Source: Actinocrinis puniceicyclus
GTDB taxonomy: Bacteria; Actinomycetota; Actinomycetes; Streptomycetales; Catenulisporaceae
Reading direction: 5' to 3'
NCBI RefSeq assembly: GCF_018283645.1
Contig: NZ_JAGSXH010000031.1
Span: forward strand, 1 to 56,442
DNA: 56,442 nucleotides
Shown: piece by piece, positions 1 through 56,442 of the stretch
Numbering within the stretch: position 1 is the stretch's first letter
How the letters are laid out: each line of letters begins with the position of its first letter
The notes under the pieces: model-generated
Told to the model about the DNA's origin: nothing
The model's database searches: none
What the model saw: only the letters and a program-made list of their open reading frames with translations
Translations under genes and position numbers: made by a program

Positions 1-112
1 GCCGCCTCCTGGCCCGCCTGGAACAGAGCCTTCGGCGGTCGTCCGGTCTGGTCTCGGGGTCTTTCGCAGCGGCCGCTTAGCCGTGGATGCCCGGATCGGA
101 CCGAACGACGTG

Positions 113-676
113 TCAGTGCGTCGCGTGCTTGGCCATGTAGTGCATCGTCAGCGTGTGCGCCGCGGTGGCGGCCTGCTGCTTGAGGGCTGCCGCCTGTCGC
201 TGCGCGGAAGCGCGGGCCGGCCCGCCGACCATCGGCAGGCTGCCCACGGCCGGCAGCCCGGCCTGGCCGAGCGAGTGCGTCAGCGCGCCGGCCACCGGCA
301 GGTTGGAGACCGGGGAGGCGCCGCCGGGAGCCGTCAGCGACGCGACGCCCGGAAGCTTGGCGCCGGCGAGGTTGCCTGCCACCGGCAGCGCGTGGAGCGG
401 CTCGGCGGTGTCCTGCTGCCCGGCCGGTCCGCCGACCACCGGCAGGCTGGAGATCGGCAGGCTGGAGATCGGCAGGCCGGAGATCGGCAGGCCTGAGATC
501 GGCAGTGCCTGGCTCAGGTGGTCCACCGTGGGGCTGTCAGCCAGGTTGCCCACTACCGGCAGGGAGCCGGCCAGCGGCAGAGTGGCCGCGTGCGCGGCCC
601 CGGCGGCGGCGATCGGCAGGGAGACGGCGGCGGCGGCCGCCGCGGTGGAGGCGATACGACGCCCGGCGTGGCTCAT
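113..676 (-). CDS. Exported LPxxG/LPxxS repeat protein, function unknown
   Basis: The product has 187 residues. Residues 1 to about 30 form a Sec-type signal peptide: an RR pair, a long Ala-rich core and an AHA cleavage site. The mature chain is made of short units such as LPLAG, LPVVG, four consecutive LPIS(G/S), LPVAG and LPMVGG, linked by Ala/Gly-rich stretches, and it ends in a Gln/Ala/His-rich tail. No catalytic motif, membrane anchor or sortase signal is visible, so it is probably released or loosely wall-associated. A GAGAG ribosome-binding site precedes the ATG. I do not recognise a family. Extended Leu-Pro repeats suggest a structural surface protein, which is inference. The repeat block is also a DNA tandem repeat (441-505). 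Confidence 0.7.
   Translation of the reverse strand: MSHAGRRIASTAAAAAAVSLPIAAAGAAHAATLPLAGSLPVVGNLADSPTVDHLSQALPISGLPISGLPISSLPISSLPVVGGPAGQQDTAEPLHALPVAGNLAGAKLPGVASLTAPGGASPVSNLPVAGALTHSLGQAGLPAVGSLPMVGGPARASAQRQAAALKQQAATAAHTLTMHYMAKHATH
441..505. repeat. 15-bp tandem repeat, about 4.3 copies
   Basis: The unit GGCAGGCTGGAGATC occurs at 441-455 and 456-470, then with one or two changes at 471-485 and 486-500, plus five bases of a fifth unit. On the minus strand each unit encodes five residues of the LPIS(G/S) series, so copy-number change keeps the frame of the exported repeat protein. The first two units are identical, which points to recent slippage or strong conversion. Confidence 0.85.
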
Positions 677-1177
677 CTGTGTCTCTCATTTCCGTGTGGA
701 CTGTGCGGTCCGTGGCGGTCGACCCGCCCGACGCAGGCGGGCCGACGGCCCCGGATGACGCGTGGCCGCTCATGACGGGGCCCGCGATGTCACTGAGAAA
801 TACGATTCGGAGACGGTGAGGTTTCGGCCCAGATAGGTAACGTTTGGGTAAAGACGGCTGGCGATCGAGAGTTCCGGAGACCGGATCACCATATTTCCGC
901 CCCGCTTCGGCGGCTGGCGTTTTCCCCGACAGGGGGACGGCTGCGATGGCCGGGTTCACCGAATCCGGCAGACCGGCGGGTAGGTCGAGACCCGGTGGAT
1001 GCAGCGCCGGCAGGTCGCCCTGCGGGACCACTGCCGCGGACGCCGCGGCCTGCCCAGGTCCATCGATGAGGAGCCGGTTGGGTTGGTTGGGTTGTGACCA
1101 ACTGTGATAACTAAATGGTAACTACGCTGAGGCGGGAAAAGAGCTCACCCAATGCGGTGAATACGCGGTCCCGGGCG
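677..1177. other. 501-bp intergenic region with G-rich tract and AT-rich patch
   Basis: I see no gene here. The region lies upstream of the exported repeat protein and downstream of the lysozyme-like gene, both on the minus strand. At 1076-1091 there is GGTTGGGTTGGTTGGG, four G runs separated by TT, able in principle to form a two-tetrad quadruplex. It is followed by an unusually AT-rich patch (1104-1127) with the imperfect dyad GTGATAAC / GGTAAC. A related GGTAACGTTTGGGTAA string is at 836-851. These could belong to the promoter of the repeat protein, but no clear -35/-10 pair was assigned. Confidence 0.4.
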
Positions 1178-2155
<978 letters not shown>

Positions 2156-2249
2156 GTTGCTCCTCGGCGTCCGTCGGCGGCGAGCGTATCCCGTTACGTT
2201 AACGCGATCGCTGTGCGAGACGCGTCGAGGTCTCGTCACGGCTCCGCAC

Positions 2250-2255
2250 TAGTCT
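2250..2255 (+). promoter_or_regulatory. Probable -10 box of dapD (leaderless start)
   Basis: TAGTCT ends 6 nt before the dapD ATG (2262), and there is no purine-rich ribosome-binding site between them. This spacing is the usual actinobacterial arrangement for leaderless mRNA. No convincing -35 hexamer is visible. Confidence 0.5.
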
Positions 2256-2261
2256 TGGCCC

Positions 2262-3104
2262 ATGACCGACACCGCCGCTTTCAGCAGCCCGTTGCCCGCC
2301 GTCATCGACGAACTGTGGGAGCGCCGCGCCGAACTCACACCCGCCGACGGCGACGCCCGCAAGCTGGTCGTCGAAGCGGTCGACCTGCTCGACAGCGGGG
2401 CCGCGCGGGTCGCCTTCGTGGACCCGGACGGCGACGCGGTGGTCGTGGACGAGCGGGCCAAGCGCGCCATCCTGCTCAGCTTCAGAGTGCTGGAGATGAC
2501 CGAGGCGAGCGTCGGCGAGTTCTACCAGCACGACCGCATCCCGCTGAAGAAGAACTTCGCCGGGGTGCGGGTGCTGCCCGGCGCGATCGCCCGCTGGGGC
2601 AGCTACTTCGCGCCCGGAGTGGTGCTGATGCCGAGCTTCACCAACATCGGCGGCCACGTCGACTCCGGTTCGATGGTGGACACCTGGGCCACGGTCGGCT
2701 CCTGCGCGCAGATCGGCAAGAACGTGCACCTGTCCGGCGGCGTCGGAATCGGCGGCGTGCTCGAACCGCCCAACGCCGTCCCCGTCGTGGTCGAGGACGA
2801 GGCGATGATCGGCAGCCGCTCGATGATCGTCGAGGGCGCCCGGGTCGGCAAGGGCGCGATGGTCGGCGCGGGCACCATCCTGTCCGCCACCATCCCGGTG
2901 ATCGACGTAGAAACCGGCGAGGAGATCAGCCGCGGTCACATCCCGGCCTGGTCGGTGGCGGTCGGCGGTACCCGCACCAAGCAGTTCCCGGGCGGCGACT
3001 TCGGGCTGCCCTGCGTCCTGGTGCTCAAGCGGCTCGACGAGGGGCAGCGGCACGACAAGGCCCAGCTCAACAGCATCCTGCGGGACCACGGGATGAGCGC
3101 CTGA
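2262..3104 (+). CDS. dapD: 2,3,4,5-tetrahydropyridine-2,6-dicarboxylate N-succinyltransferase
   Basis: DapD transfers succinyl from succinyl-CoA to tetrahydrodipicolinate in the succinylase route to meso-diaminopimelate and lysine. The 280-residue product has an N-terminal helical domain and a left-handed beta-helix of hexapeptide turns from about residue 110 (ARWGSYFAPGVVLMPSFTNIGGHVDSGSMVDTW, then VGIGGVLEPPNAVPVVVEDEAMIGSRSMIVEGARVGKGAMVGAG). It ends with a short C-terminal region, as in the family that includes M. tuberculosis DapD. The stop codon overlaps the dapE start (TGATG), so the two are translationally coupled. The start ATG is leaderless-type. Confidence 0.95.
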   Translation: MTDTAAFSSPLPAVIDELWERRAELTPADGDARKLVVEAVDLLDSGAARVAFVDPDGDAVVVDERAKRAILLSFRVLEMTEASVGEFYQHDRIPLKKNFAGVRVLPGAIARWGSYFAPGVVLMPSFTNIGGHVDSGSMVDTWATVGSCAQIGKNVHLSGGVGIGGVLEPPNAVPVVVEDEAMIGSRSMIVEGARVGKGAMVGAGTILSATIPVIDVETGEEISRGHIPAWSVAVGGTRTKQFPGGDFGLPCVLVLKRLDEGQRHDKAQLNSILRDHGMSA

Positions 3105-4222
3105 TGGCGCAGGCACCGACGGCGCAGCGGGACACGAACCCCGCCGGCTCGGTGGACCTCTCGCTCGACGCCGCGCAGCTCACCGCAGCCCTGGTCGATT
3201 TCCCCTCGGTCAGCGGCGCGGAGAAGCCGCTGGCCGACGCGATCGAGCGGGCGTTGCGGGAACTGCCGCGGCTGACCGTCGACCGGTACGGCGAGAACGT
3301 CGTCGCGCGCACCCACTTCGGCAGGGACACGCGGATCGTGCTGGCCGGGCACATCGACACCGTGCCGATCGCGGACAACGTGCCGTCACGGGTCTGCGGC
3401 GACCTGATCTACGGCTGCGGCACGTCCGACATGAAGAGCGGCGTGGCGGTGCAGCTCAGGCTCGCCGCGGCGGCCGGCGCGGCGGCTTCCCCGCAGTCGG
3501 CGCACGATCTGACCTTCGTCTTCTACGACTGCGAGGAGATCGAGTCGGCGCGCAACGGCCTCGGCCACGTCGCGCGCGCGCACCCCGACTGGCTGGTCGG
3601 CGATTTCGGCGTGCTGCTGGAGCCGACCGACGCAGTGCTGGAGGGCGGCTGCCAGGGCACGCTGCGCGCCCGCGTCACCGTCGCCGGGCAGCGCGCGCAC
3701 AGCGCCCGCTCCTGGCTCGGGAGCAACGCGATTCACCGCGCCGCGCCGATCCTCAACCGCCTCGCCGAGTATCGGCCCCGAGAGGTCGAGGTGGAGGGTC
3801 TGCTCTACCGCGAGGGACTTAACGCGGTAGGGATCAGCGGCGGCGTCGCAGGCAACGTCATCCCGGATGAATGCGCCGTGGTGGTCAACTTCCGCTTCGC
3901 GCCGGACCGCACGGAAGAGCAGGCGGCGCAGCACGTGCGCGCCGTCTTCGAAGGCTTCGACGTGCGGATCGTGGACAGCGCCCCGGCCGCGCGCCCCGGA
4001 CTCGAGCAGCCCGAGGCCGCGCGCTTCGCGGCCCGCTTCGACGTACCGCCGCGGGCCAAGTACGGCTGGACCGACGTCGCCCGGCTCGCCGCGCTCGGCG
4101 TGCCGTCGGTCAACTACGGCCCCGGCGACCCGAATCTCGCGCACACCCGCGACGAGCACGCCTCGATCACCAAGATCCACGAGACCGAGCGGATGCTGGC
4201 CGAATGGCTCGGGCTGAAATGA
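3104..4222 (+). CDS. dapE: Succinyl-diaminopimelate desuccinylase
   Basis: DapE is an M20 metallopeptidase that removes succinate from N-succinyl-LL-diaminopimelate, the step after DapD and DapC. The 372-residue product shows the two-metal ligand motifs in order: GHIDTVP, GCGTSDMKSG, DCEEIES (catalytic Glu and bridging ligand), LEPTD and AHTRDEH near the C-terminus. The central dimerisation domain contains the GTLRARVTVAGQRAHSAR segment. The ATG at 3104 overlaps the dapD TGA, which rules out the much longer open frame that runs back through dapD. The protein is cytoplasmic and the two genes form an operon. Confidence 0.94.
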   Translation: MAQAPTAQRDTNPAGSVDLSLDAAQLTAALVDFPSVSGAEKPLADAIERALRELPRLTVDRYGENVVARTHFGRDTRIVLAGHIDTVPIADNVPSRVCGDLIYGCGTSDMKSGVAVQLRLAAAAGAAASPQSAHDLTFVFYDCEEIESARNGLGHVARAHPDWLVGDFGVLLEPTDAVLEGGCQGTLRARVTVAGQRAHSARSWLGSNAIHRAAPILNRLAEYRPREVEVEGLLYREGLNAVGISGGVAGNVIPDECAVVVNFRFAPDRTEEQAAQHVRAVFEGFDVRIVDSAPAARPGLEQPEAARFAARFDVPPRAKYGWTDVARLAALGVPSVNYGPGDPNLAHTRDEHASITKIHETERMLAEWLGLK

Positions 4223-4433
4223 CCCGGCGTATTCACCTGGCATTCGCGGCTTAACCGTGCGAAGCGGGCGCTGCGGGGGGAGAATCCGAAGATGAAGGCA
4301 ACCTGAAAGCCTCTCACCGCGTCGATCAGGGTTGGAAGGTCGATCTGGGTTCGCAAGTCCGCCGGGCACCGCGGGCGGGGCCGCGGTGCGCACCACGGCG
4401 GGTGTCACGGGTTTGTCTGAATCGGGCGAGGAC

Positions 4434-5636
4434 ATGGGACTGACCAGCGGGTTGTTTCTGGACGCGGTGATCGCGGCGGTCATCGCGCTGCCGTTTGCCA
4501 CGGTGCTGCTGTGGGGGCGGCTGCGCGGGCCCCGGGTGCTGCGGCACACCCAGCGCCTCGGCCTGATCGGCCTGTGCCAGGCCGGCGCCGTCCTGCTGGC
4601 CGCCTTGCTGATCAACAACTCCTTCCAGCTGTACACCTCCTGGTCGGACCTCTTCGGCGACAACGGGCCGGTCGGACAGATCCAGGCCGGCAAACCCGTC
4701 GCCCCGGTCGTCGCCGCCAACAGGGCGTTCGACGGCGGCCACGTGCTTCGGCTGCTGCCGAACGCCGACCTGTTCCGGGCCGACCCGGGGCTGCCCGGCG
4801 AACTGCACGCGGTGATCACCGGGCGCGACTCGGGGGTGACCGGCGAGGTGATCGTCTGGTTGCCGCCCGAGTACACGCAGAAGTCCTACGCGACCACCGA
4901 CTTCCCCGTGATCCAGCTGTTCTCCGGTTATCCGGGCTCGGCCGGCTCGTGGTTCCGCGGCCTCGACGCGGTCGCCAACCTGGAGGCGGCCGTCCAGCGG
5001 CACTCCGCGCGGCCGGCGATATTGGTCTCGGCGGCGATCAACGTCGACGGGTCGCACAACGCGGACTGCTCGGACATCCCCGGCGGCCCGAAGGTCGCCA
5101 CCTGGCTCGCCAAGGACGTGCACGACCTGGTCGACTCCTCGTTCCGCACCGTGACCGACCGTTCCGGCTGGGGCTTGATGGGCTACTCCGAGGGCGGCCT
5201 GTGCGCATCCAAGCTGCTGTTGCAGTACCCGGACCGGTTCGCCGCGGCGGTCTCGATGAGCGGTGACGATCACCCCGGCGGCGACCTGCTGAAACCCGGC
5301 ACGGCCGGCTACAACGCGAACAGTCCGCTGTGGTTGTTGCAGCACGGACGCGCCCCGAAGGTCTCCCTGCTGCTCACCGGCACGCTGCAGGACGGTTCGA
5401 CGGCGGCCGAGGCGAACGCGATGGGCGCGGCGGCCAAGGCTCCGACCGTGGTCCAGCGCCTGATCGCGGCGCGCGGCGGCCACAACGTCGGGGTGTGGAA
5501 GGCGTTGGAACCGCAGGCGTTCGGCTGGCTGAGCACGCACCTGGACGACCGGCCGACTTCCGCGGTGCCCGCGGTGCCGAACCTGGCCCGCGTGACCGGC
5601 GTCGGCGGAGCCGCCGGAGCGTGGGCGAGCGGCTGA
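4434..5636 (+). CDS. Membrane-anchored esterase of the FrmB/antigen 85-like family
   Basis: The product has 400 residues from the ATG at 4434, which has GAGG 5 nt upstream; an earlier frame opening at 4332 lacks such a site. Two hydrophobic segments at the N-terminus (about residues 8-25 and 40-62) anchor it. An extracytoplasmic alpha/beta-hydrolase domain follows, with FPVIQLFSGYPG near the oxyanion region and the nucleophile elbow GYSEGG. The acid/His residues are likely in LLTGTLQDGST and ARGGHNV. Relatives include putative esterases near S-formylglutathione hydrolase and the mycolyltransferase fold. The substrate is unknown; a cell-envelope ester is likely from its location. Confidence 0.75.
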   Translation: MGLTSGLFLDAVIAAVIALPFATVLLWGRLRGPRVLRHTQRLGLIGLCQAGAVLLAALLINNSFQLYTSWSDLFGDNGPVGQIQAGKPVAPVVAANRAFDGGHVLRLLPNADLFRADPGLPGELHAVITGRDSGVTGEVIVWLPPEYTQKSYATTDFPVIQLFSGYPGSAGSWFRGLDAVANLEAAVQRHSARPAILVSAAINVDGSHNADCSDIPGGPKVATWLAKDVHDLVDSSFRTVTDRSGWGLMGYSEGGLCASKLLLQYPDRFAAAVSMSGDDHPGGDLLKPGTAGYNANSPLWLLQHGRAPKVSLLLTGTLQDGSTAAEANAMGAAAKAPTVVQRLIAARGGHNVGVWKALEPQAFGWLSTHLDDRPTSAVPAVPNLARVTGVGGAAGAWASG

Positions 5637-5709
5637 ATCACGCTGTTCAGCCGGTGGGGCACCAGGCTTGGCGCCCGGTTCCCCGGGTGTCCGCCGCGCG
5701 CGGAGTACC

Positions 5710-6573
5710 GTGTCGACAGTGACTGATGACTTTGAGCCGCAGGAGAAGCGGCAGAACGGCGTGCGCTTCCGCGGTCCCGTGGTGCTGCGGCGCGGACAGG
5801 TGCAGGAATCCACCACGGACCAGCGGCTGCTCGACACGCGCGGCCCGACCGAATGGCTGCACTCGGACCCCTGGCGGGTGCACCGGATCACCGCCGAGTT
5901 CGTCGAGGGGTTCGGCGCGCTGGCGGAACTGGGACCCGCGGTGGCCGTCTTCGGCTCCGCCCGCGCGCTGCCCGACTCGCCCGAATACCTCCAGGGCGTC
6001 GAGGTCGGCAGGCTGCTCGCGGATGCCGGATACGCGGTGATCACCGGAGGCGGCCCGGGCGTGATGGAAGCCGCCAACCAGGGCGCGGTCAAGGGCGGGG
6101 GCACCTCGGTCGGCCTCGGCATCGAACTGCCCTTCGAACAGGGCCTCAACGACTACGTCGACCTCGGGGTGAACTTCCGGTACTTCTTCGCCCGCAAGAC
6201 CATGTTCGTCAAGTACGCCCAGGGCTTCGTCGTGCTGCCGGGCGGATTCGGCACCATGGACGAGCTGTTCGAGGCGCTGACGCTGGTGCAGACCCGCAAG
6301 GTCACCTCGTTCCCGCTCGTGCTGCTCGGCAGCGCCTACTGGTCGGGTCTCGTGCGATGGCTGCGCGAGAGCATGGTCGCCGACGGCAAGGCCTCCCCGG
6401 CGGATCTGGCGCTGCTCACGGTCACCGACTCGCCGGCCGAGGCGGTCCGCTTGATCCAGGGCCAGAACGGTCACCGCGCCGCGGACGAGTCGGCCGCGTT
6501 CGCCGAGAAGGTCGCGGCCGAGCGGCCGAGCCATCACGGGCCACGCGGCGACGGGCGGTCAGAGCGCGGCTGA
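5710..6573 (+). CDS. LOG-family nucleotide 5'-monophosphate phosphoribohydrolase (TIGR00730)
   Basis: The product has 287 residues with a Rossmann-type LOG domain. The signature motifs are both present: [11 protein letters not shown] and [12 protein letters not shown], the latter carrying the catalytic Glu. Family members cleave cytokinin riboside 5'-monophosphates or purine nucleotides to free base and ribose 5-phosphate. In bacteria the physiological role is often nucleotide housekeeping. GTG at 5710 is preferred because GGAG sits 4-5 nt upstream; GTG 5719 is an alternative. Its last 15 bp overlap the end of the convergent bioA gene. Position between dapE and folP2 matches the mycobacterial order. 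Confidence 0.88.
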
Positions 6574-7899
6574 CGCGGTGTGGCAGGCGGCGGCCGCCTC
6601 GGTCAGCGCCTCGCACACCCTCGCCAGGTCGTCCTGCGGGGTTACGTACGGCGGCATCGTGTAGATCAAGTCGCGGAAGGGCCGGATCCACACGCCCCGC
6701 CGCATCGCCGCTGCGGTGGCGGCGGCCATGTCGACCGGGCGCTCCAGCTGAAGCACACCGATGCCGCCGAGTACGCGCACGTCCTTGACCCCCGGGATCC
6801 CGCGGGCCGGCGCGAGCCCGGCGCGCAGGCCCGACTCGATCCGCGCGACATCCGCCTGCCAGGTCGCGCCGCCGCGCGCCGCCGGATCGAGCAGCAGGTC
6901 GATCGATGCGAGGGCGACCGAGGCGGCCAGCGGATTGCCCATGAAGGTCGGTCCGTGCGCGAGGACCGGCACGTCGCCGCGGCTGATCCCCTCGGCCACC
7001 CGGGGCGTGCACAGCGCCGCGGCCATGGTGAGATAACCGCCGGTCAGCGCCTTGCCGACACACATCACGTCGGGTGCGACGCCGGCGTGCTCGGCGGCGA
7101 ACAGCCTGCCGGTGCGCCCGAATCCCGTGGCGATCTCGTCGAAGATCAGCAGCACGTCGTGCTCGTCGCAGAGCTCACGCAGCGCCTTGAGATAGCCGGG
7201 GGCGTGGAACCGCATCCCGCCGGCGCCCTGCACCACCGGCTCGACGATCACGGCGGCCAGTTCGTGAGCGTGACGGTGCATCAGGTCCGCGAGATGCGTT
7301 ATGTACGCGCTCGACGGTTCGCCCTCGAACCCGTCCGGCGGGGCCTCGGCGAAGACCTGCTCCGGCAGCACACCCCGCCACAGACTGTGCATCCCGCCGT
7401 CGGGATCGCATACCGACATCGGATGGAAGGTGTCGCCGTGGTAGCCGCCGCGCCAGGTCAGGAGGCGCCGCTTGCCCGGACGGCCGAGCGAACGCCAGTA
7501 CTGGAGGCACATCTTGACGGCGACCTCGATCGACACCGAGCCGGAGTCGGCGAGGAAGACGTGCCGCAACGGCTCGGGCGCGAGCTGCGCCAGTCGCGCC
7601 GCCAGCTCGATCGCCGGACGGTGCGTCAGCCCGCCGAACATCACGTGCGCCATGCGGCCGAGCTGGTCGCGCACAGCCGCGTCGAGGACCGGGTGGCGGT
7701 AGCCGTGGATAGCGGACCACCAGGACGACATCGCGTCGATCAGCTCGCTGCGTGTCCCGTCGGGGAGCGCGACCTCGATCCGCACTCCCGACGCGCCGGT
7801 CACGAGCAGCGGATCGAGCGCTGCGGGCATGGCGCCGTAAGGGTGCCAGAGCAGCGTGCGATCCAGCTCCAACAGGGTGTCGACTGCGGGCTCCTCCAC
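6559..7899 (-). CDS. bioA: Adenosylmethionine-8-amino-7-oxononanoate aminotransferase
   Basis: BioA makes 7,8-diaminopelargonate in biotin synthesis using S-adenosylmethionine as amino donor and PLP as cofactor. The 446-residue product carries class III aminotransferase features: LWHPYGAM at the N-terminus, [10 protein letters not shown] substrate contacts, the [12 protein letters not shown] phosphate-binding region, [12 protein letters not shown], and the PLP lysine in CVGKALTGG. The GTG at 7899 is used because the conserved region starts just after it; no strong ribosome-binding site is seen. It lies 117 bp downstream of folP2 on the same strand. No other biotin genes are in the window. Confidence 0.92.
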
Positions 7900-8016
7900 G
7901 CGGACAGTCTCGCACGGCGCCCTCGTGCGGCGCCCTCGCACGGCCGCTCCGAGCGGCTGCCTGAACGACCGCGCCGAGCGTCCGCGCTGAACTACTGCGC
8001 GCTGAGCTACTGCTCG

Positions 8017-8889
8017 TCAGGCCAGGCCGCGGCGGCTGACCGCGGGCGCCCGCGTCCCCGCGATCGAGGCGACCATGTCCAGCACCTGCCGGGTCTCGGC
8101 GACCTCGTGCGCCCGGAACACCCGGGCGCCGAGCCAGGCGCACACCGCGGTGGCCGCCAGCGTCCCGGTCAGCCGGCCCTCCAGCGGCACGTCCAGCGTC
8201 TCGCCGACGAAGTCCTTGTTCGACAGCGAGACCAGCACCGGCCAGCCGGTGGCGGTCAGCTCGCCGAGCCGCCGGGTCACCTCGAGCGAGTGCCGGGTGT
8301 TCTTTCCGAAGTCGTGCCCCGGATCGACCAGGATCGACTCGCTCGGCACGCCGAGCGCCAGAGCCCGTTGCGCCAGGCCCAGCGTCTGCTCCAGCACGTC
8401 CCCCATGAGATCGGAGTAACCGACCCGGTGAGGCCGCGTCCGGGGTACCGCGCCGCCGGTGTGCATGCACACCAGGCCGACGCCGTGCTTCGCGGCGACA
8501 TGCGCGAGGTCGGGGTCGTGACCGCCCCAGGCGTCGTTGAGCAGGTCTGCCCCCACACGGCACACCGCATCGCCGACCTCCGCGCGCCATGTGTCGACCG
8601 AAATGGCCAGCTCCGGGAACCGTTCGCACACGGCCTCGACGAACGGGACCACTCTGCGGATCTCCTCCGCCGGGCCGACCTCGTTGCCGGGGCCGGCCTT
8701 CACCCCGCCGATGTCGACGATCCGTGCGCCCTGCGCCGCCGCGAGTTCCACGCGTTTCATGGCCGCGTCATCGTCGAAAGTCGCGCCCCTGTCGTAGAAC
8801 GAGTCGGGCGTGCGGTTGACGATGGCCATGACCACCAGCTCGTTCGCGCCGAAGCTGTGGCGGCCCAGCCTGAATCCGTCCTCGATCAT
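8017..8889 (-). CDS. folP2: FolP2-type dihydropteroate synthase paralogue
   Basis: The 290-residue TIM-barrel protein has the dihydropteroate synthase framework (MAIVNRTPDSF, SVDTWRAEV, NDAWGGHD, LVDPGHDFGKN). Two signature loops differ from true synthases. DIGGVKAGPG replaces the usual DIGGESTRPG, and SLSNKDFVGETLD replaces the SRK loop. The same changes are recalled from mycobacterial FolP2, which does not replace FolP1 in folate synthesis, so the reaction should be treated as unknown. ATG 8889 has a GGAGGGG ribosome-binding site. It is divergent from the DivIVA-like gene, with a perfect palindrome between them, and sits next to the LOG gene as in other actinobacteria. Confidence 0.85.
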   Translation of the reverse strand: MIEDGFRLGRHSFGANELVVMAIVNRTPDSFYDRGATFDDDAAMKRVELAAAQGARIVDIGGVKAGPGNEVGPAEEIRRVVPFVEAVCERFPELAISVDTWRAEVGDAVCRVGADLLNDAWGGHDPDLAHVAAKHGVGLVCMHTGGAVPRTRPHRVGYSDLMGDVLEQTLGLAQRALALGVPSESILVDPGHDFGKNTRHSLEVTRRLGELTATGWPVLVSLSNKDFVGETLDVPLEGRLTGTLAATAVCAWLGARVFRAHEVAETRQVLDMVASIAGTRAPAVSRRGLA

Positions 8890-8943
8890 GCGGGCGTCCC
8901 CTCCATGCCTTTCCGGGAGCCGTACCCTATGCTCTGCGGCAGG

Positions 8944-8963
8944 CTAACGCGCCGGCGCGTTAG
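8944..8963. promoter_or_regulatory. Perfect 20-bp palindrome, probable repressor operator
   Basis: CTAACGCGCCGGCGCGTTAG reads identically on both strands. It lies between the divergent folP2 and DivIVA-like genes. A TAGGGT -10 candidate for folP2 is at 8924-8929 on the minus strand, placing the palindrome over the -35 position, which suits repression. The regulator is not identified. Confidence 0.6.
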
Positions 8964-9026
8964 ACGGCTGGCGCGTGCTTCCGGCACAGCAGAGCAGCTA
9001 GTGGGAAGAAACGAGGCGAGGACGCG

Positions 9027-9416
9027 ATGTACTGGCTCCAACTCGTGGTGATCGTCGCGCTGCTCGCAGCCGTGGGCTGGCTCGCGATCGGCGGCGGGGG
9101 ACACATGTCCGAGCCGGTGCCGGACCGCCCGGACCTCGCCCTGCCGGGTGACGGCCTGCTCGGGCGCGCGGACGTGGACCGAGTGCGGTTCTCGGTCGGC
9201 GCCCGCGGCTACCGCATGGACGAGGTGGACGACGTCCTCGACCGGCTCGCCCAGGAGATCGAGGCGCGCGAACAGCGCATCGCGGTGCTTGAGGGGCGCG
9301 CGCCGCGTCCGGACGCGAGCCCCGAGCTCGAATCCGGGGCGCAGCCCGAAGCGGGCACCGAGGACGAAACCTCGGACCACGGCGCCCCCGAGGCCCCTGG
9401 CGACACCGGCGCGTGA
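9027..9416 (+). CDS. Small membrane protein with DivIVA-type domain
   Basis: The product has 129 residues: an N-terminal membrane helix (LQLVVIVALLAAVGWLAIGGG) followed by VDRVRFSVGARGYRMDEVDDVLDRLAQEIEARE. That segment matches the short DivIVA N-terminal module (FxxxxRGYDxxEVDxFLxxLxxE) that precedes a coiled coil. The coiled part is short and the C-terminus is acidic and probably disordered. Such proteins sit at the membrane near polar growth or division machinery; the exact role here is unknown. A GAGGCGAGGA site precedes the ATG. Confidence 0.75.
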   Translation: MYWLQLVVIVALLAAVGWLAIGGGGHMSEPVPDRPDLALPGDGLLGRADVDRVRFSVGARGYRMDEVDDVLDRLAQEIEAREQRIAVLEGRAPRPDASPELESGAQPEAGTEDETSDHGAPEAPGDTGA

Positions 9417-9598
9417 GGGCTTCGGCGCGCAGCGTATTCGAACCCTGCTGGATTCGAGCACTGTCGAACGATCGTCGAAACCGGCCGGTGACCTGAGCTT
9501 GCGTCCGCGGGATTCTCAGGACTCGAAATTAAGGCGCCGACCGACAGTCGGTTGCGCTGGGCGCGCTTGATGCGCGCCGGCTGAAACGTTGCTGATCC

Positions 9599-9614
9599 GT
9601 GATACGTTTATCAC
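9599..9614. promoter_or_regulatory. GTGATA-N4-TATCAC dyad upstream of grpB-like gene
   Basis: Six-base perfect arms surround CGTT in the 279-bp gap between the DivIVA-like and GrpB genes, about 80 bp before the GrpB start. It could be an operator. There is no further evidence. Confidence 0.3.
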
Positions 9615-9695
9615 TCACAGTCGTTATCGCGTGACATCTTGACGCCGTGCGGGTTGCGCGGTTTTCTGACTTCACCTCAGGCGGGAGGTGTTGGG

Positions 9696-10280
9696 ATGGC
9701 AGTGGAGATCGCCGTCGCCGTTGGCGAACTGGCGCCGGTAGAGATCAAGCCCTACGACAGGGTCTGGTCCGAGCGTTTCGCGGTGTGTGCCGAACTGGTG
9801 CGCGCAGCCCTGGGTGGCTACGCGGTCCGGGTCGACCACATCGGTTCGACCGCGGTGCCCGGCCTTCTCGGCCGCCCGCACCTCGACATCCAGGTCTCGG
9901 TGGCGGAACCCGAGGCCGAGGAGGAGTACCGGGCCGCGCTCGAAGATCTCGGGTTCGCCCTGTGGGTGCGTGAAGCGGATCGGCGCGTGTTCGTCGCGCC
10001 GCAGGGAGCCCTCAGCGTCCGCGCGCCCAAGTGCGAGGTTCACATCTACGTGTGCCGCTCCGGCGGGGTGCTCGAATACGATCAGCTGTTGCTCGTGCAG
10101 TACCTGGCGAGCCACCCGGAACGCCGCGATCAGTACGCCGACCTCAAGCGGCGGCTGGCCCGGCAGTGCCGCAACGACCCGGAGGCATACGCCGAGGGCA
10201 AGCGGGCCTTCCTGCGCGAGACGGTGCGCATGGCCCACCGCGCCTATCTGGATCTGCGCGCGCTGCCCGACGTCTGCTGA
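9696..10280 (+). CDS. GrpB/UPF0157 nucleotidyltransferase-like protein
   Basis: The product has 194 residues. It contains the family hallmark VDHIGSTAVPGLLGRPHLDIQVSV, a nucleotidyltransferase-fold GS motif followed by the acidic metal-binding strand. EVHIYVCRSGG and RDQYADLKRRLA follow, both typical of GrpB proteins. Biochemical function is unestablished; some relatives are fused to dephospho-CoA kinase. The ATG at 9696 has GGGAGGTG 6-7 nt upstream and is preferred over an earlier open start at 9639. It is convergent with the enoyl-CoA hydratase gene. Confidence 0.85.
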   Translation: MAVEIAVAVGELAPVEIKPYDRVWSERFAVCAELVRAALGGYAVRVDHIGSTAVPGLLGRPHLDIQVSVAEPEAEEEYRAALEDLGFALWVREADRRVFVAPQGALSVRAPKCEVHIYVCRSGGVLEYDQLLLVQYLASHPERRDQYADLKRRLARQCRNDPEAYAEGKRAFLRETVRMAHRAYLDLRALPDVC

Positions 10281-10288
10281 GCCGATTC

Positions 10289-10321
10289 GGGCGGCGGGTG
10301 ACCGGGCGCTCCCGGCCGCCC
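10289..10321. terminator. GC hairpin between convergent genes
   Basis: GGGCGGC (10289-10295) pairs with GCCGCCC (10315-10321), and CGGG/CCCG pairs inside. It lies in the 51-bp gap between the ends of the GrpB gene and the enoyl-CoA hydratase gene, so it could stop transcription from both sides. There is no U-run, as is common in high-GC actinobacteria. Confidence 0.45.
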
Positions 10322-10331
10322 GCCACCGCGG

Positions 10332-11141
10332 CTACTTTCCCTGGAAGTTCGCGGCGCGCTTGGCCAGGAAGGCGTCCACCGCCTCCCTGTGATCGGCGGT
10401 GGCTCCGCACCTGCTCTGCATCTCGTCCTCGAACTCCAGCGTTTCGGCCAGGGTGTGTCCCGCGCCGTAGTGCACCGAGGCCTTGAGCGCGGCGTAGGAC
10501 ACGGTCGGCCCGTTCGCCAGCCGCTGCGCCAGGGCGGCCGCGTGCTCGGCCAGCCGGTCCGCCGGCACGATCTCGTTCACCAGGCCCAGCGCCGCGGCCT
10601 CCCGCACGCCGATCCGCTGCTGCGGATTGAACAGCAACTCGATCGCCTTCGCCGTGCCCACCAGCCGCGGCAGCGTCCACGACGCGCCCGAGTCGGCGGA
10701 CAGACCCACTTGGGCGAACGCCAGGGTGAACGACGCGTTGTCGGCCGCGATCCGCAGGTCGCAGGCGAACGCGAAGGCCGCCCCGGCGCCGGCGGCCACC
10801 CCGTTGAGCGCGGCGATCGTCGGCTTCGGCATCTGCGCGATCGCCAGTGTGATCGGGTTGTAATGGTCACGGACCGTGGACAGCGGCGGTTCGCCCGCGT
10901 TCAGTTTCCGGACGTGCTCGCGCAGGTCCTGTCCGACGCAGAAGGCACGTCCCGCACCGGTCAGTACCACGGCCCGCAGGCTCTCGTCGCTCGCGGCCGC
11001 GCGCAGGGCTGTGAGCAGGCCTTCCTTCGTCGCCACGTCGAGCGCGTTCATCGCGTCGGGCCGGTTCAGCGTGATGGTTGCCACGTTGCCGGACCGCTCG
11101 AATCGGACGGGTTCCGCGGCGTTTTCCTGGTCTCGGGTCAC
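10332..11141 (-). CDS. Enoyl-CoA hydratase/isomerase, PaaG-like
   Basis: The 269-residue crotonase-fold protein has the oxyanion and CoA-binding segments GRAFCVGQDL and PTIAALNGVAAGAGAAFAFACDLRIAA. GLSADSGASWTLPRLVG follows, in which the Asp aligns with the catalytic Asp of PaaG-type isomerases rather than a hydratase Glu pair. It may act in beta-oxidation or aromatic-CoA catabolism. The GTG at 11141 follows a TAACTT -10 box by 6 nt, so it is a leaderless start. That box overlaps a TACC-N4-GGTA operator that is repeated at the MaoC gene. Confidence 0.85.
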   Translation of the reverse strand: MTRDQENAAEPVRFERSGNVATITLNRPDAMNALDVATKEGLLTALRAAASDESLRAVVLTGAGRAFCVGQDLREHVRKLNAGEPPLSTVRDHYNPITLAIAQMPKPTIAALNGVAAGAGAAFAFACDLRIAADNASFTLAFAQVGLSADSGASWTLPRLVGTAKAIELLFNPQQRIGVREAAALGLVNEIVPADRLAEHAAALAQRLANGPTVSYAALKASVHYGAGHTLAETLEFEDEMQSRCGATADHREAVDAFLAKRAANFQGK

Positions 11142-11147
11142 CCGATT

Positions 11148-11164
11148 AAGTTACCGGCTGGTAA
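11148..11164 (-). promoter_or_regulatory. Operator/-10 of the enoyl-CoA hydratase gene
   Basis: On the minus strand the sequence is TTACCAGCCGGTAACTT. The dyad TTACC-N4-GGTAA (11151-11164) overlaps the TAACTT -10 box (11148-11153). The same arrangement occurs at 27261-27277 before the MaoC gene. A TetR-family repressor of acyl-CoA genes would fit; the binding protein is inferred. Confidence 0.6.
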
Positions 11165-11411
11165 TCGTGCGGGCCAGCTTGTTCTCAAGTTGTGTTTTCC
11201 CGAGGCCGGTGACGTGCGGGATAATGAGCTCCGGTCAGGGTGTCCGCGTGCCCTGCGCCAGGGCGTGTGAGGAGAGGAGCGTCGGGCAGGGCGAAGCGGT
11301 CCCGTGACCCCTCCGAGCGCGCCCCAGCTCCAGCCGGCCCAGTCCGGATGCACACGGTCCGCCGCACCGCGAAGCCGGCGGCGGGCCACTCGACGAGGAA
11401 GGGGAACGAGC

Positions 11412-11579
11412 ATGGCGGCGATGAAGCCGCGGACGGGCGACGGCCCGCTCGAAGTGGTCAAGGAGGGGCGCGGCATTGTGATGCGGGTGCCTCTCGAAGG
11501 CGGCGGCCGACTCGTCGTCGAGCTCTCGCCGGACGAGGCGGGCGCGCTCGGAGACGCGCTGAAGAACGTCGTGGGCTAG
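11412..11579 (+). CDS. DUF3117 small conserved protein
   Basis: The product has 55 residues (MAAMKPRTGDGPLEVVKEGR..., ending ALGDALKNVVG). This is the strongly conserved actinobacterial DUF3117 protein found near folP2/tagA and sigE. It is cytoplasmic and its function is unknown. The ATG at 11412 is used rather than the longer frame from 11304, whose extra residues are low-complexity Arg/Ser and are not part of the family. A purine-rich GGGGAACGAG precedes it. Confidence 0.85.
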   Translation: MAAMKPRTGDGPLEVVKEGRGIVMRVPLEGGGRLVVELSPDEAGALGDALKNVVG

Positions 11580-11932
11580 TGCCCAGACCGTCGTAAGCGG
11601 CGTCTTGACCGGTCCCGGCGCGCATCGGCCGATCGACGACGCTCGCTGCGTTGCCGAAACATCCGCATACGATCCGGTATGAGGATGTTCCGGCGCCTTG
11701 CGAGCGCCGCCGCTCGGCCGATGCGCCGTCCGAGGACCCAAATCACCCTCCGGCACTACAGCGCGGTCCCGACCGCCGCTCCGGCCTCGGCGCCCGGGAA
11801 CCCGGCGCCGAGGCCGGGCGTTTCTCCGGGTGAGGGCCTGCGGCCCGAGTCCAGCGGGACCTCAGCAGCCTTGAGCCGAGCTATGTCAAGGTTCACAGGC
11901 CGCTCTCAGTAAATCCGTCGGGGAAGGAAGCT
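11580..11932. other. 353-bp intergenic region upstream of sigE
   Basis: I see no gene. It contains the structured repeat at 11640-11706 and a second GC-rich inverted sequence around 11793-11822 (GGCGCCCGGGAACC / GGCGCCGAGGCC). The last 50 bp before sigE (GTTCACAGG, then CTCAGTAAATCC, then GGGGAAGGAAG) hold the ribosome-binding site. No clear sigma-E-type GGAAC/GTT promoter could be placed. Confidence 0.4.
11640..11706 (+). repeat. Structured palindromic repeat, copy A
   Basis: An imperfect 67-bp palindrome. AACATCC (11658-11664) pairs with GGATGTT (11683-11689), and CATAC pairs with GTATG inside, around a GATCCG loop. GCCG/CGGC pairs outside an A-C mismatch, and outer arms CGCTCGC/GCGAGCG close it. 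The flanking core TTGCCGAAAC...GTTCCGGCGCCTTGC is shared with the modules inside two miniature elements (52553-52613 and 52782-52849). This copy has no terminal inverted repeats of those elements. Confidence 0.6.
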
Positions 11933-12637
11933 ATGGTTACTGCAGCGGTACTCGGACGACGAGGAGGTAGTGCCGTGGCGCTCGGGGGCGGCAGTGACTA
12001 TGGCGAGGCGGGATTCGACTCCTTTCCGGCGGGCGCGCCGGTCGGCGCGGAGTGGACGCCTCCGTCCTGGGACGAGGTCGTGCGTACTCATTCGGCCAGG
12101 GTCTACCGGCTCGCCTACCGGTTGACGGGGGACCGGCACGATGCGGAGGACCTGACCCAGGAGGTCTTCGTCCGGGTGTTCCGCTCGCTCAACAGCTACA
12201 CGCCCGGCACGTTCGAGGGCTGGCTGCACCGGATCACCACCAACCTGTTCCTCGACTCGGTGCGGCGCAAGGCCAAGATCCGCTTCGAGGGCCTGGCCGA
12301 GGACGCCGCGGACCGGATGGCCGGCAAGGAGCCGACCCCGGCGCAGGCGTACTTCGACAACCATCTGGACGCGGACATCGAGCGCGCGCTGGCCGAGCTG
12401 GCCCCGGAGTTCCGGGCCGCGGTCGTGCTCTGCGACATCGAGGGCCTCTCCTACGAGGAGATCGCGGCCACGCTCGGCGTCAAGCTGGGCACCGTCCGGT
12501 CCCGGATCCACCGGGGCCGCAGCCAACTGCGTGCCGCCCTGGCGCACCGCGCCCCGAGCGAGGCGGTGGAACTGCCACCGCTGGAGACGATCGAGGACGA
12601 CGCGGAACGCACCGGCGGCGGAAAGGGACAGCTGTGA
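11933..12637 (+). CDS. sigE: ECF RNA polymerase sigma factor SigE
   Basis: The product has 234 residues. Region 2 is [44 protein letters not shown]...[20 protein letters not shown]. Region 4 is [51 protein letters not shown]. An N-terminal extension of about 40 residues resembles that of mycobacterial SigE. It directs transcription of envelope-stress genes. The ATG at 11933 has GGGGAAGGAAG upstream. It overlaps the anti-sigma gene start and is followed by tatB, as in the sigE-rseA-htrA-tatB region of other actinobacteria, except that htrA is absent here. Confidence 0.93.
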
Positions 12638-13095
12638 TGGGCCGGTTCAGCGATCACCTCGGCGCACGGCTCGGTGCGCTCGTGGACGGGGAACTCGCTC
12701 ATGACGACCGGGACCGCGCCTTGGCGCACCTGGCCGGCTGCGCACAGTGCCGCACCCTGGTCGAGGCCGAGCGCGCGCTGAAGAACCAACTCGAGGCGAT
12801 GCCGATGCCGGAGCCCTCGGCCCGGCTGATGGCCGCCCTGTTCCAGATCCCGCAGACCGAGCAGCCCCCGCAACCGCCCGCGGCCTCGCCGCCGCAGGCG
12901 GGCGGATTCCTCGGCCGTTCCTCGGCGTTCCTGCCCGAGTTCGCGGTCGGCCTGCGGCCGATCGGCGAGCTGCCCGAGGACGGCGAGCCGGGACTCGGCG
13001 GCGCGGGTTCGATGAACCGCGGCCGCTCGGCCCCGCGCGGGCGGGTACCGCTGGCCGAGCCCTCTTTCCTCGGCCGCGCCTTCCCGTCGCGCTGA
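12637..13095 (+). CDS. Zinc-binding anti-sigma factor (RseA-like)
   Basis: The product has 152 residues. The N-terminal ZAS domain carries HLAGCAQC (His-x3-Cys-x2-Cys), the zinc ligand set of redox- or stress-sensing anti-sigma factors. The rest is Pro/Ala-rich with no membrane helix, so it would be a soluble inhibitor of SigE, like mycobacterial RseA. The start ATG at 12637 overlaps the sigE TGA (a GTG at 12634 in the same frame is possible), giving tight coupling. RseA-type proteins are known to be removed by proteolysis; no such signal can be read here. Confidence 0.82.
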   Translation: MGRFSDHLGARLGALVDGELAHDDRDRALAHLAGCAQCRTLVEAERALKNQLEAMPMPEPSARLMAALFQIPQTEQPPQPPAASPPQAGGFLGRSSAFLPEFAVGLRPIGELPEDGEPGLGGAGSMNRGRSAPRGRVPLAEPSFLGRAFPSR

Positions 13096-13207
13096 TTTGC
13101 CGGCCGGTTGCGGCGCAGCCTCTGTCTGACCGGCGCCGCGGGCGGTTACTGTGGTGCTGGTCCTCGGACTGCTCAGTCCCCCTGCCCGCCGACGCCGGAG
13201 CGACGCG

Positions 13208-13591
13208 ATGTTCTTCGACCTGTCCCCGCTGGAAATAGTCGTGCTGCTCGGGCTGGCCGTCGTCCTGTTCGGCCCGGACAAGCTGCCGCAGGCGGCGGCC
13301 AGCGCCGCGCGCTTCCTGCGCCAGGTCCGCGCCTTCGGCGAGAACGCCCGGGCGGACCTGCGCAACGAGCTCGGGCCCGAGTTCGACGGGCTCGACCTGC
13401 AGGATCTGAATCCGAAGACCTTCGTCCGCAAGAACCTGCTCGGCGAGGGTGAGCAACTGCGCGAGCTGCGCGACGATCTGAACCGCGACCTGCGCACCTT
13501 CAGCTCGGCCGAGGACGTACCGGCTGCGCGCCGCGAGCCGAGCGCGCTGGCCACGGGCGAGCGGCCGCCCTACGACGCAGACGCGACGTGA
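13208..13591 (+). CDS. tatB: Sec-independent protein translocase subunit TatB
   Basis: The product has 127 residues. One N-terminal membrane helix (FFDLSPLEIVVLLGLAVVLFGPDKLP) leads into an amphipathic helix (QAAASAARFLRQVRAFGENARADLRNEL) and an acidic, flexible tail. The FGPDKLP hinge is typical of TatA/B; the length and the sigE linkage favour TatB. TatB acts with TatC as receptor for folded twin-arginine substrates. The ATG at 13208 has GGAG upstream; a TACTGT box near 13147 is a possible promoter. The tatA and tatC genes are not in the window. Confidence 0.88.
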   Translation: MFFDLSPLEIVVLLGLAVVLFGPDKLPQAAASAARFLRQVRAFGENARADLRNELGPEFDGLDLQDLNPKTFVRKNLLGEGEQLRELRDDLNRDLRTFSSAEDVPAARREPSALATGERPPYDADAT

Positions 13592-13609
13592 CCGATCCAC
13601 GGAGTTGAG

Positions 13610-14284
13610 TTGACCAGCAGGGCCCAGCAGACCTCGCGCGGAACCGAGTCGCGTTCCACCTCCGCTTCCACCGATCCCCTTGCCCTCGCCCACGCCGGGC
13701 AGGCCGCGTTCTGCGCCGCCCGGCTGCCCTGGTACGGCCTCGACCCCGGGTGGCGCGGCGAGCGTCGCCTCGGCTCGCTGTGCACCGATGCCGACGGTAC
13801 GGTCCAGTACGGCACCCTCCTGCACGGCGACGCGCCCACCGGCCGCCCCGGCGGCGATCCGCAACGCCGCGCCGTCACCGTGGTCACCATGGCCCCGCTG
13901 CCGCGTCGCCCCGTGCTGCGCCCGGACGGCACGGCCCGCGGCTTCGTCGAGGCCGCCACCGTCGCCGCGGCGGCCGCGGTGGCCGGGATCGGGCTGGTCG
14001 AGGAGCAGTGGCCGTGGCACCTGGACGTCTCGGTACGCGAGCACTGGATGGATCAGCAGCGGGAACTGGCCGCGCAGGTGGCACAGCGCCTCGGCGACAC
14101 GCCGTGGCGGCTGCTGACCCTGACCGTGGATCTGCTTCCTCAGGTCTTTCACTATCGTGAGTCCGAGTACGGCTGGGTGCTGGCCACCGCCGCGCAACAC
14201 TGCTTCCTGGCCGCCTACGGACGCGGCGTCTCGGCGTATTCGCTCGCCTTCACCCGGGTCGGCCTCGACGAGTACGTGTCCTGA
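13610..14284 (+). CDS. Conserved hypothetical protein next to tatB
   Basis: The product has 224 residues and starts at TTG with GGAG 5 nt upstream, 18 bp after tatB. The first ~20 residues are Ser/Thr-rich. The remaining part is globular, with segments AHAGQAAFCAARLPWYGLDPGWRGERRLG, WPWHLDVSVREHWMDQQRELAAQVAQRLGDTPWRLLTLTVDLLPQVFHYRESEYGWVL and SLAFTRVGLDEYVS. No membrane helix, signal peptide or known catalytic motif is seen. It is probably transcribed with tatB. Function unknown. Confidence 0.6.
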   Translation: MTSRAQQTSRGTESRSTSASTDPLALAHAGQAAFCAARLPWYGLDPGWRGERRLGSLCTDADGTVQYGTLLHGDAPTGRPGGDPQRRAVTVVTMAPLPRRPVLRPDGTARGFVEAATVAAAAAVAGIGLVEEQWPWHLDVSVREHWMDQQRELAAQVAQRLGDTPWRLLTLTVDLLPQVFHYRESEYGWVLATAAQHCFLAAYGRGVSAYSLAFTRVGLDEYVS

Positions 14285-14298
14285 ACGACGGCTGAGTT

Positions 14299-14715
14299 CT
14301 ACTCGTCGTAGTAGCGGGCCTCGATCACGTTGTCGTCGGGGTCCCGGAAGTAGAAGGCGTGTGGCGCGTTGCCGCGCGCGCCGTAGGTGACGACGCGCCG
14401 CGACGAGGTGTCGACCCCGTGCGCCTCCAGACGCGCGCTGAGCTCCTCGTACTCCTGCTTGCTCATCGCGATGCAGACGTGGTTGACCGGGAAGCCGGCG
14501 GTGGACGTCGTCTTCGTCATCGCGTTCACGGCCGGGGCGTCCTGACGTGGCGTCAGGTCGATGATTGACCGATCGGTCACCCGCACGCTCGGAAACGGCG
14601 CGGCCCCGGCGCGGTACTCCTCCGCGCGCACCGGTCGCAGGCCGACCACGTTCACGTAGAACTCGACGGACTTGAGCGGGTCGTCCACCCAGATGACGAC
14701 GTGATCGAGATCCAT
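14299..14715 (-). CDS. VOC (glyoxalase/bleomycin-resistance) superfamily protein
   Basis: The product has 138 residues with the paired beta-alpha-beta-beta-beta pattern. LDHVVIWVDDPLKSVEFYVNVVGL opens the first half, VNHVCIAMSKQEYEELSARLEAHGV the second, and FYFRDPDDNVIEARYYDE closes with the metal-ligand Glu. Possible activities are a dioxygenase, isomerase or antibiotic-binding protein; the substrate cannot be told. The ATG at 14715 follows a TAGTGT box (14723-14728, minus) by 7 nt, so a leaderless start is chosen over the longer frame to 14739. It is convergent with the preceding gene (14-bp gap). Confidence 0.8.
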   Translation of the reverse strand: MDLDHVVIWVDDPLKSVEFYVNVVGLRPVRAEEYRAGAAPFPSVRVTDRSIIDLTPRQDAPAVNAMTKTTSTAGFPVNHVCIAMSKQEYEELSARLEAHGVDTSSRRVVTYGARGNAPHAFYFRDPDDNVIEARYYDE

Positions 14716-14763
14716 GCGTCCGACACTACCCGCCGTCACCGCTTGCCCAATAACTCGCTAGAC

Positions 14764-14771
14764 GATATATC
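14764..14771. promoter_or_regulatory. PadR promoter/operator candidate
   Basis: GATATATC is an 8-bp palindrome in an otherwise GC-rich context. It contains the TATATC -10 box placed 6 nt before the PadR ATG (14778). PadR proteins often repress their own gene through AT-rich dyads, so autorepression is plausible. Confidence 0.4.
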
Positions 14772-14777
14772 TTGTGC

Positions 14778-15143
14778 ATGAATACATCGACGAGGACGGA
14801 GCAGGTCTTCCTGATCCTGACCGCGCTGGTGGACCGGCCCCGGCACGGTTACGGCATCGTCCAGGAAGTCGCCCGCCTGTCCGACGGGCAGATGAAGCTG
14901 AAAGTCGGCACCCTCTACGGAGCGCTCGACCGGCTGACCGGTGAGGGTCTGCTGGCCCCCGACCGGGACGAGATCGAGGGCGGCCGGCTGCGGCGCTACT
15001 ACAGGCTCACCGAGCAGGGCGCCGCCGCGCTCGCCGAAGACGCCGAGCGCCTCGCCTCACACGCGGCGCTCGCCACGCGGCGGCTGCGCGAACGCGGCAT
15101 ACCGCTGCCGGGCAAGCTCGGCACGGCGGGGGGAGCGGCATGA
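14778..15143 (+). CDS. PadR-family transcriptional regulator
   Basis: The product has 121 residues. The winged-helix core reads FLILTALVDRPRHGYGIVQEVARLSDGQMKLKVGTLYGALDRLTGEGLLAPDRDEIEGGRLRRYYRLTEQGAAAL, the standard PadR domain, followed by a short dimerisation helix. The ATG at 14778 is leaderless-type. The stop overlaps the start of the next gene (ATGA), and pairing a PadR regulator with a HAAS-like membrane protein is a common arrangement in which the regulator controls its partner. The inducer is unknown. Confidence 0.85.
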   Translation: MNTSTRTEQVFLILTALVDRPRHGYGIVQEVARLSDGQMKLKVGTLYGALDRLTGEGLLAPDRDEIEGGRLRRYYRLTEQGAAALAEDAERLASHAALATRRLRERGIPLPGKLGTAGGAA

Positions 15144-16183
15144 GCGCGAAGCAGGGCACCGACATGCTCGCGGCGCGTTATCGGCGCGTCCTGATGGTGC
15201 TGCCCGCCGCGTATCGCGAACGGCGCGGAGAGGAGATGCTGAGCACCCTGCTTGACGGCGCCGCGGACGGGAAGCGCCGGCCGAGCCTCGCAGAGGCGTC
15301 GAGCCTGGCCGCGCTCGCGATCCGGCTGCGCGTGGGCGCACCCGGAGCGTCCCGCCGCGCCGTGGCCACCGGCGAGGTGCTCAGACGCACGGCTCTGGCC
15401 GGCCTGCTCGCGTTCGGTCTCTGGCACGGAACGGGGGCCGTGGGGAACCTGGTGGTCATCGCCTCCGAGCGAAGCCAATACTTCCAGAACACCCCCGGCT
15501 CCACCGTGGCGTGGTGGTTGACGCTGGTCTTCGGTCTGCCCCTCGTCTACTTCGGCGCGTTCATCGCCCTGGTGCTCGGGCGCCGCCGTCTCGGCCGCTT
15601 CCTGGGCGTTGCCCAAGCAGGTTTCGTGGCCGCAGCCTCGGTGCAGGACCGCTACCCGGCGACCTCGGATATGGCGGCCGTGTTCGCGACGAGCCTGATG
15701 ATCGCGCTGGCGACGGGGCTGGGCTTCCACCGGGGCAGCCCGCGGCCGGCCGCTCCGGGGCGCTGGCTGAGCGGCATGATCGGTGTCGCGGGTGTGGTCT
15801 TCATCGTCAGCGGCGCGGCCATCGGGATGCATCTCGACGGGCACTCGGGCGATACCCGCGTCATCGACGTGATCGCGCAGATCAACGCAGGACCGCTCGT
15901 GCCCGGGCTGGCCGCGGTCTTCGGGCTCGTACGCGCCCGCCGTTCGCCGATCTGGCCTGCGGCGCTGTTCATCCTCGGGCTTCCGGGCCTGCTGATCGTG
16001 CCGCGCGCGCTCATCCACTACGCGCAGGGCAACTACGAGAACGTTTTCATCGGTGACTTGTTCCGCGGCGCGGCGTGGCCTGGGATGGCCGTGTACATGC
16101 TGATCACCGAGGCGGTCCTGGCCACGGCGCTGGTGTGGTCGCTGTACCTGCGTCGCGCGCGGGCTACCGCAGTGCCCGCATAA
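15140..16183 (+). CDS. Multi-pass membrane protein with HAAS-like N-terminus
   Basis: The product has 347 residues. An N-terminal cytoplasmic helical part (RYRRVLMVLPAAYRERRGEEMLSTLLDGA) resembles the HAAS module found in PadR-linked membrane proteins. It is followed by roughly six to seven membrane helices from about residue 80 to 335. No transporter or enzyme motif is visible. It starts within the last four bases of padR, so the two form a coupled operon. Likely a membrane stress or sensing protein; this is inference. Confidence 0.7.
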   Translation: MSAKQGTDMLAARYRRVLMVLPAAYRERRGEEMLSTLLDGAADGKRRPSLAEASSLAALAIRLRVGAPGASRRAVATGEVLRRTALAGLLAFGLWHGTGAVGNLVVIASERSQYFQNTPGSTVAWWLTLVFGLPLVYFGAFIALVLGRRRLGRFLGVAQAGFVAAASVQDRYPATSDMAAVFATSLMIALATGLGFHRGSPRPAAPGRWLSGMIGVAGVVFIVSGAAIGMHLDGHSGDTRVIDVIAQINAGPLVPGLAAVFGLVRARRSPIWPAALFILGLPGLLIVPRALIHYAQGNYENVFIGDLFRGAAWPGMAVYMLITEAVLATALVWSLYLRRARATAVPA

Positions 16184-16221
16184 CGCCGCCGCACCGCCCG
16201 CCTTGAGCCGGCTTCGGGCCT

Positions 16222-17379
16222 TTACCGTCCCGCGGGGGACACGGCCAGCGACATGCCCACAAGCCCGCGTGCGCGCACGCTGAGCCGTTCGGCGATGCCT
16301 TGCAGCACCGTGGCCGCCAACGCGTCCGGGTGCGACAGCACCAACGGCATGCCCTCGTCGCCGCCGGCGCGCAGCCGGACGTCGATCGGGACCTGGCCGA
16401 GCAGCGGCACCTGTGCGCCGGTCGCACGCGTGAGCGCCTCGGCCACGGTCTCGCCGCCGCCGGAACCGAACACGTCCACCTTCTCGCCGCAGTGCGGGCA
16501 CGGCAGCCAGGACATGTTCTCCACCACGCCCGCGATGCGCTGGCGGGTCTGCAAGGCGATCGTGCCGGCCCGCTCGGCCACCTCGGCGGCCGCCTGCTGC
16601 GGCGTGGTGACCACGAGGATCTCCGCGTTCGGGACCAGTTGCGCGACCGAGATCGCGACGTCTCCGGTGCCGGGCGGCAGGTCCAGCAGCAGCACGTCCA
16701 GGTCGCCCCAGTACACGTCCGCCAGGAACTGCTGCAGCGCGCGGTGCAGCATCGGGCCGCGCCAGACCACCGGCTCGTTGCCCGGGGTGAACATGCCGAT
16801 CGAGATCACCCGCACGCCGTGCGCGATCGGCGCCATGATCATGTCCTGGACCTGCGTGGGCCGGTCCGTGACGCCCAGCATGCGCGGCACCGAATGGCCG
16901 TAGATGTCGGCGTCCACGATGCCGACCTTCAGGCCCTTGGCGGCCATCGCCGCGGCCAGGTTCACCGTCACCGAGGATTTGCCGACCCCGCCCTTGCCCG
17001 AGGCGACCGCGAACACCCGGGTCAGCGAGCCCGGCTTCGCGAACGGGATCTCCCGCTCCGTCCGGCCGCCGCGCAGCTTGGACTGGAGGGCCTGGCGCTG
17101 CTCGGTACTCATCACATCCAGGCCGACTCGCACGGAGCGCACTCCGTCCAGCGCGCCGACCTGGGCCTTGATGTCCTCGCAGAGCCGGTCCTTGAGCGGG
17201 CAGGCGGCGACGGTCAGGTAGATCTCCACGTCCACCACGCCGTCCTGGCCGATCGCGACGGTCTTGACCATGTCCAGTTCGGTGATCGGGCGGCGGATCT
17301 CCGGGTCCTGAACCCTGGCAAGCGCCGCGCGCACCTGCTCCTCGGTGGGCGTCGTAGCGCTCGTCGTCGTGTCAGCCAT
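16222..17379 (-). CDS. mrp: Mrp/NBP35-type iron-sulfur cluster carrier ATPase
   Basis: The 385-residue product starts with a DUF59/MIP18-type domain (about residues 10-95, including TVAACPLKDRL). The deviant Walker A ASGKGGVGKSS at about residue 125 follows, then the switch region DADIYGHSVPRMLG, Walker B LLLDLPPGTGD, and the CPHC pair that binds a bridging [4Fe-4S] cluster. Mrp proteins deliver clusters to apo-enzymes. ATG 17379 is clear. It sits next to DUF1003 and the MgtE/CBS gene, an order seen in many actinobacteria. Confidence 0.93.
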   Translation of the reverse strand: MADTTTSATTPTEEQVRAALARVQDPEIRRPITELDMVKTVAIGQDGVVDVEIYLTVAACPLKDRLCEDIKAQVGALDGVRSVRVGLDVMSTEQRQALQSKLRGGRTEREIPFAKPGSLTRVFAVASGKGGVGKSSVTVNLAAAMAAKGLKVGIVDADIYGHSVPRMLGVTDRPTQVQDMIMAPIAHGVRVISIGMFTPGNEPVVWRGPMLHRALQQFLADVYWGDLDVLLLDLPPGTGDVAISVAQLVPNAEILVVTTPQQAAAEVAERAGTIALQTRQRIAGVVENMSWLPCPHCGEKVDVFGSGGGETVAEALTRATGAQVPLLGQVPIDVRLRAGGDEGMPLVLSHPDALAATVLQGIAERLSVRARGLVGMSLAVSPAGR

Positions 17380-17460
17380 GACCCCATGCTATGCGTCGGC
17401 CGCGGGCTGCTCCGTCCGGGGCCGCCTGTGTGCGCGTCAACCGCTTTCACCCGGCGTTCG

Positions 17461-18024
17461 TCACCCGGCGTTCGAAGGGGGCGCGGGTTCCTGCGCCACG
17501 GTCCGCGAGTCGTTCATCTCCTTGAGGATCGCCTGCAGTTCGGAGCGCACGTAATCCCGGGTGGCCACCTCGTTCACGGCCAGTCGCAGCGTCGCGACCT
17601 CGCGCAGCAGGTACTCGGTGTTCGCGATCGAAATCTCGTCGCGCTCCCGGTCCTGCTCGATCTGCACCCGATCCCGGTCGGCCTGCCGGTTCTGTGCCAA
17701 CAGGATCAGCGGCGCGGCGTAGGCGGCCTGGGTGGAGAAGGCCAGATTCAGCAGGATGAACGGGTAGGGGTCCCAGTGGCGCGTGAGTTGGATGACGTTC
17801 AGAAAGATCCAGACCAGGACGAAAGCCGTCTGGATGACCAGATACCGGGCCGTGCCGAAGTACCTTGCCAGGTTCTCCGAGGCCTGGCCGAAGCGCTCCG
17901 AGTCGATCCGCGGCCTGAGGGTGAGCTGCCGGTACGCGGCGCGCGGCTGGTCGAGCCGCGGCTGCTCGCGCCGCGCCGCCACTCGCGTGGCCCTCGCCCT
18001 GCGGGTCTCCGTCTCATGCGCCAT
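17461..18024 (-). CDS. DUF1003 membrane protein
   Basis: The product has 187 residues with two membrane helices (LVIQTAFVLVWIFLNVIQL and FILLNLAFSTQAAYAAPLILLAQNRQ). A charged helical tail (ADRDRVQIEQDRERDEISIANTEYLLREVATLRLAVNEV) characteristic of DUF1003 follows. The start ATG lies inside the end of the upstream MgtE/CBS gene (11-bp overlap), so expression is coupled. The constant linkage to an MgtE-like protein suggests a role in divalent-cation handling, but no activity is established. Confidence 0.88.
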   Translation of the reverse strand: MAHETETRRARATRVAARREQPRLDQPRAAYRQLTLRPRIDSERFGQASENLARYFGTARYLVIQTAFVLVWIFLNVIQLTRHWDPYPFILLNLAFSTQAAYAAPLILLAQNRQADRDRVQIEQDRERDEISIANTEYLLREVATLRLAVNEVATRDYVRSELQAILKEMNDSRTVAQEPAPPSNAG

Positions 18025-19324
18025 GGCCGCCCCCTCTCATCTCTTCGCCGGCGCTCGCGTTCGCACTCGCTTCGAGCGCGTGCAGGTCCCGCTGCCGCCA
18101 GTTGACCGGGAGTACGTGGTCGAGCACGTCGTCCACGGTGATCGCACCGAGCAGATGGCCCGAGTCGTCCACCACGGGGGCGGCGACCAGGTTGTACGTC
18201 GCCATGAACGAGGTGACCGCGTGCAGCGGCTGTTCCGGGCGCAGCGGTTCGATCCCGTTGTCCACGGCCGCGCTCACCAGCGTCGCCGGCGGCTCGCGCA
18301 GCAGCCGCTGGAAGTGCACCACGCCGAGAAACCGGCCGGTCGGGGTTTCCAGCGGCGGCCGGCACACGTAGACCTGGCTCGCGTGCGCCGGAGACAACTC
18401 CTGCACGCGGATGCGCGCCAGCCCCTCGGCCACCGTCGCGTCCGGGGGCAGCACGATCGGCTCGCTGGTCATCAAACCGCCGGCGGTGTCGTCGGAGTAG
18501 ATCAGCAGCCGCCGCACCGGCGCGGCCTCGTCCGGCTCCATCAACTCCAGCAGCCGTTCGGCCTCTTCCGCGGGCAGGTCGCCGAGCAGGTCCGCCGCGT
18601 CGTCCGGGTCCATCGCCTCAAGCACGTCCGCCGCGCGCTCGATCTCCAGCTTCGCCAGGATGTCGACCTGCTCCTGCGCCGGAAGTTCCTCCAGCACGTC
18701 GGCGAGCCGGTCGTCGTCGAGGGCCGCGACGACCTCGGTGCGCCGTTTCGGCGTCAGGTCGTGCACCGCGCGCGCCAGGTCCGCCGGGCGCATCTTCTCG
18801 AAGGTCGCGATCAGCGTGGCCGCGGCCTGGCCGGGCTCGTCCGCGGCGAAACCGATCAGCGCCTCCCAGTCCACCGTCTGGCTCTCCCCGTGCCGGCGCA
18901 GGCCGCGCACCGGTCGCTTGACGAAGACCTTGGTGACCTCCCAGTCATGGCTGGGGTTCTGTTCGATCGCCAGGTCGACGACCTGCACCTCGCTGCCGTC
19001 CGCGACCAGCCGCACCCGCCTGTCGATCAGTTCGGTCAGCAGCAGCGCCTCGCCGGGCCGCTGCTGGAACCGGCGCATGTTGATCAGGCCGGAGGAGATC
19101 ACGTGGCCGCCCTCGATCGCGGTGACCCGGGTCATCGGCAGGAACACCCGCCGCTTGCCGGTCACCTCGGAGACCAGGCCGAGCACGCGCGGGCGGGAGT
19201 TGTCGGTCCGCATGGTGACCACGACGTCGCGGATCCGGCCGACCTGGTCGCCGTCCTGATCGAAGACCGGTTTGCCCGCCAGATGCGAAATGAAGATCCG
19301 GGACGGAGCCCTGGTTGCCGCCAC
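18014..19324 (-). CDS. PRC-barrel/MgtE_N/CBS-domain protein (magnesium sensor-like)
   Basis: The product has 436 residues. The N-terminus has two PRC-barrel-like segments (FISHLAGKPVFDQDGDQVGRIRDVVV and a second near residue 110). The middle is an MgtE N-terminal superhelical domain made of repeats (ADLARAVHDLTPKRRTEVVAALDDDRLADVLEELPAQEQVDILAKL). Two CBS domains form the C-terminus (TAGGLMTSEPIVLPPDATVAEGL and AVTSFMATYNLVAAPVVDDSGHLLGAITVDDVLD). The MgtE transmembrane channel is missing, so it is a soluble regulator rather than a transporter. GTG 19324 is chosen because AGGAGG lies 7 nt upstream. It is coupled to DUF1003. Confidence 0.85.
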   Translation of the reverse strand: MAATRAPSRIFISHLAGKPVFDQDGDQVGRIRDVVVTMRTDNSRPRVLGLVSEVTGKRRVFLPMTRVTAIEGGHVISSGLINMRRFQQRPGEALLLTELIDRRVRLVADGSEVQVVDLAIEQNPSHDWEVTKVFVKRPVRGLRRHGESQTVDWEALIGFAADEPGQAAATLIATFEKMRPADLARAVHDLTPKRRTEVVAALDDDRLADVLEELPAQEQVDILAKLEIERAADVLEAMDPDDAADLLGDLPAEEAERLLELMEPDEAAPVRRLLIYSDDTAGGLMTSEPIVLPPDATVAEGLARIRVQELSPAHASQVYVCRPPLETPTGRFLGVVHFQRLLREPPATLVSAAVDNGIEPLRPEQPLHAVTSFMATYNLVAAPVVDDSGHLLGAITVDDVLDHVLPVNWRQRDLHALEASANASAGEEMRGGGHGA

Positions 19325-19491
19325 GCGTGGCCCTCCTGCTCTGTCCAGCACTTTTCGTTTTAGATTATGTCGCCAGATTGACCGTCCGACAGTTCGCGCC
19401 GTTTGATCACCGGACGCTGTCGGCTACCCCGCTTCGCTACACTGCCGGATTCGGAGACACCGGTGCGGACAGGGAAGTGACGGCTAGTCGA

Positions 19492-20577
19492 ATGGCACGC
19501 ATATCCATGGCCACAGCCGTCCTAGGGCCGATTGCCGCCATTGCCGCGGCTGCCGTGCTCACCGCCTGCTCCGCCGACGATCCCGCGCACCGCTCGTTCC
19601 GCCCGCAGGTGATCACGGCGTCCGGAATCCCGTACACAGGCAACGGAATCGCCGCCCTGGACCCGCAGGCGATCATGGCGACGACGGTCAAGGCCACCTC
19701 CTCCGCGCCTACGGTCCACCTCACCGGTTCGCTCAGCGGCGTACCGGTACCCAGTGCACCGGCGACTGACTCGGCGCGAAGCCGATACGAGGCAACCGGC
19801 TCGGGCTCGAACGCCGACGGTTCATCCTCCACCGCCGTGCCCTTCAGCGCCGGGAAGTTCACGGTGGACATGGTTTTCACCCAGTTCGGTGCGGTCGGCG
19901 ACATCACCAGCGGGAGCGTCACCAGCCGCCTGCTGCGCGTCGAGGACGAGGTATGGACCGCGGAACCCGCGTCGTTCTGGAAGGAGATCGGCGCGATCGA
20001 CAACGGGAATGCATACGGCGGCCTGTACGTGCGAATACCGGCGGCCGATCCCCGGTACGGCGGGTTCTCCGAGGACACGCGCATCGGCTACCTGCTCGAC
20101 CATCTGCTGCTGACGTCCACGACCTGGGCGAAGGGGCCCGTCGGCACCGTCAACGGCGAGAACGCGCTGGAGTTGGACGGCATCGGGCACAACGGGCACA
20201 AGGCGTCGATCTGGGTGGCCACAGACGGTCGGCCGTACATCCTGCGTATCGCGCCGACGGCCGGCAGTTATCGGGGCCGGATCGACTTCACCGACTACGA
20301 GGATCGCGTCGCGGTCCAAGCGCCGCTGCCCGGCCAGGTGCTCGGCAACGCGCTGCTGGTGGTGCCCAGTGCGAGCCCGAGCGCGACTCCCAGCGCGCAG
20401 CCGACCGCCACGGGACCGGCCAGGCCCACGGCGACCGTCACCGGCAGCCCGCAGGTCGACGTGAGCGCCTCGGCTTCCGCCTCGTCCAGCGCGTCGCCGT
20501 CCGCCTCGGACACGCTCTCGCCGTCCGCGTCCCCGTCGCCGAGCGCCTCGCAGACCGGCCGCGCCGGGCCCCACTAG
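19492..20577 (+). CDS. Lipoprotein with LppX/LprG-like core and Ser/Pro-rich tail
   Basis: The product has 361 residues from ATG 19492. The signal peptide ends in the lipobox VLTAC with Cys26, so the protein is lipid-anchored outside the membrane. The body (ALDPQAIMATTVKATSSAPTVHLTGS..., FTVDMVFTQFGAVGDITSG..., LLRVEDEVWTAEPASFW...) looks like a LolA/LppX-type half-barrel used to bind hydrophobic ligands. The last ~70 residues are Ser/Ala/Pro repeats and probably disordered. The TAG stop (20575-20577) lies within the CTAG flank of a miniature mobile element. Ligand unknown. Confidence 0.75.
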   Translation: MARISMATAVLGPIAAIAAAAVLTACSADDPAHRSFRPQVITASGIPYTGNGIAALDPQAIMATTVKATSSAPTVHLTGSLSGVPVPSAPATDSARSRYEATGSGSNADGSSSTAVPFSAGKFTVDMVFTQFGAVGDITSGSVTSRLLRVEDEVWTAEPASFWKEIGAIDNGNAYGGLYVRIPAADPRYGGFSEDTRIGYLLDHLLLTSTTWAKGPVGTVNGENALELDGIGHNGHKASIWVATDGRPYILRIAPTAGSYRGRIDFTDYEDRVAVQAPLPGQVLGNALLVVPSASPSATPSAQPTATGPARPTATVTGSPQVDVSASASASSSASPSASDTLSPSASPSPSASQTGRAGPH

Positions 20578-20676
20578 GCGGTGTTGGGGAATGTATCAAG
20601 GCAACGTTTCGGCCGTGCGTCCAGGCGAAGTCGATCACCGGACTCGCCCCTTGAGGCATTCCCCAACACCGCCTAG
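20574..20676. mobile_element. Miniature inverted-repeat element, family 1, short copy
   Basis: A 95-bp element (20578-20672) is flanked by CTAG on both sides (20574-20577 and 20673-20676), consistent with a 4-bp target duplication of the IS5 type. Terminal inverted repeats start GCGGTGTTGGGGAATG, perfect for 16 bp, and continue to 24 bp with two mismatches. There is no coding capacity. It is the inverted, internally deleted relative of the 210-bp copy at 52495-52704. It lies between the ends of two convergent genes and can form a hairpin that may act as terminator. Confidence 0.8.
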
Positions 20677-20703
20677 GCCGGACGAGCGGGAGGGGGGCGC
20701 GTC

Positions 20704-21234
20704 TCAGCGCGAGCGCGTGGTCGCGGGCGAGGGCGGAACGGGAGCAGCCCCGGACGCGGGGGAGTAACGGCGCGGGCCCTCGATCAGCGCGCCGTGCGGT
20801 CGGATGCGGAAGATCGCCGAGTTGATCGCCCACCGCTCCGGCTGCGCCTCGCCGTCGTGTGCGTTGAGCCGCTTGGAGTGCAGTACCGGAACGACCGCGG
20901 CCCACTCCTCGCCGTCCGGCGTGATCCGGGACACCAGGCCGGGCCAACTCGCCAGCCGGCCGCCCTTGTCCTTGGACCGCACGGTGACCCGCACCGTGAT
21001 CCCGTCGGCCAGTCCGGGCAGCGACTGCTCGCCGCCCCCCACCACGACGTAGACGGCGCCCTGGCCGTCCTGCTCGTGCCACACGTGCCAGGCGGCCCGG
21101 TCGCGCGCGCCGGGGACCGCGATCCAGATCAAACCCGACTTCTTACACGCCTCCTCGACGAGTGCGGCGTCCGGGACGGACAGCGTGGAAGGGCCGGAGG
21201 CGGGCGAGGGCGCGGACACCGACGGGCTGGTCAT
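20704..21234 (-). CDS. Conserved hypothetical actinobacterial protein
   Basis: The product has 176 residues. After a Ser/Pro-rich N-terminus, the core (EEACKKSGLIWIAVPGARDRAAWHVWHEQDGQGAVYVVVGGGEQSLPGLADGITVRVTVRSKDKGGRLASWPGLVSRITP) is rich in beta strands and resembles split-barrel flavin/PNPOx-like folds, but no cofactor motif can be confirmed. The Cys at about residue 30 and two Trp-rich strands are notable. It is convergent with the lipoprotein gene across the miniature element. Function unknown. Confidence 0.6.
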   Translation of the reverse strand: MTSPSVSAPSPASGPSTLSVPDAALVEEACKKSGLIWIAVPGARDRAAWHVWHEQDGQGAVYVVVGGGEQSLPGLADGITVRVTVRSKDKGGRLASWPGLVSRITPDGEEWAAVVPVLHSKRLNAHDGEAQPERWAINSAIFRIRPHGALIEGPRRYSPASGAAPVPPSPATTRSR

Positions 21235-21388
21235 GGCTCAGAACTTTCCCACAGTGCCGTCGGGCGTCTCATAGGGGGGACAGCGTGTAGAAGTTCGCGT
21301 CCCCGGAGTTAGGCTGGCCGCGCCACCATGTCACGACCGCAGCCGAGGAGCACCCCTGACAGCCCACACCGCTCCCGCTCCCGCGCGG

Positions 21389-22375
21389 TTGCCGGTCTCC
21401 GCAGTACACCGGCCTCCGAGGGCTGATATCGCGGTCCTCGCGGTGGCCATCGCCGCGGTCGGGACCTCGGGGCCGCTGATCGCCGCCACGGCCGCGCCCG
21501 CGCTCGCCATCGCCTTCTGGCGCAACGTCTTCGGCGCCGCCGCGCTCACTCCCTTCACGCTCTGGCGGCATCTCGGCGAACTGCGCGCGCTCAGCGGCGC
21601 GCAATGGCTCTCCAGTCTTTTCGCGGGAGTGGCCCTCGGCCTGCACTTCTCGGCCTGGACGCCCAGCCTGACCATGACGTCGGTCGCCTCCGCCACCGCG
21701 TTCGCCGCGGCGCAGCCGATCTTCGCGGCGCTGATCGCGCGGCTGCGCGGCGAAAACGTCTCCCGGCAGGCCTGGCTGGGCATCGTGATCGCGGTGGTGG
21801 GAGTGGTCGCGCTCTCCGGTGTCGACCTGCGCGTGTCGTTGCGCGCGTTCTCCGGTGACCTGTTGGCGCTGCTGGCGGGCGCGCTCGCCGCGATCTACAT
21901 GACGGTCGGCGCGAGCGTGCGCAAGACGGTGTCCCTCGCGCCGTACGCAGTGGTCTGCTACAGCACCGCCGCGTTCGTCCTGGCCGGCCTCGCGCTGGCC
22001 ACGGGCGAGCATCTGGGCGGCCTGTCCGGCGACGCCTGGCTCAAGATCCTGGGTCTCACCGCCGGAGCCCAGCTACTCGGGCACACGCTGTTCAACCGGG
22101 TGCTCAAGACCACCAGCGCGACCGTGGTCTCGCTGTGCATCTTGTTGGAGGTACCTGCGGCCGCGCTGATCGCGGCGCTGTGGCTGCGCCAGGTACCGTC
22201 CTGGTCGATGGTGCCCGGCGCGGTGCTGATCCTGGCCGGGCTGGCCGTGGTGACCCTCGGCGGCGGCACGGCGGCGTCCGAGGCTGCGGCGTCGGGCGGT
22301 GCGACACTCGATGCGGACACGCGTGGCACGGATCACCCCGGGGTGCCCGAGACGTTGGATGTGACCGGCCAGTAA
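21389..22375 (+). CDS. EamA/DMT-superfamily transporter
   Basis: The 328-residue protein has about ten membrane helices arranged as two EamA repeats. The first repeat is AVLAVAIAAVGTSGPLIAATAAPALAIAFWRNVFGA through VASATAFAAAQPIFAALIARL. The second is SGDLLALLAGALAAIYMTVGASVRK through ATVVSLCILLEVPAAALIAALWL. This family exports or imports metabolites such as amino acids; the substrate is not predictable. The start is unsure. TTG 21389 is listed, but an in-frame CTG at 21356 sits 5 nt after a perfect GAGGAG and may be the true start. Confidence 0.82.
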   Translation: MPVSAVHRPPRADIAVLAVAIAAVGTSGPLIAATAAPALAIAFWRNVFGAAALTPFTLWRHLGELRALSGAQWLSSLFAGVALGLHFSAWTPSLTMTSVASATAFAAAQPIFAALIARLRGENVSRQAWLGIVIAVVGVVALSGVDLRVSLRAFSGDLLALLAGALAAIYMTVGASVRKTVSLAPYAVVCYSTAAFVLAGLALATGEHLGGLSGDAWLKILGLTAGAQLLGHTLFNRVLKTTSATVVSLCILLEVPAAALIAALWLRQVPSWSMVPGAVLILAGLAVVTLGGGTAASEAAASGGATLDADTRGTDHPGVPETLDVTGQ

Positions 22376-22424
22376 CCTGGCGGTGTCATCCGGTCCGTAC
22401 CCGCTTCGGGAGGGAACCCGCCCC

Positions 22425-23384
22425 ATGGCCAACGCCAACCGCTCACGCCGCTCCTGCCTCGCCGTTCCCGGTTCCAATCCGCGCTTCCTGGAGAAGGCCC
22501 AGACGCTGCCCGCCGACCAGGTCTTCCTGGACCTGGAGGACGCCTGCGCCCCGCTGGAGAAGGAGGGCGCCCGGCTCAAGATCGTCGACGCGCTCAACCA
22601 GGGCGACTGGACCGGCAAGACCCGCACCGTGCGGGTCAACGACCTGACCACGCACTGGACCTACCGCGACGTGGTCACGGTCGTGGAGGGCGCCGGGGCC
22701 AACCTGGACTGCATCATGCTGCCGAAGGTGCAGGACGCCGGGCAGGTGGTGTGGCTGGACCTGCTGCTGACCCAGATCGAGAAGACCATGGGCTACGAGG
22801 TCGGCCGCATCGGCATCGAGGCGCAGATCGAGAACGCCAGGGGCCTGGTCGAGGTGGACGCGATCGCCGCGGCGTCGCCTCGGGTGGAGACGATCATCTT
22901 CGGCCCGGCCGACTTCATGGCCTCGATCAACATGAAGTCCCTCGTCGTGGGCGAGCAGCCGCCGGGGTACGACGTCGGCGATGCCTACCACTACATCCTC
23001 ATGCGCATCCTGATGGCCGCGCGCGCCAACGACGTGCAGGCGATCGACGGCCCGTACCTCCAGGTGCGCAACCCTGAGGGTTTCCGCCGGGTCGCCGGCC
23101 GCAGCGCCGCCCTCGGCTTCGACGGCAAGTGGGTGCTGCACCCGGACCAGATCGCCATCGCCAACGAGCTCTATGCCCCGACGCAGGAGGACTACGACCA
23201 CGCCGAGTTGATCCTCGACGCGTACGAGTACTGCACCTCGGAGGCGGGCGGGAAGAAGGGTTCGGCGATGCTCGGCGACGAGATGATCGACGAGGCGTCC
23301 CGGAAGATGGCGCTGGTGATCGCGGGTAAGGGGCGGGCCGCCGGATACACCCGCACCTCCAAGTTCGAGCCGCCGGCCGCCTGA
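22425..23384 (+). CDS. CitE/Mcl-type CoA-ester lyase (malyl-CoA/beta-methylmalyl-CoA lyase-like)
   Basis: The 319-residue TIM-barrel lyase of the HpcH/HpaI family has SCLAVPGSNPRFLEKA, the metal and acyl-CoA residues FLDLEDACAP, VRVNDL, IMLPKVQDAG, IGIEAQIENARGL and IIFGPADFMASI, and the C-terminal GFDGKWVLHPDQIAIAN lid. This pattern is that of L-malyl-CoA/beta-methylmalyl-CoA lyase rather than CitE of citrate lyase. The acyl-CoA dehydrogenase and MaoC hydratase genes downstream fit ethylmalonyl-CoA chemistry. The ATG has a GGGAGGG ribosome-binding site. Confidence 0.85.
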   Translation: MANANRSRRSCLAVPGSNPRFLEKAQTLPADQVFLDLEDACAPLEKEGARLKIVDALNQGDWTGKTRTVRVNDLTTHWTYRDVVTVVEGAGANLDCIMLPKVQDAGQVVWLDLLLTQIEKTMGYEVGRIGIEAQIENARGLVEVDAIAAASPRVETIIFGPADFMASINMKSLVVGEQPPGYDVGDAYHYILMRILMAARANDVQAIDGPYLQVRNPEGFRRVAGRSAALGFDGKWVLHPDQIAIANELYAPTQEDYDHAELILDAYEYCTSEAGGKKGSAMLGDEMIDEASRKMALVIAGKGRAAGYTRTSKFEPPAA

Positions 23385-23447
23385 CCGTCACCGGATCGGG
23401 CCCCGCCCCGGAGCCTCGATCGTGCCCGGCCGCGAGACGTGAGCGTC

Positions 23448-23471
23448 CGCCTGGCGAATCCACGCCAGGCG
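23448..23471 (+). terminator. Hairpin downstream of the CoA-lyase gene
   Basis: CGCCTGGCG and CGCCAGGCG form a perfect 9-bp stem around AATCCA, 63 bp after the lyase stop. There is no T-run. A further dyad, GTGATC-CGAT-GATCAC, lies about 20 bp on. Confidence 0.5.
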
Positions 23472-23550
23472 TCGCTCCGACCTGTTCGGGTGATCCGATG
23501 ATCACTTGATCGGGTGGCCCGCCTGACCTGGACTTTCCCTGCCGGATCTC

Positions 23551-23970
23551 ATGGGAGAAACGAGCGTCGAGCGGGACGTTCACTCCGAACACCTGCAGTG
23601 GGAGTACCGCGACGGATCCAGGCGGTTCTTCATCCCGGACGTGGCTGTCGCCTACCCGGGGGCGCGTAGCAGGCAGGAGCTGCAGGACTACGTCGTGCTC
23701 ATCGTCGAAGTCACGTCCCCCGACTCCCCTGACACCGTGGCGAACGACTTCGGTGTCAAACCGAAGCGCTACGCGAAGAACGGCGTTCCGTTCTACCTAC
23801 TCGTCGACCAGGAACGCGGCGAGTGGATGCTCCATTCGCTGATCAAGGACCGGCCGCGCTACGAAGTGCACTCGACCGGCGCATATGGCAAGCCCATCGT
23901 GCTTCCCGAGCCATTCGGCTTCAGCATCGACACCACCCAGTGGCCGCCATACCCGCCCGAGGCGGAATAG
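23551..23970 (+). pseudogene. Uma2-family (DUF820) endonuclease-like remnant
   Basis: The 139-residue frame matches the C-terminal two thirds of Uma2 proteins: FFIPDVAVAYPGA, LIVEVTSPDSPDTVANDFGVKPKRYAKNGVPFYLLVDQERGEW and PFGFSIDTTQW. The PD...EV...K residues of the nuclease-like core are still present. Family members are usually about 190 residues. The N-terminal ~60, including the GE-L-I-(V/D)G segment, are missing and are not found in another frame just upstream. The ATG at 23551 has no convincing ribosome-binding site. It is either truncated and inactive or a divergent short form; base composition is slightly less GC-rich than its neighbours. Confidence 0.6.
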
Positions 23971-24145
23971 CAGCCGCTCGCACCGTGCCGGCCCACACCG
24001 CGTCGGCCCGCGCAGTGGTCGGGGCCACACTTCACAACGCGGCGGCTCCCGGGGATACTCACCAGTAACCAAGCAGGCGGCAACGTCCACCGCCCCGCAC
24101 CCCGTTCGGGGGCGGGAGCACGAGTGACCCGGGAGCCCAGTCAAG

Positions 24146-25342
24146 ATGGCACGTCTCGCCCGCACCGAGGGCCTCAGCGAGGTCCAGCAGGAGATCCTGG
24201 CCGCCGTCCACGCCTTCGTGGACAAGGAGATCATTCCCGTCGCCAACGAACTGGAGCACGCCGACGAGTATCCGGCCGAGATCGTCAAGGGCATGGCCGA
24301 GATGGGCCTGTTCGGGCTGATGATCCCGGAGGAGTACGGCGGCATCGGCGAGTCGCTGCTGACCTATGCGCTCGTGGTCGAGGAGATCGCGCGCGGCTGG
24401 ATGTCCGTGTCCGGCATCCTCAACACGCACTTCATCGTCGCGTACATGATCAAACAGCACGGTACCGAGGAGCAGCAGGCGCACTTCCTGCCGCGCATGG
24501 CCGAGGGCGCAGTGCGCGCCGCCTTCTCGATGTCCGAGCCCGCGCTCGGCTCGGACGTCGCCGCCATCAAGACCAAGGCGGTGCGCGACGGCGCGGACTA
24601 TCTGATCACCGGCCAGAAGATGTGGCTGACCAATGGCGGCACCTCCAGCCTGGTCGCGCTGCTCGCCCGCACCGACGAGGGGCAGGAGGCACCGCATCGG
24701 AACCTCACCGCCTTCCTCATCGAGAAGGAACCGGGCTTCGGACAGGTGGCCCCCGGGCTGACCGTGCCGGGCAAGATCGCCAAGATGGGCTACAAGGGCG
24801 TCGACACGACCGAACTTATCCTGGACAACGTGCGCGTCCCGGCCGACCGGGTGCTCGGCGGCGTCACCGGCCGCGGATTCGCGCACATGATGGACGGAGT
24901 CGAGGTCGGCCGGGTCAACGTGGCCGCCCGCGCCTGTGGCATCGCGCTGCGCGCCTTCGAACTCGGCATCGCGTACGCGCAGCAGCGTCACACCTTCGGC
25001 AAGCCGATCGCGCAGCACCAGGCGATCCAGTTCAAGCTCGCCGAGATGGCCGTGAAGGTCGAGGCCGCCCACCAGATGATGGTGCGCGCCGCGCGGGTCA
25101 AGGACGCCGGGCGGCGCAACGACCTGGAGGCCGGCATGGCCAAGTACCTGGCCGCCGAGTACTGCAAGGAAGTCGTCGAGGACTCATTCCGCATCCACGG
25201 TGGCTACGGCTACTCGAAGGAATACGAGATCGAACGCCTTTACCGAGAGGCCCCGATGCTGCTGATCGGGGAGGGCACCGCCGAGATCCAGAAGATGATC
25301 GTCGGCCGTCGCCTGCTGGAGGAATACAAACTCAGGAGCTGA
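24146..25342 (+). CDS. Acyl-CoA dehydrogenase
   Basis: The 398-residue flavoprotein has the N-terminal helical domain, the beta-domain FAD/CoA motifs (FSMSEPALGSDVAAIKTKA, ITGQKMWLTNGG) and the C-terminal helical domain with QRHTFGKPIAQHQAIQFKLAEM and GGYGYSKEYEIERLYREAPMLLIGEGTAEIQ. The Glu of the GEGT sequence is the expected catalytic base. It oxidises an acyl-CoA to the enoyl-CoA with electrons to ETF. Between a Mcl-type lyase and a MaoC hydratase it could be the methylsuccinyl-CoA dehydrogenase of the ethylmalonyl-CoA pathway; that is inference. ATG 24146 has GGGAG upstream. Confidence 0.9.
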   Translation: MARLARTEGLSEVQQEILAAVHAFVDKEIIPVANELEHADEYPAEIVKGMAEMGLFGLMIPEEYGGIGESLLTYALVVEEIARGWMSVSGILNTHFIVAYMIKQHGTEEQQAHFLPRMAEGAVRAAFSMSEPALGSDVAAIKTKAVRDGADYLITGQKMWLTNGGTSSLVALLARTDEGQEAPHRNLTAFLIEKEPGFGQVAPGLTVPGKIAKMGYKGVDTTELILDNVRVPADRVLGGVTGRGFAHMMDGVEVGRVNVAARACGIALRAFELGIAYAQQRHTFGKPIAQHQAIQFKLAEMAVKVEAAHQMMVRAARVKDAGRRNDLEAGMAKYLAAEYCKEVVEDSFRIHGGYGYSKEYEIERLYREAPMLLIGEGTAEIQKMIVGRRLLEEYKLRS

Positions 25343-25395
25343 CCGGCGCGCGGTCGTCTGAAAAGCCGTAACAACGGGGTCTTAAAGTTGAACGT

Positions 25396-26367
25396 ATGGG
25401 AGCGGTAACGAAGCCGACGTCGCTTGAACTGCGCCGTCTCGTGCCCGGCCGCCTGGTGCGAGTGGCCGGCAGCGCACACCACGTCGTGGTGGACGAAGGC
25501 CAGGCCAGGGCGCCGGTGGTGGTGTTCACCTCCGGTCTCGGCGGGGCCTGGTACGACTGGGACGCGGTGGTCCCGCTACTGGCGGGGCGGGCCACCCTTG
25601 TGCGCTTCGACCGGCCGGGCCTCGGCTGGTCACAACCCGCCGCCGTGCCGCCGACCCTCGCCGGGGAGGCCGAGCGGATCAGGGAACTGTTGAGCGTGCT
25701 GGACCTGCCGGGTCCGGTGGTGCTGGTCGGTCATTCGCTGGCCGGCTTCCACGTGGAGGGCTTCGCACGGCTGTACCCGGAGCTGACCGCCGGAGTCGTG
25801 CTCGTGGACAGCTCCACCGAACCGCAGGCGGTACCGCAGCCCGCGTACTCGCAGCGGGTGCGCCGCTGGCGCAGGATAGGCGAGGCGGGCCGGGTCAGCG
25901 GCGTCGGCGGGCTGCTCGGTCCCGCGGCATGGCGCGTCGTGGTCGCGGCCACGACCGTTCGCGGCGTCCCGGCGGCCGACCCGCAGCACGTGGCGGCCAC
26001 CTTCGCGGCCGGCCGTCCGGGCGTGGCCGCGATGGTGGAGAACACGCTGTACTTCGACGTGGCCGCCGAACTGCTGGAACTGCGCTGCGAACGGGACTTC
26101 CCGGCGGTGCCGCTCCAGGTGCTCGCCGCGTTCGGCCGATCCCGGATCGAGCGCGCGGTCATGCCCCGCGGCCTGGCCTCCCGGGTCGCGGACGCTTGGC
26201 GGCTGCGCCAGCGGGACCTCGCGGCGCTCTCCCCGCTCGGCGAGCTGACGGAACTGCCCGACAGCGGGCACTTCATTCCCTTCGACCGTCCTGACGCGGT
26301 CGCGGACGCGGTATTCAACGTCCTCCAGGCGATGCAGACTGAACGCGGATTACCGGACACGCGCTGA
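25396..26367 (+). CDS. Alpha/beta-hydrolase with a TTA codon near the end
   Basis: The 323-residue protein has HHVVVDEGQARAPVVVFTSGLGGAWYDW (oxyanion region), the nucleophile GHSLAGFHVEG, LVDSSTEP and the catalytic His in PDSGHFIPFDRPDAV. It is cytoplasmic with no signal peptide. Substrate unknown. Codon 319 (26350-26352) is TTA, a codon almost absent from high-GC actinobacteria and, in Streptomyces, dependent on the bldA tRNA. An ATG start at 25396 directly follows a short AT-rich stretch (GTCTTAAAGTTGAACGT) that may hold the promoter. Confidence 0.82.
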   Translation: MGAVTKPTSLELRRLVPGRLVRVAGSAHHVVVDEGQARAPVVVFTSGLGGAWYDWDAVVPLLAGRATLVRFDRPGLGWSQPAAVPPTLAGEAERIRELLSVLDLPGPVVLVGHSLAGFHVEGFARLYPELTAGVVLVDSSTEPQAVPQPAYSQRVRRWRRIGEAGRVSGVGGLLGPAAWRVVVAATTVRGVPAADPQHVAATFAAGRPGVAAMVENTLYFDVAAELLELRCERDFPAVPLQVLAAFGRSRIERAVMPRGLASRVADAWRLRQRDLAALSPLGELTELPDSGHFIPFDRPDAVADAVFNVLQAMQTERGLPDTR

Positions 26368-26430
26368 CGTGAGACGGTGCAATGAGGCAGGATAGGGCGC
26401 GAAACGCGACTGGGAGGGCTCTAGGCTCCA

Positions 26431-27240
26431 ATGGCAACCTATTACGTGATCGCACGCGTGGACGGCACCCGCCAAGTGGGCCCGGACCGGCAGACCGTCG
26501 ATCTGGCCGACGCACTGGCCCGCGGCATCACCCATTTCATCCAGATCCCCGAACTGGACGATGACGAGCGGTCGACCGATCCGTACGGCCTGCTGGTGCA
26601 CCCCGAGCCCGCACAGGCCGGCCTCGGCATAGCCGACGACATGACCCTCACCCTCGGCGTCGACGGGGCATTCCGGCTCTTCCAGCTCCAGGCGGTGCCC
26701 GCGCCGGACCACTTCACCCCAAGCTCCGCGGTCGGCTCGCAGGCCATCGTCACCCGCGAGTTCCTGGCCGTAGCCGAGGTTCCGGCCTGGTGGGCGTACG
26801 GACCGCACGGCCGCCACGTCCTCGGGCTGATCTACGCGCTCGGCGGCCTCAAGCGCGAGGAACTGGACGCGATCGGCCGGCGGATCGACGGCGCGGGCCT
26901 GAACTTCGCCAAGGTCAAGTTCGACGCGCTGAGCGTCGCAGACCGGTTCATCGCCGGATCCGGGCGCACCGGCGCGGCCAGGCTCGCCCGCGGCTATGCG
27001 CGCGCCGCCACGTACGGCACCTGGGACCGGGACTCGGCTCTCGGGCACGCCGCCTCGCTCGCGGGCGACATCGCGCACGTGATGAGCGTCGGAGACCTGG
27101 TTCCCGAGGTGACCCTCGACTCGCTCACCGCCTGGCTCGCACCGCAGCTGAGCGAGCTGCATCCGGCGGGCGAGGGCCCCGACTACGTCGCCGTGCCGCA
27201 GCAGGACGGCGCTGATGAGAGCGCCGACGAGAACGCGTGA
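26431..27240 (+). CDS. Conserved hypothetical protein
   Basis: The product has 269 residues and a clear start (GGGAGGGCT before ATG 26431). The N-terminal part is strand-rich (ATYYVIARVDGTRQVGPDRQTVDLADALARGITHFIQIPEL). A central part contains PAWWAYGPHGRHVLGLIYALGGLKREELDAIGRRIDGAGLNFAKVKFDAL, then Ala-rich helices and an acidic C-terminus. There is no signal peptide, membrane helix or known motif. It is placed before the MaoC hydratase gene but separated from it by a promoter. Function unknown. Confidence 0.6.
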   Translation: MATYYVIARVDGTRQVGPDRQTVDLADALARGITHFIQIPELDDDERSTDPYGLLVHPEPAQAGLGIADDMTLTLGVDGAFRLFQLQAVPAPDHFTPSSAVGSQAIVTREFLAVAEVPAWWAYGPHGRHVLGLIYALGGLKREELDAIGRRIDGAGLNFAKVKFDALSVADRFIAGSGRTGAARLARGYARAATYGTWDRDSALGHAASLAGDIAHVMSVGDLVPEVTLDSLTAWLAPQLSELHPAGEGPDYVAVPQQDGADESADENA

Positions 27241-27260
27241 CCTAAGCCACGGCGACCCTG

Positions 27261-27277
27261 CTACCGATCGGTAACTT
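27261..27277 (+). promoter_or_regulatory. Operator/-10 of the MaoC hydratase gene
   Basis: CTACCGATCGGTAACTT combines the perfect 12-bp palindrome TACCGATCGGTA (27262-27273) with an overlapping TAACTT -10 box (27272-27277). The layout matches the enoyl-CoA hydratase promoter at 11148-11164 base for base, apart from the three middle positions and one flank. It predicts a 5' leader of about 50 nt before the MaoC ATG. Confidence 0.6.
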
Positions 27278-27332
27278 CTTGCGGCAAGATGGCGGTGCCC
27301 CACCGTACCGGCGACAAGAGGAGCTGACCGCG

Positions 27333-27836
27333 ATGCAGTTCGGCCGCTACTTCGAGGAGTTCGAGGTCGGTGCCGTCTACAAGCACTGGCCGGGCAAGAC
27401 CGTGACCGAGTATGACGATCACCTCTTCTGCCTGCTCACGATGAACCACCACCCGCTGCATCTCGACGCGCACTACGCGGAGCAGACCACCGACTTCAAG
27501 CGCAACGTGGTGGTGGGCAACTACATCTACTCGCTGCTGCTGGGCATGTCAGTGCCCGATGTATCCGGCAAGGCGATCGCGAACCTGGAGATCGAGTCGC
27601 TTCGGCACATCGCGCCGACCTTCCACGGGGACACCCTCTACGGCGAGACCACGGTCCTCGACAAGACCGAGTCCAAGTCCAAGAACGACCGCGGTGTCGT
27701 GTATGTGGAGACACGCGGCTATAAGCAGGATGGCACCGTAGTGTGCGTATTCCGCCGCAAAGTCATGGTGCCCAAGCGCTCATACGGAGACGACCGCGGC
27801 GGCGAGCAACCGGGCAGGCCGGAACCGGTATCCTGA
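27333..27836 (+). CDS. MaoC-family (hotdog fold) enoyl-CoA hydratase, mesaconyl-CoA hydratase-like
   Basis: The product has 167 residues. FGRYFEEFEVGAVYKHWPGKTVTEYDDHLFCLLTMNHHPLHLDAHYA contains the hydratase-2 style N/H residues, with Asp and His in the active-site loop. NVVVGNYIYSLLLGMSVPDVSGKAIANLEIESLRHIAPTFHGDTLYGETTV completes the hotdog. The length and motifs match actinobacterial MaoC proteins co-occurring with Mcl and Mcd, suggesting mesaconyl-CoA hydration. The ATG at 27333 follows AGAGGAGCTG; an earlier open start at 27279 would overlap the promoter. Confidence 0.85.
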   Translation: MQFGRYFEEFEVGAVYKHWPGKTVTEYDDHLFCLLTMNHHPLHLDAHYAEQTTDFKRNVVVGNYIYSLLLGMSVPDVSGKAIANLEIESLRHIAPTFHGDTLYGETTVLDKTESKSKNDRGVVYVETRGYKQDGTVVCVFRRKVMVPKRSYGDDRGGEQPGRPEPVS

Positions 27837-27912
27837 CACACCGGCCGCATCGGCCCCCGTCAGAGTGACGGATGCTTGACTGGAGACACCTGAACGGGGG
27901 ACTGTTCAGCCT

Positions 27913-28662
27913 ATGAAGGGCGAGCCAAGTTGCCCGCGGTGCGGGAGCCGAGTGCGTGCTCCCGGAGACCCGTCGGCCCTGCTGCCAGTGGTTCCGGAGG
28001 ATCTGGCCCGGCCTGTGCCGGATACCGTGCCGGACAACCTGGCCGAACTTCCGGTCGACCTGTTGCCGTTGCACTCGCCCGGACCGGGGGCTGAACTGTG
28101 GAGCTGCGAGGTGCACGGCTCGGTGTACCCGGTGCAGCCGATCCTGGCCCCCAGCCTGGAGGTGCTCGCCTCGGTGGTGCACCGCTCGCAGGTGCCCCTC
28201 TGGCTGCCCTGGCCGCTGCCACACCGCTGGGTGTTCAGCGGGGTCGCCTACGCGGGCGACCACCACACCGGCGCGCGCGCCACGGTCGTGGCGGCCAGCG
28301 GGCCGTCCCCGTTCGGCGGCGACGGCGACATGCTGCTGATCGCCGAGGAGATGGGAATCGGGCTCGGGGCGCGGTTCGCCGGGTTGGCCGGCCCCGACCC
28401 CGGTCCGATCTTCGAGGACACCGCCGCGCACGCGAAGGTGTACGCCGCCGGGCGCCCCACCCCGATGTGGTCGGTGCCTGACACCGGCGACCGCGCCGTG
28501 TTCGTGGGCGAGGCACGCGGAATGTGGCTGTGGCTGGTGCTGTGGCCCGCACTCGCGGGCACGTTGCTGTACGAGGACCTGGTACTCACCGACCTGCGCG
28601 ACGCCACCTCGGAGATCGCGCAGTTGCCGGTCGGCTCGCTCTCACCGCGCTTCTTCGCCTGA
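27913..28662 (+). CDS. DUF6758-like actinobacterial zinc-ribbon protein
   Basis: The product has 249 residues. The N-terminus CPRCGSRVRAPG and later WSCEVHG supply a likely CxxC...C..H zinc ribbon. The rest, including VPLWLPWPLPHRWVFSGVAYAGDHHTGARATVVAASGPSPFGGDGDMLLIAEEMGIGLGARFAGL, is a conserved globular domain seen in Streptomyces-type genomes upstream of the PHP gene. No enzymatic motif is known to me. The family name is from memory and is the less certain part. It forms a probable operon with the PHP and marC genes. Confidence 0.65.
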   Translation: MKGEPSCPRCGSRVRAPGDPSALLPVVPEDLARPVPDTVPDNLAELPVDLLPLHSPGPGAELWSCEVHGSVYPVQPILAPSLEVLASVVHRSQVPLWLPWPLPHRWVFSGVAYAGDHHTGARATVVAASGPSPFGGDGDMLLIAEEMGIGLGARFAGLAGPDPGPIFEDTAAHAKVYAAGRPTPMWSVPDTGDRAVFVGEARGMWLWLVLWPALAGTLLYEDLVLTDLRDATSEIAQLPVGSLSPRFFA

Positions 28663-28735
28663 CCGCGCGTCCCTGTAAGGTGATTGGCGTTCGGCCTGAC
28701 GGGCCGGACGCCGGGACGGACGAGTCAGGACCAGG

Positions 28736-29593
28736 ATGCGCATCGACCTGCATACGCACAGCTCTTGCTCGGACGGCACGGACACCCCGACACAGCTGGT
28801 CGAGGCCGCCAAGGCCGCCGGGCTCGACGTCATCGCGCTCACCGACCACGACACCACCGCTGGCTGGGACGAGGCCGCCGCGGCGGGCGAGCGGCTCGGG
28901 GTCACGGTGGTGCCGGGCGCGGAGCTCTCCTGCCGGCTGAACGGCATTCAGATCCATCTGCTCGGCTACGGTTTCGACCGCGCCGAACCGGAATTCGCCC
29001 GGGAGCGCAACCTGCTGCGCGACGATCGCGAGCGTCGTGCCGAGCTCATAGTGCGGCGCTGCCGGGAACTCGGCGCGCCGATCACGTGGCAGCGGGTGCG
29101 GCAGATCGCGGGCAGCGCCTCGATCGGCCGTCCGCACGTGGCCAGCGCGCTGGTGGAGGCCGGCATCGTCGCCTCGGTCGACGAGGCGTTCTCGTCAGAC
29201 TGGCTCGCCGACGGCGGCCGGGCCTATGTGGCGAAGTACGCCCTCGACCCGTACCGCGCCCTGGATCTGCTACGCGCCTCGGGTGGCATCGCCGTCTTCG
29301 CGCACCCGGCGGCGGGTCGGCGCGGCCGGATCGTGACGGACGAACAGGTCGCGGATCTGGCCGGAGCCGGGCTTCGCGGTATCGAGGTCGACCACGTCGA
29401 CCACGACGCCGCCGCGCGCGAACGAATCAGGGGACTGGCTGCCGACCTGGGGCTGGTGCCGACCGGGTCCAGCGACTACCACGGCCTGCGCAAGACGGTG
29501 CGCATCGGCCAGAACACCACCGCCGCAGAGGCTTACGAGGAGCTGTTCGACCACACACCCTGGTCACGCCCCGGGGCGCGCAGCGATGCCTGA
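28736..29593 (+). CDS. PHP-domain phosphoesterase
   Basis: The 285-residue protein opens with RIDLHTHSSCSDGTDTPTQLVEAAKAAGLDVIALTDHDTTAGW, the HxH and DHD metal ligands of the PHP family. GAELSC, the insert ITWQRVRQIAGSASIGRPHVASALV and GGIAVFAHPAA complete the site, with SSDYHG at the end. Relatives hydrolyse 3',5'-nucleoside bisphosphates or 5'-AMP/oligoribonucleotides. The protein is cytoplasmic. The ATG follows CAGGACCAGG. Confidence 0.88.
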   Translation: MRIDLHTHSSCSDGTDTPTQLVEAAKAAGLDVIALTDHDTTAGWDEAAAAGERLGVTVVPGAELSCRLNGIQIHLLGYGFDRAEPEFARERNLLRDDRERRAELIVRRCRELGAPITWQRVRQIAGSASIGRPHVASALVEAGIVASVDEAFSSDWLADGGRAYVAKYALDPYRALDLLRASGGIAVFAHPAAGRRGRIVTDEQVADLAGAGLRGIEVDHVDHDAAARERIRGLAADLGLVPTGSSDYHGLRKTVRIGQNTTAAEAYEELFDHTPWSRPGARSDA

Positions 29594-29635
29594 CGCCGCG
29601 TCGGTGCGTGCCCGCCCGGCCGAGGCTGTGGCGGC

Positions 29636-30238
29636 GTGAACCTCACCCTGTTTGGCACCTCGTTCATCACATTGTTCGTCATCATGGACCCGCCGGGCAC
29701 GGTGCCGATCTTCCTCGCCTTGACCTCGGGCCGCTCGAAGCGGGACCGCAGGCGGCTCGCGCAGCAGGCCGCGCTCGTCTCGCTCGTGGTCATCTCCTGC
29801 TTCGCGGCGTTCGGCCAGCAGATCCTGAAGTATCTCGGCATCACCGTGCCCGCGCTGGAGGGCTCAGGCGGCCTGCTGCTCCTGCTGATCGCGCTGGAGT
29901 TGCTGACCGGCCGGGCGGACGAGCCGAGCGGGACCGCCGACGTCAACGTCGCGATGGTGCCGCTGGGCACGCCACTGCTGGCCGGTCCGGGCGCGATCGT
30001 CGCGGTGATCCTGTTCGTTCAGCGCATCCACTCGGCCGGTGACTTCGTCGCGGTCGCCGCGGCGATCCTGCTCACGCACCTGGTGATCTGGCTGACCATG
30101 CGTTTCTCGGTGCACATCATCCGGGTGATCAAGGACTCCGGAGTCACGTTGGTCACTCGGATCGCGGGTCTGCTGCTCGCCGCGATCGCGGTGCAGATGA
30201 TCGCCGAATCGGCGATCGCCTTCGCCAAGGTCGCCTGA
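29636..30238 (+). CDS. MarC-family integral membrane protein
   Basis: The 200-residue protein has six membrane helices. Family segments include FITLFVIMDPPGTVPIFLALT at the start, ALELLTGRADE, VAMVPLGTPLLAGPGAIVAVILF and a final ITRIAGLLLAAIAVQMIAESA. MarC proteins were once linked to multiple antibiotic resistance, but that link has not held up; the transported substrate is unknown. A GTG start is used, 42 bp after the PHP gene, so the genes are likely co-transcribed. Confidence 0.85.
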   Translation: MNLTLFGTSFITLFVIMDPPGTVPIFLALTSGRSKRDRRRLAQQAALVSLVVISCFAAFGQQILKYLGITVPALEGSGGLLLLLIALELLTGRADEPSGTADVNVAMVPLGTPLLAGPGAIVAVILFVQRIHSAGDFVAVAAAILLTHLVIWLTMRFSVHIIRVIKDSGVTLVTRIAGLLLAAIAVQMIAESAIAFAKVA

Positions 30239-30293
30239 GGCTTACGGCTGCGGGTCCCCCCAGGGCGCTGCGTCCGTGCGCCGCTGTGCGCGG

Positions 30294-31232
<939 letters not shown>

Positions 31233-31254
31233 GTCGCGCCCGATCCCTGGGTCT

Positions 31255-33333
31255 CTACTGCTGGGCCTGCGGAGTTTCGGTGATCGGCTCCGCCGCCGCC
31301 GCCGCCGCCGACTTGCGGCTGCGCGCCGCGCGCACACGGGTGCGGCGCGGATTCGCCACCGGTCCCGCCGCGGCATCCTGCGCGACGGCCTCCGGCTCGG
31401 CCGCTGCGACGGGCCCTGTGGCGGCCGCTGCGACGGCCTCCGGCTCGGCGCTCTTGCGGGCGCGCACCCGCTTGCGCGGTTGCGCCGCGGGCGCCTCCGG
31501 GGCGCTCTGTACGCTCTGCGCGGCCTGAGCTTCACTCGCCTCGGGCTGCGGCTGCGGCTGCGGGTCGCGGGCCGGCTCCAGCGGTCCGGCCAGCGACCCG
31601 GGCGCGAGCTTGATCCTGCTTTCGCTAGCTGTCGGGGTCGCGGGCTTGCGGGTACGGGTCCGCTTGCGCGGCGCCTTCTGCTCCGTCACCTCTTGGGCGA
31701 CCACGGACTGCGGTGCCGCAACCGGCGGTGCCACGTCCTGCGTGGTCTCCTCGACCGCTGCCTCGTCGGAACGCCCCACCTTTTGGCCCTGGCGGCTGCG
31801 CGTACGCGTGCGCTGCCGGGGAGTGCGCGGCGGCCGCTCCTGACTCGACGGCTCCTTGCGGCCGGCGCGCGGCGAGCGGCTTCGCCCGGTCTCGCCGAGG
31901 TCCTCGATCTCCTCGGCCTCCAGGCCCTGGCGCACCCGCTCCAGGCGCGGCAGCACGCCCTTGACGCCCTCGGGGATGCCCAGGTCGGCGTAGAGCTGCG
32001 GGGAGGTCGAGTAGATCTCCGCGGGCTCGGGGTACGGCAGGTCCAGCGCCTTGTTGATCAGCTGCCAGCGTGGTACCTCGTCCCAGTCCACGAACGTCAC
32101 CGCGGTGCCCTTGTTACCGGCCCGGCCGGTGCGGCCGGTCCGGTGCGTATACACCTTCTCGTCCTCCGGGCACTGGAAGTTGATCACGTGTGTAACGCCC
32201 TCGACGTCGATACCGCGCGCCGCGACGTCGGTCGCGACGAGCACATCGATCTTCCCGTTGCGGAACGCCCGCAGTGCCTGCTCGCGTGCGCCCTGCCCGA
32301 GGTCGCCGTGCACCGCGGCGACGGCGAAGTGCCGGTCGGACAGTTCCTCGGCGACCTTCGCGACGGTGCGCTTGGTGCGCGCGAAGACTATGGTCAGTCC
32401 GCGGCCCTCGGCCTGCAGGATGCGCGCGAGCATCTCGACTTTGTCGAGGGAGTGGGCGCGGTAGACGAACTGCGCGATGTTCTTGACCGTGGCGCCCAGG
32501 TCGGCCGGGTCGGCGGCGCGGATGTGCGTCGGACGCGACATGTACCGGCGGGCCAGCGAGATCACTTCGCCGCGCATCGTCGCCGAGAACAGCATGGTCT
32601 GCCGGTCGGCGGGCAGTTGCGCGATGATCCGCTCGACGTCCGGCAGGAAGCCGAGGTCCAGCATCTCATCGGCCTCGTCCAGGACCAGGGTGCGCACGCC
32701 GCCGAGTTCCAGGTGCTGCTGACGGGTCAGGTCGAGCAGCCGGCCGGGCGTGCCGACCGCGATGTCGATTCCCGCGCGCAGCGCGGCGACCTGTGGTTCG
32801 TAGGCCCGCCCGCCGTAGAGGGCGTGAACGCGGATGGCGCGCACCTTGCCCGCGTCCAGCAGGTCGTTGGTGACCTGTATGGCCAGTTCGCGGGTCGGCA
32901 CGACCACCAGGGCCTGCGGGGAGCCGTGCGCGGGCGTCAGGCCCGCGGCCGGGGCCGCGGTGCGGGTGCGCCGCCGGCGACGGGATCCGCCGCTGGCGGG
33001 CGCGGCGGCGGCCGAGGTCTCGCCGGTGGCGACCTCGGCCTGTTCGAGCGGTTGCGAGTCTGGGCCGCTGACGCGCTGGAGCAGCGGGATGCCGAACGCG
33101 AGGGTCTTGCCGGTGCCGGTCTTGGCCTGGCCGATCACGTCCGCTCCGGACAGCGCGACCGGGATGGTGGCGGACTGGATCGGGAACGGGGCGGTGATAC
33201 CGAGCGCGTCGAGCGCCTCTACGGTCTCCGGCAGGACGCCGAGTTCGGCGAAGCTGCGGGCCGGGGCTGCGGCCTCGGTGTCGGGGATGAATTCCTCTGC
33301 TGCGGGCGACTGTGACTCTGTAAGGATGCTGAT
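31255..33333 (-). CDS. DEAD-box RNA helicase (RhlE-like) with Lys/Arg-rich tail; non-standard start
   Basis: The helicase core is complete: Q-motif region (SFAELGVLPETVEALDALGITAPFPIQ), motif I AKTGTGKT, PTRELA, VLDEADEML, SAT, the RGID region and HRTGRTGR. A basic tail of about 250 residues (RTRTRKPAT, RKRVRARK blocks) would bind RNA. The frame from the upstream stop at 33487 holds no ATG, GTG or TTG until GTG 33138, which would delete the Q motif. I place the start at ATC 33333-33331, 8 nt after AAAAGG. It unwinds structured RNA in ribosome assembly or cold adaptation. About 692 residues with this start. Confidence 0.85.
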   Translation of the reverse strand: MSILTESQSPAAEEFIPDTEAAAPARSFAELGVLPETVEALDALGITAPFPIQSATIPVALSGADVIGQAKTGTGKTLAFGIPLLQRVSGPDSQPLEQAEVATGETSAAAAPASGGSRRRRRTRTAAPAAGLTPAHGSPQALVVVPTRELAIQVTNDLLDAGKVRAIRVHALYGGRAYEPQVAALRAGIDIAVGTPGRLLDLTRQQHLELGGVRTLVLDEADEMLDLGFLPDVERIIAQLPADRQTMLFSATMRGEVISLARRYMSRPTHIRAADPADLGATVKNIAQFVYRAHSLDKVEMLARILQAEGRGLTIVFARTKRTVAKVAEELSDRHFAVAAVHGDLGQGAREQALRAFRNGKIDVLVATDVAARGIDVEGVTHVINFQCPEDEKVYTHRTGRTGRAGNKGTAVTFVDWDEVPRWQLINKALDLPYPEPAEIYSTSPQLYADLGIPEGVKGVLPRLERVRQGLEAEEIEDLGETGRSRSPRAGRKEPSSQERPPRTPRQRTRTRSRQGQKVGRSDEAAVEETTQDVAPPVAAPQSVVAQEVTEQKAPRKRTRTRKPATPTASESRIKLAPGSLAGPLEPARDPQPQPQPEASEAQAAQSVQSAPEAPAAQPRKRVRARKSAEPEAVAAAATGPVAAAEPEAVAQDAAAGPVANPRRTRVRAARSRKSAAAAAAEPITETPQAQQ

Positions 33334-33679
33334 GTTATTGACCTTTTCGTCCTCGGTGACGGCGGGCGTCCCGGAGAGACCAGCCGATTCGGCGTGAGCC
33401 GCGAGCTGCTCGTCGGGTTCGGCCGGGTGCCGATGGCTTCCGAGTCGAGCGTCCGTGCGGGCTCGGGTCTCGGTTAGCCGGGTAAATCACCCGACCGGTC
33501 GCAGGGCCGCTGCCGTCGTCGTCAGGGGCGGGCCGTGCGGTCGGAGCCGATCGGGGTGCTTTCGGCCGACCGGGCATCCTGTGCGGATCAGCGGCTTCCG
33601 GGCGGGCCCGGACTCCGCTGATGCAGTCAAGTCACCATATTACCAGGCGGTTCGCCAGCGATCGAGTACGCTGCGTCAT
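33334..33679. other. 346-bp divergent intergenic region (helicase / ferritin-like)
   Basis: Apart from the AAAAGG site for the helicase, it holds a CGGGT-AAATC-ACCCG hairpin (33479-33493) in the probable helicase leader. A leaderless promoter for the ferritin-like gene (TACGCT, 33667-33672) lies at the right end. The helicase leader would be long, as is common for cold-responsive helicase genes. No small gene was found. Confidence 0.4.
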
Positions 33680-34249
33680 GTGCAGGCCGACCTGACAGAA
33701 TCACGCGCGGCGGCGGCGGTTTACGCGGCGCTCGCCGAGTTCGAGCGCTTGGCCGCGCTCCTGCCTCTCGCTCCCGCGTTGGCCGATCGGATGGCCGTGG
33801 CGCAACTGATGTCACGGCAACATGCTCACTATTCCGAACTGCTGGAACGTGTGCAGGCTGCCGGTGATCCGCAGCCGGCCATGGCGGCGGCCGCGGTGCC
33901 GATCGATGAGGCGCGACGGCGGGTCGAATCCGCGGATTGGTGGGACGCGCTGGCGGCGGTGGCGCTGTGCGGGCGGCTCACGGACGAACTCTTCGGCGAG
34001 TTGCTCCACGGGGATCAGCGCGCCGACGAGGATGTCGACGAAGTGTCGGCATGGGCCATGGAGCGGCTGCGCGCGGCGATCGCGGCGGACTCGGTTCTGG
34101 CCGCGCGGCTGGCCATGTGGGCCCGCCGACTGCTCGGCGAAGCCATCGTGCTCGCGCGTGAATTCGGCGGTGAGCGTTATCCCGAGCTGGCGGACCGGCT
34201 GGCCGCCGCGCACGAGCGCCGGATGGCCGCGCTGGGCCTTTCGAACTGA
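33680..34249 (+). CDS. Ferritin-like fold protein (MiaE-like family)
   Basis: The product has 189 residues, nearly all alpha-helical, with YAALAEFERLAALLPLAP, MAVAQLMSRQHAHYSELLERV and later DWWDALAAVALCGRLTDELF and EAIVLAREFGGERYPELADRLAAAHERRM. The Glu and E/H-rich helices suggest a di-iron four-helix bundle related to tRNA hydroxylase MiaE, but not every ligand can be verified. It is divergent from the helicase as in mycobacteria. GTG 33680 follows the TACGCT box by 7 nt (leaderless). Role unknown. Confidence 0.75.
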   Translation: MQADLTESRAAAAVYAALAEFERLAALLPLAPALADRMAVAQLMSRQHAHYSELLERVQAAGDPQPAMAAAAVPIDEARRRVESADWWDALAAVALCGRLTDELFGELLHGDQRADEDVDEVSAWAMERLRAAIAADSVLAARLAMWARRLLGEAIVLAREFGGERYPELADRLAAAHERRMAALGLSN

Positions 34250-34252
34250 CCG

Positions 34253-34519
34253 TCAACGCGGCAACCGGCGCTCACGCAGGTACAGCGTCCATCCGCAGAC
34301 CAGCAGCGCGGACACGAGGGCCGCGAGCATCAGCCGCGTACCGTGGAAACCGCCGCCCAGGAGCACGACCCCGAGCACACCGCCGACGAGCGCCCCGCCG
34401 ACACCTGCGGCCACTGCGGAGAGTCGGATCACCGCACGACTACCGGGAACGGCGAGCCCGCCCAGCCCGCCGATCACCAGTCCCAACGCGGTCAGCCTCA
34501 ATATCTCCCAGAAGAGCAT
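34253..34519 (-). CDS. Small GlsB/YeaQ/YmgE-like membrane protein
   Basis: The 88-residue protein has three hydrophobic segments, Gly-rich in the middle (LGLVIGGLGGLAVPGSRA, AAGVGGALVGGVLGVVLLGGG, LMLAALVSALLVCGWTLYL). The Gly pattern and size match the transglycosylase-associated GlsB/YeaQ family of stress-related membrane proteins. It ends 3 bp from the convergent ferritin-like gene. Function unknown. Confidence 0.72.
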   Translation of the reverse strand: MLFWEILRLTALGLVIGGLGGLAVPGSRAVIRLSAVAAGVGGALVGGVLGVVLLGGGFHGTRLMLAALVSALLVCGWTLYLRERRLPR

Positions 34520-34566
34520 GAAACTGACGCTACGTCACTTCCGCGCATAACGCCTGTACGGCTATC

Positions 34567-34794
34567 TCAGAGAGCGCCGAACCCGACCCGGCGAGAGGTC
34601 GGCTCGCCGATCTCGACGTACGCCAAGCGGTCGGCGGGCACGATCACCTTGCGTCCCTTCTCGTCGCTGAGTACCAGCAAACCGGCCTTGCCGGTGAGTG
34701 CGGCCGACACGACCTTTTCCAGCTCTTCGGCGCTCAGCTCGGACTCAAGGGAGAGTTCCCGGGCCGCGTGCTGTACGCCGATCTTGATCTCCAC
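34567..34794 (-). CDS. DUF3107 small conserved protein (TB9.4-like)
   Basis: The product has 75 residues: VEIKIGVQHAARELSLESELSAEELEKVVSAAL, then LLVLSDEKGRKVIVPADRLAYVEIGEP. This is the highly conserved actinobacterial DUF3107, equivalent to M. tuberculosis TB9.4 beside its TetR neighbour. The predicted fold is a small alpha/beta domain. GTG 34794 has GGAAGGAA about 9 nt upstream and gives the family-length protein. Function unknown. Confidence 0.85.
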   Translation of the reverse strand: MEIKIGVQHAARELSLESELSAEELEKVVSAALTGKAGLLVLSDEKGRKVIVPADRLAYVEIGEPTSRRVGFGAL

Positions 34795-34982
34795 GGTGGT
34801 TGGTTCCTTCCACGTAGGCAAGACGCCGGTCTTCGAGTAACCAGAAGACGCTTATGACGAAGCCTACGTGCTCGGCCGCGCGTACCGCGTTGATCGACGC
34901 GTATACCCGTCCGTTCTGCGAGCTCCGGCGTCGTGCTTTTCGCCGCGGTCCGCCACGACCGCGTAACGCAGACCGTGCCGCC

Positions 34983-35615
34983 TCAGAGGTGAGGGAAACC
35001 GGCGATCCCGCGCCACGCGAGTTGCGAGATCAGCTGGGCCGCAGTGTCGCGCGGCACAGGCATCCCGGAGGACAGCCAGTAGCGCGCGGTGACCTGCGAG
35101 ATGCCCGTCAGTCCGACCGCGAGGACCATCGACTCCTCCTGGTTGAGCCCGGTGTCCTCCGCGATCACCGCGCTGATCAGTTCCGCGCAGTCCAGTTCGG
35201 CCTTGCTGACCCGATCGCGCACCGCAGCCTCGTTGACCAGGTCCGATTCGAACACCAAGCGGAACGCGCCGCTCTCGTGCTCGACGAACTGGAAGTAAGC
35301 GCCCATCGTCGCGGCGACGCGCTGCTTGTTGTCCGTCGTCGACTCCAGCGCACTGCGCACCGCGTCGACCAGCAACTCGCAGTGCTGGTCCAACAGGGCG
35401 AGGTACAGCTCCAACTTCCCAGGGAAGTGCTGGTAGAGGACTGGCTTCGACACTCCCGCGCGGTCCGCGATGTCATCCATCGCAGCGGCGTGATACCCCT
35501 GTGCGACGAAGACCTCCTGCGCGGCGCCGAGCAACTGGGTACGACGCGCCAGCCGCGGCAGCCGAGCAGACCGGGGACGGTCGTCGGCGTTGTAGAGCGT
35601 TTCGGCTGTACTCAC
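34983..35615 (-). CDS. TetR-family transcriptional regulator
   Basis: The product has 210 residues. The DNA-binding domain is RRTQLLGAAQEVFVAQGYHAAAMDDIADRAGVSKPVLYQHFPGKLELYLALLDQH, and the C-terminal ligand domain carries FRLVFESDLVNEAAVRDRV and ITGISQVTARYWL-type helices seen in actinobacterial relatives beside DUF3107. GTG 35615 has GAGG upstream. Its own promoter has a TACC-N4-CGTA dyad overlapping a TAGGAT -10 box, resembling the two acyl-CoA gene operators in this window, so it is a candidate regulator of them. That link is inference. Confidence 0.88.
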   Translation of the reverse strand: MSTAETLYNADDRPRSARLPRLARRTQLLGAAQEVFVAQGYHAAAMDDIADRAGVSKPVLYQHFPGKLELYLALLDQHCELLVDAVRSALESTTDNKQRVAATMGAYFQFVEHESGAFRLVFESDLVNEAAVRDRVSKAELDCAELISAVIAEDTGLNQEESMVLAVGLTGISQVTARYWLSSGMPVPRDTAAQLISQLAWRGIAGFPHL

Positions 35616-35658
35616 GATGCCTCTGTCATGGGTCCGCGGGTGAAGCAAGTCACACTGC

Positions 35659-35674
35659 ATCCTACGCGGCGGTA
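35659..35674 (-). promoter_or_regulatory. Possible autoregulatory site of the TetR gene
   Basis: On the minus strand the sequence is TACCGCCGCGTAGGAT: a degenerate TACC...CGTA dyad followed without a gap by TAGGAT as -10. The geometry TACC-N6-TANNNT is the same as at the enoyl-CoA hydratase and MaoC promoters, but one half-site differs by a base. Confidence 0.35.
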
Positions 35675-35842
35675 ACCTCTCGGGGCCAGGCTGCCACCTT
35701 CCGCGCCATGCGGTGGTCACCGAACCGGCGAGCGGCCTTCTCGCATTCTGAGATGCCTGTCCCGGCGGCGGTCACGCGTTCCGAGGGCTGACGAGACACA
35801 TCACGGCCGCGTTCGGCCGTGACGCCTCGCCGGGGAACCGGA

Positions 35843-36040
35843 CTAGCGATACTCGTCCTCGTCCATAGGCACCGAAAGGGCCTGTTCAGCGGCGTCCGCC
35901 GGATTCGCCTCCAGCGGTGGCTGCGGCTGCTCAAGCGCCGCTTCCCAATCCTCGTCCTCGTCTCCGGCCACCGGCAGCGACTGCTCGGCTGCGTCGGCCT
36001 CGGGGGCCTCGTACGCGTCGGTGAACTGCTGCTCGGTCAT
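35843..36040 (-). CDS. Small acidic protein with duplicated motif
   Basis: The product has 65 residues and is strongly acidic. The motif ADAAEQ(S/A)L-x-V-x(2)-DEDE occurs twice (EADAAEQSLPVAGDEDED and PADAAEQALSVPMDEDEY), joined by a Pro-rich linker. Similar short acidic motifs occur in unannotated actinobacterial proteins, as I recall. There is no signal peptide or Cys. A GAGGGG site precedes the ATG. It is divergent from moeZ. Function unknown; a protein-interaction peptide is conceivable. Confidence 0.6.
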   Translation of the reverse strand: MTEQQFTDAYEAPEADAAEQSLPVAGDEDEDWEAALEQPQPPLEANPADAAEQALSVPMDEDEYR

Positions 36041-36186
36041 CAGTTGAACCCCTCGTCCGGTGGGCTTGCGCCCTTAATCGTCGACTTTACGCCGGTCTCA
36101 CCCTGCGGTCCTCATTGACGGGAATGCGCGCCGAAGTGGCACGGTTGCCTCAAAGGACTTCTTCAAACACGAGTGAGGGGACGGCT

Positions 36187-37380
36187 GTGTCCGCAGCGCC
36201 TGTGAAGCTGCCTCCGCTGGTCGAACCGGCGAGCGAGCTGACCGTCGACGAGGTGCGCCGGTACTCGCGCCACCTGATCATCCCGGACGTCGCGATGGAC
36301 GGCCAGAAGCGCCTGAAGAACGCGAGGGTGCTCTGTGTCGGTGCCGGCGGCCTCGGCTCGCCCGCCCTGATGTACCTTGCCGCGGCCGGTGTCGGCACGC
36401 TCGGCGTCATCGAGTTCGACACGGTGGACGAGTCCAACCTGCAGCGCCAGATCATCCACGGCCAGTCGGACATCGGGCGCTCCAAGGCGCAGTCGGCACG
36501 TGACTCGGTGCGTGAGATCAACCCGTACGTGAACGTGGTCCTGCACGAGGAGCGGCTGGACTCCGAAAACGTGATGGAGATCTTCTCGCAGTACGACCTG
36601 ATCGTCGACGGCACCGACAACTTCGCCACCCGCTACCTGGTCAACGACGCGTGCGTGCTGTTGAACAAGCCCTACGTCTGGGGTTCGATCTACCGCTTCG
36701 ACGGCCAGGCCGCGGTCTTCTGGTCCGAACACGGCCCCTGCTACCGCTGCCTCTACCCGGAGCCCCCGCCCCCGGGCATGGTTCCCTCGTGCGCCGAGGG
36801 CGGCGTGCTCGGCGTGCTGTGCGGCTCGATCGGCGCCATCCAGGTCACCGAAGCGATCAAGCTGCTCACGGGCATCGGCGAGCCGTTGGTCGGGCGCCTG
36901 ATGATTTACGACGCCCTGGAGATGACGTACCGCACCGTCAAGGTTCGTAAGGACCCGGAGTGCGCGGTCTGCGGCAAGAACCCGACTGTCACCGAACTGA
37001 TCGACTACGAGGCCTTCTGCGGCGCCGTCTCCGAGGAGGCGATCGAGGCTGCCAGAGACTCGACGATCACTCCGGCCACGCTCAAGCAGTGGATCGACGC
37101 GGGCGAGAACATCCAGATCATCGACGTGCGCGAGCCCGCCGAGTACCAGATCGTCTCGATCCCCGGCGCCACGCTGATCCCGAAGAACGAGTTCATCATG
37201 GGTGACGCGCTCTCGAAGCTGCCGCAGGACAAGCGGGTCGTGCTGCACTGTAAGTCGGGCGTGCGTTCCGCGGAGGTACTGGCGCTTGTGAAGGCGGCCG
37301 GGTTCTCCGACGCGGTGCACGTCGGCTCGGGCATCGTCGGCTGGGTCAACCAGATCGAACCGCACAAGCCGATCTACTGA
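36187..37380 (+). CDS. moeZ: MoeZ: ThiF/MoeB-type adenylyltransferase with rhodanese domain
   Basis: The 397-residue protein activates the C-terminal Gly of sulfur-carrier proteins and sulfurates them for molybdopterin, thiamine or cysteine synthesis. The adenylyltransferase part has RYSRHLIIPDVAMDGQ, VGAGGLGSPA, DGTDNFATRYLVND, and zinc CxxC pairs CYRC and CAVC. The rhodanese part ends with VLHCKSGVRS, whose Cys carries the persulfide. GTG 36187 has GAGGGG 5-6 nt upstream. The gene is convergent with the large membrane protein across a strong hairpin. The moeZ-TetR-DUF3107 linkage is conserved. Confidence 0.93.
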   Translation: MSAAPVKLPPLVEPASELTVDEVRRYSRHLIIPDVAMDGQKRLKNARVLCVGAGGLGSPALMYLAAAGVGTLGVIEFDTVDESNLQRQIIHGQSDIGRSKAQSARDSVREINPYVNVVLHEERLDSENVMEIFSQYDLIVDGTDNFATRYLVNDACVLLNKPYVWGSIYRFDGQAAVFWSEHGPCYRCLYPEPPPPGMVPSCAEGGVLGVLCGSIGAIQVTEAIKLLTGIGEPLVGRLMIYDALEMTYRTVKVRKDPECAVCGKNPTVTELIDYEAFCGAVSEEAIEAARDSTITPATLKQWIDAGENIQIIDVREPAEYQIVSIPGATLIPKNEFIMGDALSKLPQDKRVVLHCKSGVRSAEVLALVKAAGFSDAVHVGSGIVGWVNQIEPHKPIY

Positions 37381-37389
37381 ATCCGGGGG

Positions 37390-37429
37390 TTACGCATCTA
37401 CAGCGCGCCCTTGCGCTGTAGATGCGTAA
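37390..37429. terminator. Perfect 17-bp hairpin between convergent genes
   Basis: TTACGCATCTACAGCGC (37390-37406) and its exact complement (37413-37429) surround a six-base loop. It lies 10 bp after the moeZ stop. On the minus strand it covers the last codons and the TAG stop of the membrane-fusion gene, so it can terminate transcription from both sides. Confidence 0.75.
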
Positions 37430-39944
37430 ACGCGAAGTACCCCGGAATGACCGGGAGATACGTGCGCAGCAGCCGAAAGAGGAAAACGGCAGGCGTGCCC
37501 ACCGCGGCCGACAGACCGCCGATACTCGTCAAGGCGCCCGCCATCGCCAACTCGACCGTGCCGATACCGCTGGGCACCGGAATGACCGAACCGATGGCCT
37601 GAGCGGTGAGGAAGACCACCGCGGTCGTCGCGTAAGAGATGTTGGAGTGCGGCGAGATCGCCAGGATCGACGCCCAGAGACAGAGCGCGTTCATCAGTGA
37701 CAGCAGGATCGTGCCGCCGAGGCCGGCAGACAGCTTCTGCGGGTTCTGCGCGACGTCGAGCAGTCGCGGCAGGGTGCCCTCGAAGAAGGGCTTGAGCCGG
37801 GCGACGGCGAACTTGCGCAGCGGTTTCACGCCGATCGTGATCATCGCGAAGACGCCGATCGTCAGCAGAATGGCGATGACCACCGTGGACGGCGCCCAGG
37901 CGCTGTGCCCGGTGCTGCCGGTGTTCGCGATGAAGCTGAACGCGGCGATCAGCGCGATGTGCATGATGAAGCCGACCGCCTGCGAGGCGCCGACCGCACT
38001 GACCGCCGGGCCCGTGGCGATGCCCTGCTTCTGCAGGTACCGCGTGTTGAGCGCGACGCCACCGACGGCCGCGGGCGCAACGATCGACACGAAGCCCGCC
38101 GCGACCTGCACCAGGAAGTTGCGGACCACGGGCAACCGCTCGGGGATGAACCCGGTCAGTACCATCGCGGCCGCCACATACGTCATGACCGAGCTGGCCA
38201 CGGCCACGATCGCCCACCACGGAGAAGCCGTGGCAAGGATCTTCGAAGGGCTGATGCTCGAACCTGCGCTCGCCAGCTGGTAGAGCACCAGATACGCGGC
38301 GACCAGACCCGCGGCGACCGTCAGGAGGGTGCGCGGTCGCAGCCGTTCCAGCTTGACCGGCTCGGCCACGCGGATCGCGGCCTGTGGCTGATAGGTGAGA
38401 ATCTGCTCGCGGATGCGCTGCAGGAGATCCTTCGACTTGCGCACCGCGGTGCGCGTCGTGCGGGTGAGCACGACGGGTTGCAGCATCGGCAGCGCCGCAC
38501 CCATGGCTTCTACGCCGAGAACCTGCGCTCCGGCGCGTACCGTGCGCTCGGGTCCGAACCGCAGCGCCAACGTGGCCATCAGTTCCGCGGTATCCAGCCG
38601 GGTCTGCAACGCGCTGGCCGCGATCTCCCCGTTGCGCAGATCCATCAGCCACACTTGCCCATCGCGATCCACCAGCAGCGAATCGAGGGCAAAGCGGCGG
38701 TGCGCCACCTGGTGCAACTGCATCTGCTGCTGAAGCTGCCAAATGCTGGTCAGCAGTTCGTCGGTCAGCTCCTCCGCCGAGAGCTTCTCCAAGGTCCGGC
38801 CTTCGACCCGCTCATAGGCGAGCAGCGCGGCGTCCGCGCTGAGCTCGCGCACCGCCACCAGACGCGGGGTCCGGATACCTGCGTCGCGCAATGCGTAGGA
38901 CATCAACGCTTCTTGGTCCACCGCGCGCCTAAGTGACAGCAGGTTGCGCCGTTGGGCCGGGCCGCGCAGCCTGATCCTCCGGTACAGCCGGTACACCAAG
39001 CCGACCGCCTGCCTGTCGCGGTCCAGCACGGTCACGTCGAGCAGGCGGCCGTCGTGGGTGTCGGCCTCGTAGCGCCGCGTGTCCTCGGTTTCGCCGGTCC
39101 AGTGGCAGGCGACGGGCTGAAGCCCCGCGTCGAACAGCGAGGTGACCACGTCGTACCCGGTCGGCCTGGCATTGACGACGCCGCGCGCGTAACGCCAGCC
39201 GAACGCCACGGTGCGGCCGAACAGGAAGGTCACCATCAATCCGACCAGTGCGCTGTTCCCGTTGATCAAGGTCGCTACGGCGTAAGTCAGCACACAGGAC
39301 CAGGTGAAGGTCTGCAGCGCCGGCCGGTCGCCGAACCCGATCATGGTCAGGAAGGCGATCACGGTGGCGATATAGACGTGCAGCGGCGTGGTCGTGCTGG
39401 TGCCCAGATGGCGGGTCAGCACCTCGGAAAGCCAGTCGGTCGACGCGCTCGAATCTATCCACAGGTTGAGCAGTGTCGCGATGAGGTAGGCGATGGCCGC
39501 CGCGATGACGCCGTCCGCGACCCTCCGGCCCTCACGCCGGTAAAGACGCTCGATGGCCAGCCCGACCGGGATCACGGCGGTCGCGATGTTGGTCAGCAGG
39601 GTGATCGTGGACAGGAAGAGCTGTGGCGCGAGCGTGATGCTGTTGTGGATGTCCGTTTCCAGACCCGTCGTGGTGCTCGCACCGGGCACCGCGAGCAGCA
39701 GTACGACGGCGATAAGGCCGGTCTCGAACAGCAACCGCATCAAGTCCGGCGGACGTCTTATCCGTCGCGGCTCCGGTGGCTCGTCCACCATGATCTGAGT
39801 CGGCAGCAACACGGACCGCGCAGGATCGGGCACACCGGAGACAGGCTTGGCCGAGTCACGGGTGGCGTTGCCACCCCGGTTCAAGCTCACTGGATCCCTG
39901 TCTTCGTGTTCCCGCTTTGCCGCAGGCCCGATCTGCGTGGGCAC
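37398..39944 (-). CDS. Kinase-like / UPF0104 (lysylphosphatidylglycerol synthase TM region) fusion protein
   Basis: The product has 848 residues. An N-terminal membrane region of about six helices (residues 70-250) is followed by a soluble aminoglycoside-phosphotransferase/kinase-like domain (about 270-520: RNLLSLRRAVDQEALMSYALRDAGIRTPRLVAV, LAYERVEGRTL, then RRFALDSLLVDRDGQVWLMDLRNG in place of a catalytic loop and metal-binding Asp). The C-terminus is an eight-helix UPF0104 domain with SVIPVPSGIGTVELAM. UPF0104 is the flippase-like half of MprF proteins. GTG 39944 has AGGA upstream and avoids overlap with the divergent ATL gene. Possibly envelope lipid modification or flipping; inferred. 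Confidence 0.82.
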   Translation of the reverse strand: MPTQIGPAAKREHEDRDPVSLNRGGNATRDSAKPVSGVPDPARSVLLPTQIMVDEPPEPRRIRRPPDLMRLLFETGLIAVVLLLAVPGASTTTGLETDIHNSITLAPQLFLSTITLLTNIATAVIPVGLAIERLYRREGRRVADGVIAAAIAYLIATLLNLWIDSSASTDWLSEVLTRHLGTSTTTPLHVYIATVIAFLTMIGFGDRPALQTFTWSCVLTYAVATLINGNSALVGLMVTFLFGRTVAFGWRYARGVVNARPTGYDVVTSLFDAGLQPVACHWTGETEDTRRYEADTHDGRLLDVTVLDRDRQAVGLVYRLYRRIRLRGPAQRRNLLSLRRAVDQEALMSYALRDAGIRTPRLVAVRELSADAALLAYERVEGRTLEKLSAEELTDELLTSIWQLQQQMQLHQVAHRRFALDSLLVDRDGQVWLMDLRNGEIAASALQTRLDTAELMATLALRFGPERTVRAGAQVLGVEAMGAALPMLQPVVLTRTTRTAVRKSKDLLQRIREQILTYQPQAAIRVAEPVKLERLRPRTLLTVAAGLVAAYLVLYQLASAGSSISPSKILATASPWWAIVAVASSVMTYVAAAMVLTGFIPERLPVVRNFLVQVAAGFVSIVAPAAVGGVALNTRYLQKQGIATGPAVSAVGASQAVGFIMHIALIAAFSFIANTGSTGHSAWAPSTVVIAILLTIGVFAMITIGVKPLRKFAVARLKPFFEGTLPRLLDVAQNPQKLSAGLGGTILLSLMNALCLWASILAISPHSNISYATTAVVFLTAQAIGSVIPVPSGIGTVELAMAGALTSIGGLSAAVGTPAVFLFRLLRTYLPVIPGYFAFTHLQRKGAL

Positions 39945-40064
39945 TCTCGTCCTATCGTTACCTATCCAGATGCTTCTACGCAGCCCGCGTGTGCGGCGCG
40001 GCGGCTTTCCCCGCCGATATCCTGGCGGCTTCGGTGTCGGCGTAAATCCATCCGAAGGTTGATT

Positions 40065-40418
40065 GTGACGCAACCCGGTCTCGTTCCAGCGACTGACCCC
40101 GGCGCGCGCGAGTACGTCCGCAAGGTGCTCGCGGTGGTCGCGTCGATTCCGCGTGGCAAGGTGATGACCTACGGTGACATAGCCGAATACCTGGAGGACG
40201 GTGGTCCGCGGCAGGTGGGAGCCGTGATGGCCAGGCACGGCGGCAGCGTGCCGTGGTGGCGGGTGGTCAACGCCTCCGGGGCGCTGCCGACGCAACTGCG
40301 CGGCAAGGCGGCAGCGCAGTACGCGAACGAGGGCACACCGTACGACAAGTCTCGCGAACGGGTGGATTTGCGGACAGCCCGGTGGGACGGCCACTTGTCG
40401 AGTCCGGATGCCCGATGA
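40065..40418 (+). CDS. Alkyltransferase-like (ATL) DNA-binding protein
   Basis: The 117-residue protein resembles the C-terminal domain of O6-alkylguanine-DNA alkyltransferase: VRKVLAVVASIPRGKVMTYGDIAEYL (recognition helix region) and GGPRQVGAVMARHGG. The PCHRV active site is replaced by VPWWRVVNASG, so the acceptor Cys is Trp. Such ATL proteins bind alkylated guanine and hand it to nucleotide excision repair without removing the alkyl group. GTG 40065 has GAAGG 6 nt upstream. It directly precedes adnA, in line with a repair role. Confidence 0.88.
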   Translation: MTQPGLVPATDPGAREYVRKVLAVVASIPRGKVMTYGDIAEYLEDGGPRQVGAVMARHGGSVPWWRVVNASGALPTQLRGKAAAQYANEGTPYDKSRERVDLRTARWDGHLSSPDAR

Positions 40419-40529
40419 ATTCCGATAATCCTCTTGCCCGAGTCCACGTTGGCCTGGTCGGGACTTGATCGGTCGGCCGATGTCCTCGGACTCTCTCGCC
40501 GAGGGTGGCGACATATCCGCGCGGCGTAG

Positions 40530-40538
40530 TTATCCACA
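40530..40538 (+). promoter_or_regulatory. DnaA-box-like nonamer upstream of adnA
   Basis: TTATCCACA matches the strong DnaA box consensus exactly. It sits alone in the 225-bp gap between the ATL and adnA genes, about 105 bp before the adnA ATG. A single box is not an origin; it may bind DnaA or be chance. Confidence 0.3.
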
Positions 40539-40643
40539 GGCTCTTTTGAAGTTTGCCGCTGTTGTCGGCGGTTTGTGCTCTCATGGCCAATGTCGGCCCG
40601 ACACCGCGGGCCGGATCCGGACGGGAGGGAGGTGGGGCGGTCG

Positions 40644-43600
40644 ATGAGCACGTCGAACCGGGAGCGCGCCGCGACGCCGTTCCGCCTGCTGCTCCCGCCC
40701 GCGGCCGCCCCGGAGCGCGAGCCGCCGCTCGACGAGCGGCAGCGACAGGTGGTCGAGCACCGCGGCGGACCACTGCTCGTGCTCGCCGGACCCGGTACCG
40801 GCAAGACGACCACGCTCGTCGAGGCCGTGCTCGCACGCACCCGGGGCCCGGGCGCGCTGAGCGCCGAGCAGATCCTGGTGCTCACATTCAGCCGCGCAGC
40901 GGCCGCTGAGCTGCGCGACCGGATCGGCGCGCGGCTGAGCCCGGGCGCCGGTGCGCCGACCGCGACGACCTTCCACTCGTTCTGCTTCGGCCTGGTCGGG
41001 CAGTACCGCCGACCGGAGCTGTTCGGCGATCCGCTGCGGCTGTTGTCCGGGCCGGAGCAGGAGGTGGTGATCAGGGAGCTGGTACGCGGCACCGTGGAGG
41101 CCGGTGGCTGGGGCTCCGGCCCGGACGGCTGGCCGCAGGCCCTGCGGGCGGCGCTCGGCACGCGCGGCTTCGCCGAGGAACTGCGCTCGGTGCTGTTGCG
41201 CGCCCGCGACCTGGGTCTGGAGCCGGCGGACCTGGCGAGCTTCGCGCAGCGGGCGCAGCGGGCCGACTGGCGGGCCGCGGCACAGTTCTTCGCGGACTAC
41301 CTCGACGTGGCGGATGCGCGCGGCGTGCTCGACTACGCCGAACTGGTGCACCGCGCGGTGCTGCTGAGCGAGACCGAGGAGGTGCGTGCACTTCTGCGCC
41401 GCCGCTACCGGGCGGTCTACGTCGACGAGTACCAGGACGCCGACGCGGCGCAGGTGCGGCTGCTGCAGGCGCTGGCCGGGGACGGCCGGGACCTGGTCGC
41501 GGTCGGCGATCCGGACCAGTCGATCTACGCGTTCCGCGGTGCGCAACTCGGCGGGATCCTGGAATTCCGCGAGCGGTTCCGGCGCGGCGACGGCACGCCG
41601 GCCGAGACCGTCGTGCTGCAGTGCAGCAGGCGGGCGGGTCCGGCCCTGCTGAAGGCGTCGCGGCAGGTCGCCCGGCGCATAGCGATCACGCGCCTGCCCG
41701 CCGAGAGCGTCCGCCGGCTGCGTGAGCTCGAACCCGCGGACGATGCCCAGCCCGCCGGGCAGGTCGAGGCGATCACGTTCGCCGACGCGGCGGCAGAACT
41801 CGCCGCGATCGCCGACCTGCTGCGTCGCGCGCACCTTGAGCAGGGCGTGCCGTGGGAGCAGATGGCGGTGCTCGTGCGCGACGGCGCGAGGCTGGCTGCG
41901 GCGCGCCGCGCGCTGCTGGCCGCCAATGTTCCCGCCGAGGTGCTCGGGGACGGTGTGCCGCTGGCCCGGGAACCGGCCGTGGCCACCCTGCTGACCGCGC
42001 TGCGTTGCGCGGCCGAACCCGCCGCGCTCACCGCGGACGTCGCCCGCGAACTGCTGACCGGGCCGCTCGGCGGCATGGACAGTGCCGATCTGCGCCGGCT
42101 CGGGCGCGCGCTGCGGGCCGAGGAACAGGCGGCGCTCTTGGCGGCCCGCTCGCAGCGGCGCGCCGAAGCGCAGGAGGACGCGCGCGACGCAGCAATCCCC
42201 GCCCCGCGGCCTGCCGGGCATCTGATCCGCGAGGCCGTCGCCGACCCACGGCTGCTCGCCGTGACCGGCGCGAGCGTCGCGGGTCCGGCACTGATCGTGG
42301 CCCGGCTCTTGGCGGCCGCACGAACGAGTCTCGACGAAGGCGGCACCGTGGAGGACGCGCTGTGGGTCTTGTGGAACGGCGACAGCCGCGCCCGCCCGCC
42401 CGTGCGCACCTTCTGGCCCGAGCGGCTGCGGCGTGCGGTAGAGCGCCGCGGTATGGCCGGCCGCCTCGCGGATCGCGACCTCGACGCGGTCATCGCGTTG
42501 TTCGCGCAGGCCGCGCGGGCCCAGGAACGCACCGGGTACGTCGGCGTGAGCGACTTCATCAGTGGCCTGCAAGCCCAGGCCATAGCGGCGGACACAATCG
42601 CGCAGAAAGCCGTTCGCGGTGGCGCGGTCCAAGTGCTCACCGCACACCGCGCCAAGGGATTGGAGTGGCGTGTCGTCGTGGTCGCCGGAGTGCAGGAGGG
42701 ACTGTGGCCCGACCTGCGCCGGCGCGGTTCCCTGCTGGAGTCGGACCGGATCGGCCGCACCGGGCTGACCGACTCGCTTCCGACGGCCGCGCTGCTGGCC
42801 GAGGAACGCAGACTGTTCTACGTCGCGATCACACGCGCCCGCGAGCGGCTGGTCGTCACGGCCGTCGAGGGCGAGGACGAGGACGGCGAATCACCGTCAC
42901 GATTCCTGCGCGAACTCGGCGTCGAGGTGCAGCGGTCCGCCGGGCTGCGCCGTAGGCGTCCGCTCAACCTCGGCGCGCTCGTCGCGGAACTTCGCCGCGC
43001 CGCCACGGATCCGGCCGCGCACCCCCGGTTGCGCGAGGAGGCGGTCCGCCGGCTTGCCCGGCTCGCCATGGCGACGGCGCCGGACGGCACGCGGCTGGTG
43101 CCCAATGCGCACCCGCAGCGGTGGTGGGGCCTGCACGACTACACCGAGAACGACGTCCCGATCGTGGACCCCTCCGCCGCGGTGCCCCTGTCGGCGAGCG
43201 CGGTCGACGCCCTCGACACCTGCGGACTGCGTTGGTTCCTGGAGCATGAGGCCGCGGCGCATGAGCCGTCGACCGAAGCGCAGGGCATCGGCATGCTCTT
43301 CCACGCGCTGGCCGAGGAGGTCGCGATCGGCAGGACGAAAGCGGACATCGACGTGCTGATGGATCGCCTGGATCAGGTGTGGGACACCCTGCCGTTCGAC
43401 GCGCCCTGGAAATCCGAGCAGGAGAAGCGCGCCGCGCGCCGGGCATTGGAGCGGTTCCTGGTCTGGCACGACGGCCGCGCCGACGGCCGGGTCGTCGCGG
43501 CGGCCGAGCACAGGTTCGACGCCTCACTGACGGTCGGCGGTGTGCCGGTACGGCTGCGCGGGGCGATCGACCGGATCGAGACCGACGCGGAGAACCGGGT

Positions 43601-44000
43601 CTATCTGGTGGACTTCAAGACCTCGGTGAACCCCAAGACCAAGGCACAGGCCGCGCAAGACCCACAACTGGGTGTGTACCAGCTGGTCGTCGAGGCGGGG
43701 GCGTTCACCCCGACGCCACGATCCGAGGAACAGGACGCCGCGGGCGCGGCGCCGACGGTCGCCCAGGCCGAGCTGGTCTATCCGCGCGACCGCAATGACG
43801 CGCCCGGCCCCACCGTCCTGGTCCAGCCGGGCAGCAGCACCCGGCCGGACCCGCTGTGGGCCGCGAAGCTCGTGGCCGAGGTCGCCCAGCGCGTGCTGGA
43901 CGAGCGTTTCCACGCCTACGGGGACTCCACCGCGTGCGGGGTGTGCCGGCTGAAGAAGGCATGTCCGAAGCAGCCCGCGGGGCGGGAGCTGCCGACATGA
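40644..44000 (+). CDS. adnA: AdnA-type helicase-nuclease subunit with Fe-S cysteines
   Basis: The 1118-residue protein is one half of the AdnAB end-resection machine of actinobacteria. The UvrD-type motor has LVLAGPGTGKTT, LTFSRAAAAELRDR, VYVDEYQDADAAQ, AVGDPDQSIYAFRG, LTAHRAKGLEWRVVVV and YVAITRARERLVV. The RecB-like nuclease has FHALAEE, RGAIDRIE and VYLVDFKTS. Cys near 859 and the CGVC...AC cluster near 1097-1106 fit the [4Fe-4S] staple of AddB-like nucleases. ATG 40644 follows GGGAGGGAGG. The stop overlaps adnB (ATGA). The A/B naming rests on gene order and the Fe-S motif. Confidence 0.9.
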   Translation: MSTSNRERAATPFRLLLPPAAAPEREPPLDERQRQVVEHRGGPLLVLAGPGTGKTTTLVEAVLARTRGPGALSAEQILVLTFSRAAAAELRDRIGARLSPGAGAPTATTFHSFCFGLVGQYRRPELFGDPLRLLSGPEQEVVIRELVRGTVEAGGWGSGPDGWPQALRAALGTRGFAEELRSVLLRARDLGLEPADLASFAQRAQRADWRAAAQFFADYLDVADARGVLDYAELVHRAVLLSETEEVRALLRRRYRAVYVDEYQDADAAQVRLLQALAGDGRDLVAVGDPDQSIYAFRGAQLGGILEFRERFRRGDGTPAETVVLQCSRRAGPALLKASRQVARRIAITRLPAESVRRLRELEPADDAQPAGQVEAITFADAAAELAAIADLLRRAHLEQGVPWEQMAVLVRDGARLAAARRALLAANVPAEVLGDGVPLAREPAVATLLTALRCAAEPAALTADVARELLTGPLGGMDSADLRRLGRALRAEEQAALLAARSQRRAEAQEDARDAAIPAPRPAGHLIREAVADPRLLAVTGASVAGPALIVARLLAAARTSLDEGGTVEDALWVLWNGDSRARPPVRTFWPERLRRAVERRGMAGRLADRDLDAVIALFAQAARAQERTGYVGVSDFISGLQAQAIAADTIAQKAVRGGAVQVLTAHRAKGLEWRVVVVAGVQEGLWPDLRRRGSLLESDRIGRTGLTDSLPTAALLAEERRLFYVAITRARERLVVTAVEGEDEDGESPSRFLRELGVEVQRSAGLRRRRPLNLGALVAELRRAATDPAAHPRLREEAVRRLARLAMATAPDGTRLVPNAHPQRWWGLHDYTENDVPIVDPSAAVPLSASAVDALDTCGLRWFLEHEAAAHEPSTEAQGIGMLFHALAEEVAIGRTKADIDVLMDRLDQVWDTLPFDAPWKSEQEKRAARRALERFLVWHDGRADGRVVAAAEHRFDASLTVGGVPVRLRGAIDRIETDAENRVYLVDFKTSVNPKTKAQAAQDPQLGVYQLVVEAGAFTPTPRSEEQDAAGAAPTVAQAELVYPRDRNDAPGPTVLVQPGSSTRPDPLWAAKLVAEVAQRVLDERFHAYGDSTACGVCRLKKACPKQPAGRELPT

Positions 44001-47000
44001 GCGGGCCGGCTCGCGCGGGGGGCGGCGCGCGCATCGAAACGCCGCGCGACCTCGGCCGCGTCCTCGGCGTCCCATACACCGCGGAGCAGATCGCCGCGAT
44101 CGTCGCGCCGCTCACGCCCGGCGTCATCGTCGCGGGCGCCGGCTCGGGCAAGACCACGGTCATGGCGGCGCGCGTGGTCTGGCTCGTGGCCACCGGGCTG
44201 GTCGGCCCCGGCGAGGTGCTCGGGCTCACCTTCACCAACAAGGCGGCGGGCGAACTTCGTGAGCGGGTGCGTGCCGCGCTCGCCGCGGCGGGTTTCGCCC
44301 CGCAGGACGGATTCGATCCCGAAGGCGGTGATCCGGCGGCCGTGCCGGACGAGGCGGGCGAGCCGGTGATCTCCACGTACCACGCCTACGCCGACCGGCT
44401 GATCAAGGAGCACGGTCTGCGCCTCGGCCTGGAACCTTCGACGCGGCTGCTGGCCGACGCCGGCCGGTACACCCTCGCCGCGCGCGTCGTGCGCACCGCC
44501 ACCGGTCCGTTCGACGCCCTGCGCGGCAGCATCAGCGGCATCACCAAGGACCTGATCGACCTCGATGCGGAGCTGTCCGAACACGTCGTGGCCCCGGCGC
44601 GGCTGGCGGAGTTCGACCACGCCTTCGCGCAGGCCGCCGAGCTGTACCGGGATCCGGTCACCGGCAAGTCCGTCAGGGCGCTGAACCGGCGCACCAATCG
44701 CCGCGGCGCGGTCTACGAGCGTTACCTGGAGGCCGCGACGAAGGCGCGCGAGCGCGGCGAGTTACTCAGCCTGGTGGGGGAGTACCGCGGACTCAAGGCG
44801 AGCCGCGATCTGATGGACTTCGGCGACCAGATGTCCGTCGGCACCCGGTTGGCCGAGGAGGTGCCGCAGGTCGGCGCGATCGAACGCGGCAGGTACCGCG
44901 TGGTGCTGCTCGATGAGTATCAGGACACATCCGTCGCGCAGCGCCGCATGCTCAGCGCCCTGTTCAGCGGCCCGGACCCGGAGCGCGGGCTCGGCCATGC
45001 CGTGACCGCGGTGGGCGACCCCTGCCAGTCGATCTACGGGTGGCGCGGCGCGTCCGCGGCGAACATCGACCAGTTCCCCGAGCACTTCCGGACCGCGGCC
45101 GGGACCAGCGCCCGGGTGTACCCGCTGACGGAGAACCGGCGCAGCGGCGGCCGGCTGCTCGCCTTCGCCAACGCGCAGTCAGCGCCGCTGCGGGACCATC
45201 ACGGCTCGGTGCGCCGGCTCGAACCGGCGGCCGAGAAGGCTGATCTCGGCCACGCCGTGGTGGCCCTGCTGCCGGGCTACGCCGAGGAGGTGCGCTGGCT
45301 GGCCGACCGGATCCAGGAGCTGGACGGCGCGGTGCCCTGGTCGCAGATCGCGGTGCTGGTGCGCAAGGGCGCCCAGATTCCCGAGTTGTATGCCGAGTTG
45401 CACGGCCGGGGCGTCCCGGTGGAGGTCGTGGGCCTGTCCGGGCTGCTCGATCTGCCTGAGGTCGCGGACCTGGTCGCGATGCTCGACGTGCTCGACGACC
45501 CGATCGCCAACGCTTCGACGGTGCGGCTGCTGACCGGGCCGCGCTGGCGGATCGGACCGCGCGACCTGGCCCTGCTCGGCCGCCGCGCCCGCGAGCTGGT
45601 GCGGCCGCTGGCGGCGGCCGGCGCGAGCGCGCTGGACCTCGTCGCCGCGAACAGCGACCCGACCGACGTCGTCTCGCTCTCGGACGCGCTCGCCGACCCT
45701 GGTGACCAACTGCCGTACTCGGCGCAGGCCCGGCGGCGTTTCGCCCAGTTCGCCGCGGAGATCCGGCGGCTGCGCCGCGGCCTGTCGGAGCCGGTGCTCG
45801 ACGTGCTGCACCGGATCCTGCAGGAGACCGGTCTCGACGTGGAACTCGCCGCATCCCCTGCGGCCTTTCGGCAGCGCTGCGCGGAGACGGTCGGGGCCTT
45901 CCTTCATGTCGCCGGAGACTTCACCGGCCTGGACGGGGAACAGTCGGCCACGGCGTTTCGCGCCTTCCTGCGCGCCAGCGCGGAACACGAGCGCGGGCTG
46001 GACATCGACCTTCCGCCGACCGCCGCCGAAACCGTCAAGATTCTGACGATGCACAAGGCCAAGGGGCTGGAATGGGAGGTGGTGGTCGTCCCGCACCAGT
46101 ACGCGGAGGCGGCCAAGGCGGACAAGTGGACCGCGAAGCGCTCGAAGCTGCCGCACGAGCTGCGCGGCGACCCGATGCCGCTGCTCGGCCCCGAGCGCGA
46201 CAAAGCGGATTTCGAGGACTTCGACGCGGCGATGCGAGAGCACGCCGAGCTGGAAAGTCAGCGGCTCAACTACGTCACGCTCACCCGGGCCAAGTCGCGT
46301 CTGATCGTCTCCGGCCACCGCTGGGGCCCGACCCAGACGACGCCTCGGGAGCCGAACGCGATGCTCGTCGAGCTGCGCGACCACTGCCGCGCGGACCCGG
46401 CCAACGGCGAGGTCGCGCTGTGGGCGGACGCGCCGGGGGAGGGCGAGGCCAATCCGGCGCTGGCGGCCGCCCGGGAGCTGACCTGGCCGCCGGACCCGAG
46501 CGGCGAGGCCCGCGACCGGCGCAGGCAGGCCGCGCAGGCGGTGTTGGCCGCGTTGGGCGAGCCGTACGAGGCAGACGCGGCCGCGCACGATCCGGCCGCC
46601 GACGATCCTGTCACCCGGTTGCCTGCCGAGTTGCGTGCGATGGTCAACGGCTGGGACGCCGACATCGAGGCGCTCCTCGGGGAGCTGCGCCAGGCACACG
46701 AGGTGCGGTTCGAGGTCCCCATGCCGCGGACCCTGTCCGCCACCCGCCTGGTCTCCTACGCCGCCGACCCCGATGCTTTCGCCGAGGAGCTGTTTCGGCC
46801 GATGCCCCGTCCGCCGGCCCCGCAAGCGCGGCGCGGCACCGAGTTCCACGCCTGGGTCGAGCGCCGTTACGGCCAGCAGACCCTCTTCGACGAGGACGAG
46901 CTCGACCTGCTCGCCGAGGACGAGGAGGTAGCCGGGCAGGATGACCTGGCCGCGCTGAAAGAGGCGTTCCTGCGCACGCCGTACGCGAACCGCGAGCCGT

Positions 47001-47317
47001 ACCGAGTCGAGGCGCCGTTCCAGTTGCTGCTCGGCGGTCAGATCGTGCGCGGCAGGATCGACGCGGTATACCGGGAGCCCGACGGCTCCTACGAGGTCGT
47101 GGACTGGAAGACCAACCGCGCCGCGAACGCCGATCCGCTGCAACTGGCCGTCTACCGCATCGCCTGGGCGCAGACGGCGGGGGTTGCGGTGGAGCAGGTG
47201 AAGGCGACGTTCCTGTACGTGCGCACGGGAGAGATTCAGCGGCCTGAATCGTTGCCGGACAGCGACGCCCTGGTACGCCTGCTGGCGTCCCGGCGCGGCG
47301 CCGGGACAGAAACGTGA
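43997..47317 (+). CDS. adnB: AdnB-type helicase-nuclease subunit
   Basis: The 1106-residue partner of AdnA. Motor motifs: VAGAGSGKTT, LTFTNKAAGELRERV, LLDEYQDTSVAQ, AVGDPCQSIYGWRGAS, LTENRRSGG, LTMHKAKGLEWEVVVVP and YVTLTRAKSRLIVSG. Nuclease motifs at the end: RGTEFHAWVERRYG, RGRIDAVYREPDGSYEVVDWKTN and QLAVYRIAW, without Fe-S cysteines. Together they process double-strand breaks before recombination. ATG 43997 overlaps the adnA stop by four bases; GGGAG precedes it. Codon 256 (44762-44764) is the rare TTA leucine codon. Confidence 0.9.
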   Translation: MSGPARAGGGARIETPRDLGRVLGVPYTAEQIAAIVAPLTPGVIVAGAGSGKTTVMAARVVWLVATGLVGPGEVLGLTFTNKAAGELRERVRAALAAAGFAPQDGFDPEGGDPAAVPDEAGEPVISTYHAYADRLIKEHGLRLGLEPSTRLLADAGRYTLAARVVRTATGPFDALRGSISGITKDLIDLDAELSEHVVAPARLAEFDHAFAQAAELYRDPVTGKSVRALNRRTNRRGAVYERYLEAATKARERGELLSLVGEYRGLKASRDLMDFGDQMSVGTRLAEEVPQVGAIERGRYRVVLLDEYQDTSVAQRRMLSALFSGPDPERGLGHAVTAVGDPCQSIYGWRGASAANIDQFPEHFRTAAGTSARVYPLTENRRSGGRLLAFANAQSAPLRDHHGSVRRLEPAAEKADLGHAVVALLPGYAEEVRWLADRIQELDGAVPWSQIAVLVRKGAQIPELYAELHGRGVPVEVVGLSGLLDLPEVADLVAMLDVLDDPIANASTVRLLTGPRWRIGPRDLALLGRRARELVRPLAAAGASALDLVAANSDPTDVVSLSDALADPGDQLPYSAQARRRFAQFAAEIRRLRRGLSEPVLDVLHRILQETGLDVELAASPAAFRQRCAETVGAFLHVAGDFTGLDGEQSATAFRAFLRASAEHERGLDIDLPPTAAETVKILTMHKAKGLEWEVVVVPHQYAEAAKADKWTAKRSKLPHELRGDPMPLLGPERDKADFEDFDAAMREHAELESQRLNYVTLTRAKSRLIVSGHRWGPTQTTPREPNAMLVELRDHCRADPANGEVALWADAPGEGEANPALAAARELTWPPDPSGEARDRRRQAAQAVLAALGEPYEADAAAHDPAADDPVTRLPAELRAMVNGWDADIEALLGELRQAHEVRFEVPMPRTLSATRLVSYAADPDAFAEELFRPMPRPPAPQARRGTEFHAWVERRYGQQTLFDEDELDLLAEDEEVAGQDDLAALKEAFLRTPYANREPYRVEAPFQLLLGGQIVRGRIDAVYREPDGSYEVVDWKTNRAANADPLQLAVYRIAWAQTAGVAVEQVKATFLYVRTGEIQRPESLPDSDALVRLLASRRGAGTET

Positions 47318-47403
47318 GGTCGCGTCACAGTACGGCGAAGGTAATGCGAACAGTGTTGAATTAGTCACCGCAGGTTGCGGAAACGACGTACCCTGTCTTC
47401 ACC

Positions 47404-48603
47404 GTGACCACCGCAACACACCTGGATCCCAGGCGTCCCGAACGCACGCAGAGCGCGCTCGCCGCGCATGAGATGACCGTGCGTCAGATGCCGGGCGTCC
47501 GCCTGCGCCGCCGGGCGTGGCGGCTCGCCGTTCTCGCGACGCCGGCGCTGTGGGTAGTGGGCGTCGTGGCGCTGAGCCAGGCGCTGCGCATGGGCGTCCA
47601 GCTGACGCCGTTGCTCGCCGCCGCTCCGGCCCTTGCCTGCGCCGGAAGCGGCCGCCGCCAGTGCATCCTGGTCGGCTGTGCCTGCGCATTGCTCGCCCTT
47701 GTGCCGTTGCGGGCGGAGTCGGACGAGTTCGGCGAGCGGCTGGGCACTGCGCCGACCATCCTGGTCGTGACCTTCGCCAGCTATCTGATCACGCAGCGCA
47801 GGCAGCGTACCCAGCGGGCTTACGACCAGGTGCGGCGGATCGCCGAGGTCACTCAGCGGGTTCTGCTGCGGCCGGTGCCCGAGCGCATCGGCCCGGTCCG
47901 CCTGGCGGTCGAGTACCTGTCGGCGGCGGACGGCGCGCAGGTCGGCGGCGACTTCTACGAGGTCATCGAAACGCCGTACGGGGTGCGCGCGATCCTCGGC
48001 GACATGCGCGGCAACGGGCTCGACGCGGTCAGCGGCGCTGCGGCGCTGCTCGGGGCGTTCCGGGAGGCGGGCGCCGTCGAGCCGGACCTGGAGGGGGTGG
48101 CCGCCCGGCTCGACGCGGCGCTGGCCCGGCACGCGATCCAGCTGCGCAGCGCGCAACCGGCCGGAGCGTGGGCGGAGGATTTCGCCACCGCGGTCCTGGT
48201 TCAGCTGCCCCGCGACACGGACACAGCGACCGCCGACGAGGCCGCCGTGCTGCTGTGCGGGCACCCGAGTCCCTACCTGCTGCACGGCGACGAGGTGAGG
48301 GCGATCACAGTCGCGTCGGGCAATCTGCCGCTCGGCCTCGGCTCGCTCGTCGCCGAACCGTATGCGACCGCCTCGGTCCGCGCTCCGTTCGCGCCCGGAG
48401 ACACGCTCGTGCTCTACACGGACGGCGTATCGGACGCGCGAGACCGCTCCGGCGCGTTCTTCCCGCTCGACACGCTGGTGCGCGGCGCCGGCGGGATGCC
48501 TCCCGAGACGATCGCCGCGGGCCTGCGCGCGCAACTGCTGGCGCATATGGGCGGTGGTTTGCAGGACGACGCCGCGCTGCTCGTGCTGCGCCGCGCGGCC
48601 TGA
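47404..48603 (+). CDS. Membrane-linked PP2C/SpoIIE-type serine phosphatase
   Basis: The 399-residue protein has about four membrane helices (residues 40-130) and a cytoplasmic PP2C-like domain. The domain motifs are AQVGGDFYEVIET, ILGDMRGNGLDAV, LVLYTDGVSDARD and LQDDAALLVLRR, which provide the Asp metal ligands. This architecture is common among Streptomyces regulators of anti-anti-sigma factors. No sensor domain other than the membrane part is present. GTG 47404 is used; a TACCCT box at 47389-47394 is a possible promoter. Substrate unknown. Confidence 0.87.
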   Translation: MTTATHLDPRRPERTQSALAAHEMTVRQMPGVRLRRRAWRLAVLATPALWVVGVVALSQALRMGVQLTPLLAAAPALACAGSGRRQCILVGCACALLALVPLRAESDEFGERLGTAPTILVVTFASYLITQRRQRTQRAYDQVRRIAEVTQRVLLRPVPERIGPVRLAVEYLSAADGAQVGGDFYEVIETPYGVRAILGDMRGNGLDAVSGAAALLGAFREAGAVEPDLEGVAARLDAALARHAIQLRSAQPAGAWAEDFATAVLVQLPRDTDTATADEAAVLLCGHPSPYLLHGDEVRAITVASGNLPLGLGSLVAEPYATASVRAPFAPGDTLVLYTDGVSDARDRSGAFFPLDTLVRGAGGMPPETIAAGLRAQLLAHMGGGLQDDAALLVLRRAA

Positions 48604-48759
48604 GCACACCAGCCTCCGGGATGTCCGCGTCACCGGTCGCATCGCGAAACAACCATGCGCAGGTACCGCAACGCCTGGTACAAACGGCGACAGGCAGCAC
48701 ACAAGCCGCCGAAGTCGCCGGTCCGCCGCGCGAGCGCCCGCGCCCTGGAGTTGAGACAC

Positions 48760-49971
48760 GTGGAGTTCAAACAGTCCCGCAAGCTGTCCGAGGTCCAATA
48801 CGACCTGCGTGGGCCGGTTCTCACGCGGGCCAGGCAGCTGGAGGCCGAGGGGCACTCCATCCTCAAGCTCAACATCGGCAACCCGGCGCCGTTCGGCTTC
48901 GAGGCCCCCGACGAACTGGTGCAGGACATCATCCTCGGCCTGACGGACTCCAACGGGTACGGCGACTCCAAGGGACTTCCCTCCGCTCGGCGCGCGGTCG
49001 TGCAGTCCTACCAGACCCGTGGTCTGACCGGCATCGACATCGAGGACGTGTATATCGGCAACGGCGTGTCCGAGCTGATCGGCATGGTGCTCAACGCGCT
49101 GCTGGACAACGGCGACGAGGTCCTGATCCCGGCGCCGGACTACCCGCTGTGGACCGGCGCGACCGCGCTGGCCGGCGGGCGTCCGGTGCACTATCTGTGC
49201 GACGAGCAGTCCGACTGGGCCCCCGACGTAGCGGACATCGAGGCGAAGATCACCGCGCGCACCAAGGCGATCGTGGTGATCAATCCGAACAACCCGACCG
49301 GTGCGGTGTACCCGCACCAGCTGCTCGCCGACCTGGTCGAGGTCGCGCGCCGCCACCAGCTGCTGCTGCTGTCCGACGAGATCTACGACAAGATCCTCTA
49401 CGACGAGGCGGTGCACCGCCCCACCGCGCTGTACGCTCCCGACCTGCTGACCATCACCTTCAACGGCCTTTCCAAGACCTACCGCGCGGCCGGCTACCGG
49501 ATGGGCTGGATGGTGATAAGCGGCCCCAAGGAGCACGCCGCGGACTACATCCAGGGCCTGGACATCCTGGCGAACCTGCGACTCGGCCCGAACGTGCCGG
49601 TGCAGCACGCGATCCAGGCCGCGCTCGGCGGTTTCCAGTCCATCGACCGGCTCACCGAGCCCGGCGGCCGGCTCTGGGAGCAGCGCAACCGCACGCACGA
49701 GCTGCTCAACCAGATCCCGGGGGTCTCCTGCAGCAAGCCGCAGGGCGCGATCTACGCATTCCCGCGACTCGACCCGGCGGTTTACAAGATCAGCGACGAC
49801 GAGCGCTTCGTGATGGACCTGCTCAACGCCGAGAAGATGCTGGTCATGCACGGCACCGCGTTCAACTGGCCGGCGCCGGACCACTTCCGCATCGTGACGC
49901 TGCCTCGGGTGCGGGAACTGGAAGAGGCCATCGCCGGACTGGCCCGCTTTCTGGCGGGCTACCAGCAGTAG
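48760..49971 (+). CDS. PLP-dependent aminotransferase (AlaA-like)
   Basis: The 403-residue class I/II aminotransferase begins VEFKQSRKLSEVQYDLRGPVLTRARQLEAEGHSILKLNIGNPAPFGF, typical of alanine transaminase AlaA. It contains YGDSKGLPSAR, VINPNNPTGAVYP, LLLLSDEIYDKILYD and the PLP lysine in FNGLSKTYRAAGYRMGW. The expected reaction is glutamate + pyruvate to alanine + 2-oxoglutarate. GTG 48760 with GGAG 9 nt upstream gives the normal family length; an earlier frame from 48655 adds an Arg-rich stretch and is rejected. Confidence 0.88.
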   Translation: MEFKQSRKLSEVQYDLRGPVLTRARQLEAEGHSILKLNIGNPAPFGFEAPDELVQDIILGLTDSNGYGDSKGLPSARRAVVQSYQTRGLTGIDIEDVYIGNGVSELIGMVLNALLDNGDEVLIPAPDYPLWTGATALAGGRPVHYLCDEQSDWAPDVADIEAKITARTKAIVVINPNNPTGAVYPHQLLADLVEVARRHQLLLLSDEIYDKILYDEAVHRPTALYAPDLLTITFNGLSKTYRAAGYRMGWMVISGPKEHAADYIQGLDILANLRLGPNVPVQHAIQAALGGFQSIDRLTEPGGRLWEQRNRTHELLNQIPGVSCSKPQGAIYAFPRLDPAVYKISDDERFVMDLLNAEKMLVMHGTAFNWPAPDHFRIVTLPRVRELEEAIAGLARFLAGYQQ

Positions 49972-50016
49972 CACCGCGACAGTAAGGGCCTGCGGCGGAG
50001 CCGATAGGGTCGGAGC

Positions 50017-51441
50017 ATGTCTACCGACTCCACGTTTGCGGTGCGCGCCTTCGTCGAGCAGAACTCGGCCGGGTTCGTCGAGGACCTCAAGAGCTGGCTG
50101 CGGATCCCGTCCGTCTCGGGCGACCCCGACCGGGTCGGCGACGTGCGGGCCTCGGCCGAGTGGCTGGCGGCGAAGCTGCGTGCCACCGGCTTCCCGACGG
50201 TCGAGATATGGGAGAGCGGCGGCGGCCGCGGCCTGCCCTCGGTGTTCGCCGAGTGGCCCTCCGGCGACCCGGACGCTCCGACGGTCGCGGTCTACGGTCA
50301 CCACGACGTGCAGCCCGGCACGCCGGTGGAGCTGTGGGACACCGCGCCGTTCGATCCTCAGGTGCGTGATGGCAGGCTTTTCGCCCGTGGCGCCTCCGAC
50401 GACAAGGGACAGCTCTTCTTCCACCTGCTCGGCGTGCGCGCACACCTGGCGGCGACCGGCCGCACCGCACCCGCGGTCAATCTCAAGCTGATCGTGGAGG
50501 GCGAGGAGGAATCCGGCTCGCCGCACTTCGCCGCGCTGCTGCGTGAGCACGCCGAGCGGCTGGCCTGCGACGTCGTCGTGGTCTCCGACACCGGCATGTG
50601 GGATCGGCACACCCCATCGACCGTCACCGGGATGCGCGGCCTGCTCGCCGCCCAGATCGACGTGCGCGGGCCGTCCGGGGACGTGCACTCCGGGTCCTTC
50701 GGCGGTGCGATCCCGAATCCGATCACCGAACTGGTGCGGCTGCTGGCCGGTTTGCACGACGCGGACCGGCGCGTCACCCTGCCCGGCTTCTACGACGGCG
50801 TCGTCGAGCTGGGGGCGACGGAGCGGCAGTTGTTCGCGAAACTGCCGTTCGACGAAGCGCGGTGGCTGCGCACGGCCAAGTCCCGGGCGGCCGTGGGCGA
50901 GGCCGGATTCAGCACGCTGGAACGGGTGTGGGCACGGCCGACCGCCGAGATCAACGGCATCTGGGGCGGCCACACCGGGCACGGTTCGAAAACCATTGTG
51001 CCGTCGGAGGCACACGCCAAGATCTCCTTCCGGCTGGTCGCCGGGCAGGACCTGGCGCAGGTGCGCGAGGCGCTGGAGTCCTGGCTGGCCGAGCGCGTGC
51101 CGGAGTGGATCGAGTACTCGGTCTCGTTCGAGGGCCACGGTGTGCGGCCCTGCCTGACCCCGCTGGACCATCCCGCACTCAATTCCGTCACCTGCGCGCT
51201 GGGCCGCGCATTCGCCGACGACCCGGACGGCGAGCCGCGCGAGGTCCTCTACACGCGCGAGGGCGGGTCCGGCCCGGAGGCCGACCTGCAGGAGGTGCTC
51301 GGCGCGCCGGTGGTCTTCCTCGGTCTCTCGCTGCCGGAGGACGGCTGGCACGCGCCGAACGAGCGGGTCGAAGTCGCGAACTTGCTCAAGGGCGCGGAAG
51401 CGGCGGCCTACCTGTGGGAGGATCTCGCCGGGAACAAATGA
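50017..51441 (+). CDS. M20-family dipeptidase
   Basis: The 474-residue metallopeptidase carries VAVYGHHDVQPGTP, FARGASDDKGQ, IVEGEEESGSPHF (catalytic Glu pair), VSDTGMW, GVRPCLTPLDHPALN and the C-terminal PEDGWHAPNERVEV. The lid domain in the middle is complete. The family includes carnosinase-like dipeptidases that use two Zn ions. It is cytoplasmic. The ATG follows a TAGGGT box (50005-50010) by 6 nt, suggesting a leaderless transcript separate from the aminotransferase. Confidence 0.88.
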   Translation: MSTDSTFAVRAFVEQNSAGFVEDLKSWLRIPSVSGDPDRVGDVRASAEWLAAKLRATGFPTVEIWESGGGRGLPSVFAEWPSGDPDAPTVAVYGHHDVQPGTPVELWDTAPFDPQVRDGRLFARGASDDKGQLFFHLLGVRAHLAATGRTAPAVNLKLIVEGEEESGSPHFAALLREHAERLACDVVVVSDTGMWDRHTPSTVTGMRGLLAAQIDVRGPSGDVHSGSFGGAIPNPITELVRLLAGLHDADRRVTLPGFYDGVVELGATERQLFAKLPFDEARWLRTAKSRAAVGEAGFSTLERVWARPTAEINGIWGGHTGHGSKTIVPSEAHAKISFRLVAGQDLAQVREALESWLAERVPEWIEYSVSFEGHGVRPCLTPLDHPALNSVTCALGRAFADDPDGEPREVLYTREGGSGPEADLQEVLGAPVVFLGLSLPEDGWHAPNERVEVANLLKGAEAAAYLWEDLAGNK

Positions 51442-51534
51442 TCACGTCGAGCCGTTGACAGGTGGGGCGAGGGGCGGGCACGGACGGTGTCCGCGCTGAA
51501 ATCCGTGTCATCTCCGATGGAGGGGAAACGAGCG

Positions 51535-52494
51535 ATGGCCGACCACGGCGACGCGGCGACCGGACCGCTCGGACGGCTGGCCCTGGCGCGCGGCGTCGTG
51601 GATCGCACCGCGCAGTTGCGGCTGGACGAGCTCGCCTTGGCCGCCGCGTGGTCGAATCCGGACACGCGGGTTCTGGTTGTCAGCGAGGGCCGCGCGTTCG
51701 TGCTCGACGAGCCGGATCCGGTGACGGCGGACGGAAGCCGCCCTCGTCTGGTGACCCTTCCCTCATACGACGCGCCCGATGGCGATCGCTATCTGCTCGG
51801 CCGGGATGAGCGGGGCTTCACGTACTTCGCCGTCCCGGCCGAGACGCTGCCGGGGCGGCTCGACGGGGACGCCCGGCCGGCGTCGCTGCGCGAGGTGGGC
51901 GTGCATCTGTCCGACCGGGACGCCGGCCTTCTCACGCACGCGGTCGCGCTTGAGCACTGGCACCGCAGCCACCGCTACTGCCCGCGGTGCGGCAACCCGA
52001 CCGAGGTGGCCGCCGCCGGGCACATCCGCCGCTGCGCCAACTGTGGTACCGAGCACTATCCGCGTACCGACCCGGCCGTGATCATGGCGGTGACCGATCC
52101 CGACGAGCGGCTGCTGCTCGGTCGTGGTTCGGCCTGGGATCAGCGGCGGTTCTCGGTCCTGGCGGGTTTCGTCGAGCCGGGCGAGTCGCTGGAGCAGGCG
52201 GTGGCCCGCGAGGTGGCCGAGGAGGCCGGGCTGACGGTCACCGCGGTCACTTACATGGGCAGCCAGCCTTGGCCCTTCCCGTGCAGCCTGATGCTCGGCT
52301 TCACCGCGACCGTGGACGACCCCGGGCGGGTGCGCGCCGACGGCGAAGAAGTGCTTGAGGTGCGCTGGTTCACCCGTGAGCAGCTGGCGCAGGCGTCCGC
52401 CTCGGGCGAGATAGTGCTGTCGGGGCAGATCTCGATCGCCCGCGCGCTGATCGAGCACTGGTACGGTGGGCCGCTCGCGCAGGAGTCGACCTAG
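51535..52494 (+). CDS. nudC: NADH pyrophosphatase / RNA decapping NudC
   Basis: The 319-residue Nudix hydrolase has the zinc ribbon CPRCGNP...CANCGTEHYPRTDP, the Nudix box GFVEPGESLEQAVAREVAEEAGL and the NADH-specific SQPWPFPCSLML motif. It cleaves NADH and removes NAD caps from RNA 5' ends. ATG 51535 has GGAGGGGAAACGAG upstream. The gene sits near adnAB, mrx1 and uvrD2 as in mycobacteria. The TAG stop (52492-52494) is within the CTAG flank of the miniature element immediately downstream. Confidence 0.93.
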   Translation: MADHGDAATGPLGRLALARGVVDRTAQLRLDELALAAAWSNPDTRVLVVSEGRAFVLDEPDPVTADGSRPRLVTLPSYDAPDGDRYLLGRDERGFTYFAVPAETLPGRLDGDARPASLREVGVHLSDRDAGLLTHAVALEHWHRSHRYCPRCGNPTEVAAAGHIRRCANCGTEHYPRTDPAVIMAVTDPDERLLLGRGSAWDQRRFSVLAGFVEPGESLEQAVAREVAEEAGLTVTAVTYMGSQPWPFPCSLMLGFTATVDDPGRVRADGEEVLEVRWFTREQLAQASASGEIVLSGQISIARALIEHWYGGPLAQEST

Positions 52495-52708
52495 GCGGTG
52501 TTGGGGAATGCCTCAAGGGGCGAATCCGGTGATCGACTTCGCCTGGACGCACGGCCGAAACGTCCACAGACGACCGCTGTGTTGAATCATGAACGCGCGA
52601 GGACGCTCCGGCCGCGCGCCCATGCTCGTCGCTGACCGGATTCGCCATGACGATTCCGACAAAGGGCGGTCGAATCGTTGCCTTGATACATTCCCCAACA
52701 CCGCCTGG
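52491..52708. mobile_element. Miniature inverted-repeat element, family 1, long copy
   Basis: A 210-bp element (52495-52704) has CTAG on the left (52491-52494) and CTGG on the right (52705-52708), probably a CTAG duplication changed at one base. Terminal inverted repeats GCGGTGTTGGGGAATG are perfect for 16 bp, continuing as in the copy at 20574-20676. Relative to that copy it is inverted and has about 115 extra internal bp, including a stem-loop module. No transposase is encoded, so any movement would depend on an enzyme elsewhere. Confidence 0.8.
52553..52613 (+). repeat. Structured module, copy B (inside family 1 element)
   Basis: GGCCGAAACGTCC (52553-52565) faces GGACGCTCCGGCC (52601-52613), forming a 13-position stem with two A-C mismatches. 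Inside, ACAG...CTGT forms a smaller hairpin. The strand from CCGAAACG to CAGACGACC is 20 of 21 identical to copy C in the neighbouring, otherwise unrelated element. Confidence 0.65.
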
Positions 52709-52909
52709 TGTCCCGCGCCGGAAATCCGTCGCATGACTCTGCTCGACCTGGCTGCGCGCGTCCGGTCATCCGCGCCCGGCTGGCAAGGCGCCGGAACACC
52801 CTCGCGGTGCTCAATCAACGCAGTGGGTCGTCTGTGGGCGTTTCGGCAACGCGGCCAGGCGGGATGCGGGGGCCGATTTTCACGGCGGATTTCCGGCGCG
52901 GGACACTAG
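52705..52909. mobile_element. Miniature inverted-repeat element, family 2
   Basis: A 197-bp element (52709-52905) ends in the perfect 20-bp inverted repeat TGTCCCGCGCCGGAAATCCG. It is flanked by CTGG (52705-52708, shared with the family 1 element) and CTAG (52906-52909). The terminal repeats are unrelated to family 1. Short frames inside do not look like transposase. It fills the space between nudC and the MsiK-type gene. Confidence 0.75.
52782..52849 (-). repeat. Structured module, copy C (inside family 2 element)
   Basis: Read on the minus strand, TTGCCGAAACGCCC faces GGGTGTTCCGGCGCCTTGCC. The stem CCC/GGG, G-T, C-G, A-T, A-T, the A-C mismatch and GCCG/CGGC parallel copies A and B. The CAG/CTG inner hairpin of copy B is kept. 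Confidence 0.65.
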
Positions 52910-52948
52910 CCTCACATCGAGGGCGTTCGGTTCGGTTTCGGGGCTCGC

Positions 52949-54046
52949 TCAACGCTGCGGATTGAGGCGGCGTCCGGTGCGTGTCTCGAAGAGGTGCACC
53001 GCATCCAGTGCCAGCTGAAGCCCGACTGCCGAGCCCGGGCGAGGCGCGGCATGCGGCTCGCAGCGCACGACGATCGACTTACGGCGCTCGCCGACACCCG
53101 TAGCGCAGTGCGCGTAAGCGACGTAGCCGAGGTTCTCGACGGCTTCGACGTGTGCGTACAGACCGCTGCCGGGTGAGGTGATGTTCACACTGTCGGGACG
53201 GAAGCCGACCGTCACCTCGGGTACCTGCAACTCGGACGCGGTCTTCCGGTCGAGCGGCAGCTCCAGCACGTCCACGTCGCCGAGCACGACCCAGTCGTAC
53301 TCGACCCGCGCCTTGATCAGGTTCATCGGCGGCGAACCGACGAACGCGCCCACGTAGGCGTTCAGGGGATTTTCGTACAGCGCGCGCGGCGTGTCGCACT
53401 GCAGCAGCACGCCGTCCTTCATGACCGCGATGCGGTCACCCATCGTCATGGCTTCGATCTGATCGTGCGTCACGTAGATCGTGGTGGCCTCAAGCCGCCG
53501 CTGCAGAGTCACGATCTGGGAACGCACGTCCGTGCGAAGCTTCGCGTCCAGGGCGCCGAGCGGCTCGTCCATGAGGAAGACCTTGGGCTCGCGCATCATC
53601 GCGCGGCCCATCGCGACCCGCTGCTGTTCGCCGCCGGACAGGGTCCGCGGCAGCCGGTCCAGGGTCGGGGTAAGGTCGAGCTGCGCGGCCATCCGGCGCA
53701 CCCGCCGGGCTACGGCCGAATGCGGGGCGCCGGTCAGCACGAGATGGAAGCCGAGATTCTCGGCGACCGTCATCTGCGGGTAGAGCGCGTAGTTCTGGAA
53801 CACCATCGCGATGTCGCGTTCGCCCGGCTGCGTCTCGGTGACGTCGACTCCGTCGATGAACACCGCGCCGCTGTCCACCGTCTCCAGCCCGGCCAGCATC
53901 CGCAGCGCCGTGGTCTTACCGCAGCCGCTGGCCCCGAGCAGCACCATGAACTCGCCCGACCCGATGGTCAGATTCAGACAGTCCACGGCCGGGTTCTTCG
54001 TCCCCGGATACGTGTGAGTAGCATCGACGAACTCGACGGTAGCCAT
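52949..54046 (-). CDS. ABC transporter ATPase of the MsiK/UgpC (carbohydrate import) family
   Basis: The 365-residue protein has Walker A GASGCGKTT, the Q-loop MVFQNYALYPQMTV, signature LSGGEQQRVAMGRAM, Walker B VFLMDEPLGALD and the H-loop TIYVTHDQ. A C-terminal TOBE/regulatory domain follows (VEAVENLGYVAYAHC, ALDAVHLFETRTGRRL). In Streptomyces one MsiK energises several sugar importers, and no permease genes lie nearby here, which fits a shared ATPase. ATG 54046 has GGAG upstream. The leader has two hairpins just before the ribosome-binding site. Confidence 0.9.
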   Translation of the reverse strand: MATVEFVDATHTYPGTKNPAVDCLNLTIGSGEFMVLLGASGCGKTTALRMLAGLETVDSGAVFIDGVDVTETQPGERDIAMVFQNYALYPQMTVAENLGFHLVLTGAPHSAVARRVRRMAAQLDLTPTLDRLPRTLSGGEQQRVAMGRAMMREPKVFLMDEPLGALDAKLRTDVRSQIVTLQRRLEATTIYVTHDQIEAMTMGDRIAVMKDGVLLQCDTPRALYENPLNAYVGAFVGSPPMNLIKARVEYDWVVLGDVDVLELPLDRKTASELQVPEVTVGFRPDSVNITSPGSGLYAHVEAVENLGYVAYAHCATGVGERRKSIVVRCEPHAAPRPGSAVGLQLALDAVHLFETRTGRRLNPQR

Positions 54047-54061
54047 GATCTCCACCCGGAC

Positions 54062-54093
54062 CAGTACCGAACACTGAGCTGTACGAGTAGTAC
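54062..54093 (-). promoter_or_regulatory. Paired hairpins in the MsiK-type leader
   Basis: CAGT-N7-ACTG (54062-54076) and GTAC-N5-GTAC (54081-54093) lie 15 to 47 nt upstream of the start codon, next to the GGAG site. They could control ribosome access. A conserved actinobacterial msiK RNA leader is known; I cannot confirm a match by eye. Confidence 0.35.
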
Positions 54094-54168
54094 GCGCGCT
54101 GTGGTGCCTATGGTGCGGTGGTGCGCAGCCGGTGCTGCCAGGTTTCAGATCCGGGCACACGACACGTC

Positions 54169-54185
54169 AGTAGGCGCAACCTACT
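54169..54185 (-). terminator. Small hairpin after the mycoredoxin gene
   Basis: AGTAGG pairs with CCTACT around CGCAA, 38 bp beyond the mycoredoxin stop and before the MsiK-type gene on the same strand. The stem is short, so this is a weak terminator candidate. Confidence 0.3.
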
Positions 54186-54223
54186 CCGGGTGAACGCTGT
54201 TTGGCGAGGGTGCGAAGCGGAGG

Positions 54224-54463
54224 TCAGCCGAGTTTCGCCCGAACCTGAGTCACGCTCGGATTGGTCAGGGCCGATCCATCCGGGAACGTCACGGTCGGCA
54301 CGGTCTGGTTGCCGTTGTTCACAGACATCACGTATTCGGCAGCTTCCGGGTGCTGCTCGATGTCGATCTCCGTGTACTCGATGCCTGCCCGCTCCAGCTG
54401 GCCCTTGAGCCGCCGGCAGTACCCGCACCAGGGCGTTGAGTACATCGTGATCTGCGTGGACAT
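54224..54463 (-). CDS. mrx1: Mycoredoxin (glutaredoxin-like, CGYC)
   Basis: The 79-residue thioredoxin-fold protein has the active site WCGYC near the N-terminus (MYSTPWCGYCRRLKGQLERAGIEYTEIDIE), the cis-Pro loop QTVPTVTFPDGSALTNPS and a C-terminal helix. Motifs and length agree with mycobacterial Mrx1, which reduces mycothiol mixed disulfides. ATG 54463 follows GGAGCAGGA. It is divergent from uvrD2; the conserved uvrD2-mrx1-nudC neighbourhood supports the call. Confidence 0.9.
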   Translation of the reverse strand: MSTQITMYSTPWCGYCRRLKGQLERAGIEYTEIDIEQHPEAAEYVMSVNNGNQTVPTVTFPDGSALTNPSVTQVRAKLG

Positions 54464-54624
54464 TCCTGCTCCATCTCGGGTCGTGGACGGTGTAGTACCT
54501 CGGCACGTTGGCTGACGTGGCACTGAGTTTGTCAACCCTCACCGCACCGCTAATCATCCCTTCCGAAGACCATTCGACTCGCAAACGCCCCGCGCTGTCG
54601 GTGCGGCCTGAGAGGATGGTGCGC

Positions 54625-56442
54625 ATGACCAACCCGACCGCGACCGACAGCGGGGAGGCCCTGCTCGCCGGACTCGACCCGGAACAGCGCGCAGTCGCCA
54701 CCGCGCTGGACGGCCCGGTTTGCGTGCTGGCCGGCGCCGGGACGGGCAAGACCAGGGCGATCACGCACCGCATCGCGTACGCGGTCGCGCGCGGGGCGTA
54801 TCCGGCGAACCAGGTCCTCGCCGTCACCTTCACCGCTCGCGCGGCCGGCGAGATGCGCGGCCGCCTGCGGATGCTCGGCGCCGCCGCGGTGCAGGCGCGC
54901 ACCTTCCACGCGGCCGCGCTGCGACAGTTGCAGTACTTCTGGCCGCACACGGTGGGTGGACCTCCGCCGCACCTGATCGACACCAAGCTGCCGCTGATCT
55001 CGGAGGCGGTCGCGGCCTGCCGGATGCGCGCGGACCGCGCCGAACTGCGTGACCTGGCCAGCGAGATCGAGTGGGCCAAGGTCACCCAGACCACGCCGGA
55101 CGACTATCCGGTCGCCGCGGCCAAGGCCGGCCGGCTGCCCCCGCGCGATCCCGCGGAGACCGGCCGGGTATATGCGGCCTACGAGGCGGCCAAGCGCGAC
55201 CGCGGGGTGATCGACTTCGAGGACGTGCTGCTGCTGACCATCGGTGTGCTGGAGACTCGGCCGGACGTCGCCGATCGGGTGCGCGAGCAGTACCGGCACT
55301 TCGTGGTGGACGAGTACCAGGACGTGAACCCGCTGCAACAGCGGCTGCTCGACTGCTGGCTCGGCCGCCGCGACTCGCTCTGCGTGGTCGGCGACGCGAG
55401 TCAGACCATTTACTCGTTCACCGGTGCCACGCCCGAGTATCTGCTGGGCTTCCCGGACCGCTACCCGGACGCGACGCTGGTTCGCCTCGTGCGTGACTAC
55501 CGCTCCACGCCCCAGGTGGTCGCGCTGGCCAACGCGCTGCTGAGCGATACGCCGACGGACACGCTCGCGCAACGGCGTACCGCGCACGCCCGCGTCGAAC
55601 TGGTGGCTCAGCGACCGCCCGGTCCGGCGGTGGAATACGAGGAGTACCCGGACGAGACGGCCGAGGCGGAGGGCGTCGCGAAGTGGGTCAGGCAGCTGGT
55701 CGACGCGGGGACACGCCCGGCCGAGATCGCGGTGCTCTTCCGGATCAACGCGCAGTCGGAGGTATACGAGCAGGCATTCGCCGATCTCGGCGTGCCATAC
55801 GTCTTGCGCGGTGTGGAGCGCTTCTTCGAGCGGCCCGAGGTCAGGCAGGCGGTGATGCTGCTGCGGGGGGCCGCGCGCGCCGGGACGGACCCGGACGCGG
55901 CGAGCGGCGCCGAGCCGCTGCCGACCGCGGTGCGCGCGGTGCTCACCGGAACGGGCACGTGGAGCGCGACACCGCCGACCGGTTCCGGCAGAACCCGCGA
56001 GGCATGGGAGTCCCTGGCCGCGCTGGCCGCGTTGTCGGACGAGTACGCGGTCGCCAACCCCGAGGCCGGGCTGACCGAGTTCGTGCGCGAACTGGAGGCG
56101 CGCGCGGCGGTGCAGCACGCGCCGGTGGTGGACGGTGTCACCCTCTCCTCGCTGCACTCCGCGAAGGGCCTGGAGTGGGACGCGGTGCTGCTGGTGGGTC
56201 TGACCGAGGGCCTGCTGCCGATCAGCTACGCGGAGACCCCGGACCAGGTGGAGGAGGAACGGCGGCTGCTCTACGTCGGGGTTACGCGGGCGCGGGAGCG
56301 CCTGCGGTTGTCGTGGGCGCTGGCTCGCGCGCCCGGCGGCCGGGCCGGCCGCCGACCGTCGCGTTTCCTGGAGGCGTTGCGCGAGGCCCAGGAGGCGCGG
56401 ACCGGCGGGCCCGGCGGTTCGGTGATACGGGGCCGCGCCTCC
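54625..56442 (+). CDS. uvrD2: UvrD2-type superfamily I DNA helicase (3' end outside window)
   Basis: 606 codons are present and the frame stays open to the window edge. Motifs in order: VLAGAGTGKTRAITHRIAY, VTFTARAAGEMRGRL, FVVDEYQDVNPLQQ, VVGDASQTIYSFTGATPEY, LVRDYRSTPQVVALAN, SSLHSAKGLEWDAVLLVGLTEGLLP and LLYVGVTRARERLRLSW. Mycobacterial UvrD2 continues with a tetracysteine zinc module and an HRDC domain; neither is reached here, so the protein is incomplete at its C-terminus. Of two in-frame ATGs (54616 and 54625), 54625 has GAGG at better spacing. It is divergent from mrx1. Confidence 0.9.
   Translation, partial: MTNPTATDSGEALLAGLDPEQRAVATALDGPVCVLAGAGTGKTRAITHRIAYAVARGAYPANQVLAVTFTARAAGEMRGRLRMLGAAAVQARTFHAAALRQLQYFWPHTVGGPPPHLIDTKLPLISEAVAACRMRADRAELRDLASEIEWAKVTQTTPDDYPVAAAKAGRLPPRDPAETGRVYAAYEAAKRDRGVIDFEDVLLLTIGVLETRPDVADRVREQYRHFVVDEYQDVNPLQQRLLDCWLGRRDSLCVVGDASQTIYSFTGATPEYLLGFPDRYPDATLVRLVRDYRSTPQVVALANALLSDTPTDTLAQRRTAHARVELVAQRPPGPAVEYEEYPDETAEAEGVAKWVRQLVDAGTRPAEIAVLFRINAQSEVYEQAFADLGVPYVLRGVERFFERPEVRQAVMLLRGAARAGTDPDAASGAEPLPTAVRAVLTGTGTWSATPPTGSGRTREAWESLAALAALSDEYAVANPEAGLTEFVRELEARAAVQHAPVVDGVTLSSLHSAKGLEWDAVLLVGLTEGLLPISYAETPDQVEEERRLLYVGVTRARERLRLSWALARAPGGRAGRRPSRFLEALREAQEARTGGPGGSVIRGRAS

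Follow-up and report, generated by a model that had tools for sequence, protein, structure and literature searches.

The window, a stretch of 56,442 nucleotides from Actinocrinis puniceicyclus, contains two places, 20574–20577 and 52491–52494, where a CTAG overlaps the TAG stop codon of a plus-strand gene. At each of them a short repeated element of a family termed F1 adjoins the stop, and a minus-strand gene converges on it from the other side. The second F1 copy is followed directly by an element of a second family, F2. The features are as follows:

19555–20577, plus strand: called gene of 340 aa, last codons CAC TAG, with its stop at the left end of F1 copy 1
20575–20576: probable left TA of the target duplication of copy 1; the upstream gene's TAG stop consists of this TA and the first G of the element
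20577–20673: F1 MITE copy 1, 97 bp, running from G to C, with inverted ends GGCGGTGTTGGGGAATG(TA/CC)TCAAGG
20674–20675: probable right TA of the target duplication of copy 1, flank sequence
20704–21234, minus strand: convergent gene 3' of copy 1, no match in the NCBIfam search
51535–52494, plus strand: nudC, NAD(+) diphosphatase, last codons ACC TAG, stop at 52492–52494
52492–52493: probable left TA of copy 2, completed to the TAG stop of nudC by the G of the element
52494–52705: F1 MITE copy 2, 212 bp
52709–52905: F2 MITE, 197 bp, ends TGTCCCGCGCCGGAAATCCG, flanks CTGG and CTAG, adjoining F1 copy 2
52949–54055, minus strand: convergent gene past copy 2, ABC transporter ATP-binding protein; its best NCBIfam match, NF008653 (UgpC-like), is under the cut-off

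In both plus-strand genes the codon before the stop (20575–20577 and 52492–52494) ends in C, and both sites lie between convergent genes, as the earlier note described. Its statement that CTAG is avoided also holds for the window, with 13 occurrences observed against 70.5 expected. Among its gene names, nudC is borne out by NF001299 (240.9 bits versus a cut-off of 158), whereas an LTAC-like N-terminus is the sole ground for calling the product of 19555–20577 a lipoprotein, a protein with no Pfam and no NCBIfam match. In three genomes of the same family, nudC orthologues end within about one residue of the nudC of the window and have the same convergent neighbor. The downstream sequence in two of these three genomes shows that both genes stop at TGA and that F1 is absent. 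One relative carries its own hairpin-like repeat, seen by eye, between the nudC orthologue and the convergent neighbor. Elsewhere in the window, positions 425–499 form a short tandem repeat with a 15-base unit, CGGCAGGCTGGAGAT.

F1 is a MITE: its copies are short (83–213 bp), repeated (21 two-ended copies in the draft genome, with ends occurring genome-wide), devoid of a transposase and bounded by inverted ends that begin GGCGGTG and, in copy 1, extend over 28 nt with 93% complementarity. The 21 copies do not include the one-ended copies on contigs C69 and C399, the isolated two-mismatch matches on C138, C288, C377 and C415, or three decayed copies (C222:37090, C55:16059 and C233:1984), none of which is on a stop. 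TA is present in the left flank of all 21 copies and in the right flank of 20. The flanks read CTAG/CTAG in 14 copies, CTAG/CTAA in five, TTAG/CTAT in one (on contig C8) and CTAG/CTGG in one, copy 2 of the window, whose right flank borders F2. Accordingly the targets were assigned as CTAG in 15 cases, CTAA in five and TTAT in one, while CTAG accounts for 205 of 11,967 TA sites in the background. The sequence duplicated at the target is most likely TA, which makes the G of TAG the first base of the element: in five copies the flanks read CTA[..]TAA, an arrangement most simply derived from a CTAA target. The choice rests on these five, since the CTAG copies fit 2 bp and 4 bp alike. The start directly after CTAG that had been proposed earlier is therefore probably one base off. 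A duplication of all four bases, CTAG, is less likely, as no copy reads CTAA[..]CTAA. With a TA duplication, the element's own first base, G, would therefore rebuild TAG at both ends. On contig C177 (L071, position 9921), F1 is inserted between convergent MarR-like and COX1 genes whose stops overlapped at a single CTAA, and both genes now end in separate TAGs. No target motif extending past CTAG was seen in base counts judged by eye.

The closest insertion sequence ends are those of elements 1121 bp long, present in two genomes of the same family (L096 and L097), which have the ends GGCCGTGTTGGGGAATG, flanks CTA[..]TAG and a transposase of the IS5 family (DUF4096 plus DDE_Tnp_1; NF033580, 271.6 bits). 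These elements resemble F1 in 16 of the outer 17 bases of one end, a single difference, in their flanks and in lying on called stops in both cases; they differ in their length, in carrying a transposase and in an interior that is not common to both. An autonomous IS5 element of the NF033580 type with matching ends was found in relatives and not in the genome itself, where a search for a full-length partner transposase gave three weak or partial matches, the best of 73 aa near a contig end; this genome is a draft of 430 contigs, in which a transposase copy may be missing. In another genome, copies with GGC(G/A)GTGTTGGTGAATC ends stand beside pieces of a related transposase, and a scan of contigs with the F1 end returned eight loci, mainly in unrelated organisms. 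At C76:8892–9310 (L099), an IS5-type start (CTAG, then GCCGCGTTTTGGAATG) and the first open frame are broken off near a contig end. From the shared ends and flanks we infer that F1 is moved by an IS5-type transposase.

Two other families were compared. Membership in IS481, of the type of the transposon TnRErm46, calls for a repeat starting TGTTGCGGGTC and a duplication NCTAGN and was rejected, since F1 starts GGCGGTG and its CTA[..]TAA flanks share TA. Among IS630 and RUP-type MITEs, IS630 is reported to favor the TA in CTAG and to duplicate TA (a 1991 paper by Tenzen and Ohtsubo is among the references), and RUP is described as a MITE that is probably mobilized in trans (PMC2229807, PMC2170065, available text). 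F1 has the same TA duplication and CTAG preference; this comparison concerns target features as given in that text, and the F1 ends match the IS5-type element.

The position of the copies relative to genes was determined with a home-made, codon-usage gene caller trained on 422 kb, run alike on rebuilt empty sites and on background sequence. Twelve of the 21 F1 copies are on the stop of a called gene (10/19 outside the window): 11 on one stop and one, on C177, on two convergent stops. The copy on C8 lies ten codons within a gene end, and the remaining eight are intergenic. The background comprised 1.12 Mb and 205 CTAG sites, with 36 on stops, 119 elsewhere in intergenic sequence and 50 in genes; it was systematic rather than random (25 loci at or near copies plus 60 stretches, namely every 11th contig and parts of long contigs) and retained 205 of 267 sites after exclusion of those close to F1 or F2 ends or to a contig end and of those on contigs shorter than 1500 bases. 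Copies with a CTAG target are on stops in 9 of 15 cases versus 36/155 for non-genic background CTAG (Fisher p = 0.004), and all non-genic F1 copies in 12 of 20 (p = 0.0012). Four calling thresholds gave 11 or 12 F1 copies on stops, with p values of 0.0008–0.0013 against non-genic CTAG. CTAG availability alone is insufficient to account for this enrichment. The expectation in the earlier note that copies would exceed the share of stops given by CTAG frequency is thus upheld, while its premise that stops are among the few available CTAG targets is wrong, the background offering 119 intergenic and 50 genic sites against 36 stops.

F2, a second CTAG-flanked family with the ends TGTCCCGCGCC, is unrelated to F1. 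Among 59 end matches, 18 two-ended copies could be classed, the others being one-ended or without both sides, and 10/18 are on stops (p = 0.0057; CTAG was used for every F2 empty site regardless of the flanks). Only 4 of the 16 F2 copies with both neighbors called lie between convergent genes, so that enrichment there is not clear, yet stops are frequent. The flanks of F2 are unequal in 11/18 copies, often with CTAG on one side and CCAG or CTGG on the other (52709–52905 in the window; L170, L171, L177, L182, L187, L135, L150 and others). Five of the copies with unequal flanks are on a stop, and TAG is on the gene's side in all five. F1 and F2 have a common CTAG-like junction in three places: 52705–52708 in the window, C1:3425 and C222:37171 (L087; decayed). 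The pattern looks as if the doubled CTAG of one insertion attracted the next element. At L086 848–1048 (C399), a hybrid element has an F1 left end joined internally to an F2 right end.

Gene arrangement is biased as strongly as stop use. F1 copies lie between 12 convergent, 8 tandem and 1 divergent pairs (n = 21); convergent pairs are thus over-represented (12/21 versus 23/148 in the background, p = 8e-5) and divergent pairs under-represented (1/21 versus 53/148, p = 0.003). A similar bias is known from a survey of prokaryotic insertion sequences, in which ten families showed an excess between convergent genes and 21 a deficit between divergent ones; its discussion puts the deficit in promoter regions down to loss of host fitness (PMC9208149). 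The available text of that survey deals with whole families and not with stop codons or MITEs. When stratified by arrangement, with the C8 copy excluded, the odds ratio for stops is 2.3 for F1 (p = 0.21), 3.8 for F2 (p = 0.06) and 2.9 for both families together (p = 0.03). In a logistic fit, the effect of the stop is inseparable from nearness to the gene 3' end (p = 0.46 with both distances in the model; the distance tests used 14 F2 copies with both neighbors). Gene ends are thus clearly preferred, whereas no clear preference emerges for the stop codon as such. The target-choice strategy put forward in the earlier note is therefore not demonstrated, the convergent and divergent biases being as strong and the F1 stop excess within strata not being significant.

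The observations are probably best explained by a non-autonomous MITE of IS5 type that targets CTAG/TA, combined with the loss of harmful insertions. An IS5-type transposase would insert F1 at TA, with a strong preference for CTAG (and also CTAA or TTAG), duplicating the TA. CTAG is rare in the genome, and part of it is present as C followed by a TAG stop. Insertion at such a site would leave the gene whole because TA and the element's first base, G, restore TAG at each end, and convergent genes with a common insertion site would both retain their stops. Insertions that fall inside a gene or separate it from its promoter would be harmful and would be lost, and the surviving copies would be concentrated at gene 3' ends, above all between convergent genes. 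Indeed, only one F1 copy in 21 and no F2 copy in 18 is inside a gene (1/39 together), compared with 50/205 background CTAG sites; as CTAG sites in genes exist, this near-absence points to selection. The concentration on stops most likely reflects, in the main, survivor bias added to CTAG targeting, with the loss of harmful insertions explaining most of it.

A less probable explanation is that the insertion machinery itself prefers gene 3' ends (terminator regions, convergent supercoiling or paused polymerase) and thereby meets C-TAG stops. The stop excess persists when sites closer than 150 bp to a start are set aside (F1 12/17 and F2 5/6, versus 19/61 in the background), a weak excess remains in the pooled strata given above, and the effect occurs in two unrelated families. 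Both IS5 relatives with two flanks and called genes are also on stops (2/2), a third having no called gene nearby; however, one-sided flanks of IS5 relatives end in a stop in only 2/8 cases, counts in which the relative at L079 was assigned to a stop by hand and the junctions at L079 and L084 were read one base off. Within arrangements, moreover, F1 copies compared with background sites are on stops in 9/12 versus 11/23 cases for convergent pairs (p = 0.12) and in 3/8 versus 24/72 for tandem pairs. The lack of a visible motif past CTAG likewise speaks against such seeking.

It is still more doubtful that copies at stops are kept as domesticated 3' elements, whose hairpin would end transcription both ways, as the earlier note proposed, or guard mRNA 3' ends. 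F1 RNA is predicted to form strong hairpins in both directions (−58 to −78 kcal/mol, z −5 to −8), and both the convergent bias of F1 and the hairpin-like repeat at the corresponding place in one relative would suit this role. The strength of the hairpins is expected, however, because any MITE has inverted ends; no intrinsic terminator (GC hairpin plus T run) was predicted at either window site, where the hairpin is without a T run, and 9/21 F1 copies are off called stops.

That the element makes the stop, by inserting into sense codons near gene ends so that TA plus G becomes a new TAG, is very improbable. G does follow TA at both F1 ends, and the rebuilt empty site on C8 reads TAT, leaving the frame open for eight further sense codons. 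Two homologues of the C8 gene, though, terminate at nearly the same position (KRTAWMKS* and KRTQWMR*), which makes an earlier stop likelier than one created by the element, and this 13th F1 copy probably also hit a stop. In the 12 counted F1 cases TAG or TAA is already present in the empty site, and among five F2 copies in which one flank lacks TAG, the codon scores of the read-through are negative in four and neutral in one, so that this explanation is largely refuted. Chance or a gene-calling artefact is just as improbable despite the low counts, the single genome and the home-made caller, since the background was called identically, the outcome is stable across thresholds and, of the 13 genes that end at F1 copies, nine match a Pfam family at E < 0.001, seven of these scoring over the curated cut-off (GH25, amidase, MarR, COX1, peptidase M50B and two NUDIX proteins). 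Judged by these matches, the host genes at F1 copies are natural genes.

The stop-codon effect itself is not new. In Rhodococcus equi, TnRErm46/ISRe46 (IS481 family) inserts at CTAG, and some of the genes that it hits remain uninterrupted, with the TAG in its flanking repeat acting as their stop (PMC6794481, available text). In the open-licence literature, this was the sole precedent found for CTAG elements on stop codons. As far as that text describes it, TnRErm46 is like F1 in its CTAG target, its actinobacterial host and its use of TAG stops, but it is a large resistance transposon with a duplication NCTAGN and the inverted repeat TGTTGCGG.., whereas F1, a MITE, has ends starting GGCGGTG.. 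and probably duplicates TA. The additions made here are the counts against a background, the anatomy of TA and G and the comparison of two families. A bolder reading, for which the odds are poor, is that high-GC actinobacteria harbor a guild of CTAG-targeting elements at gene ends, with TAG-restoring ends, an active preference for stops over other CTAG sites and doubled CTAGs that seed nested insertions of other families at one and the same gene end, as in the three F1–F2 junctions.

Taken together, the data quantify, in two unrelated families of one genome, an effect otherwise met in open-licence print as a remark on one transposon. F1 and F2 provide a clean system for telling target choice from purifying selection, and they suggest a reason why many short repeats are carried cheaply.
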